In this document: positions 1 through 36,163 of the stretch, piece after piece | How positions within the stretch are numbered: the stretch's first letter is position 1 | Layout: every line of letters starts with the position of its first letter | Source: Planctomycetia bacterium | Lineage (GTDB): Bacteria > Planctomycetota > Planctomycetia > Pirellulales > PNKZ01 | NCBI GenBank assembly: GCA_021413845.1 | Contig: JAIOPP010000102.1 | Location: 1 to 36,163 of the forward strand | Length of the DNA: 36,163 nucleotides | Direction: 5' to 3' | The notes under the pieces: model-generated | What the model saw: the letters and a program-made list of their open reading frames with translations, nothing else | Database searches by the model: none | What the model was told of the DNA's origin: nothing | Translations under genes and position numbers: made by a program

Positions 1-2
1 AT

Positions 3-98
3 AGCTCGTTGGGCTATCGACCCCCGGCTCCCGAGGCCGTTCAAGCTTGGTCTTTTCGCTACGCTGCGCTCCGCGAAAAGACCAAGCTTGATTCTTGA
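3..98 (+). CDS. IS3-family transposase OrfB, C-terminal fragment
   Basis: Frame 3 reads SSLGYRPPAPEAVQAWSF and continues to KTKLDS before a TGA at 96-98. The N-terminal part lies outside the window. The 'SSLGYRPPAPEA' signature is the classic tail of the DDE (rve) integrase domain of IS3-family OrfB, just after the catalytic glutamate region. OrfB is normally made as an OrfAB fusion by programmed -1 frameshifting and catalyses copy-out/paste-in transposition; none of that region is visible here. The short distance from the stop to the IS tip (43 bp) is normal for the right end of an IS3 element. The 31 residues are intact, without stops, and an identical copy is at the other window edge, so the element may be recent or active. 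Confidence 0.85.
   Translation, partial: SSLGYRPPAPEAVQAWSFRYAALREKTKLDS
41..91. repeat. 19-bp-stem hairpin inside the transposase tail
   Basis: Positions 41-59 pair perfectly with 73-91, leaving a 13-nt loop (60-72). The palindrome is entirely within the OrfB reading frame, over residues VQAWSFRYAALREKTKLD. It has no T-run after it, so it does not look like a simple intrinsic terminator. The same hairpin recurs at 36073-36123 as part of the repeated IS end. Confidence 0.8.
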
Positions 99-141
99 AG
101 AAACTAACGCAACACTTGGTATCACGCGTGGGGGCAGGTCA

Positions 142-1316
142 AATTCACCGAGCATGGTCACGCGCGAAAGATGGACCAGCTCACTGCGCTGCCGTTGTAC
201 TTCCAACTCGGCTTGCTTGCGCGCGGTGATGTCGAGCGAAACGCCGCGGATAAGAACCGGTTTGCCGTCGGCGTGGAATTCCACTTGCCCACGAGAGGCG
301 ATCCAGCGTTTGCGACCGTCCAGAAGTACGAGGCGATATTCTCTTTCATAGCTGCCTCCACCCGCGAGTGCCTTGGTCACGGCCTCGGCGACCGCTTCGC
401 GATCCTCGGGATGCACCCGTTGTAAAAATCCGTTGAAGCCGATTCGCTCTGCTTTCGTGAAGCCGAGTAGCGCGCGCCAATTGTCGCTGGCCCAGATTTC
501 ATCTTGCACATGGTCGTAGTGCCAGACGCCGAGATTGGCAGCCTCGGCCGCGAGGGTCATCCGCTCCTCGCTCTCGCGCAAACCCGTTTCGCTCGCCTGC
601 AATTCGCGAACGAGCTGCGTTGCTCGAAGCACTTCTCGGCTCAATTCAAAAGCCATCAGCAGGATGGTCCCCAGATACGCGAAGCTGATCATGTAAGGCG
701 ATTGGATCACTCGCCTCTCCACCAGCACCGAATGCACGGCCCCGGCCGTGACGAAAAAGATCATGCTGCCGCCGAGAAAGAAGGCCCTTCGGCGATCGCC
801 CCGTCGCCACACTTCGACCGTGACATTGATCAGAAAAACTAATAGCGACAGGGAACTCAACTTAGCGACGATAGCCCAAGGGTGAATCGTACCCTCGGGC
901 ATGGAAATCGTTTCGCCTAGGAACTCAATGTAATGCAGCCCCGTGTAGACCTCGAAATTGATATTCGGGGTCGCTACGAAATTGAGCACGAGCGCCAGCG
1001 TGCGCATCCCGACCACGGTCCATGCCAACCAGGGCCGACCGGCGCGCAGATGCATCCGGGCAAACCAGACCACGGACACGATCAGCACCCATAAAGGGAC
1101 GTGTGCCCACCGCATAACCGTGCCGTATTGCTCGATCGTCTCCGTGCGCATTAGCGTCAGTTCGCAGGCCGCAACGACAACCGCTCCGGCGGCGCTACAT
1201 GAAAACAACAAATGTTCCCATTCGTTGCGCGATCTGAGCCAGACAAAGAAATGAATCCCAGCCAACGTGAGGCACACGGTGGCGTTCATCGTCCAGATGA
1301 TGGTGATCCAGCTCAT
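142..1316 (-). pseudogene. Membrane PAS sensor histidine kinase, truncated by IS3 insertion
   Basis: From the ATG at 1316 the minus strand encodes 391 residues before the IS boundary. Residues 1-225 contain about seven hydrophobic segments with short loops, a multi-pass membrane sensor. Residues 226-255 form a charged linker. Residues 250-368 are a PAS/PAC domain (NLGVWHYD, HPEDREAV, DGRKRWIASRG, RGVSLDITARKQAE). The final residues, ELVHLSRVTMLGE, are the start of a HisKA dimerisation helix; in relatives this continues into the H-box with the phosphorylated histidine (pattern LAHELNQPL). Here it runs straight into the IS3 end, so the phospho-acceptor histidine and the ATPase domain are missing. 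The frame stays open into the IS to the window edge, giving a meaningless tail. Its natural ligand is unknown. No response regulator is adjacent in the window. Confidence 0.85.
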
Positions 1317-1504
1317 GTCTTCGATCTCGCTACCAAGCGCGCAATTCCAATCGGGAATGCAGTGATAGAGACTTATCCCCGAGCGGCAAACGCCCATTTA
1401 TATCGGGCGAACGGAGGTTGAGCGATGATCGAATTACGAAGAAGCGTGGCTCCGATGCAGAACGGCCGCGGTGCCGAGGAATTCTGAGATAACGATGAAC
1501 GCCT

Positions 1505-2167
1505 TCACCCCCCCAGCGCCATCGTGAGTCCGACCAGCACGCTTCCGAGCGCGACCATCGAGATGCCGACCAGTCCCGGCCGGCGATCGACGCACTCTCC
1601 ATAGGCGTAGCCGGCGACGAACAGCATCAGGATGGCGATGCCGTTGGAGAATCGCAGAGCCGAGCCGACATCGTGCATGAATAAGAACGGAATCACCACA
1701 GGGAACGTGGAGAGGAAGACCAAGAGAAATACGCCGAGGGCGCCCAGCCAGTCGTCCTTGAGCAAGTACCTGCGGTCGGGCGGCTCCGGGAGTTGCTTGA
1801 GCCGCTGATGAATCGCTTCGAGTTCCGTCGGTTGCAGCACCGAGGCAACAACCGGTGGCAATTCCTCTGCGATGAGTCGCTGGGCCGTTTCCGGATCGGC
1901 CGCTCGGCGCACCGCGCGTAGGATCTTGAGGCCGCGTCCTTTCTCGGCGAGACTGCCCATCAGATACAGGATGCCGTCGATGATTCCCCAGACCGTATTG
2001 CACCCGAGCGCGCCGATTAGCATCGTGCGGATCTCGGCTCGATCCGCTTCCGCGACGCTCAGGGAGCCGGTAAACGTGAGCACCATGATCAGGCCGAAGA
2101 GCACCTCCGCGATACGCTCACTCGGATCGAGAACACGCGAGGAGTGCTTTTCAGAGTTGTCAGGCAT
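1505..2167 (-). CDS. VIT/CCC1-like multi-pass membrane protein
   Basis: Starting at the ATG at 2167 this encodes 220 residues (MPDNSEKHSS). The opening LDPSERIAEVLFGLIMVLTF followed by GALGCNTVWGIIDGILYLM resembles proteins annotated as VIT1/CCC1-type transporters (vacuolar iron transporter fold). Hydrophobic segments lie near residues 20-40, 50-70, 133-155, 165-185 and 195-218. A charged, probably cytosolic stretch (about 75-125, with EELPPVVASVLQ) sits in the middle, where VIT proteins carry a metal-binding domain. The reading frame extends much further upstream, but that part overlaps the exchanger gene in a different frame and has poor composition, so I reject it. It starts 47 bp after the CaX stop and is probably co-transcribed with it. 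The specific substrate is inferred only as a divalent metal. Confidence 0.65.
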   Translation of the reverse strand: MPDNSEKHSSRVLDPSERIAEVLFGLIMVLTFTGSLSVAEADRAEIRTMLIGALGCNTVWGIIDGILYLMGSLAEKGRGLKILRAVRRAADPETAQRLIAEELPPVVASVLQPTELEAIHQRLKQLPEPPDRRYLLKDDWLGALGVFLLVFLSTFPVVIPFLFMHDVGSALRFSNGIAILMLFVAGYAYGECVDRRPGLVGISMVALGSVLVGLTMALGG

Positions 2168-2214
2168 GTTGGTCGTCGGTTCCGTGATCGGCTCGATTGC
2201 ATCGGTGGTGACTC

Positions 2215-3306
2215 TCACTGCACCCGGGGCGGCAACAGGTACAACGTCATCGCAAAGATCAGGTAGACCATGAGCACAGCCACGCCGACGAACCACGCCG
2301 ATCGTCCGGTGCTGGTAACGAGATTCGCCGTGAGCGTGGCGATAAGAATCATCACAACCGCACCCGGCCAGAATTGAAGCCCCATCGGCGCCGATCCGAT
2401 CACATAACTCAGGAGCACCAACATCGGAGCGACGAAGAGTGCGATTTGCGAAGCGCTGCCGAGCGCGATCCCCACGCTCATGTCGAGGCGGTTCTTGCGT
2501 GCCGCGGAAAATGCCGAAGCCATCTCCGCCGCCGCCCCTACGAGCGCCACGACGATGAAGCCGACAAAAGCCGGCGACATCCCGAACTCTTCCGCCGCCT
2601 TCTGCACCGACTCGATGAACACCTCGCTCACCAGCGCCACCAACACCGTCACGCAGGCCAGCGTAGTCAGGGCCACGCCGAGCGGCCAATGCGTTTCGCC
2701 CTCCTCGGCGTGTTCGGCGCTCGCAAACATCTCGCGATGCGTCTTAAGCGAGAACAGCATGCTTAATCCGTACGTCGCAATGAGCAGTACCGCCAGCCCG
2801 ACGCTCAATCTCTGAGTGAACCCCGCCCCCACGGCGTCGGCGGCCGAGAGCGCCGAAGGGATCAGCAATGCGATCGTCGCCAGAAACAGCAGTCCCGCTT
2901 GCACGCGGGCGTTAGTCCTGTTGTATTCTTGCACGTGATGCTTGAGCCCGCCGAGCAGGAACGAAGCTCCCAGCATAAAGAGCGTATTGGTGACGATCGC
3001 GCCGGCGATCGACGCCTTTACCAGCATATGTTCTCCGGCGCGCAAAGCGGCGAGCGCGATCACCAGTTCGGTGAGGTTGCCCAAGGTCGCGTTCAACAAG
3101 CCGCCGACCGCATCGCCCGTCTTCGCCGCTACGGATTCCGTTGCGTGGCTCAACAGCGCCGCCAACGGCACGATCGCCAAGACCGAGAGCACGAAGAGCA
3201 GCGTATGCGCCTCGGGCTTGAACTGCGCCGCGGCAAACACAACGGGCACGAACGCTAGCAGCCAGAGCAGCGGACTGCGGCGAATTTGTTCTAGGAGCGG
3301 TTTCAT
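2215..3306 (-). CDS. Calcium/proton exchanger (CaX family)
   Basis: 363 residues from MKPLLEQIRRSP at 3306. CaX proteins are antiporters that expel Ca2+ (and related cations) in exchange for protons across the inner membrane. Two halves, each with a conserved alpha repeat, are evident: GDAVGGLLNATLGNLTELVIA near residues 65-85, and GAAAEMASAFSAARKNRLDM with GIALGSASQIALFVAP in the second half. These acidic helices form the cation site. About eleven hydrophobic helices are visible, and an acidic loop (HAEEGETH) sits between the halves. Length matches the family (350-400 aa). An in-frame ATG 36 bp upstream (3342) is possible but adds a hydrophilic tail unlike relatives. The VIT-like gene follows 47 bp downstream, making a small cation-transport operon. 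Confidence 0.92.
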   Translation of the reverse strand: MKPLLEQIRRSPLLWLLAFVPVVFAAAQFKPEAHTLLFVLSVLAIVPLAALLSHATESVAAKTGDAVGGLLNATLGNLTELVIALAALRAGEHMLVKASIAGAIVTNTLFMLGASFLLGGLKHHVQEYNRTNARVQAGLLFLATIALLIPSALSAADAVGAGFTQRLSVGLAVLLIATYGLSMLFSLKTHREMFASAEHAEEGETHWPLGVALTTLACVTVLVALVSEVFIESVQKAAEEFGMSPAFVGFIVVALVGAAAEMASAFSAARKNRLDMSVGIALGSASQIALFVAPMLVLLSYVIGSAPMGLQFWPGAVVMILIATLTANLVTSTGRSAWFVGVAVLMVYLIFAMTLYLLPPRVQ

Positions 3307-3466
3307 AGGTGATTTCGGCTTGGTTCCTGAACCCGATCGCATTCGCCGATCAAGCTAGCATATGCGTCCGGCCGATGATAACGATAACTGTTTCTTCGTA
3401 ATAGCTGCGGCTCCGGTGAAGATTGCCTTCGATCGCTCACTCTAGTTAGACCGAGCAGAGCGCCGC

Positions 3467-4819
3467 ATGCGACCGACTTTCTTTCGTCTCCGCTGCGCCG
3501 CTCGAAGCGTCGCCGCCCTGTTGATCGTCGCCGCGCTTGATTCCCTCGTTCAAGCTCAACTGCCGGCCGATCGATTTACAGGCTCAGATTCAACGGCAGA
3601 AGCAGCGCCGGGAGCTCCAAGCCCGCCGGAGTTCGGTGGGCCGCTCCGTGAGCGACCGAAGCTCACCGGCGACTGGCTCGGCGGGCGATCCCGCCTGAGA
3701 GATCGCGGCATCACGCTCGACGTCAGCAGTACGCAGTACTATCAGGGTGTCGCCGCCGGCGGGCGGGAACAGGCGTTTCAATTTGGCGGTCGCAACGACT
3801 ACTTCCTAAATCTCGACGGAGAGAAGCTCGGGCTATGGACCGGCCTCTCCGTCGATCTTCATGGCGAAGCTCGCTATGGCGAGTCGGTGAACGCTCTCGC
3901 GGGGACGCTCCTGGCACCGAACTTCATGCTCTCGGTTCCGCTCGCCGACGGTTCGATCACTGCTCTGACCGGCGTGACGTTCACTCAGTATCTCACCGAC
4001 GACTTCCTGGTGTACGGCGGGAAGGTCAACACCCAAGATGACACAGAGCAACCTCTGACCGGAGCCGGCAACCTCTCCGGCTTTCAAAACACCGCGATGC
4101 TCTACAATCCTGTCTATGCCCGCACCATTCCGTATTCGACTTATGGCGCAGGATTCACGTGCTTCCGCAACGAAGAGGCCCTGTTCTCGGCGTGTGTGTA
4201 CGACACCAACGACACGCCGACGACGAGCGGGTTCGACACCTTCTTCAACAACGGGGCGACCGTCTATGCCGAGCTGAACTTCCCGACGACGTTCTTCGAC
4301 CGCCCCGGCAACCACGGCCTTTCGGGTACGTACAGCAGCGGAAGATACTCGAACCTAACTCCCTCCGCATACCTCGATCCAATCGAGGGCTTCGTCGTCG
4401 TATCACCGACGAAAACCGGTTCGTGGTGCGTGGCCTACAACTTCGATCAGGCGCTGTATGTCTCGCCAGATGATCCGGAGCGAATGTGGGGCGTGTTCGG
4501 CAACTTCGGCATCGCAGACAAGAACCCCAGCCCGGTCCGCTGGTTCGCGAGCGTCGGGATCAGCGGAGCGAGCAGGATCACGGGACGAATAGGAGACACT
4601 TTCGGTGCCGCGTATTACTACCTCGGCGTCAGCGAACCGCTGAAGGATCTATTCCCGGTCCTCTTGCCGCTGCGCGACGAGCGCGGCGTCGAGTTCTACT
4701 ACAACATGGCGTTGACGCCGTCGTGCCACATCACGCCGGACCTGCAAGTGATTACGCCGTTCCGCGAGCGAGCGGAGACATCACTCATCGTCGGCCTTCG
4801 TGCGCACCTCGACTTCTGA
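3467..4819 (+). CDS. OprB-like carbohydrate-selective porin
   Basis: 450 residues with a hydrophobic N-terminal signal peptide (about residues 10-30, ending near VQAQ). After a Pro-rich linker comes LTGDWLGGRSRLRDRGITLD, the typical opening of OprB-family porins, whose first strands follow the 'DWGG.R..L...Gi' pattern. The rest alternates short aromatic-rich beta strands (NDYFLNLDGEKLGLWTG, YAELNFPTTFF, AAYYYLGV) and closes with an aromatic C-terminal residue (RAHLDF) as outer-membrane barrels require. OprB porins let sugars diffuse across the outer membrane. It is a single gene, divergent from CaX across 160 bp and convergent with the carbonic anhydrase gene. Confidence 0.88.
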   Translation: MRPTFFRLRCAARSVAALLIVAALDSLVQAQLPADRFTGSDSTAEAAPGAPSPPEFGGPLRERPKLTGDWLGGRSRLRDRGITLDVSSTQYYQGVAAGGREQAFQFGGRNDYFLNLDGEKLGLWTGLSVDLHGEARYGESVNALAGTLLAPNFMLSVPLADGSITALTGVTFTQYLTDDFLVYGGKVNTQDDTEQPLTGAGNLSGFQNTAMLYNPVYARTIPYSTYGAGFTCFRNEEALFSACVYDTNDTPTTSGFDTFFNNGATVYAELNFPTTFFDRPGNHGLSGTYSSGRYSNLTPSAYLDPIEGFVVVSPTKTGSWCVAYNFDQALYVSPDDPERMWGVFGNFGIADKNPSPVRWFASVGISGASRITGRIGDTFGAAYYYLGVSEPLKDLFPVLLPLRDERGVEFYYNMALTPSCHITPDLQVITPFRERAETSLIVGLRAHLDF

Positions 4820-4838
4820 GTAGGCCCGAACCACTTAG

Positions 4839-4856
4839 GCGGCGTTCGCTCGCCGC
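4839..4856. terminator. Small GC hairpin between convergent genes
   Basis: GCGGCG (4839-4844) pairs with CGCCGC (4851-4856) around a 6-nt loop. It lies 20 bp after the porin stop and 14 bp after the carbonic anhydrase stop on the other strand. There is no T-run, so it is at best a weak bidirectional terminator. Confidence 0.3.
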
Positions 4857-4869
4857 ACTTCGATCACGA

Positions 4870-5577
4870 CTACGATCGGGCCGACAAGAAACGAACTCGC
4901 CCCGTCGTTAGCTCGTAAACGGCTCCCTGTAAACTGATCCGCTTTGCGTCGATCGCTTTCTTCGCTTCCGGCAGTCGAGCCAGCTGATCGATCGACCAAC
5001 GGACGTTCGCTTCCACCGCGGCGTCGATCCGCTGTTCGGGCGTGTCGCCGAGTAAGGGTTTCGGGAGGCCTGGCTCGATGTATCCCACGAGGGCCTTGAT
5101 GCCCGGCGCCTCGTTCGTAGGTCCTTGGAGCGCCGCCACCGCCGCGGTGACGGCCCCGCAGCCTTGGTGCCCGACGACGACGATCAGCGGCGTCGCCAAA
5201 TGCGCGACGGCATACTCCAAGCTGCCGATGACGTCGGGTGCGATCACGTTCCCCGCGACCCGCACGACGAACAGATCGCCGAACCCTTGGTCGAATACCA
5301 GTTCGATCGGCACGCGCGAATCGCTACAGCCGAGGATCGTCGCGAACGGCTTCTGAGTGCCGACGAGGTGCTTGCGCCAGTCGGCGCTTTCATGGGCGTG
5401 GCGAGTCTTGCCGTCGGCGAAACGTCGATTCCCCTCCTTTAAACGACTCAACGCGTCGGCCGCCTCCTTGTGGATCGCCGGTCTTGGCACCGCGGGCTCA
5501 GCGGCGAACGACGATGCGGCGGCGGCGATACCGGCAATGGCCAGCAGTTGCCGGCGCGTCAAACTATCATCGCTCAT
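4870..5577 (-). CDS. Exported beta-class carbonic anhydrase
   Basis: 235 residues. It catalyses CO2 + H2O to bicarbonate + H+. The beta-class zinc site is complete: Cys84, Asp86 and Arg88 in CSDSR, and His137 and Cys140 in HQGCG. RVAGNV and GSLEYAV are also family-typical. The N-terminus reads TRRQLLAIAG followed by an Ala-rich hydrophobic stretch ending at SSFAAEP, a likely Tat signal, so the enzyme should fold in the cytoplasm and act in the periplasm. The start ATG overlaps the stop of the upstream surface-protein gene (ATGA, 4 bp), which implies translational coupling and an operon. Length is normal for beta enzymes plus a leader. Confidence 0.93.
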   Translation of the reverse strand: MSDDSLTRRQLLAIAGIAAAASSFAAEPAVPRPAIHKEAADALSRLKEGNRRFADGKTRHAHESADWRKHLVGTQKPFATILGCSDSRVPIELVFDQGFGDLFVVRVAGNVIAPDVIGSLEYAVAHLATPLIVVVGHQGCGAVTAAVAALQGPTNEAPGIKALVGYIEPGLPKPLLGDTPEQRIDAAVEANVRWSIDQLARLPEAKKAIDAKRISLQGAVYELTTGRVRFLSARS

Positions 5578-6992
5578 GGTTGCTTAGGCTCCTCCAGTCG
5601 CACGAGCAGCACTTGCTGTGTCTGCCCGTCGGCGAAGTGAATCAGCGCCGAGCCCGTATCCTGAGTCAGGTTGCCGATGCCGGTCTCGATGATCGGCCGC
5701 GGCTTGCCCTTCGCGCTCCAAGCGGCGCGTTGACTGGCCTTGTCGATCATCCCTTCGAGCGTCTGCGTTTCTTTCGTGGCGTCGTTGTTGAGCGTACCGG
5801 AAATGATCCCCTCTTTGCTGACGGCCAGCTGCATGAACAAGGTCGGGTCGCTACCCGACTTCTGTCCGTCTTGGGTGACGGCGAACACACCCAACGGCAG
5901 CCACTCGGAATCTTCCGGCTTCGTTTGCGGAGCGCTCGCCGCAATGGCGTCGGCCTGCTGTGCATACTCCTCGGCTGTGGCGACTTGTTGACCGTTGCTA
6001 TAGACGGCGTCGTCTTGGTAGTAGACGTCGCTCCCGTAGTCGTACGAAGCGGCCTCGCCGCCGCCGTAGCCGACCCAACCGGCGACGGCACTCCATGCCG
6101 CCCAGCGGTAAGGTCGATTGATCCTCCAGGCCGCCCAGTTTGGATGGTCCGACCAGAAGTCGAGCCGCGGATGATTTTCGTGGATCTGATCTCGCACCTC
6201 ATCACGGCGCTGCTGGCGATTCTGCTGCCACTCTTGGCGATTCGCGATTCGATCCGGACGGCCGCCGGCACCGGGACGTTGGGCGATGCCGGGGAGCTGC
6301 CCGGCACCAGGACGATTAGCAATTCCGGGCCGATCACCAACGCCAGGCCGCTCACCGATACCAGGGCGATCTCCGATCCCGGGCCGATCTCCAACGCCGG
6401 GTCGATCGCCCAAGTTCGGGCGGCCGGCAGGGAGTGTCGAAGCATTACCGGGTCGGTTATCGCGGAAGAAGTCGGCAGCCGCTCCGCCGCCACCGCCGCC
6501 CGGTCGAGCACCGATGGCACCCGTCGAAGGACGCGGAAGATCGAGGAAGTTGTTCAACTGTCCTGCATTTGGTCGTCCGCCGCCGGCGATGCCCGCTCCT
6601 GGTCCTCCCGCACCGATGCCGCCGGGTCGCGGAGCCGGCCCCGGCCGATTCCCGCCGATCGCGCCGGTTCCCGGACGCGCGCCCGCACCGCTGCCGATCG
6701 CACCAGTCGAAGGTCTGTTCGCCCCTGGATTCGGTCGCGCACTACCGCCGCCGAGAGACGGTGAACGACCTGGGGCCGCCGCCGGCCGCGACATCGCCGC
6801 GCCACCGCCGGGCCGTGCTCCACCACCCCCGCCCCCCATGCTTGGTCGCGCGCCACCGCCACCGCCACCGCCTCCGGCACGCCCACCACCTCCTCCACCC
6901 CCGCGTCCACCGCCACCGCGACCATAGAGTTCTTGCCAGACTGGAATGTTCAAAGCGGCGGCGATGATCAAAAGCCAGGTGATACGTTTCAT
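5574..6992 (-). CDS. Gly/Arg/Pro-rich 'protocadherin-like' surface protein
   Basis: 472 residues. The N-terminal hydrophobic stretch (MKRITWLLIIAAALNIPVW) is a signal peptide or anchor. Residues about 25-240 are low-complexity: runs of six to eight Gly broken by Arg/Ala, then tandem RPG-type units (GDRPGIGDRPGIGERPGVGD). After this come a basic, Gln-rich helix (QEWQQNRQQRRDEVRDQI), the planctomycete-typical HPRLDFWSDHPNWAAWRINR patch, and a folded C-terminal domain (about 350-472, WLPLGVFAVTQDG to LLVRLEEPKQP). Similar planctomycete proteins have been annotated 'mu-protocadherin, putative cell-surface protein'; the function is unknown and the name is not evidence of homology to cadherins. The SnoaL-like gene lies 51 bp upstream, and the carbonic anhydrase overlaps its stop by 4 bp. 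The location is inferred to be periplasm or surface. Confidence 0.85.
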   Translation of the reverse strand: MKRITWLLIIAAALNIPVWQELYGRGGGGRGGGGGGGRAGGGGGGGGARPSMGGGGGGARPGGGAAMSRPAAAPGRSPSLGGGSARPNPGANRPSTGAIGSGAGARPGTGAIGGNRPGPAPRPGGIGAGGPGAGIAGGGRPNAGQLNNFLDLPRPSTGAIGARPGGGGGGAAADFFRDNRPGNASTLPAGRPNLGDRPGVGDRPGIGDRPGIGERPGVGDRPGIANRPGAGQLPGIAQRPGAGGRPDRIANRQEWQQNRQQRRDEVRDQIHENHPRLDFWSDHPNWAAWRINRPYRWAAWSAVAGWVGYGGGEAASYDYGSDVYYQDDAVYSNGQQVATAEEYAQQADAIAASAPQTKPEDSEWLPLGVFAVTQDGQKSGSDPTLFMQLAVSKEGIISGTLNNDATKETQTLEGMIDKASQRAAWSAKGKPRPIIETGIGNLTQDTGSALIHFADGQTQQVLLVRLEEPKQP

Positions 6993-7043
6993 GGGAATGA
7001 CTGCCTGTGTGTTGTGAATGATGTCGCGCTGCCGAGCTCGGCT

Positions 7044-7940
7044 CTACCTACGGACGACCCGCACTTCGTCGACGTTCGGCAAGAGTTCGCCCCCTGCCGT
7101 GCGCTCGACCGTTTGCCAAGTGAACGAATCGGCATCGACCGGCTTCATCACGTTCACCGCCGAAGCCTTCCGGCCGTCAGCGAGCACCCCTTTGTTGCGA
7201 ATGAACCAACGATCTTCCTTAAAGGTCCAAGCGGCTTCCGCAAAGCCGCCGTCGGAGTCGAAGGTCCACGAGCGGATCGACTTCGTCGACGCATCCCAAC
7301 CGATGATCTGCATGCCCGACAGGTCGATCCGATCTCCGACCTTGATCGAATACGACCGCGTCAGAAAATTCCGATTCTTCGTCCAACTACACACCGTCTC
7401 GATGCTCGCATTTTCATCGTCATCCTCCCAAGTGCCGACCATCCATTCGAGCACCTTCAGTTGCTCGTAGTGCGAAGGGGCTTCTTCTTCCTCGTCATTG
7501 TCGGTCACCCGATCCAGCAGCCAGCGGCCGTCGCGCTTGATGTAAACGGCCGTGTACTTCACTTCCTCGGGACCGTTCTTCGGCGAAAGAAACTTCGCCG
7601 TCCCGTACTCGATGGCCGCGTTCGGCGAGAGCAATCGGATGGAGTCCGTAGCGACATCGAGCTTCAAATCCGGCGACTCTTTGAAGATCGCCGCGAACTG
7701 TTCCGCGATCGCCGGACGACCGACGACTTCTTCGCCAGTCAGCCGATTCGTGTAGACCGCTTCCGGCGACCAGAGGTCGGCCAAGGCCTGGGCGTCGCGT
7801 TTACCGAACGCCTGCACATACACTTCGACCGTTTTGCGAATGGCGGCTTCATCCCCCTCGGGCGGAACCGGCTCTTGCCCGTCGACGCGAGTTGCGCTCG
7901 AACTCAGGAGTAGAAGCAAGCAGACAAAGACACGTTTCAT
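7044..7940 (-). CDS. Secreted SnoaL/NTF2-like protein with a second lipocalin-like half
   Basis: 298 residues from MKRVFVCLLLLLSSSATRVDGQ, a clear signal peptide. The start at 7940 is chosen because a Shine-Dalgarno AGGAGT lies 8 bp upstream; the open frame extends further but adds a hydrophilic tail before the signal. Residues about 28-150 match the SnoaL-like/YybH fold (AAIRKTVEVYVQAFGKRDAQ, LADLWSPEAVYTNRLTGEEV, RDGRWLLDRVTD). An acidic break (NDEEEEAP) leads to a second half (VLEWMVGTWEDDDE to TWQTVERTAGG) resembling DUF1579-like beta-barrel proteins. The combination is common in Planctomycetota; the substrate is unknown. It is probably the first gene of the operon that continues into the surface protein and carbonic anhydrase. 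Confidence 0.82.
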   Translation of the reverse strand: MKRVFVCLLLLLSSSATRVDGQEPVPPEGDEAAIRKTVEVYVQAFGKRDAQALADLWSPEAVYTNRLTGEEVVGRPAIAEQFAAIFKESPDLKLDVATDSIRLLSPNAAIEYGTAKFLSPKNGPEEVKYTAVYIKRDGRWLLDRVTDNDEEEEAPSHYEQLKVLEWMVGTWEDDDENASIETVCSWTKNRNFLTRSYSIKVGDRIDLSGMQIIGWDASTKSIRSWTFDSDGGFAEAAWTFKEDRWFIRNKGVLADGRKASAVNVMKPVDADSFTWQTVERTAGGELLPNVDEVRVVRR

Positions 7941-8110
7941 TTCGGAAACTCCTGATTCAGAGAACAGGCGTTTGATTGCTAAATGTTGCAACAACCCTGG
8001 AAAGACTTCGCCACATGCGCAGCGGCGGGATGAAATGAGAACCTACGAGTGCCGGCGACGGACGTCATTTTGCCGCCGCCGTGCGATAGATCAAGAAGAT
8101 TCTCGCGCGA

Positions 8111-9553
8111 TTAAAACTCGACGTGATAGCGTTCGGTCATCTTGCGCCGAATGGCCGCCGTTTCGTCGTCGATCATCCGCATGATGTCGACATGCTCGAG
8201 ATTCGCGGCGGACGCTTCCATCCGCCCCTGAATGCGAGCGGTGCTCTCCGCGGATCGGCCGTAGTAGTAATTGCCGGAGGTGTAAGTATTTCGTTCGTTG
8301 GCCGAGGCGCGAATCGAAGCTCCGCGCTGCTTGCCGGCAGTAATGCGCAGCGATTTCGCGACGCCCTGCGAATAGTCAAGCAACTCCGGGTCGACGTCGA
8401 GCAGCGGCAATTCGTCGATCTTGCGCGCTTGCCGATCGATCCACGTGCCGAAGGCGCCGGCTTTGAAGTTCAACGTCGGGAAGCGGATCTCGGTGATCAA
8501 GGCACTGACCTTCGCGAAGTGTTGTCGCGACTTCTGAGCTATCGCGCTCGTCTGTTTCGTGGACTGCGATGAGGTGTCGGGAGAACTCGCTAAGGGCTCG
8601 GCGGCGGGCAACGCCGGTTCGACGACGCTCAGGACCCGGCTCAATCCGACGGGTGTCAGGTTGCCGCCAAAAAACGCGGTGTGACCTTGGATGTCCAACG
8701 TCCAGGTTTGGAAGTCCTCGATCATCGCTCCACGCGCCGCCAAACGCTCCAGTAAAAACGGCTTCAGGACCTTGCTCAACGAGGACGGGTCACGGGTAAA
8801 ATCGATGCGGATCATTCCCGTCGCTTGGTCGAGCACGCGCACGCCGAGCGCCATCCCTTCGATCGAAGCGATAATCTGCGCCGTGGCGTTCGCGTCGAGC
8901 TTGGCATCGCGGATCGTCGGGGAAGCACTCATCACGTGCTTGACGGAGTCGAGGTCCGCCGCATTGGCGAGGTCGAACCCGAGCATGATCTCCGTGCCGA
9001 CGGTCTCCGGGAAGCTCGCGATCTTCATCAGGTACGGCGAGTCCAGCGGCTTCGATGCCGCACGACTCCAACCGGCCGCCTTCTGGCGATCCGCGGGTCC
9101 CAGAATTCCGAACGTCTGCGGAGCCAGTTTCAAGAGATAAGAATCGAAAGGAAGCAGTACACTCGCAACGGTTCCCAACTGCTCGCGCGGCCCCGTGATT
9201 CCCGTCGCGAAGGATTCCAAGGATTGATCGGACTTGGTTTCCAATACCGCTGCTTCCCAGCGCGGCGAGAGATCGATCAGGTTGAGGCGCGCTGCGAACA
9301 GACAGCGTTGAATCTCACCGCGCGGCAAGATCGAACGTAATCCTCCCGTCGCTTGATCTGCCGCGTTCCAACCCGCAGTGGTTACAAATTTACTGCCGCG
9401 AACCCTCTCCGCGTTGATCATCACCAAGACGTTGGCGTCGGACGGAGAATGCCCGATGAGCGTCTGCCAAGATTCCGCTGCAGTAGCGCGGGTCGAGCCG
9501 GAAACAAGAGCCGATGCTAAACATACGGCGGTCACTAGATGCTTGATCGTCAT
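8111..9553 (-). CDS. Secreted hypothetical protein, planctomycete-type
   Basis: 480 residues from MTIKHLVTAVCLASALVSG, with a signal peptide ending near TRATAAES. An upstream in-frame extension (to 9661) is basic and Pro/Thr-rich and would bury the signal, so I reject it. The body is a soluble alpha/beta protein (SDANVLVMINAERV, LGFDLANAADLDSVKHVM, GMIRIDFTRDPSSL). It resembles the large uncharacterised planctomycete families whose domains start with 'vl.inve.l..S' and monitor surrogate 'error' variables, but I cannot assign a name. A Ser/Gln-rich linker (about 345-365) separates a C-terminal region ending with a polar helix (MIDDETAAIRRKMTERYHVEF). It is followed by the SnoaL-like gene after 170 bp, so co-transcription is possible. 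Confidence 0.75.
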   Translation of the reverse strand: MTIKHLVTAVCLASALVSGSTRATAAESWQTLIGHSPSDANVLVMINAERVRGSKFVTTAGWNAADQATGGLRSILPRGEIQRCLFAARLNLIDLSPRWEAAVLETKSDQSLESFATGITGPREQLGTVASVLLPFDSYLLKLAPQTFGILGPADRQKAAGWSRAASKPLDSPYLMKIASFPETVGTEIMLGFDLANAADLDSVKHVMSASPTIRDAKLDANATAQIIASIEGMALGVRVLDQATGMIRIDFTRDPSSLSKVLKPFLLERLAARGAMIEDFQTWTLDIQGHTAFFGGNLTPVGLSRVLSVVEPALPAAEPLASSPDTSSQSTKQTSAIAQKSRQHFAKVSALITEIRFPTLNFKAGAFGTWIDRQARKIDELPLLDVDPELLDYSQGVAKSLRITAGKQRGASIRASANERNTYTSGNYYYGRSAESTARIQGRMEASAANLEHVDIMRMIDDETAAIRRKMTERYHVEF

Positions 9554-9918
9554 GGATGTAGCCGGCGTGAAGGGTGGTGTCGTGTGCGGGGCTGTGGCTC
9601 GCCAGCTTAGCAAACGCCTCGAAGCCGGCGCCGTAAACCGGCGTATCCGTAGAAAACTCATCCATTCCTAACAACGGTGCGATTTACAAGCTCGGAGGTC
9701 GGCTTCCGACGTCGAAGACGCGGCTTGGAACCGGCCAGCGTGCGAGTCACGCGAGGTTATTAAACGTCTATTGATGAACGGCCTAAGACCACGGACATGG
9801 CGACGTCTGCATCACGGTGAGCTTTGACGTTCTCGTTCGGCCGCAAGAATACAATACTCTCGATTTGCTGCGCCGGTGCCTGTCGGTTCTGACGACAAGT
9901 TCGGCCTAGAAGCCTGCG
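9554..9918. other. Gene-free stretch
   Basis: These 365 bp separate the secreted 480-aa gene's start from the RND fragment's stop. I see only short open frames with poor composition and a short hairpin (GTCGG-CTT-CCGAC, about 9700-9712). It probably contains the promoter of the 480-aa gene, but no convincing -35/-10 pair can be assigned. Confidence 0.5.
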
Positions 9919-10304
9919 TTAGGGACTGTGAGTTGGACCGGCAACCGGCTCGGATACTTTCGGTTGTCTTCCGAATCGCACGACGAGGTAATAAAAGACG
10001 GGCGTCAGAAAGATGCCGAAGATCGTTACGCCGAGCATCCCCGAGAAGACGGCGATTCCGAGCGTGCGCCGCATTTCCGCACCGGCGCCGAACGCCAGCG
10101 CGAGAGGTACAACGCCCAAGATGAACGCGAGCGAAGTCATGATGATCGGCCGTAATCGCAGCCGACAGGCTTCGACCGTAGCGTCGACGGGAGACGCACC
10201 TTTCGCCGACTTCTCTTTGGCGAATTCGACGATCAAGATGGCGTTCTTGCTTGCCAAGCCGACCAGCACGACGAAACCGATCTGAACGAAGATGATCTTC
10301 GTTC
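9919..10304 (-). pseudogene. RND efflux transporter (HAE1/AcrB-like), C-terminal remnant
   Basis: About 128 residues remain of a family protein that normally has about 1,040. The remnant starts near IFVQIGFVVLVGLASKNAILI, the start of the eleventh-helix region of AcrB-type pumps, continues through RLRPIIMTSLAFILGVVPLA and GAEMRRTLGIAVFSGM, and ends with the last helix (GIFLTPVFYYLVV) and a short tail. These are strong hydrophobic-and-adiponecrotic-efflux (HAE1) signatures. All upstream domains, including the proton-relay aspartates and both porter domains, are absent because the sequence changes abruptly at the palindrome 10284-10304. The remnant cannot be a working pump. Its C-terminus is intact, so the break came from the 5' side. 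No membrane-fusion partner is nearby. Confidence 0.88.
10284..10304. repeat. Perfect palindrome at a rearrangement junction
   Basis: GAACGAAGAT (10284-10293), a central G, then ATCTTCGTTC (10295-10304). The left arm is genuine RND coding sequence on the minus strand. The right arm leads into an unrelated plus-strand ORF, so the palindrome sits exactly where homology to the pump ends. Confidence 0.8.
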
Positions 10305-10786
10305 GCACGCGCGATAACGACGTCGTTCGCGAAGTGAACGATACGATCGCCGCGGCGATTCAATCGAGCTTGCGCACTCAAGCTAAGACGCGAGAGGTTC
10401 AATTGCTGATGGCAGCCGAGAAGTTCAAGAGCAATCGTGCCGAGCTCACCTCAACGGCTCGGCAAGCGACCAAGCTCTCGGCGGACACGGCAGCGCTCTT
10501 TCGGCGTGCCGCAGAACAATCACTGGCGATCGTCGAGTCGCACGACGTGCCGGCCGCACGAACGTACTACCGGATGAAACGCGAATCACTATTGAAGAAG
10601 GCGGAGATCGCCGAAGCCTCGCGCGACGGATATACGATCGCCGCCGATGAATCGATTGCCGAGCTGCATGTGATGTTCGACAAGATGGAGCCGTTCGCCT
10701 TGAAGGCCAAGTCTGCAAGTGCGGAAGCGAAGCGACTCACGGCCGAGGCAGATTCGTATCGTGACGAGCATCGGGCCGAGTTCTAG
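10292..10786 (+). CDS. Orphan helical/coiled-coil ORF, probably 5'-truncated
   Basis: 164 residues by frame, but the first codons lie in the palindrome shared with the RND remnant, so native sequence probably begins near 10305 (RTRDNDVVREVNDTI). The whole product is predicted helical, rich in Ala, Glu, Lys and Arg (TREVQLLMAAEKFKSNRAEL, RESLLKKAEIAEASRDGY, ALKAKSASAEAKRLTAEAD), with no signal peptide or recognisable domain. Codon third positions look GC-biased like neighbouring genes, which favours real coding sequence. Its N-terminus may have been lost in the same event that cut the pump gene. The last 50 bp overlap the reading frame of the convergent DNA-binding gene. I cannot assign a function. 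Confidence 0.45.
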   Translation: MIFVRTRDNDVVREVNDTIAAAIQSSLRTQAKTREVQLLMAAEKFKSNRAELTSTARQATKLSADTAALFRRAAEQSLAIVESHDVPAARTYYRMKRESLLKKAEIAEASRDGYTIAADESIAELHVMFDKMEPFALKAKSASAEAKRLTAEADSYRDEHRAEF

Positions 10787-11672
10787 TCGCCCTCAAGGCC
10801 TCGCCGCGCCACGCACCTGTTTGCGTGTGCTCGCGAGCTAAGATCCAGGTTTCATCGCGACGGACGTCGACTTGCCGGATTAGACGGCCGCCTTGATCGT
10901 AAGCGATCTCACCGACGCTCCAGCCGGAGCGGTGTAGATCCGCGTGCATTTCGTCGATTGTTGGCGCGTGCATGCCATATGGCTTTCCGTTGTTGCTCGC
11001 TGCGCGCTTCAAAACGCGGCGACGTAAGTAGACCGCTGCCGTCGTCCGACCGGTCTGCTTAGCAATTGCCCCCGCCGGCAGCTTCGCGTGCAAAGCATCT
11101 TCCTCCGCCGTCCAAGCCGGGCCGATCCACGGCGGGCGACTCCCTCGCTTCTTATGCGCCGCGCTCATCTTGAGTTTCGTCGAAGCCGTGAGCGGCCGCC
11201 CGGTGTTGGCAAGCATCATCGCTTCGATGACGTGCTTCGGCCGAGGATTGCCGGTTCGCGCCGCCGAGATCTTCGCTCGACGCTCGGGATGCTGAGACTT
11301 CGCCAAGAGCTTCGGCCCGACCTTCGTCCAATTGCGCCGCCCATGCTCAGCTCGCACCGCTCGGTCTCCCTTGGTCTGCTCGAAGACGCCGAGAGCCTTG
11401 CGCCACTTCGAGACCGTCTGAGCCGTCACGCCCCACCAGAAACAGATCGCTTGATTGGCTTCTCTTCGCACCGCACGAGCGAGCGCACCGTAAACGATCA
11501 AAGCTCGATTGGAGTTGCCTCGGATACGGCCCAAGGGCCAGGGGATTCGGCCGTTGGAAATTGCCACGATCACGACTTTTCCTCGACAGGCATCGGTGAC
11601 CGCAGAGCCGTAACGGAATCGCGGTGCTGTGTATGACCCATAGCGGATTCGGTGGCGATGGTCGGGCTGCAT
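10737..11672 (-). CDS. NUMOD3-like plus Myb/SANT-like DNA-binding protein
   Basis: 311 residues from MQPDHRHRIRYGSY at 11672; the frame stays open to 11834, but that part is unlike the rest. It is strongly basic. Residues 1-95 form an N-terminal module with a helix-turn-helix-like end (WWGVTAQTVSKWRKALGV). I recall similar sequence in other Planctomycetota but cannot verify it here. Residues about 128-175 carry two copies of a NUMOD3-like motif (RRAKISAARTGNPRP; STKLKMSAAHKKRGSRP), a DNA-binding helix best known from GIY-YIG and HNH homing endonucleases. Residues about 186-222 (AWTAEEDALHAKLPAGAIAK) look like a Myb/SANT-type HTH. A C-terminal part (EMHADLHRSGWSVGEIAYD, WILAREHTQ) ends in a ragged tail. 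No GIY-YIG or HNH nuclease motif is visible. The tail after about residue 290 runs into the neighbouring ORF and may be adventitious. Confidence 0.65.
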   Translation of the reverse strand: MQPDHRHRIRYGSYTAPRFRYGSAVTDACRGKVVIVAISNGRIPWPLGRIRGNSNRALIVYGALARAVRREANQAICFWWGVTAQTVSKWRKALGVFEQTKGDRAVRAEHGRRNWTKVGPKLLAKSQHPERRAKISAARTGNPRPKHVIEAMMLANTGRPLTASTKLKMSAAHKKRGSRPPWIGPAWTAEEDALHAKLPAGAIAKQTGRTTAAVYLRRRVLKRAASNNGKPYGMHAPTIDEMHADLHRSGWSVGEIAYDQGGRLIRQVDVRRDETWILAREHTQTGAWRGEALRATRTRPDARHDTNLPRP

Positions 11673-11903
11673 GACGCCAGTATGATTTGTCAGGGTGTCG
11701 TTCGCCACTGCCGGCCGCGGTATGATACGACCTATGAAAACCTCGCTCATCCGAGCACGTCTAGAGTTGCACGGCTCGGTTTTCAATTGCTCATCGCGCG
11801 CTGTCTTGTCCTCCGTTGTCGAATCAAGGAACAAGGTGCGCGGTCAGGTCGAATTCCTGGTTATCGATCGCAAACCTCCTGCTCCGTCCATCTTGAGTCG
11901 CGC

Positions 11904-12782
11904 ATGACCAAACGACCTTCACACCATTCGCAGCATGCAATTCACCTTGATACCTCCCCTCGCCCGTCGTCGGCACCGCTGCCTGCCGACGTTGCCACGC
12001 GGCTGCTTCGCCCGAGGCGGTTTCGGCGCGGCCGGCGGATGCTCGCGGCGCGGTTGATGGCGCTGCTGTTGATTGCCGTCTGTTCGGCGGGCGGCTGCGC
12101 GCGACAGTCGGCACCGGCCGCGCCGGACGAACTATCTATGGTTGAGCAAATCGCCGCCGTGCGGGCCGGGCGAAGCGACCGAATTACTTGTGATCAGACG
12201 CCTCTCGACAGCGACACCGAAGACGGCCGAAGCCGACTCGACGCGTTGGCCGGCTTGCTTACGCTGCGCGTGTTGCAGCTCGATCACTCCGACAATCGCC
12301 TCGCGATGGCCGATGCGGCCCGCTTGCTCGCGCTCCCCGAGTTGGGTCACATTCGTTTGCGCGGCGTGCCGGTCGATGACGCGACAATGGCCGGCATTCC
12401 AACGACATCGAAGCTGCGGATCGTCAACTTGCCGAATGCCGATCTGACCGACGCAGGGTTCGCTGCCCTGCAACGATTGCCGCAGCTGGAGCAATTGCGG
12501 CTGCGCAGTCCGCGTGTCAGCGGCGCCGGTTTACAGGCATTGAAGACATTCCCCTCACTGCTGCGGCTGCACTTGATCGATGTGCCGGTCACCGACGCCG
12601 GTCTGCGCGCGTTTCACGAGTTACCGAAATTGCAGTCACTGTATCTGGATGGCGCTACCGTCAGCGACGCTGCCTACGATGCGCTCTTCGTAGCCAGACC
12701 CGATTTGCACGTTCATCTCAATCAGCGACATCACGATCGCGATCCTCATCATCACCCGCACGCTGACGCCGGGAAATCGTAA
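11904..12782 (+). CDS. Leucine-rich-repeat lipoprotein
   Basis: 292 residues from MTKRPSHHSQH, or 247 from the ATG at 12039 (MLAARLMALLLIAVCSAGGC), which gives a more conventional signal. The stretch LLIAVCSAGGC looks like a lipobox, so the mature protein is probably tethered to a membrane by Cys. From about residue 110 there are five or six LRR units of 22-24 residues (LTLRVLQLDHSDNRLAMADA, LRIVNLPNADLTDAGFAAL, LLRLHLIDVPVTDAGLRAF, LQSLYLDGATVSDAAYDAL) with the 'LTDAGL' consensus common in planctomycetes. The tail is His-rich (HHDRDPHHHPHAD), perhaps metal-binding. LRR proteins usually mediate protein-protein contacts; the partner is unknown. Confidence 0.8.
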   Translation: MTKRPSHHSQHAIHLDTSPRPSSAPLPADVATRLLRPRRFRRGRRMLAARLMALLLIAVCSAGGCARQSAPAAPDELSMVEQIAAVRAGRSDRITCDQTPLDSDTEDGRSRLDALAGLLTLRVLQLDHSDNRLAMADAARLLALPELGHIRLRGVPVDDATMAGIPTTSKLRIVNLPNADLTDAGFAALQRLPQLEQLRLRSPRVSGAGLQALKTFPSLLRLHLIDVPVTDAGLRAFHELPKLQSLYLDGATVSDAAYDALFVARPDLHVHLNQRHHDRDPHHHPHADAGKS

Positions 12783-12958
12783 CCCGGGGGAAATTCGTCG
12801 GCCGGCGGCGCTCGCAACCGGCCTGCGCAGCAGTTACCATACGACATCGTCGCGGGTGGGCCGAGTGCGCCTGCCGTGGGCGATGCGTTGCGGCGGCCGT
12901 GTCGTTCGACAGATGCGCGTCGCCTAGCTAATCGTTATGAGTTGGGAGATTTGTCGCC

Positions 12959-14032
12959 ATGCCTCGGCCTACAGTTCGGAAGCTCGTCATCGGTTCGGTC
13001 GTGGGAACGCTGTTGATCGGCGCCGTGATCGCTTGGTCGCCTACGGCTTGGTCGCTACTGCGGGAGCCCAAGGCGGCGACCGACATGACGGCGAAGGCCG
13101 ATGCTTTCCTCGCGTCGCTCGACGCAGGACGGCGCGAGAAGGCCACGATGGCCTACGACAACGCGGCCCGCACCGACTGGCATTTCATTCCCAAGCCGAC
13201 GCGCAAAGGTCTGCAAATACGTGACATGGACCAAGCTCAGCGCCAGACGGCGCTCGCCCTGTTGCGGGCCTCGCTCAGCCAGACCGGTTACGACAAAGCC
13301 GCGAAGATCATGGAGCTCGAACTGCTGCTGGCAGAACTCGAAAAGACCCGCGTCGGTGGTCCGCTGCGCGATGCCGAGCGGTATTACTTCACGGTGTTCG
13401 GCAAGCCGACGGCCGCCGGTCGTTGGGGGCTCAGCATCGAAGGGCATCACCTGTCGTTGAACTTCACGGTCGACGCCGGCCGTGTGGTCAGCTCGACGCC
13501 GACCGTGTACGCCACGAATCCGGCGGTCGTGAAGGCGAGCGCCGTGCCGCAGATCAAAGTCGGCACGCGCGTGCTGGCCCTCGAAGAGACGCTGGCGTTC
13601 GACCTGTTGCGCTCGCTCACCGCCGAGCAGCGGAAGGGAGCGATCATTGCCGAGAAGGCCCCGGCCGAGATTCGTGCCGCCGGCGAACCCCAGCCACCGC
13701 AAGATACGGCCGTCGGTTTGGCCGCCGCTCAGTTGACCTCTGCGCAATCCACGACGCTGCGCCAGTTGCTCGATGTCTATGCCGGGAACCTTCCGGAAGA
13801 CGTGGCCGAGGCGCGGCTGGCGGCCATTGATCAGGCGGGCTTCGAGAAGATCAAATTCGCTTGGGCCGGCGCCGATACCGAAGGGATCGGCCATTACTAT
13901 CGCGTGCAAGGCCCGACGTTCTTGATCGAGTTCGTCAACGTCCAGCCCGACGCGGCCGGCAACCCGGCGAATCACATCCACTCGATCTGGCGTGACATGG
14001 CCGGCGACTTCGCGATTGCCGGCAAGAAGTAG
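12959..14032 (+). CDS. DUF3500-family protein with N-terminal anchor
   Basis: 357 residues. A hydrophobic helix near residues 8-30 (LVIGSVVGTLLIGAVIAW) serves as signal or anchor, so the domain should face the periplasm. The DUF3500 features follow: ARTDWHFIPKPTRKGLQIRD, then RQTALALLRASLSQTGYDKA, AERYYFTVFGKPTAAGRWGL, GHHLSLNFTV, and a second half with LLDVYAGNLPEDVAEARL and the closing NHIHSIWRDMAGDF. Length matches the family. The biochemical role of DUF3500 is not established. It follows the LRR gene after 176 bp on the same strand, and an operon is possible but not shown. Confidence 0.85.
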   Translation: MPRPTVRKLVIGSVVGTLLIGAVIAWSPTAWSLLREPKAATDMTAKADAFLASLDAGRREKATMAYDNAARTDWHFIPKPTRKGLQIRDMDQAQRQTALALLRASLSQTGYDKAAKIMELELLLAELEKTRVGGPLRDAERYYFTVFGKPTAAGRWGLSIEGHHLSLNFTVDAGRVVSSTPTVYATNPAVVKASAVPQIKVGTRVLALEETLAFDLLRSLTAEQRKGAIIAEKAPAEIRAAGEPQPPQDTAVGLAAAQLTSAQSTTLRQLLDVYAGNLPEDVAEARLAAIDQAGFEKIKFAWAGADTEGIGHYYRVQGPTFLIEFVNVQPDAAGNPANHIHSIWRDMAGDFAIAGKK

Positions 14033-14037
14033 AGCAT

Positions 14038-14304
14038 TCTCAGCCGTTTTCGTTCGATCAAGTGACCGCAGACGTCGTACCGGTACTCGATCGGCCGCGT
14101 GATCGTGCCCGCGTTGTTCTTGAAGAGGACCACGGCCATGCGGTTGCGTTGGTCACACTGGTACTCGACGACGTGGTCGTAGTCCAGGTCCGACGATTTT
14201 CTTGTCTTCGAGATGCGATTCCCTTCGGCGTCGTACCCGTAGATTGACCGGCGCCCACCGTCAGGGCGACCACGACTTACCAACCCATAGAACTTTGTTG
14301 ACAA
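14038..14304 (-). pseudogene. RHS/YD-repeat protein remnant
   Basis: About 85 codons of minus-strand sequence resemble the core of an RHS repeat protein: IYGYDAEGNRISKTRKSSDL, VVEYQCDQRNRMAVVLF, IEYRYDVCGHLIERKRL. RHS proteins form large secreted beta-shells and normally exceed 1,000 residues with dozens of YD repeats. Here only about three repeats remain, and two conserved aromatic positions are Cys (YQCD, YDVC), suggesting decay. The open frame runs a further 70 bp into the 3' end of DUF3500, which is not homologous. It lies between two plus-strand genes and is probably debris from an RHS locus elsewhere in the genome. Confidence 0.7.
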
Positions 14305-14414
14305 GTGAACGCAATCCGGTCCATCATTAAGATCCTTCCTCCTGCCGCAGCCCCGTTGCGGCCCCGCCGAAAGAATGCCCTGTCGATCCTGCTTGCGAGA
14401 GTCCCTCCACGGCT

Positions 14415-17036
14415 ATGTGTCGCTTTCTCGCTACGATCCTGTTGCTCCTCGCGGCCCCGGCTATGAGTCGAGCCGCAGAGCCATTGAAGCCATTTCCGGC
14501 GAATGCAGTGCCGTTGGATTTCGAGAAGGACGTCCGGCCGATTTTTCAGGCCCGCTGCCTCGCTTGTCACGGCGGCGAAACACAGAAGGCCGATCTCGAT
14601 TTGCGGAACAAAGCCGCGATGCTACGCGGCGGCGAAACGGGCCCGGCGATCGGCGGATCGGCGGAGAAGAGCTTGCTCTGGGAGAAGATCGCCGGCGATG
14701 AGATGCCGCCGGGCGATGTGAAACTCACCCCGGCCGAAAAGAAAGTCGTTCGCTCTTGGCTCGACGCCGGAGCGCACACCGCCGCGGCTTCTGCCGCCGA
14801 AACCTCAGACGAAATCAGCCCAGTGAGCGACGCCGAGCGGCAGTTCTGGGCGTTTCGCAAGCCGACCCGGCCGGCAGTCCCCACGATCCGCAACTTCGCC
14901 CAGGTCCGCAACCCGATCGATGCGTTTCTCTTGAGCGAACTCGAGAAGCAAGGTCTCGGCTATTCGCCCGAAGCTGAACGCGCGATATTGCTCCGTCGGG
15001 CCTATCTCGACCTCACCGGCCTCCCCCCTGCTCCGCAAGACGTCGATGCGTTTCTCGCCGACAAACGGCCCGACGCCTACGAGCGGCTCATCGACAAACT
15101 CCTCGCCAGCGAGCGGTACGGCGAGCGCTGGGGCCGGCACTGGCTCGACCTCGCCGGCTATGCCGACTCCGAAGGAATCCTTTCAGCCGACTACGTGCGC
15201 TCGGCGGCTTGGCGCTATCGCGACTACGTTATCCGCGCCTTCAATGCCGACAAGCCGTACGATCGGTTTCTCAAAGAGCAGATCGCCGGCGACGAGTTGG
15301 TCGACTACTGGACGGTTCGGCGCACGCGCCAAGTGCTAGGCCCCGAAGTCGTCGAAGCGCTCACCGCTACGGGGTTTCTCCGCTGCGCGTCCGACACCAG
15401 CCGACCCGACTTCGCCGCCATCAAGAACGCGCCGGGCTACTACTACCAAACTCTCGATGACACGCTGAAGATCGTCGCCTCGACCACACTCGGCCTCACG
15501 GTCGAGTGCGCAAAGTGCCATAGCCACAAGTACGACCCGATCCCGCAGACCGATTACTATCGGCTACAAGCCGTGTTCATGAGCGGCTACCGACCGTCTC
15601 AATGGATTCCGCAAGTACAGCGCAAGTTGTTCGAGGCGACCGACTCGCAAGAGAAGGAAGCCGCGGCGCACAACGCCAAAGTCGACGCCGCGATCGAGCC
15701 CCTACGCAAAGAACTCGCAGCCCTCCGGAAGCAATTCGGCGACCAGCTCTTCGCCGCCCGGCTCGCGAAGCTCCCGGAAGCGATTCGCGACGACGTGCGC
15801 GCGGCGGTCGATGTCGAGGCCGCCAAGCGCAGCGAAGTGCAAAAGTATCTCGCCGAGAAATTCGCGAAGGAACTCCGGCCCGACGTTAAAACGCTCTCGA
15901 AGCTGCTTGCCGATACCTATCCGGACTACGGCAAGCAATCCACGGCGATCGACTTGCGCATCAAAGGCGAAGAAGCGAAACGCCGCACGTTTCCCGAGAT
16001 TCGCGCGTTCTACGATCTGCCGGGCGAAGCGAAAACGCCGCTCCTGCGCCGCGGCGACTACACGACTCCCGGCCGCGAAGTTTCGCCGGGCATCCTCTCC
16101 GTCCTGGCAACGGCCAAGCCGTTCGCTTGGAAATCTCCGGGCAAAGACGCCCCCACCAGCGGCCGCCGGCTCGCGCTGGCCCAGTGGCTCACCGAGCCCG
16201 ACCATCCGCTGACGAGCCGTGTCCTCGTCAATCGCCTCTGGCTGCATCACTTCGGCCAAGGGCTCGTCGCCACACCCGACAATTTCGGCAACAAAGGCTC
16301 ACGGCCCAGTCATCCGGAGTTGCTCGATTGGCTTGCCACCGAGTTTTCCGCGCACGGCTGGAGCATCAAGCAGATGCATCGGCTCATCATGACCTCGAGC
16401 GCCTATCGTCAGTCGTGCACCGCCGCCGGCGCGGGCTGCGAGATCGATCCCGACAACAAACTCCTTTGGCGGCAACGACTCCGCCGGCTCGAGGCCGAGG
16501 CGCTGCGCGATTCGGTCCTCGCCGTGTCCGGCGCGCTGAACCTCGAAATGTACGGCGAACCCGTGCCGATGCAGCCGCGCGGCGACGGGGTCGGCGTTCC
16601 CGACGGTCCGCCTGGCTTGCGGCGTTCCGTCTACTTGCAAGTGCGTCGCTCGCAACCGCTGACGTTCCTACAAGTGTTCGATCAACCGGTTATGGAAACC
16701 AACTGTACGGCCCGCGGCGTCTCGACCGTGGCGTCGCAGGCTCTTACGCTTCTCAATAGCTCGTTCCTCATCGAGCAAGCCAAGGCGCTGGCCGCGCGCG
16801 TCGATAAAGAAGGGGGTGATCATCCACTCGACTACGCCATGCGGTTCGCATTTGCCCGCCGCCCGACCGAGAAGGAACGGGCCGTACTCGCGGCGTTTCT
16901 CTCCAAGCAAGCGCAGCATCACCTTCCCTCGGCCGGCACGATCGGCCCCGAGCAGCGTGAAAACGCCCGACGCTGGGCGCTCGACGATCTCTGTCACATG
17001 CTTTTAAGCGCGAACGAATTCGCCTACGTGGAGTAA
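14415..17036 (+). CDS. PSD1-type protein: cytochrome c (PSCyt1) + DUF1549 + DUF1553
   Basis: 873 residues, a planctomycete hallmark. A short signal (MCRFLATILLLLAAPAMSRA) precedes the PSCyt1 haem domain with CLACH (Cys48, Cys51, His52) and a likely distal Met in DEMPPGDVKL. DUF1549 follows (AYLDLTGLPPAPQDVDAFLA; RYGERWGRHWLDLAGYADSEG) and includes a second CxxCH, ECAKCHSHKYDPI. A helical insertion (about 420-550) leads to DUF1553 (LALAQWLTEPDHPLTSRVLV, RLWLHHFGQGLV, SHPELLDWLA, LIMTSSAYRQS, FDQPVMETNC). Such proteins are periplasmic and usually paired with a DUF1501 protein, as here (5 bp downstream). The role is thought to involve extracellular degradation of complex polymers, but this is unproven. 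Confidence 0.95.
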   Translation: MCRFLATILLLLAAPAMSRAAEPLKPFPANAVPLDFEKDVRPIFQARCLACHGGETQKADLDLRNKAAMLRGGETGPAIGGSAEKSLLWEKIAGDEMPPGDVKLTPAEKKVVRSWLDAGAHTAAASAAETSDEISPVSDAERQFWAFRKPTRPAVPTIRNFAQVRNPIDAFLLSELEKQGLGYSPEAERAILLRRAYLDLTGLPPAPQDVDAFLADKRPDAYERLIDKLLASERYGERWGRHWLDLAGYADSEGILSADYVRSAAWRYRDYVIRAFNADKPYDRFLKEQIAGDELVDYWTVRRTRQVLGPEVVEALTATGFLRCASDTSRPDFAAIKNAPGYYYQTLDDTLKIVASTTLGLTVECAKCHSHKYDPIPQTDYYRLQAVFMSGYRPSQWIPQVQRKLFEATDSQEKEAAAHNAKVDAAIEPLRKELAALRKQFGDQLFAARLAKLPEAIRDDVRAAVDVEAAKRSEVQKYLAEKFAKELRPDVKTLSKLLADTYPDYGKQSTAIDLRIKGEEAKRRTFPEIRAFYDLPGEAKTPLLRRGDYTTPGREVSPGILSVLATAKPFAWKSPGKDAPTSGRRLALAQWLTEPDHPLTSRVLVNRLWLHHFGQGLVATPDNFGNKGSRPSHPELLDWLATEFSAHGWSIKQMHRLIMTSSAYRQSCTAAGAGCEIDPDNKLLWRQRLRRLEAEALRDSVLAVSGALNLEMYGEPVPMQPRGDGVGVPDGPPGLRRSVYLQVRRSQPLTFLQVFDQPVMETNCTARGVSTVASQALTLLNSSFLIEQAKALAARVDKEGGDHPLDYAMRFAFARRPTEKERAVLAAFLSKQAQHHLPSAGTIGPEQRENARRWALDDLCHMLLSANEFAYVE

Positions 17037-17041
17037 CCCTC

Positions 17042-18475
17042 ATGCCGCTTCGCGAACCGTCGGCGTCTTACGAATCGCAGCGCACGAGCCGGCGCGAAAT
17101 ACTTGCGCGTCTCGGCGGCGGCTTTGGCGGCTTGGCCCTGTCGGCGCTCATGGGAGGCGATCTTCGCGCAGAGGCCGTGCCCGAAGCGGCCCGCTACAAT
17201 CTCACGCCGAAGCCGAGTCATTTTCCGGGCAAAGCGAAGTCGGTCATCCAACTTTTCATGCACGGCGGCCCGAGCCACGTCGACCTCTACGATCCCAAGC
17301 CGATGCTCTCGAAGTTCGACGGCAAGGCGCCCCCCGCCGAAGTCGTCGACGATGAAAAGCTCACCGGCAATTTGCTCGGCAGCCCGTTCAAGTTTCGCCG
17401 TTGCGGGCAATCCGGCATCGAACTCTCCGAGACGTTGCCCCATCTCGCCGCGCATGCCGACGACATCGCCGTCATCCGCTCGATGTACACGATCCATCGC
17501 AACCATGAGCAAGCACTCTGGATGTCGCATACCGGAATGATCGTCTCCGGTCGGCCCAGCATCGGCTCGTGGATCGCCTACGGGCTGGGGAGCGAGAACC
17601 AAGACCTGCCGGCTTACGTCGTCCTCCCCGAGCCGGGCCTCCCCGTCGACGGAATCCGGAATTGGTCGAGCGGTTGGATGCCGCCCCTTTATCAAGGAAC
17701 TTCGTTCCGCTCCTCCGGCACGCCGGTCTTGCACCTCACACCCGATCGGCCTCGCACCGCCGGCGTCGAAGCGGGACGCTTCGACTTATTGCGTGAACTC
17801 AATGCGGAGCATCGCGCCCGCCTCCCGGGCGAACTGGAGCTCGACGCGCGGATCAGCAGTTTCGAGTTGGCTGCGCGAATGCAGCTTTCCGCGACCGATG
17901 CCCTCGACATCGCCCGTGAATCGGCGACGACTCGTAAACTCTACGGCCTCGACAACCCGACGACCGAATCGTACGGCCGGCGCTGCCTCATGGCGCGCCG
18001 GCTCGTCGAGCGCGGAGTCCGCTTCGTGCAGCTCTTCCTCTCGGGCCAGCCCTGGGACACGCACAACAACAACACGGCCGGCGTGCGGACCCAATGCGAG
18101 AGGACCGATCTCCCTGTCGCCGGCCTGCTAGTCGACCTGAAGCAGCGCGGCCTGCTCGATTCGACGCTCCTAATTTGGGGGGGCGAGTTCGGGCGCACGC
18201 CCGGCGCTCAAGGGCGCGACGGCCGCGATCATCATCCGTACGGCTACAGCATCTGGATGGCCGGCGGTGGAATCAAAGGGGGCCAAACCTACGGCGCGAC
18301 CGACGACTTCGGCTATCGCGCCGTGGTCGATCGGGTGAGCCTCGCCGATCTCCATGCTACGGTCTTGCACCAATTAGGGCTCGACTATCGGAAGCTCTGG
18401 TTCCCTCGCCACGGCCGCGAAGAACGCCTGACCGACGTGGCGAAGCCGCAGATTCTCACGCGATTACTCGCGTGA
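17042..18475 (+). CDS. DUF1501-family protein paired with the PSD1-type cytochrome
   Basis: 477 residues. A Tat-like signal (TSRREILARLGGGFGGLAL) marks export. The DUF1501 domain has an alkaline phosphatase/sulfatase-like fold: VIQLFMHGGPSHVDLYDPK near residue 65, ALWMSHTG, the central QPWDTHNNNTAGV, and WGGEFGRTPGAQGRDGRDHH followed by GYSIWMAGGGIKGGQ and LHATVLHQLGLD. Asp/His positions that would bind metal are retained. The gene starts 5 bp after the PSD1 stop, so the two are almost certainly co-transcribed and translated. The enzymatic activity of DUF1501 is not experimentally clear; sulfatase-like action on polysaccharides is a guess. Confidence 0.95.
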   Translation: MPLREPSASYESQRTSRREILARLGGGFGGLALSALMGGDLRAEAVPEAARYNLTPKPSHFPGKAKSVIQLFMHGGPSHVDLYDPKPMLSKFDGKAPPAEVVDDEKLTGNLLGSPFKFRRCGQSGIELSETLPHLAAHADDIAVIRSMYTIHRNHEQALWMSHTGMIVSGRPSIGSWIAYGLGSENQDLPAYVVLPEPGLPVDGIRNWSSGWMPPLYQGTSFRSSGTPVLHLTPDRPRTAGVEAGRFDLLRELNAEHRARLPGELELDARISSFELAARMQLSATDALDIARESATTRKLYGLDNPTTESYGRRCLMARRLVERGVRFVQLFLSGQPWDTHNNNTAGVRTQCERTDLPVAGLLVDLKQRGLLDSTLLIWGGEFGRTPGAQGRDGRDHHPYGYSIWMAGGGIKGGQTYGATDDFGYRAVVDRVSLADLHATVLHQLGLDYRKLWFPRHGREERLTDVAKPQILTRLLA

Positions 18476-18602
18476 GAGTTCGTGGTTCGCCGTGCCCCTG
18501 ACAACACGTAGAAATCGATCTCGCTCGGAACCTGCATGACATCCGTAGCGGATTTACGAGAGCACGCCGATCATAGAAGCGAGGCACCTCAACAGTGCGC
18601 CG

Positions 18603-19868
18603 CTAGGGCCGATGGAGGGCGGGAGTCACAAAGTTTACGCCGGCTCGCGGAATGCTTTGCTGCGAAGCATCCAGCACGGGCGGCGTATCGCTCCAGACTT
18701 GTTCCGAGGAGGCCATCCGATAGCCGCAATTATACAACCGTTGCATTTCGCCTTGATCGAAAGACAAGCTGTCGCCGCTGAGTTGCATGTCTTGTGGAAT
18801 AGCCGTCACTCGAAAATCCATCCCGGTCAATAAGGTCAACGTATAGACTCGAATCAAGTCATTGAGGGTTTGGGCGTAGGTCAACGCGCCGAGAGCGCTA
18901 CCGGCAATCTTGACGGCGCGGTCGTTCACGCATTTCGGGTCAGGGAAATACTTTCCGGCGACGATGATATAGACCCGCGATCCGGCTAGCGGTGCCTTTC
19001 CCGAACTCGATTGCGACTTATCGAATTGGAGCATCGAAGCGCGAAAAAACACTTGGGCCGTCGTGCCCCCGTCGACGTGCTTCTCCGTATAACGACAGCC
19101 GTCGATGGTGATGTCGATGCTCACTGGTGGAAAGAAACCCGGTACCGAAGCCGAGGCGAGAATGATATTACGGTATAGCGGGAGAGCATCGCGTTGCCCG
19201 CTCGAAGCGATAGCGCCCATATCCCAGATGACAAGTCGACCCGTGTCGAGATTGGTCGTACCGATATAGAGTCGCCTTCCTTCGGCGTGCGCTGCGGCCA
19301 CTTCGCATAGTAGCCGAGGAGTGATTTGCGCGTCGATCAGTTGTTTAAGCGGCTCCGAGGAAGCGAACGAATCGGACCAAAGGACGGCCGGTTTGAACCG
19401 TTTGCGGTAGATGTCGGCCTGGCTCGTCGTGGTGTAAAACGCCCGCAGCGACGTATCGTACTCCGATCCCAAAAATGCGTAGGTCGCAATGAGCGCTCCG
19501 GTGCTTACGCCGCTGACGATGTCGAGCTTGGGCCGCAGGCCGCTTGCGGTCCATCCGTTGATCACCCCGGCGGAAAACGCTCCGTAACTTCCACCGCCCG
19601 ACAGAGCGAGGACGTTGTATTTCTCAAGCGGTTCGCCTTGATCGGCTACGACGTTCGACTTTAAGCGAGCCAGCGAAGCGGAATATGCGTCACGTTGGGC
19701 GGCATAATCGTTGTCTGCCGTCGAGTTAAGATCGATGGTAGATTCCGGAGACAGTAATCCCGCCGGAACGCAATTGCGCGGATGCTGAGCGCAGCCGCTG
19801 CCTGTCGCGCACAGAAGCGCTAAGAGAATTCGGCAGTACAAGTGCCGGTGCGTCGCGACAGCGGACAT
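18603..19868 (-). CDS. Patatin-like phospholipase lipoprotein
   Basis: 421 residues. The N-terminus (RILLALLCATGSGCAQ) is a lipoprotein-type signal with Cys26 as the likely lipidated residue, although Gly at -3 is not ideal. The patatin hydrolase features are complete: oxyanion loop GGGSYG (91-96), nucleophile Ser122 in GVSTG, and catalytic Asp266 in DGG. Patatin enzymes use a Ser-Asp dyad to hydrolyse acyl esters of phospholipids. After the catalytic core the region (VYIIVAGKYFPDPKCVND, LTGMDFRVTAIPQD) continues as in large patatin homologues. It probably acts at the periplasmic face of a membrane. Single gene, convergent with DUF1501. Confidence 0.9.
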   Translation of the reverse strand: MSAVATHRHLYCRILLALLCATGSGCAQHPRNCVPAGLLSPESTIDLNSTADNDYAAQRDAYSASLARLKSNVVADQGEPLEKYNVLALSGGGSYGAFSAGVINGWTASGLRPKLDIVSGVSTGALIATYAFLGSEYDTSLRAFYTTTSQADIYRKRFKPAVLWSDSFASSEPLKQLIDAQITPRLLCEVAAAHAEGRRLYIGTTNLDTGRLVIWDMGAIASSGQRDALPLYRNIILASASVPGFFPPVSIDITIDGCRYTEKHVDGGTTAQVFFRASMLQFDKSQSSSGKAPLAGSRVYIIVAGKYFPDPKCVNDRAVKIAGSALGALTYAQTLNDLIRVYTLTLLTGMDFRVTAIPQDMQLSGDSLSFDQGEMQRLYNCGYRMASSEQVWSDTPPVLDASQQSIPRAGVNFVTPALHRP

Positions 19869-20808
19869 GATTCATTCCGGTGGGGGCCGCACGAACGCGA
19901 CCATAACCCATGTCGCAACCGCATCGTCCGTCGGAAACATACCCGCGAAATATCGTACGTGCCGTACGCCCCACGGCATTATTCCGAATTGCTGCAGACC
20001 GTCGCCTCCTCAATGCCGGACGACTCCGACTTCTTACCCAGACGGCACAGATTACGTTGCAACGAGGCCGGGCTATGGCGTTCGCCGGATAACGCTGAGG
20101 GTCGAAATCGAACCGCTCGGTGCTTGCGAACGGAAAATACAACTGGGTGGCGGTTTCTACTGCGTTGTCCCTGCCGGCGATGAGGAAGTTCTTGCGATCG
20201 ATGGCCAGGCAGCGGACGGAAGTTAGCAAATTCTTAGCCCGGAGCTCGCCGATCTCGGCGCGCATCTTCACCGCGCGGATCGCCGCCCTTGATCCAGTCG
20301 CGAACCGTCCGAACGATGACAGACCGATCATGCTCGTGATCGATCGTGAGGGGATTACAGGCGCAGAAGTGATGCTGGATCGACATTGAACTATCCGACC
20401 CGATGGGGAGATGAACCTTGAGCTCTTGATTCGCTGCTCATCTTCATCGAACAGAACCGTGCCGCAAAAGGTTGTGACGGACCAACCCTCTCAGGGCTGA
20501 TCGGCCTTCAGGATGGGATTCGCCGGATGTTTGCGAGCCGCGTGCGGCGTGAAGGCGATACGCGACTTCTCTTGAACCAGTTGTTGATCGATGCACAACT
20601 GACTTCGCGAGCCGACGTCGACGGTGGTTATTTACTGCGTGACGAGCGTACTCCCGGGACAACAGGCGGCGGCATGAGCGAGGGTGAGAACAACGAGCTG
20701 ATAAGGTTTCATCTTCCGTTTTCCGAAGAACTCATAAAAGGTCCGTCGACGAATCCATCGCAAGACAAGTTGCCTTCATCAATCTGCGTCTCGGGAGTCG
20801 TTTACACG
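19869..20808. other. 940-bp gene-poor region
   Basis: No convincing gene. Several open frames of 60-120 codons overlap on both strands without a clear winner: plus strand 19867-20226 and 20527-20859, minus strand 19726-20331. The plus-strand frame ending at 20226 has a beta-strand-like segment (GYGVRRITLRVEIEPLGA), but nothing I can name. Frames switch without consistent codon bias, which suits decayed genes. The patatin promoter should lie at the left edge. Confidence 0.4.
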
Positions 20809-21591
20809 CTAATGCTTGCGAAACTGCGTGAAAGCCTGATGCATGGCTTCGGCCAATAGTGCGCCATCGTTCGCATAGACGACCAAACGGGCTCCCTGTT
20901 TAATCGTTCGTTCGGCTTGTTCCCGTTTCCCGAACCAACACCCTGCGGCGATATGGGAACGGCTCACTACATCGATGATTCGTTGCAGCATGGCGATGAG
21001 TTCGGGGTGATTGTACTCGTTAGGAATTCCCATGCTGGTCGTGAGATCGTTCGGGCCGACGAAGACGGCGTTGACGCCGGGCACTGCGCAAATCTTTTCG
21101 AGGTTTTTCACGCCGCGAACCGATTCGATCATCGGAATAAAGACGGTGTTCGCGCAGCGTTCGTTCGTCACGTAGTTGCGAGTCTTCTCGCTGGGCCATT
21201 TGCCTTCGGACAAGACGCGATCAAGTGCTTCGCCTTTCAGCGGTCGATAAACTGCTGCGGCGGCGAGTCGACGGCAATGTTCCACATCTTCGACATAGGG
21301 CACGACCACGCCATCGTAGGAGTCGCACACCTTCGACACATCATCAAGCTCGCGGCTATGGCTCCGCGCAAGGCAGGCGATGCCTTTCAATGCCAGCGCA
21401 TAACGCACCGGCAAGAACTCGGCGAGGTCCAGCGCGTTGTGCTCCGCCGTGACGATCACGAAGTCGAGAGCGCCTTCAGGAATCACATCGACGATCGCCG
21501 GATTAATCGAATGTTGGAAGAACGTGCCGTACACGGCTTCGCCGCGGAGCATCTTTTCTTTCAGTGACTTGCCGAGCTTAGGGAAGGGCAT
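20809..21591 (-). CDS. HpcH/HpaI-family aldolase/citrate lyase-like enzyme
   Basis: 260 residues from MPFPKLGKSLKEKM; a longer in-frame start (21675) adds an implausible Arg-rich tail. This family cleaves or forms carbon-carbon bonds of 2-keto-3-deoxy acids with pyruvate, using a divalent metal. Characteristic pieces are present: LRGEAVYGTFFQHS, DFVIVTAEHNALDL (His of the EH pair), RSHSREL (substrate-binding Arg), FIPMIESVRGVKNLEKI (metal-binding Glu), VNAVFVGPNDLTTSMG (metal-binding Asp), and a C-terminal AAGCWFGKREQAERTIKQGA helix. Length is normal. The exact substrate (4-hydroxy-2-oxoheptanedioate, ketodeoxy-sugar acid or other) cannot be told from sequence alone. There is no signal peptide, so it is cytoplasmic. 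Confidence 0.88.
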   Translation of the reverse strand: MPFPKLGKSLKEKMLRGEAVYGTFFQHSINPAIVDVIPEGALDFVIVTAEHNALDLAEFLPVRYALALKGIACLARSHSRELDDVSKVCDSYDGVVVPYVEDVEHCRRLAAAAVYRPLKGEALDRVLSEGKWPSEKTRNYVTNERCANTVFIPMIESVRGVKNLEKICAVPGVNAVFVGPNDLTTSMGIPNEYNHPELIAMLQRIIDVVSRSHIAAGCWFGKREQAERTIKQGARLVVYANDGALLAEAMHQAFTQFRKH

Positions 21592-21932
21592 GAGGTGCGA
21601 TTCCTGAGGGTAGGGAATGGCTGACGGCATTTCTCTAGCACGCCGTCGGATACGCACCGCTCGGCATCGGCTCACAGCCTAGTCCACATTAGAGTGATGT
21701 TCCACAAGGTCCGCTAAGCTGCCGACGACGCTGTCGCTCCCGTTTACGAAGCGCAAACGATTTAGATGCCGGCGAATGTCAACTTCGTATGGCATGGGGC
21801 TTGGGTTCAAAAGCCTGGGTCGTCAAGGCCGATGAGGTATGCACCGTGTAAATGCTTTTCTTACCGAGCGCCAGCGCGCTTGTCGCCAAGGCATACGATC
21901 CGTCCGCCAAGCCCTTCGAGCGATCCTCGGCG
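21592..21932. other. Gene-free stretch between aldolase and beta-helix genes
   Basis: These 341 bp hold the upstream region of the aldolase gene and the downstream region of the beta-helix gene. I find no conserved ORF, tRNA or strong terminator. Confidence 0.5.
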
Positions 21933-23360
21933 TTAGCGCAACAGCAGATTATCTCGTACTTCAGCCGCGCCGGTAGGAGCCTCGACGAGTTCGCCTACGG
22001 CCCCGCGACATATATTGCCGGTGACGAGAATGTCGCGGCTGCGACCGACGATCCTTACGGCCTGCTGCATTCGCGGCTTCGTACGTCGATCGACGATCGT
22101 ATTGTTCGCGACGCGGCAGCGGAGGCAGTCTTCCAACTCAATGCCGCGATACAGCGGGTCGAGAATTTGGCAATCGGATACTCCGCAATCTTGGCAGCGA
22201 ACGAAAGTGATCCCCGCGCCATGCTCTTGGGAGCCCGCGCATAATCGTTGCGTCGCCAAACCGCTGAGCAATACATTCTCGCAATCTTCAAAACGGAATC
22301 CATCTTTCGTCGGCTCGGAGTCGAAGCCACGCCACGAGACGGTGTTGGCACCGACGACGATGCTGGCGCAGTTTGCGGCAAATACCGACAGGTCGGCCGA
22401 GTCGTAAATCGTGTTGCCGGTGCTGGTGATGCGCGAGGCGTTGCGTAGTTCGACCGCTCGCCATTGGCTGCCGAGCACGTTGCCGGTGATGCTGATGAGA
22501 TGCGCCGTGTCGGGGGGCCGAGTCGCGGACGAATCGGCCGGCTGCGGTCGCTGCACGTCGGTGCCGACGATGCGAATATTGGCCCCTCCGGTTTGCTTGG
22601 TCGCTTGAATCGTGTTGCCGCTGATCGTGACCTCGCTGATCACGCCGTCGACGGCGTCGAACCAAATCTCCGAGCCGCCCGGATGCCGCGATAAGTCGGC
22701 CTCCGACGTCTTGCTTCCTCCCGCAGTCGCATTGTTGTATTCAAGATCGTTGCCGACGATCTGCAAGTTGTGAACGTCACCGCCGACGGACTTGATTCCC
22801 GCGATCTTATTCCAACTGATATGACAGCCATGCACGATGGTTTGGTGCAGGTTGCAGTGATCGAAGAACAAGCCGATTTCATGGTTGTCGTACAAATGCG
22901 AATCCGCCAAGACGAAGTCGCGATTACGCTCCACGAGATGCACCGCGATCCTGCAACGCCGAATCAAGGCTTGCGAAATTACGCACTTCAGCGTCTTGCG
23001 AAGTTCGATCCCGACGGCCTCCGGATGCTCGCCGACGATCTCCACTCCGCTGATCGTCGGAAATCGTTCTTGATTCCAGGTGTGAGCCTGCACGCTCGAC
23101 GGTGAGGCGGTTCCTTGATGATCGCCTTGCACTCGGAGAGCCGGCCCCGGCCCGGCCATCACGATTCGGGAAGTTCCCCCTTCCCCCCGTACCGCGCCGT
23201 ATCCGCGCTTCGTCAGATCGAGCATTAACGGCTTCGTGATGCGATAGGTACCCTTATTCAGTCGCAAGATGCCGTCGCCGTCGTTCAAGGCGTGCTGCAG
23301 GGCGTCCGTATCGTCGGCGACGCCGTCGCCGATCGCACCAAAATCGAACACGTTCGCCAT
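21933..23360 (-). CDS. Right-handed beta-helix protein (pectate-lyase-3-like)
   Basis: 475 residues from MANVFDFGAIGDGVADDTDA. The ATG at 23360 is preferred over 23378 because GGAG lies 9 bp upstream and relatives begin with this motif. The opening matches the pectate-lyase superfamily N-terminal segment 'fdfGAkGDGvtDDTaAiq'. A long run of helix rungs follows, with the recurring pattern of short strands and Asn (LQIVGNDLEYNN, VTISGNTIQAT, LISITGNVLG, ITSTGNTIYDS, CRVANNTIVD, ILVTGNIC). Such proteins bind or cleave polysaccharides or decorate surfaces. I see no typical signal peptide, so the location is uncertain. The catalytic type cannot be assigned. Confidence 0.85.
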   Translation of the reverse strand: MANVFDFGAIGDGVADDTDALQHALNDGDGILRLNKGTYRITKPLMLDLTKRGYGAVRGEGGTSRIVMAGPGPALRVQGDHQGTASPSSVQAHTWNQERFPTISGVEIVGEHPEAVGIELRKTLKCVISQALIRRCRIAVHLVERNRDFVLADSHLYDNHEIGLFFDHCNLHQTIVHGCHISWNKIAGIKSVGGDVHNLQIVGNDLEYNNATAGGSKTSEADLSRHPGGSEIWFDAVDGVISEVTISGNTIQATKQTGGANIRIVGTDVQRPQPADSSATRPPDTAHLISITGNVLGSQWRAVELRNASRITSTGNTIYDSADLSVFAANCASIVVGANTVSWRGFDSEPTKDGFRFEDCENVLLSGLATQRLCAGSQEHGAGITFVRCQDCGVSDCQILDPLYRGIELEDCLRCRVANNTIVDRRTKPRMQQAVRIVGRSRDILVTGNICRGAVGELVEAPTGAAEVRDNLLLR

Positions 23361-23397
23361 TTCTGCATTCTCCGACAAAGCCGAGGGGCGCCGATGC

Positions 23398-23610
23398 TCA
23401 ACGGACGTCGCTCAACGAACCGACGCCGCCGCTTCCGCCGGCGATTCTCGCGGACCGGGTCACGCCGACAGCGGTCTCAAACAAACCATACGTTGGATGA
23501 ATCGTGATGAACGTCGCTTGTAAGGCTTGTCGAGCTTCCGGCAAAAAACGGCGAATCTCGATGACGTAGCTGCCGGTCTCGCTTGCCGCATCATAAAAAA
23601 GAGTGGTCAC
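23398..23610 (-). CDS. Possible small ORF upstream of the beta-helix gene
   Basis: 70 residues from a GTG at 23610 (MTTLFYDAASETGSYVIEIR). It ends with a Gly-rich tail and stops 37 bp before the beta-helix start, so it could be co-transcribed with it. No domain, signal or relative is recognised, the start is GTG with only a weak ribosome site, and codon bias is mediocre. It may be a fragment or chance ORF. Confidence 0.25.
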   Translation of the reverse strand: MTTLFYDAASETGSYVIEIRRFLPEARQALQATFITIHPTYGLFETAVGVTRSARIAGGSGGVGSLSDVR

Positions 23611-23943
23611 TTCCGATCGGGATCGTTAGGCATCAGGTCTGGTGACCCGGGTCGGAATGATCAGGTCGGGGGGCGTATCGCTCAGGCGGCATCGTCGGCA
23701 TGGTGACCGCGCACGACGCGACGTTTGCGATTCTCCGCTGCCTCGCTCCTGGATGCAAGTCGGTCGTCGATGTCCGGCGCGAACCGGGCCGTCGGACACG
23801 CAAAAAGAAAGCTGCCATGAATCGACTACCCATCGTGCGAAAAGGTTTTCATGGAACGTCCTTGGGCACCGCTCTCCCCCATGAAAGCGTCGTGCTAAAC
23901 TTGAATCGCACGCGATCCGGCATAATTGACCGCGAGTTTATTC
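23611..23943. other. Gene-free stretch upstream of the WD40 gene
   Basis: About 330 bp with no supported gene. It should contain the WD40 gene's promoter, but I could not identify a reliable -35/-10 pair. Short overlapping plus-strand frames here have Arg-rich, shadow-like translations. Confidence 0.45.
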
Positions 23944-25194
23944 ATGATGCGTTATGCGCAGGCGTTCTGTCTGATTCTAGGTCAAGCGTGCATGCTGATC
24001 GTTCCCCTTGTCGCCAGGGGTGAGCCGGATCCCGGAGTTTCATTGCGAGCTGAATCGCAGGCCATCCCGGCTTGGAAGCACGTTGGTGACAATGCCCAAT
24101 CGGTAGCTATCTCGCCCGACGGCAAGTGGATCGCGGCGGCGTTCGGAGGCCCCTCCAACGGACGCTTCCCCCTGGAACCGCGCGGCGGCGGGATCGCGAT
24201 TTGGGACGCAAGCAACGGGAAGCTGTTGCGTAAGGTAGGAGAATACGGCGATGTCGTTCGTCTGGAGTTCACGCACGATAGCCAGACGCTGCTCTACGGT
24301 CGCTTATATTGTCCCGGCGATAGCATCGATCTCGATGACGTGGTCTTGTTGAACGTCGCAAGCGGAAAACAACTACAGCGTTGGAACAGGGGTTACGTCT
24401 GCGCGGCTTCTCCCAAGTCCGCGCAGATTTTGACCGCGCAAGGACGCGAGATTTGTAACGCCTTGGAATTGAACGACCTCCACATTCCGGGGCGCGACCG
24501 CAACATCGAGCTGAAGGATACGCATCCGGCGCGGTGCCTCGCGTATTCCCCTGAGGGGAAAATCTTCGTGGCGGTGCATCCGGTGCTGGAGCCGTTCATC
24601 GGCAAAGACGGCGTCGTCAAGCCCAACGTCCATTCGGTTCGTCTGGAAGGTCTTGCGGTTTTCGATGCAGCGACGACGTCCCTCCGACGAAGGATCATTG
24701 CGAGCGAGTTGCAGAACTGCACGGAAGTTGATGTTTCTCCGGACGGGAAGTTGATCGCGACGGGGCACGCCAAGGGGAGTGTCCGAGTCTGGGACGGCAC
24801 GTCGCTCACTATGATTCAGGAATTGAGGATCGAGACGGCCGACTCGGTATGTCCGCGATTCTCCCCAGATGGTCGACAACTCGCGGTCCTTTCGCAGCCT
24901 GCCGACGCGCCTCGCCGGCAAGATGCAGTCGAAGCCGGCGGTTCCAAGACCCCTCAGAAGCAAAAAGGGACGACTTGCGAACTCGTCTTCTACGAAACGA
25001 ACAAACTTCAAGCCCTTCGCCGTTTCGTTTTCGACGACGGCGCCTTCGCCTGCTACGCCGGCCGCCGTGAATCGCTGAATCCGCGCCGGCTGGCTTTTTC
25101 CGCCGACGGTAAACGTCTACTCATCGGGTGCAATGGTCTGGTGCTCATCGAAACGGAAACGGGAAAGATCGTCTGCCAGTTCGACTCGAAATAG
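23944..25194 (+). CDS. Exported WD40-repeat beta-propeller protein
   Basis: 416 residues from MMRYAQAFCLILGQ, with a signal peptide of about 30 residues. The body is built from WD40 repeats that each end in a variant of the family tetrad: AQSVAISPDGKWIAAAFGG with GIAIWDASNGKLL, VVRLEFTHDSQTLLYG, ARCLAYSPEGKIFVA, TEVDVSPDGKLIATGHAKGS with VRVWDGTSL, VCPRFSPDGRQLAVLS, and RRLAFSADGKRLLIGC. About six or seven blades fit one propeller. A Gln/Lys linker (about 335-350) interrupts a late blade. Propellers of this kind are scaffolds, usually with no catalytic residues. Convergent with DUF1501; the stop is 33 bp from the opposing gene's stop. Confidence 0.85.
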   Translation: MMRYAQAFCLILGQACMLIVPLVARGEPDPGVSLRAESQAIPAWKHVGDNAQSVAISPDGKWIAAAFGGPSNGRFPLEPRGGGIAIWDASNGKLLRKVGEYGDVVRLEFTHDSQTLLYGRLYCPGDSIDLDDVVLLNVASGKQLQRWNRGYVCAASPKSAQILTAQGREICNALELNDLHIPGRDRNIELKDTHPARCLAYSPEGKIFVAVHPVLEPFIGKDGVVKPNVHSVRLEGLAVFDAATTSLRRRIIASELQNCTEVDVSPDGKLIATGHAKGSVRVWDGTSLTMIQELRIETADSVCPRFSPDGRQLAVLSQPADAPRRQDAVEAGGSKTPQKQKGTTCELVFYETNKLQALRRFVFDDGAFACYAGRRESLNPRRLAFSADGKRLLIGCNGLVLIETETGKIVCQFDSK

Positions 25195-25227
25195 TCGGTC
25201 GGCGAGAACGCGGTCCATCCATGTCGG

Positions 25228-26613
25228 CTAGGTGCTCGCTGCTTCGCTACCTGTGTAGAGCATTTCCATCGGCGTCCCTTGGTTCAATTGCGCCGGACGA
25301 CCTTGGCGGTCGTAGATCGTCGCTTCGTGATCGATGCCGAGCGCCGAATAGACCGTTGCGCCGAGGTCTTCCGGCGTGTAAGCCTTCGTAATCGGGTAGC
25401 CTCCCATCGCGTCGGACTTGCCGATGACTTGCCCTCCTTGCACCCCCGCGCCGGCGAATAGTCCGCTGAAGCAATAGCCCCAGTGGTCGCGCCCGGCGTT
25501 GGCATTGATCTTCGGCGTCCGACCGAATTCGCCGATCAAGATGACGAGCGTGTCGTCGATCCGTCCGGTCGCTTCGAGATCGTCCAGGAGTGCCGCCATT
25601 CCTTGATCGACCGGTGGCAGGAGCCGATCCTTCAACGTCGTAAAGACGTTGCTGTGGTTGTCCCAGGTTTGCACACGTCCGAGATTCACCTGCACGACCG
25701 GCACGCCGATCTCGACTAAGCGTCGGGCCAACAAGAGCGACTGGCCGTAAGTGTGCCGGCCGTAGCGATCGCGCGTCGCGTCCGACTCTCGACCAAGCTC
25801 AAACGCTTGCGTCAAACGCTGCGAAGTGAGCATCGAGAACGCGAGTTGCTGCTGGTTGGTGAGACGCTGTAACTCGCCGCCTCGGTCTAAGACCGACTGC
25901 CGAGCGTTGATCTCGGCCAGTAGCGATCGGCGATCGGTGAGCCGTTCTAAATCGATCCCAGCGGCCAAGGTGAGATTGTCGACACGGAAGCCGGGTTGGT
26001 TCGGATCGGCCGTAATCTGCCAAGGGTCGTGCTTCGGCGCAAGGAGGCCGCCGTGCTGGCCGGGCCAAGTGAGCGGGCTTTGCATCAGGAAGCTCGGGAG
26101 ATGCACGCCGCTGGGGATCGCTTCCGACGGCGGCTTCAAGTGGTCGCAAGCGGCGGCATAGCAGGGCCAGTCGGTGCGCGACGCAACCTTGTCGAAGAAC
26201 CCACCCGGTTGCAGATGACCGGTGAGCATGTGATGCGTCGACATCAAGTGATTGTTATCGCGATGCGAAAACGAACGCACCACCGCGTATTTCTTCGCTC
26301 GCTCGGCAAGCCGGGGTAGATGCTCGCAAACTTGAAAGCCGGCGACCGGCGTTGCGATCGGTTGAAACGGACCGCGCACCTCCGCCGCAGCCTCGGGCTT
26401 CATATCGAACGTATCGTGATGACTGCAAGCGCCGGTTTGAAACGCGATGATCACCGACTTCGCACGCGCCGGACGGTTATTTGCCGTCGCGAGTGCGGCC
26501 TGCGCCTGTTTGTCCAAAACCGAAGCGAGAGAAAGCCCCAACAACGCCGAAGAGCCGACCTGCAATAACTCGCGGCGACGGACACCGATACTCGCGGGAA
26601 GTGATGCTGGCAT
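25228..26613 (-). CDS. DUF1501-family exported protein (second copy)
   Basis: 461 residues from MPASLPASIGVRRRELLQVG at 26613. The frame stays open to 26973 but that part is shadow sequence over the divergent gene. The Tat-like leader (VRRRELLQVGSSALLGL) marks export. DUF1501 signatures: SVIIAFQTGACSHHDTFDMK, HRDNNHLMSTHHMLTG, RVQTWDNHSNVFTTLK, ILIGEFGRTPKINANAGRDHW, GYCFSGLFAGAGVQGGQVIG and TPEDLGATVYSALGID. It differs from the first DUF1501 copy in this window (for example FQTGACSHHDTFD instead of the more usual HGGPSHVDLYD), so it is a separate subfamily and not a recent duplicate. No PSD1 partner is adjacent; instead the Gfo/Idh/MocA gene is divergent. Enzymatic activity is unproven. Confidence 0.92.
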   Translation of the reverse strand: MPASLPASIGVRRRELLQVGSSALLGLSLASVLDKQAQAALATANNRPARAKSVIIAFQTGACSHHDTFDMKPEAAAEVRGPFQPIATPVAGFQVCEHLPRLAERAKKYAVVRSFSHRDNNHLMSTHHMLTGHLQPGGFFDKVASRTDWPCYAAACDHLKPPSEAIPSGVHLPSFLMQSPLTWPGQHGGLLAPKHDPWQITADPNQPGFRVDNLTLAAGIDLERLTDRRSLLAEINARQSVLDRGGELQRLTNQQQLAFSMLTSQRLTQAFELGRESDATRDRYGRHTYGQSLLLARRLVEIGVPVVQVNLGRVQTWDNHSNVFTTLKDRLLPPVDQGMAALLDDLEATGRIDDTLVILIGEFGRTPKINANAGRDHWGYCFSGLFAGAGVQGGQVIGKSDAMGGYPITKAYTPEDLGATVYSALGIDHEATIYDRQGRPAQLNQGTPMEMLYTGSEAAST

Positions 26614-26782
26614 GATAATGCTCGGGCAGGAGTGCAATGGCAGGCGGGAGCCTGATTCTATCCGGATCTCTCGGGCGAAGCGACATGGAACGCCACCGGC
26701 GTTTGCTTGCGGAGGGATTGGGGCCGGCATAGTCTGGGAGCGATTCCAACCCTTTTCGCATTCCCCAATGCAGAGTCCCCCT

Positions 26783-28081
26783 ATGTCGTCACCCCGGCGC
26801 GTTCCACGACGAGATTTCCTGGCAACCGCGGCCATTGCAACGGCTGCCCCCTTTGCGGCTTCACGTTCGGTCATCGCCGCGCCGAAGACGCCCGTCGCCA
26901 ACGAGCGGCTCACGCTCGGGTTCATCGGAATGGGCAAGCAAAGTCGCGGGCATTTGCAATGGGCGTTGAACAACCCTCAGACGGAGGTGGTCGCCGTATG
27001 CGACGTGCATGATCTCCGACTCGAAGATGCCGCGGTTGCGGTCGGGAAGAAATACGGCGAGAGGAAGAAGTCAGGCTCGGCGGTTACTTGCGCCTCGTAT
27101 CGAGACTTCCGTAAACTGCTCGCTCGCGACGACATCGACGGGGTTGTGATCTCGACCCCCGATCACTGGCACGCGATTCCTTCCATTTTGGCGGCGCGGG
27201 CGAAGAAGCATGTCTATTGCGAGAAACCGCTCTCGCTGACGATCTCCGAATCGCGGGCGATGGTCGCTGCGGCGCGCGAGAATAAGATCGTGTTTCAAAC
27301 CGGCAGCCAACAGCGGACCGAATTCGGCGGCGTTTTCCGTAAAGCGGTGGAGTATGTACGCAGCGGACGAATCGGCCGAGTAAAGACCGTCCGCGTCGGC
27401 GTAGGTGCGCCGGCAAAACCTTGCGACTTAGCCGAAGAGCCGACGCCGAAAGGGATCGATTGGAATCTATGGAACGGCCCGTCGCCCGAGCGCGGCTTCA
27501 GTCATATCCTCTGCCCGCTCGACGTCCACAATCACTTCCCGCAGTTTCGCCTCTATCGCGAGTACGCTTGCGGAATGCTCGCCGATATGGGTGCGCATCA
27601 CTTCGACATCGCGCAATGGGCCTTGAACAAAGACGGGACCGGCCCCGTCGAAATTCATCCGCCCGAACAAGGAGAGACCGGCCTTCGATTCGTCTATGCT
27701 GATGGTGTCGAGATGTTCCACGGCGGCCCGAGCGGCTGCACGTTCGAGGGGACGGAAGGGACGATCTACGTCGATCGTAAAGGGATCGAGTCGACGCCGA
27801 AGTCGATTCTCGAAACGCCGCTGGGAGAGAAAGATTTCCACTTGCCCGACGTCGGCGGCAATCACAAGCAGAACTGGCTCGACTGCATTCGGACCGGCGA
27901 GAAACCTGTCGCCGACGTCGAGATCGGCGCCCGAACGGCTCAAGTGTGTCAATTGGCGAACATCGGCTACCAACTCCGTCGTTCGCTGAAATGGAATCCC
28001 GATCGAGAAGAATTTCTCGACGACGCCGAGGCGAATCGGCTGCGAAGTCGCGAGAATCGTTCACCCTGGAATGAGATTTAA
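26783..28081 (+). CDS. Tat-exported Gfo/Idh/MocA-family oxidoreductase
   Basis: 432 residues from MSSPRRVPRRDFLATAAIAT; an ATG 15 bp upstream (26768) is also possible. The twin-arginine leader (PRRDFLATAAIATAAPFAA) implies export with cofactor. The Rossmann fold binds NAD(P): RLTLGFIGMGKQSRGHL near residue 45, then VVAVCDVHD. The conserved lysine motif CEKPLSLTISES is present, and IDGVVISTPDHWHA matches the family's 'dvVdIaTPdhwHa'. The C-terminal half has DVHNHFPQFRLYREYACGML, GAHHFDIAQWALN and the closing NHKQNWLDCIRTGEKPVADV, typical of planctomycete Gfo/Idh/MocA enzymes. These usually oxidise or isomerise sugars or glycans; the substrate is unknown. Divergent from DUF1501 across 169 bp. 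Confidence 0.93.
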   Translation: MSSPRRVPRRDFLATAAIATAAPFAASRSVIAAPKTPVANERLTLGFIGMGKQSRGHLQWALNNPQTEVVAVCDVHDLRLEDAAVAVGKKYGERKKSGSAVTCASYRDFRKLLARDDIDGVVISTPDHWHAIPSILAARAKKHVYCEKPLSLTISESRAMVAAARENKIVFQTGSQQRTEFGGVFRKAVEYVRSGRIGRVKTVRVGVGAPAKPCDLAEEPTPKGIDWNLWNGPSPERGFSHILCPLDVHNHFPQFRLYREYACGMLADMGAHHFDIAQWALNKDGTGPVEIHPPEQGETGLRFVYADGVEMFHGGPSGCTFEGTEGTIYVDRKGIESTPKSILETPLGEKDFHLPDVGGNHKQNWLDCIRTGEKPVADVEIGARTAQVCQLANIGYQLRRSLKWNPDREEFLDDAEANRLRSRENRSPWNEI

Positions 28082-28184
28082 TGACTTCCAAGACGCTGTG
28101 TGCCAACCGAATTGATGCTTCACAATCCGCTCCGAGGCGACCGATTATTTCGGTCAATCCGCTGGAGGCGGAGCCTTGAAACGC

Positions 28185-29393
28185 TCAGCGAAACAGCCGC
28201 GGCAACTCGGTGAACAACGTGAAGCCGCCCATGGCTGTCATGACGGCGACCACGACTCCGCCGGCGATCGTCATCCAGAGCGGATGTCGATAGGTGCCGA
28301 CGATCTTCCGCCGATAGACGGCCAGGAGCATAATCGCCAGCGCGATCGGCAAGATGAGTCCATTGACGGCTCCCGCCAAAATCAGCAGTCGCACCGCCCG
28401 GCCGGCAATGAGAAAGATCGTCGTCGACAACATGATAAACCCGGCGACCACCCAATCATGCCGGCGGTCGACCGTGCGCCTGAGCGTGCGCAGGAACGAT
28501 ACCGATGTGTAGGCGGAACCGGCCACCGACGTGATCGCGGCGGCCCACATGACGACGCCGAACAATCGATAACCGACTTCGCCGGCGGCTAGTCGGAATG
28601 CCGAGGCCGGAGGATTGGCGGGATCCGGCGTTAGTCCTTGAGCGACGACCCCCAACACGGCCAAGAACAAGGCGACGCGCATACAGGCCGTTACCAAGAT
28701 CCCCGAGACCGAACTCTGCGTGACCTGCGGCAAGGTTTCGACGCCGACGATCTTGGCCTCCAACAGACGATGCGCTCCGGCGAACGTGATGTAGCCGCCG
28801 ACGGTACCGCCGACCAAAGTCACGATCGCCAAGAGGAACGCGGGACGCTGAGCTTCTTCGACGAGCGGCGCTATCGAGCGGACCGCGGCTTCGCCGAGCG
28901 GCGGTCGCGCCGTCGCGGCGACGTACAACGTCAACCCGATCATCAACGCTCCGAGGACCAAGACGAACCGGTCCATGGTTCGCGCCGCCCCTTTCGAGAG
29001 GAATAGCCCGACGGCTAGGAGCGCGCTGATCACGGCTCCCGTTTCGACCGAGATGCCGAACATCACGTTGACGCCGAGTCCGGCCCCGGCCACGTTGCCG
29101 ATGTTGAACGCCAAGCCGCCGAAAACGATGAGCGAGGCCAGCACGTAGCCTAGTCCCGGCAGCACCGCGTTGGCGATGTCCTGCGCTCGCATTTGCGAGA
29201 CGGCGATGATCCGCCAGACGTTGACCTGCGCGCCGACATCGAGCAAGATCGAGGCCAAGATGACGCATCCGAAGCTCGCGCCGAACTGGGTGGTGAAGAC
29301 GGTCGTCTGGGTGAGAAAGCCGGGGCCGATCGCCGAGGTCGCCATCAGAAAGGCCGCGCCGAGCAACGGGCTAAGACGAGCTTTGGGGATCAT
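28185..29393 (-). CDS. NRAMP-superfamily transporter lacking canonical metal motifs
   Basis: 402 residues with about eleven hydrophobic helices. Helix 1 reads ATSAIGPGFLTQTTVFTTQF: the GPG turn of NRAMP proteins is there, but the DPGN metal motif is replaced by TQTTV. Helix 6 has GGYITFAGAHRLLEAK instead of the usual MPHN-type motif. Other parts (LASILLDVGAQVNVWRIIA, IVFGGLAFNIGNVAGAGLG, VMWAAAITSVAGSAYTSVSF) keep the family fold. Known NRAMP relatives with such changes include Mg-transporting NRMT proteins and the uncharacterised YcsG type, so manganese transport should not be assumed. The gene is convergent with Gfo/Idh/MocA and divergent from the SBBP gene. No MntR-like site or partner gene is visible. 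Confidence 0.85.
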   Translation of the reverse strand: MIPKARLSPLLGAAFLMATSAIGPGFLTQTTVFTTQFGASFGCVILASILLDVGAQVNVWRIIAVSQMRAQDIANAVLPGLGYVLASLIVFGGLAFNIGNVAGAGLGVNVMFGISVETGAVISALLAVGLFLSKGAARTMDRFVLVLGALMIGLTLYVAATARPPLGEAAVRSIAPLVEEAQRPAFLLAIVTLVGGTVGGYITFAGAHRLLEAKIVGVETLPQVTQSSVSGILVTACMRVALFLAVLGVVAQGLTPDPANPPASAFRLAAGEVGYRLFGVVMWAAAITSVAGSAYTSVSFLRTLRRTVDRRHDWVVAGFIMLSTTIFLIAGRAVRLLILAGAVNGLILPIALAIMLLAVYRRKIVGTYRHPLWMTIAGGVVVAVMTAMGGFTLFTELPRLFR

Positions 29394-29583
29394 GGTCGGC
29401 GCTCGGCGTTGAGTGTTCGGGATGTGAACCTAGTCGGAGACGTTTCGCCATTGCGACGGTCGCATACGTTTCATCCGGGCTACTACCGGCAATTTTCAAG
29501 GTTCGCGGACTCAATAATAGCAGCATCAAGCCGCGACATCTGTGCACTACGACGTTTAACACCCAGTCGGCCAGGACTCGCTC

Positions 29584-30966
29584 ATGAACTACAAGGCTTC
29601 CATCGTCATCGTCGTCTCGTTGATCATCATGATGACGACGTTGGAGTCGGAGGCGGCCGATCCGGAGACGCCTCCCGCCTTCGCGTGGACGGTCTCCGGC
29701 GGTGGGAAGCTGAGCGACAAGGTCCGCGGCGTCTGTTTCGATTCCGAGGGGAACGTCTTTCTCGCCGGTGAAACGACCGAAGGAGCGAAGTTCGCCGGCG
29801 TCGACATCCCGGCGGCCGCGGGGATGAACTTCTTCCTCGCCAAGCTCGACGCCGATGGAAAGCGACTCTGGGTTCGGAGCGGCGGCGGAAGTTTGATCGA
29901 TCGGGCGTACGGCGTCGCAACCGATCGAGAAGGCAACTGCTACGTAACAGGCCACTATCAAAGCCCCGATGCCGATTTCGACGGCGTGAACCTCCCCCAG
30001 CGCGGCACCTACGACATCTTCGTCGCCAAGTATGACCGCGACGGGAAGCTCCTCTGGATCCAAACCGGCGGCGGTGCGGGTTACGACTACGGCCACGGCA
30101 TTGCAATCGACGGACGCGGCGATGTGATCGTCACTGGTGCCGTCGTCGGGAAGGGAAAGTTCGGCGATCTCGAAGTCGGCGACGGCACCGGTGCGCACAT
30201 CTTTTGGGCGAAGTACCATGCCGATGGAAGGCTCGCTTGGGTCAAGGCGGCCGACGGTCAAGCCGGTGGAGCGGGCCATGGTGTCGCCGTCGACGGTCGC
30301 GACCAGATTTACATTGCAGGGATTACCTCCGGCTCCGGTCGGTTCGGCGATCAGCCGCTAGTCACGCCGAAAGGCTCGTCGGCCGTCATCGCGAAGCTCT
30401 CATCCACCGGCGACGTGCTGTGGATCTCGCAACACTTCGGCGAAGCAAGTTGCCTCTTCCACGAAATCGCCTGCGACGCTGAGGGACGTGTCTGGGCCTG
30501 CGGCATGTTCAAGGGACGTGCGACGTTCGGCGGCGAGACCTTCACGACGACCGGGCCGAAAGACAGCGATGCGTTCCTCAGCCACTTCACTGCCGACGGC
30601 AAGCTCGCCTGGACTCGTGTCGGCCAAGGCCCGGCGGTCGACTACGGCCTCGGTGTCGCTACGGACGGGCGCGGCAATTCGTACCTCACCGGTGAGTTCA
30701 CGGCCGACTTCCGACTCGCCGGCGCGACACTGCAGAGTCGCGGCGGCGTCGATGTCTACGTCGCCAAGTTCGACGCCGCAGGGACACTCCGTTGGATCAC
30801 GCAGGCCGGCGGCGCGACCGGCGACAACGCCTACACGTTGGCCCGAGACACAAAGCACGGAATCGTGATCGGCGGCTCGTTCAGCGGCACGGCGAAGTTC
30901 GGCGACGCCGAGATCACGAGCGGCGGCGCGAGTGATCTGTACGTCGCGAAGCTCAAGGTTGAGTGA
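29584..30966 (+). CDS. Exported SBBP-type beta-propeller protein
   Basis: 460 residues. Signal peptide within MNYKASIVIVVSLIIMMTTL. Seven to eight repeats of 50-55 residues follow, each with the SBBP pattern: a blade starting WtvsGGG, a calcium-type turn (FDSEGNVFLAGETTEGAKFA), then FLAKLDADGKRLWVRSGGG. Examples: GVATDREGNCYVTGHYQSP, IDGRGDVIVTGAVVGKGKF, VDGRDQIYIAGITSGSGRFG, DAEGRVWACGMFKGRATFG, TDGRGNSYLTGEFTADF. Repeats are clearly homologous and in phase. SBBP domains occur in large secreted planctomycete and actinobacterial proteins; here the protein is only the propeller, so it is likely a binding scaffold. It is followed by DUF885 on the same strand after 68 bp. Confidence 0.9.
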   Translation: MNYKASIVIVVSLIIMMTTLESEAADPETPPAFAWTVSGGGKLSDKVRGVCFDSEGNVFLAGETTEGAKFAGVDIPAAAGMNFFLAKLDADGKRLWVRSGGGSLIDRAYGVATDREGNCYVTGHYQSPDADFDGVNLPQRGTYDIFVAKYDRDGKLLWIQTGGGAGYDYGHGIAIDGRGDVIVTGAVVGKGKFGDLEVGDGTGAHIFWAKYHADGRLAWVKAADGQAGGAGHGVAVDGRDQIYIAGITSGSGRFGDQPLVTPKGSSAVIAKLSSTGDVLWISQHFGEASCLFHEIACDAEGRVWACGMFKGRATFGGETFTTTGPKDSDAFLSHFTADGKLAWTRVGQGPAVDYGLGVATDGRGNSYLTGEFTADFRLAGATLQSRGGVDVYVAKFDAAGTLRWITQAGGATGDNAYTLARDTKHGIVIGGSFSGTAKFGDAEITSGGASDLYVAKLKVE

Positions 30967-31034
30967 AGCCCGGCATTGGGCCTGCGCACGAATCCTCGCT
31001 CCCTTTTGATCTCCTTCACCTCCGAATCCCCACC

Positions 31035-32795
31035 ATGAATCGCCTGCTTTTTCTCATCGCGTTGTCAGCGATCGTCTTCATGACCACTCCTACTCAAGCC
31101 GCCGAAGCCGACCAAAAACTCGAAGCCTTCTTTCGCGACTACCTCGAAGAAGTCTTCCAGCTCCGCCCGCTCGATGCGACGCAGCTCGGCGACCATCGCT
31201 TCGACTCGCTGCTCGACGACATCTCGCCGGAGGCCCGAGCTGGTTGGTTGGCGCTCGACAAGCGGCGGCTCGCTGCGCTACCGAAGGAAGTCGCTTTCGA
31301 GGTCCTCTCGGCCGACGGCAAGGTGAGCTACGGGATCCTGCGAGACGAGCTGGCTCGATCGATTTGGCTAGCCGAGAACACGCGTCGGTTTGAAGAAGAC
31401 CCGCGGGTCTACGGAGGGTACATCAGCGATTGCGTGTTCTCCCTACTCACACAGTCGACGCTGCCGAAAGACACGAACATCACCAACGCCGTCGCCAGGA
31501 TGGCGCACATCCCGGGCATCACCGCCACGGCGAAGACGACGATCACCAGCCCGCCCCCGTCGGTCTTGGAAACGGCGGTGCTGCAGAATCGGGGTGCGAT
31601 CCACTTCTACGAGCAGGAGCTCTTCACGCTCGTAGGCGACACGCCGCAGCTCGCCGCATTGAAGAAGGCGGCCGAACCGGTCGTCGTGGCGCTTCGCGCT
31701 CATCAGCAGTTCTTGGAGACCGAGGTTCGCCCGCGCGCGACCGGCCAATGGCGACTCGGTAAGGAAAAGTTTTCGCGCAAACTGGAGCTCGTGCTCGACG
31801 CCGGGATGTCGGCCGACGAAGTTTTCGCGGCCGCCGAAGCGGAACTCGTTCGGGTGCGCAACGACATGTACGTCGTCGCGCGGCAGCTTTGGAGTAAGCA
31901 CTTTCCCAGGCAGCCGCTCCCGCCCGACGATACAGCTGGACGCGCGAAAACCATTCGAGAGGTGCTGCGCAAAGTTGGAGAGAATCACGGCCCGCCGGAG
32001 CGGCTCATCGCCGATGCTCGCGCGACCGTCGGTCGGATCAAGACCTTCATCCAAGAACGCGACATCTTGCGTTTGCCGGAGCCAGACCGCTGCCTGATCT
32101 TGGAGATGCCGGAGTTTCGCCGCGGCAACTCGGCCGCCTATCTTGATCCGGCCCTGCCGCTCGATCCGCTCGGCTCCAGCACCTACGCGGTCAGCCCACC
32201 GCCGGCCGATTGGAGCGCCGCCCGACTCCGGAGCTTCCTCGAGGAATACAACCAGCACATGCTGCAAATCCTCACGATTCACGAGGCCTATCCGGGCCAT
32301 TACGTGCAGCTGGAATATGCCAACCGGCACAAGTCGCTGATTCGCCGTGCGCTTGGCTCGGGGGTGTTCGCCGAAGGGTGGGCCGTCTACACGGAGCAGA
32401 TGATGCTCGACCAAGGCTACGGCGACGGCGATCTCGAGCTCCGCCTGAACCAGTTCAAGTTCTTCCTCCGCACTGTGGCCAATGCGATCCTCGATCACAA
32501 AATACACTGCACCGACCTAAGCGACGAAGCCGCCCTCCGCTTCCTCATGGACGATGCCTTCCAGTCCGAAGGGGAAGCCCGGCTCAAGATCATTCGCGCC
32601 AAGCAAAGCTCAGTGCAACTGAGCACCTACTTCGTCGGTCGGACGGCGTTCTACAATCTGCGGCAAGAAATCCAGCGAGAACTCGGTGAGAAGTTCGACC
32701 TCGGCCGCTACCACGAAGCGGTGCTCGCGCACGGCTCCGTGCCGGTGAAGTATTTGCCGGAGTTGGTTCGACGGAGGCTGGCGGAGTCCCGGTGA
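31035..32795 (+). CDS. DUF885-family exported zinc-peptidase-like protein
   Basis: 586 residues from MNRLLFLIALSAIVFMTTPT, a signal peptide. A longer frame from a GTG at 30963 overlaps the SBBP stop and adds a non-signal tail, so the ATG at 31035 is chosen. DUF885 proteins are largely helical with a thermolysin-type active site: HEAYPGH (416-422) supplies two zinc ligands and the catalytic Glu, and EGWAVYTE (447-454) the third ligand. Other family segments are RLGKEKFSRKLELVLDAGM, ERLIADARATVGRIKTFI, FRRGNSAAYLDPALPLDP and QSEGEARLKIIRAKQSSVQL. Length fits (550-620). It is presumably a periplasmic peptidase; the substrate is unknown. Probably co-transcribed with the SBBP gene. Confidence 0.93.
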   Translation: MNRLLFLIALSAIVFMTTPTQAAEADQKLEAFFRDYLEEVFQLRPLDATQLGDHRFDSLLDDISPEARAGWLALDKRRLAALPKEVAFEVLSADGKVSYGILRDELARSIWLAENTRRFEEDPRVYGGYISDCVFSLLTQSTLPKDTNITNAVARMAHIPGITATAKTTITSPPPSVLETAVLQNRGAIHFYEQELFTLVGDTPQLAALKKAAEPVVVALRAHQQFLETEVRPRATGQWRLGKEKFSRKLELVLDAGMSADEVFAAAEAELVRVRNDMYVVARQLWSKHFPRQPLPPDDTAGRAKTIREVLRKVGENHGPPERLIADARATVGRIKTFIQERDILRLPEPDRCLILEMPEFRRGNSAAYLDPALPLDPLGSSTYAVSPPPADWSAARLRSFLEEYNQHMLQILTIHEAYPGHYVQLEYANRHKSLIRRALGSGVFAEGWAVYTEQMMLDQGYGDGDLELRLNQFKFFLRTVANAILDHKIHCTDLSDEAALRFLMDDAFQSEGEARLKIIRAKQSSVQLSTYFVGRTAFYNLRQEIQRELGEKFDLGRYHEAVLAHGSVPVKYLPELVRRRLAESR

Positions 32796-32943
32796 GAGCC
32801 ATTCGTGCGTCGCTGCGCAACAACGGACAAGTCACATCGCCTTAAATCTCGATCGCGACTCGGGCACACTGCGTGCCGAGAGAGCCCGGCAGTCGCGCTG
32901 CTACCCCGGACGTATATCATGCGAGAAGGGACAAGTCATCAAT

Positions 32944-33189
32944 ATGGTTCGTGACCGGCAATCGACGGGCTCCTGTCCCGAATGCAACGGCGGTACCGTG
33001 ACCTGCCTTCACAACCATTTTGCGACGGACGCGCGTACGATCCACTCCTGGGAGCATCGCTGCTCCGATTGCGGCTATCGCGTAACGCAGGCTTTTCGCA
33101 CCGACGATCCGGAGTTCGATCCGACGATCGATCCCACGGTCTGTCCCTTCTGCGGCCGACAGGTCGCCGTCGGCTGGGCGACGCCGTAG
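32944..33189 (+). CDS. Small zinc-ribbon protein
   Basis: 81 residues. Three CxxC knuckles are visible: CPEC (11-14), CSDC (40-43) and CPFC (67-70), with His23, His25, His34 and His38 as further possible ligands. This would support at least one zinc ribbon and perhaps a second site. A purine-rich GAGAAGGGAC lies about 10 bp before the ATG. The last third overlaps the tail of the epimerase pseudogene on the other strand, and its stop codon falls inside that gene's native sequence, so the true C-terminus may also be lost at the same junction. Function unknown; such ribbons bind nucleic acids or partner proteins. Confidence 0.65.
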   Translation: MVRDRQSTGSCPECNGGTVTCLHNHFATDARTIHSWEHRCSDCGYRVTQAFRTDDPEFDPTIDPTVCPFCGRQVAVGWATP

Positions 33190-33713
33190 ACGCCGGTCGG
33201 CCGCAAGGCGCAGATCGGGTACTTCATCCCCCAGCCGTAGCTGTGCACGAATTGTTCGAGCGACGCTTTATGGGCACCGTAATGACTTGTCGGCGTCGTC
33301 GGATGCGTCTCGTCGAGCGGACGGTCGCCGAGAATCTTTTCATGTACGGCGCACGTCGAGATGAACACGAACCGCTCGACGCCGGTTCTGCGAGCCGCTT
33401 CGATGAGTTGGAGCGTCCCTAAGACGTTCTTCTCCGCGAATGTGAAAATGTCTCCTTCGCCTCCTCGAAAGCCGCCGCCGGGATGATGCAGCGCGGCATG
33501 CACGACGGCGTCACAACCGGCCACGAGTTCTGCGGCTTGGGCCTTATTTCCTAAGCCTCCTTCGATCCATTCGATTTTCGGCCCAACGTCGTCCAGGCCG
33601 TCTCGATCACTCTCCGGTCGGTACCAGCAACGGCAAGTATGCCCTGCGGCAACCAAGTGCCGCACGATGTAGCGGCCGACGAAGCCCGTGGTGCCGGTGA
33701 CGGCAATTTTCAT
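33075..33713 (-). pseudogene. NAD-dependent epimerase/dehydratase, 3'-truncated
   Basis: From MKIAVTGTTGFVGRYIVRHL at 33713 (purine-rich AAGGAAAGGAT upstream) the frame gives 212 residues, but family-like sequence ends near residue 180 at RPTGVYGVAQ. The extended short-chain dehydrogenase features are intact up to there: Gly-rich NAD loop (G7, G10, G13), CDAVVHAALHH, FAEKNVLGTLQLIEAARR, the Ser of FVFISTCAVH and the catalytic Tyr145-Lys149 (YGAHK). After residue 180 the translation (TATCRPQKGQTVG) is just the reverse of the zinc-ribbon gene. Full-length enzymes have about 300-330 residues with a substrate-binding C-domain, which is missing, so the gene is broken, probably by a deletion or rearrangement at about 33177. 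Confidence 0.85.
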
Positions 33714-33782
33714 ATCCGGATCCTTTCCTTGTCCTTTTCCCACCGCCGGCGTCAGCGCCGACGACTACCTTGGAAACATTCT

Positions 33783-34160
33783 ATGCCACTAGCTCAGAGT
33801 CTAACGGAATACATCCGCGCTTGCTTCACCGGCATCTGGATCGAAAGTCACGAACATCAAGACGCATTGGCCGAGATCGCCGGTCTCTGCCGTCGTGAGA
33901 GTTGGCGACTGGCGACTTGGGACATCGACCGCGGACTCGACGTCGGCGGCAACGAACCGACGAACAGCTCGGGACAAGATCCGCTGTCGGCGATTCGAGC
34001 GCTGAGCTCGCTGGCGTCGGCCGACGGCACGGCGATCTTGGTGCTGCAGATTTTTCATCGGTTCTTGCAGTCGGCCGAAATCTTGCAAGCCCTCGCCCGA
34101 CAGATCATGAGCGGCAAGCAACACCGGACGTTCGTCGTGACGGTCCCGTCCCACAAGTAG
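33783..34160 (+). pseudogene. AAA-type ATPase N-terminal fragment
   Basis: 125 residues from MPLAQSLTEYIRACFTGIWI. The sequence resembles the N-terminal domain of a planctomycete AAA-family ATPase found in several genomes: IRACFTGIWIESHEHQDALA, SWRLATWDIDRGL, DPLSAIRALSSLASADGTAI, FHRFLQSAEILQALARQI, and GKQHRTFVVTVPS. In relatives this is followed by a second half with Walker motifs and a 500-residue total. Here the frame stops shortly after FVVTVPSHK, before any P-loop (GxxGxGKS/T), so the product cannot hydrolyse ATP as such. The assignment relies on pattern memory, so the family is likely but not certain. It is divergent from the truncated epimerase. Confidence 0.6.
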
Positions 34161-34270
34161 CAAGCGGGCGCCTTAATGAAACGCTATTCGAGCTTATGCA
34201 GCTCGAAGCACCAGGCGCGATGCGACCTCGGCGCTATACGGTTCCAACCCCGGGCTACGACTTGAATCGG

Positions 34271-35200
34271 TCAACCGGCATCTGCCGGTCGCGGTGATGT
34301 CTGCAGGCCGGCGGCCGTCTTAGACGACGACCTTGTCAAGCAGCAGTCTTCGCAAAACTTCCAGACGCGGTTGATGCTGCCGCGACGGTACCTACATAGC
34401 ACCACTCGGTTGTTGAAATTTCCGTCCACGGTGCAGACCGTGTCGGTATCCTCATCGTAGGCGAGCGCCAAGGTGTAGTGAGAGCCGCCGTTCACGGTAA
34501 GAAAGTTCCCGTGAATGGCGTGTCCCGCCTTCGAATAAGCAATCATCTCATTCAAGGAGCTGCTCGCCATCGCTCTGCCGTCAATGGTGCGGTGGAGGTT
34601 CCAGTCGCTGAAGATGTTACACCAGGCTCCGCCCGGGCAATATCCACGTCCTCTCTTGTGCGGATAGTTCATTTCCCAAAGATGGAGCTCGGCGACGGCC
34701 GAGATCATCGTGACCGCTCGAAGATTTTCGATGTCATCGTAACCACCAGTGATTCCGAAATACGTTGTCGGCAGATCGGCGACCTTCGTGACCTGGGTCT
34801 CGTCTTCGTCATCCATTCTCCATAGCGAGACGTGGAACTCGTATGCCGTGCGAGGCTCAAGATTCTTGATGGTCGCGATCGCCGACTCGGAATCGACCAT
34901 CTCTACCCTGATCGAAGCCTGCAGCTTCTCCTTACTGCGCCGCAGGCTGACATAGTCGAAGTAAAAGAAATACTTCTCCGGACTCGTCCTCACCTCCTCA
35001 TCAAAGATCCGAAACATGATTTCGAGCCGGTCGTCGAAAACGTTTTCGATGGCGTGCTGGTATTCGTAATTGACCGTCTTGGCCACCAGCGTCGGTATGG
35101 GCGTTTGATGGCTCAAGAGAGTACGAGCGTGCATGCCGGGAGCGGCTGCTGCAACGTGGCAATAAAGGAATGCGAGAATCAACAACAGGGCCGTTCGCAT
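34271..35200 (-). CDS. Secreted Fn3-like / CHAP-like cysteine peptidase or amidase
   Basis: 309 residues from MRTALLLILAFLYCHVAAAA, a signal peptide; the ATG at 35200 is preferred (AGAGAGAAG 7 bp upstream). Residues about 60-140 form a fibronectin-III-like domain (IATIKNLEPRTAYEFHVSLW). Residues about 180-280 resemble the papain-like CHAP/NlpC-type fold: AWCNIFSDW (Cys194 as nucleophile, compare 'WCaaFvsw' in CHAP), SHYTLALAYDED (His241) and TVDGNFNNRVVLCRYRRG (Asp259/Asn261, compare 'tieGNt.nrV'). CHAP domains cleave peptidoglycan cross-links; several CHAP proteins are autolysins. No relative was recalled, so this is fold-level inference. The start codon overlaps the stop of a small upstream ORF (TGATG). 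The tail after about residue 290 has no counterpart. Confidence 0.65.
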   Translation of the reverse strand: MRTALLLILAFLYCHVAAAAPGMHARTLLSHQTPIPTLVAKTVNYEYQHAIENVFDDRLEIMFRIFDEEVRTSPEKYFFYFDYVSLRRSKEKLQASIRVEMVDSESAIATIKNLEPRTAYEFHVSLWRMDDEDETQVTKVADLPTTYFGITGGYDDIENLRAVTMISAVAELHLWEMNYPHKRGRGYCPGGAWCNIFSDWNLHRTIDGRAMASSSLNEMIAYSKAGHAIHGNFLTVNGGSHYTLALAYDEDTDTVCTVDGNFNNRVVLCRYRRGSINRVWKFCEDCCLTRSSSKTAAGLQTSPRPADAG

Positions 35201-35421
35201 CAGGATCTTCTCTCTTCTTCGAAAAAAGGAATGACTTCCATGTCTTGGCCGACAGCGTGTCCGTGCTGCGGCGGAGGATGTTGCGCGTCGGGAGCCTGGA
35301 GGCTCTCCAAGTCGTCTAATAGACGGCAAGTAAAGATCGCGGTCTTCAACCCTACAGATTTCAGTGCCAAGTGCAATCGGCTACCACTTTCGGCCGGATT
35401 GACGAAACGGAAAGCGTTCAC
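35200..35421 (-). CDS. Possible small coupled ORF upstream of the CHAP-like gene
   Basis: 73 residues from a GTG start (MNAFRFVNPAESGSRLHLAL). Its stop codon and the CHAP-like ATG share one base (TGATG), the classic arrangement for coupled translation. The product is hydrophilic with an Asp/Glu-rich end (FFEEERRS) and a Pro/His patch (HPPPQHGH). No signal or known domain. An in-frame stop lies 9 bp before the GTG, which limits the start choice. Weakness: no clear ribosome site and no recognised relative; it could be a chance ORF. Confidence 0.35.
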   Translation of the reverse strand: MNAFRFVNPAESGSRLHLALKSVGLKTAIFTCRLLDDLESLQAPDAQHPPPQHGHAVGQDMEVIPFFEEERRS

Positions 35422-36022
35422 ACCACATCAGCCGGCACGAGCCGCACCTCAGCGCCGCAATCGGCGCGCAACTCGTTCGCATCTTGCCGCAACTTCGGAA
35501 GCTCTCGCAACCGATTTAGTCCGTTAGGAAATAGACGGTTCGCATCGCGACCGACGCTTGTTAGAAGCTAACAAAACGTCGCCTACCCGTCGTGGGCTGG
35601 TCCGCGGTTCTGGGCGTGATCATCGGATGGAGCGCAATGGCGTATTGGTTGCCGAAGCAGCGCTAAGCTCTCGAAAATTAGTTCGCGCGCTAGGAACCGA
35701 GAAGGAGGGGCAATGGGATCTGATCTGGCTCATCTTGCACGTCGGTGCCTGCCTCTGGGCATTCCGTCGAGGCAAAGTGATCGGCAGCCGTGAGAGCTTT
35801 CATGCCGGACGGCGAAAAAGTCGTCGGCACCGATGAAGCGTTCGATACGGTCGTTCGGGGTCGCCCTGCGGGGCGGCCCCGGCGGCCATTTTTTTGCTAT
35901 CAGGCGATGCCGCGGCGTTGACGATTAGTAGCGGCATTGCAATTACGGTAACGATATCGATTGAAGTGCGTTCGGATGAGATTGAGCAACCGTATTCTTG
36001 CCCAAACCAGTCCAGGAGATCG
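35422..36022. other. Gene-poor stretch before the right IS3 end
   Basis: About 600 bp without a supported gene. A stop-to-stop frame at 35565-35666 encodes one membrane-like helix (VVGWSAVLGVIIGWSAMAYW) ending in LPKQR and has no ATG, so it looks like a gene remnant. A Shine-Dalgarno-like AAGGAGGGGCA precedes an ATG at about 35713 that opens only a 26-codon ORF. A terminator-like hairpin follows (35857-35895). Confidence 0.5.
35857..35895 (+). terminator. Strong rho-independent-type terminator
   Basis: GGGGTCGCCC (35857-35866) pairs with GGGCGGCCCC (35871-35880), ten base pairs with one G-U wobble and a UGCG tetraloop. A run of seven T (35889-35895) follows 8 nt later on the plus strand. The tract is not directly adjacent, so efficiency is uncertain. 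No complete plus-strand gene ends just before it, which suggests a lost gene. Confidence 0.6.
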
Positions 36023-36065
36023 TGACCTGCCCCCACGCGTGATACCAAGTGTTGCGTTAGTTTCT

Positions 36066-36161
36066 TCAAGAATCAAGCTTGGTCTTTTCGCGGAGCGCAG
36101 CGTAGCGAAAAGACCAAGCTTGAACGGCCTCGGGAGCCGGGGGTCGATAGCCCAACGAGCT
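36066..36161 (-). CDS. IS3-family transposase OrfB, C-terminal fragment (second copy)
   Basis: Identical to the fragment at 3-98 but on the minus strand: the SSLGYRPPAPEA tail of the IS3 OrfB DDE transposase, ending KTKLDS then TGA. The remaining transposase and the frameshift region lie beyond the window. Two identical, uninterrupted copies argue that the element is multicopy in this genome. Its coding direction points toward the window centre. Confidence 0.85.
   Translation of the reverse strand, partial: SSLGYRPPAPEAVQAWSFRYAALREKTKLDS
36073..36123. repeat. 19-bp-stem hairpin in the second IS3 end
   Basis: Mirror copy of the hairpin at 41-91: arms 36073-36091 and 36105-36123 around a 13-nt loop, within the OrfB tail. 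Confidence 0.8.
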
Positions 36162-36163
36162 AT

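Follow-up and report, generated by a model that had tools for sequence, protein, structure and literature searches.

An open reading frame on a planctomycete contig encodes a modular protein without a recognisable nuclease. Our preferred explanation, in which we place about even confidence, is that it belongs to a family of NUMOD-type DNA-binding regulators that phages and mobile elements carry and that reside in planctomycetes. The proteins of this family would be sequence-specific DNA binders built like the targeting half of a phage homing endonuclease, with a helix-turn-helix (HTH), NUMOD3 and a SANT-like repeat strung together and a small β-barrel fused to the HTH in the place of the nuclease. 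The NUMOD3 helices and the HTHs would wrap a long DNA site and, with no nuclease present, binding alone would be left as the activity. The bound protein could then block or recruit RNA polymerase, and the regulated targets would be the original carrier phage or element and the family gene itself.

The window, that is, the whole stretch of 36,163 nucleotides analysed here, carries the gene on its minus strand, where a frame of 311 amino acids (P0001) runs from an ATG at 11672 to a stop at 10737, as placed in the first-pass annotation of this DNA. It is a genuine gene and not a chance ORF, because relatives are 40–56% identical to it in stretches within residues 3–232, and because dN/dS against a paralogue on contig C151 of the same genome is 0.17 (dN = 0.22, dS = 1.29 and thus near saturation, 134 codons). 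Across these 134 residues the two proteins are 72% identical, and the 379 bp that both copies have in common lie within the ORF and the 15 bp upstream of it. Codon bias alone was too weak to decide the matter, the 365-codon frame having GC contents of 0.62/0.55/0.67 by codon position, under our flagging rule. The dN/dS ratios were 0.08–0.18 in the five phage pairs tested and 0.19–0.49 in other planctomycete pairs; they are rough, since dS ranged from 0.45 to 2.6 among the tested pairs.

The make-up proposed in the first-pass annotation, namely an N-terminal module, an HTH, NUMOD3-like motifs and a SANT-like HTH, is borne out by Pfam and by AF2 models (Table 1). PF07460 (NUMOD3) matched the window protein at 23.6 bits, above the gathering score of 20.4 (E = 4.8e-5), with two stretches at E ≤ 10, the best of them at residues 158–184; in a six-frame search of the genome the same residues scored 17.2 bits, below the cut-off. 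Further Pfam matches of the protein, to HTH_23 and to rhamnose mutarotase, were sub-threshold. Structure prediction, which had been suggested as a check, gave two HTHs and helices over the NUMOD3-like units. In the AF2 model of the whole protein (12-sequence alignment, mean pLDDT 68.9), four short strands at 24–58 are followed by an HTH at 62–94, a run of helices at 101–176 that spans the two NUMOD3-like units, and a second HTH at 189–226; the limits of the first NUMOD3-like unit are our own reading. The top structural match of the second HTH was the Engrailed homeodomain (45 residues, rmsd 2.0), with other HTH proteins scoring equally, and a Z of 5.3 signifies a common fold only.

Table 1. 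Modules predicted in the window protein and their positions in the window
Module	Residues	Window positions	Strand	Basis
N-terminal module, predicted four-strand small barrel	12-60	11493..11639	(-)	AF2 of the module alone; conserved motif
First helix-turn-helix	62-95	11388..11489	(-)	AF2 helices 62-70, 73-80, 84-94
First NUMOD3-like unit	129-157	11202..11288	(-)	Weaker second NUMOD3 stretch; helices 129-140, 146-157
NUMOD3 motif	158-184	11121..11201	(-)	Pfam PF07460, 23.6 bits
SANT/homeodomain-like HTH	186-228	10989..11117	(-)	pLDDT 82-92 at 191-220; Engrailed homeodomain Z 5.3
C-terminal mini-domain, GWSxG motif	238-297	10782..10961	(-)	AF2; recurrence in L010, L012, L014

The C-terminal mini-domain is a separate small unit that the annotation had left unnamed. 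It is predicted as alpha-beta4 at about residues 239–294 (block pLDDT 35–69), and the sub-threshold rhamnose-mutarotase match falls here (E = 0.035). The three further ORFs that carry it, from related genomes, are otherwise unrelated; by eye it is found in none of the other 23 aligned members, and its fusion to a family protein was seen only in the window protein. Homology to the small protein of the phage gene trio described below was considered, and the comparison gave no support.

Throughout the family the N-terminal module (N-module) is conserved and is followed by the HTH (WWGV..TV..WR). What comes after varies: one or two NUMOD3 units or a spacer, then one to three SANT-like repeats, and some phage and IMG/VR members stop shortly past the HTH or the first NUMOD3. 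At E ≤ 0.1, Pfam found NUMOD3 in 10 of 24 members, HTH_23 likewise in 10 of them, and neither in ten further ORFs. HNH and GIY-YIG domains were absent from the window protein at E ≤ 10, and no nuclease family was matched in any of 34 members, window protein included, at E ≤ 0.1; the lack of a nuclease noted on first inspection thus extends to the family.

NUMOD3 is a motif of homing endonucleases. The family could accordingly be the relic, or the domesticated rest, of a free-standing homing endonuclease after loss of its nuclease domain, and we regard this as unlikely. It would agree with the SANT-like repeats that true HNH endonucleases such as Thibault gp103 also possess, and with the frequent decay of copies, 17 of the 70 match rows of a scan of the class having in-frame stops; however, the members without a nuclease include phage copies under purifying selection, the N-module is conserved where the nuclease would be, and a nuclease-bearing homologue with this N-module was not encountered in the searches made.

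Two of the ten further ORFs contain foreign pieces. At L087 2495-4510 (-) in G068, no stop interrupts the family ORF, which continues in frame into sequence resembling a DUF1559 pseudopilin (E = 1.6e-58) and totals 672 aa. In G352 (L075 486-1370 (+)), a DUF4011 piece (E = 3.9e-8, residues 2–48) precedes, in frame, a family ORF whose N-module is missing its first part; the join may be a true fusion or insertion, or else the short contig is misassembled.

A role in anti-phage defence was also considered and set aside: PADLOC matches were scattered, four of the 24 members hitting a homing-endonuclease model (best 1.9e-4) and one hitting mad1 (0.0063), with none for the window protein. NCBIfam TnpA/transposase models matched one or two of the 24 members (2.1e-5 to 2.8e-4), again without the window protein, and are attributed to the HTH.

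The N-module is defined by the motif G.Y..P....G........G..........IPWP. It had no Pfam match in the 34 members scanned and no PHROGs match in the six scanned. Because the searched libraries contain no model for it, the family appears, as suspected at first, to be undescribed, and to be a new arrangement of known modules; we found no literature linking NUMOD3 with Planctomycetes. To describe its conservation, 46 ORFs that passed a coverage filter were reduced to 40 by removing near-identical ones, L107 and other partial matches having been filtered out. Y14 and W45 are invariant across the 40 sequences, and the columns conserved at 85% or more hold G, Y, P, I, W, L, A and V, plus E71 (38/40) and R91 (39/40), the only charged residues at this level. 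Neither His, Asp, Lys, Asn nor Cys reaches 85%. Since the conserved charged residues are confined to the HTH, a metal-dependent active site in the N-module is unlikely, and a nuclease hidden there was rejected on the same alignment, residues of catalytic type not being conserved.

Modelled alone, the N-module reached a pLDDT of 78.3 and a pTM of 0.66, with pLDDT 86–90 at residues 21–60. The best structural matches of the predicted barrel are Tudor-like and include the RNA-polymerase-contact domains of CarD/CdnL, UvrD/PcrA and Mfd. CarD had the best Z (4.0, rmsd 2.0, 47 residues), and eukaryotic Tudor domains (Z 3.7) were on par with the RNA-polymerase-binding domains. The best Foldseek E-value for the model was 0.51, and scores at this level are typical of a common arrangement. 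A PDB fold search returned no match at E ≤ 0.001 for the models of the whole protein and of the N-module, an absence which does not imply a new fold; the same threshold gave no match in BFVD for the N-module model, and a sequence search for solved relatives gave chance-level matches only. Kinship with CarD/Mfd by sequence was unsupported: comparison of the planctomycete Mfd RID with the family profile gave an hhalign probability of 0.25%, i.e. nothing, and PF02559 was not among the Pfam matches of the 34 members, window protein included. We speculate, with only a slim chance of being right, that the N-module may be a new RNA-polymerase-contacting Tudor-like barrel. The family would then be an overlooked class of phage-derived regulators, in which a polymerase-recruiting domain has replaced the nuclease and variable SANT repeats set the DNA target. 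If so, the targeting kit of homing endonucleases would have become a modular transcription-factor kit in phages and planctomycetes.

The regulatory role in our preferred explanation is favoured by the phage members, because these have a constant small HTH-type neighbour and low dN/dS. In an unrooted FastTree tree of the 40 N-modules they form a clade with support 0.975. All six loci of this clade that were examined (AP1, L100, L101, L102, L104 and L105; the protein of L103 is identical to that of L102) have a trio in which the family gene is preceded by a conserved small gene and followed by a small gene of HTH type; in all six the conserved small gene overlaps the start of the family gene by about 14 nt. 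The small protein encoded just upstream (L017, L100, L101, L102, L104, L105) reads PGW...GTV......GAL.R...TG.......G....L.QRK..AAL. The third gene is, by our reading, Cro-like in five loci and TrfB-like in one; in AP1 it is annotated 'transcriptional regulator', and in L104 it had weak PHROGs matches to regulators (0.0038, 0.0061), its best match (1.8e-5) being a family of unknown function. Neither the TrfB-like gene nor the conserved small gene, of which one member was scanned, matched a PHROGs family. In AP1, terminase genes begin about 0.3 kb past the end of the trio. Two pairs are close (AP1/L104 86% identical, L100/L101 93%), and the six trios therefore represent about four lineages rather than six independent ones. 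Against the regulatory reading, moreover, the phage proteins lie on a branch distant from the window protein (26–31% identity), and the neighbours of the window copy are unlike the phage trio.

With the window protein as query, 11 of 57 genomes were matched, its own included. In five of them (G010, G021, G023, G037, G053) the match was limited to a short piece or to the C-terminal mini-domain; clear members were present in the other six (G000, G001, G003, G004, G031, G048). A profile of residues 1–224 matched 39 of 397 genomes of the class, again with its own, often several times per genome and often in decayed form. Of the 70 match rows, 16 span the model without a stop; rows are matches and not genes, since certain genes are missing the middle units or appear as two rows. 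In a sample of the phylum, 10 of 392 genomes were matched by a scan that scores few candidates per genome and may miss some, and rows outside the class showed the SANT-like repeat only. The related proteins in Planctomycetota that the first-pass annotation had mentioned are supported, six named loci lying in Planctomycetota or Gemmataceae MAGs, one labelled just 'bacterium'. Its term 'lineage-specific' is not supported, as the family also occurs in one of 50,697 phage records (Acidovorax phage AP1), in one of 72,556 plasmid records (a Xanthomonas campestris plasmid) and, with a phage profile, in eight IMG/VR contigs, two of which (L102 and L103) encode an identical protein. The AP1 protein as query found one viral contig; scans of viral contigs gave no relatives when the query was the window protein or profile A2.

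In the same N-module tree, copies from the genus of the window cluster with those of G411, a complete genome of the same order (support 0.913). The clustering points to resident copies that duplicate locally and decay, rather than to fast hopping. We think it improbable that the planctomycete copies are functionless remains of old phage or element insertions, retained by chance. The patchy presence, with no match to the window protein in G002 of the same genus, could be explained in this way, as could two further decayed family fragments in the window's own genome (contigs C32 and C26) and the adjoining RND gene, which is a C-terminal fragment, but the ORF in the window is intact and its dN/dS against the paralogue is low.

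The window copy is flanked by the RND-pump fragment and a small ORF on one side and by an ORF of LRR type, in our reading, on the other. The fragment, at 9919-10308 (-), matches ACR_tran (E = 1.1e-43) over profile positions 916–1020 of 1021; an RND gene lies about 7 kb from the family copy on C151 too. The small ORF at 10412-10786 (+) has no Pfam match, is convergent with the family gene and overlaps its 3' end by 50 bp. Farther along, a short ORF at 13972-14304 (-), which we take to resemble an RHS-repeat fragment, sits at the 3' end of a conserved gene (12959-14032). In G005 the LRR-type gene adjoins the next gene, and the family gene is absent from the 5.4 kb read upstream; this is no clean empty site, because the other window genes tested were unmatched there. 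Against the regulatory reading, no conserved operator was found. Upstream regions of 250 bp from the window copy and the paralogue aligned no better than shuffles (p = 0.335), and that of the window copy contains no exact 7-bp inverted repeat. Such a repeat is present at a few other loci, e.g. L100, L105 and L140, inside upstream reading frames. Rfam, group I and II introns included, gave nothing at the gathering threshold in 9500-13000, and the idea that an intron or a different Rfam element surrounds the gene was dismissed accordingly. Repeats in 10300-12300 are short and imperfect (15–17 nt).

The idea of a mobile element, also raised at the outset, stood in part: copies are patchy, multiple and decaying, some lie beside recombinases and one (G003) near DUF1580/Prim-Pol, but neither common termini nor a shared insertion target were found. 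Flanking repeats or an insertion target common to the copies, proposed as a check, were not found in the flanks in the own genome and in G411, and a mobile unit with fixed ends was rejected, as G411's six copies and the own genome revealed no common termini. In G411 the gene is common to all six copies, with about 100–185 bp of flank in some pairs, one such pair being interrupted by a 326-bp insertion; one pair of copies belongs to a segmental duplication of 3.8 kb, and two copies have lost their 5' end. In the own genome, L050 4360-4446 (C32) and L051 52-140 (C26) have in common a repeat of about 90 bp, 83% identical, which is directly next to the decayed family fragment on C32 and some 4 kb away from the one on C26; a second repeat, of 80 bp, occurs at both loci as well.

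Several neighbours would suit a targeting or accessory subunit of a mobile element, guiding a separate nuclease or recombinase in trans, for example a serine or tyrosine recombinase or a homing nuclease. At L107 the family gene lies 4 nt downstream of a serine recombinase ORF (Pfam Resolvase, 4.7e-15). At L106 it is downstream of a tyrosine integrase gene, with a small ORF 1.3 kb upstream that we read as GIY-YIG-like (Pfam: sub-threshold RE_Eco29kI, E = 0.0015). On plasmid L018 it adjoins a 'recombinase family protein' gene, at L140 (G003, of the window's genus) it lies 1.2 kb past a DUF1580 and Prim-Pol pair, and on G252:C55 an integrase is 3.6 kb away. We nevertheless judge this role somewhat unlikely, as the neighbours change from locus to locus. 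On long contigs of six genomes an integrase was within 25 kb of at least 4 of 15 copies, against about 2.2 expected from density by our own arithmetic, and linkage to tyrosine integrases was set aside for want of clear enrichment. When the window, L139, L140 and a further 20 loci (L143-L162, each at most 20 kb long) were scanned by phmmer with eight marker proteins and the window's small neighbour ORF, only L140's own DUF1580/Prim-Pol was matched; the scan is insensitive to distant recombinases and missed the G252:C55 integrase. On the L107 contig the family gene comes directly after the first of two related serine recombinase ORFs (5536-6414 and 11843-12631), which are separated by about 5.4 kb.

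If our preferred explanation, a nuclease-free regulator, is correct, NUMOD and SANT modules, known mainly from homing enzymes, would also form stand-alone regulators, and phages and large planctomycete genomes would gain a modular, readily recombined kit for DNA recognition. The family offers a definable and searchable N-module, a compact phage trio, and the question of the binding partner of the N-module.

Among known systems, the Tudor-like domains of CarD/CdnL, UvrD/PcrA and Mfd resemble the barrel in its predicted fold, without profile support in the comparison with the Mfd RID. The D5-like regulators (PHROG 323, 'transcriptional regulator, D5-like') share the array of SANT-like repeats: the C-terminal repeats of AP1 match at E = 1e-25 and L104 at 2e-26, the window protein at 0.0026, and L100, L106 and L107 are unmatched. 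The best stretch covers AP1 residues 175–275 only, whereas the N-module and NUMOD3 of the family lie outside it, and the D5-like label depends on repeats that also occur in HNH endonucleases. One of these is Mycobacterium phage Thibault gp103, flanked by two ORFs annotated DNA methylase, whose SANT-like (Myb-like) repeats are 35% identical to AP1 across 91 residues; it has HNH_3 (2.3e-9) beside them, and the window family has no HNH that we found. The window protein also had a PHROGs match to 'homing endonuclease' (E = 0.003). In contrast to NUMOD homing endonucleases of the I-TevI and I-HmuI class, free-standing or in introns, the family has an N-terminal barrel module and no GIY-YIG or HNH that we found, and no Rfam intron at 9500-13000 in the window; like them, it carries NUMOD3 and HTH modules as beads on a string. 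As a published precedent for regulation, I-TevI, a homing endonuclease of the NUMOD class, represses its own promoter through an operator at which cleavage is greatly reduced (PMC3943268, PMC2988022).
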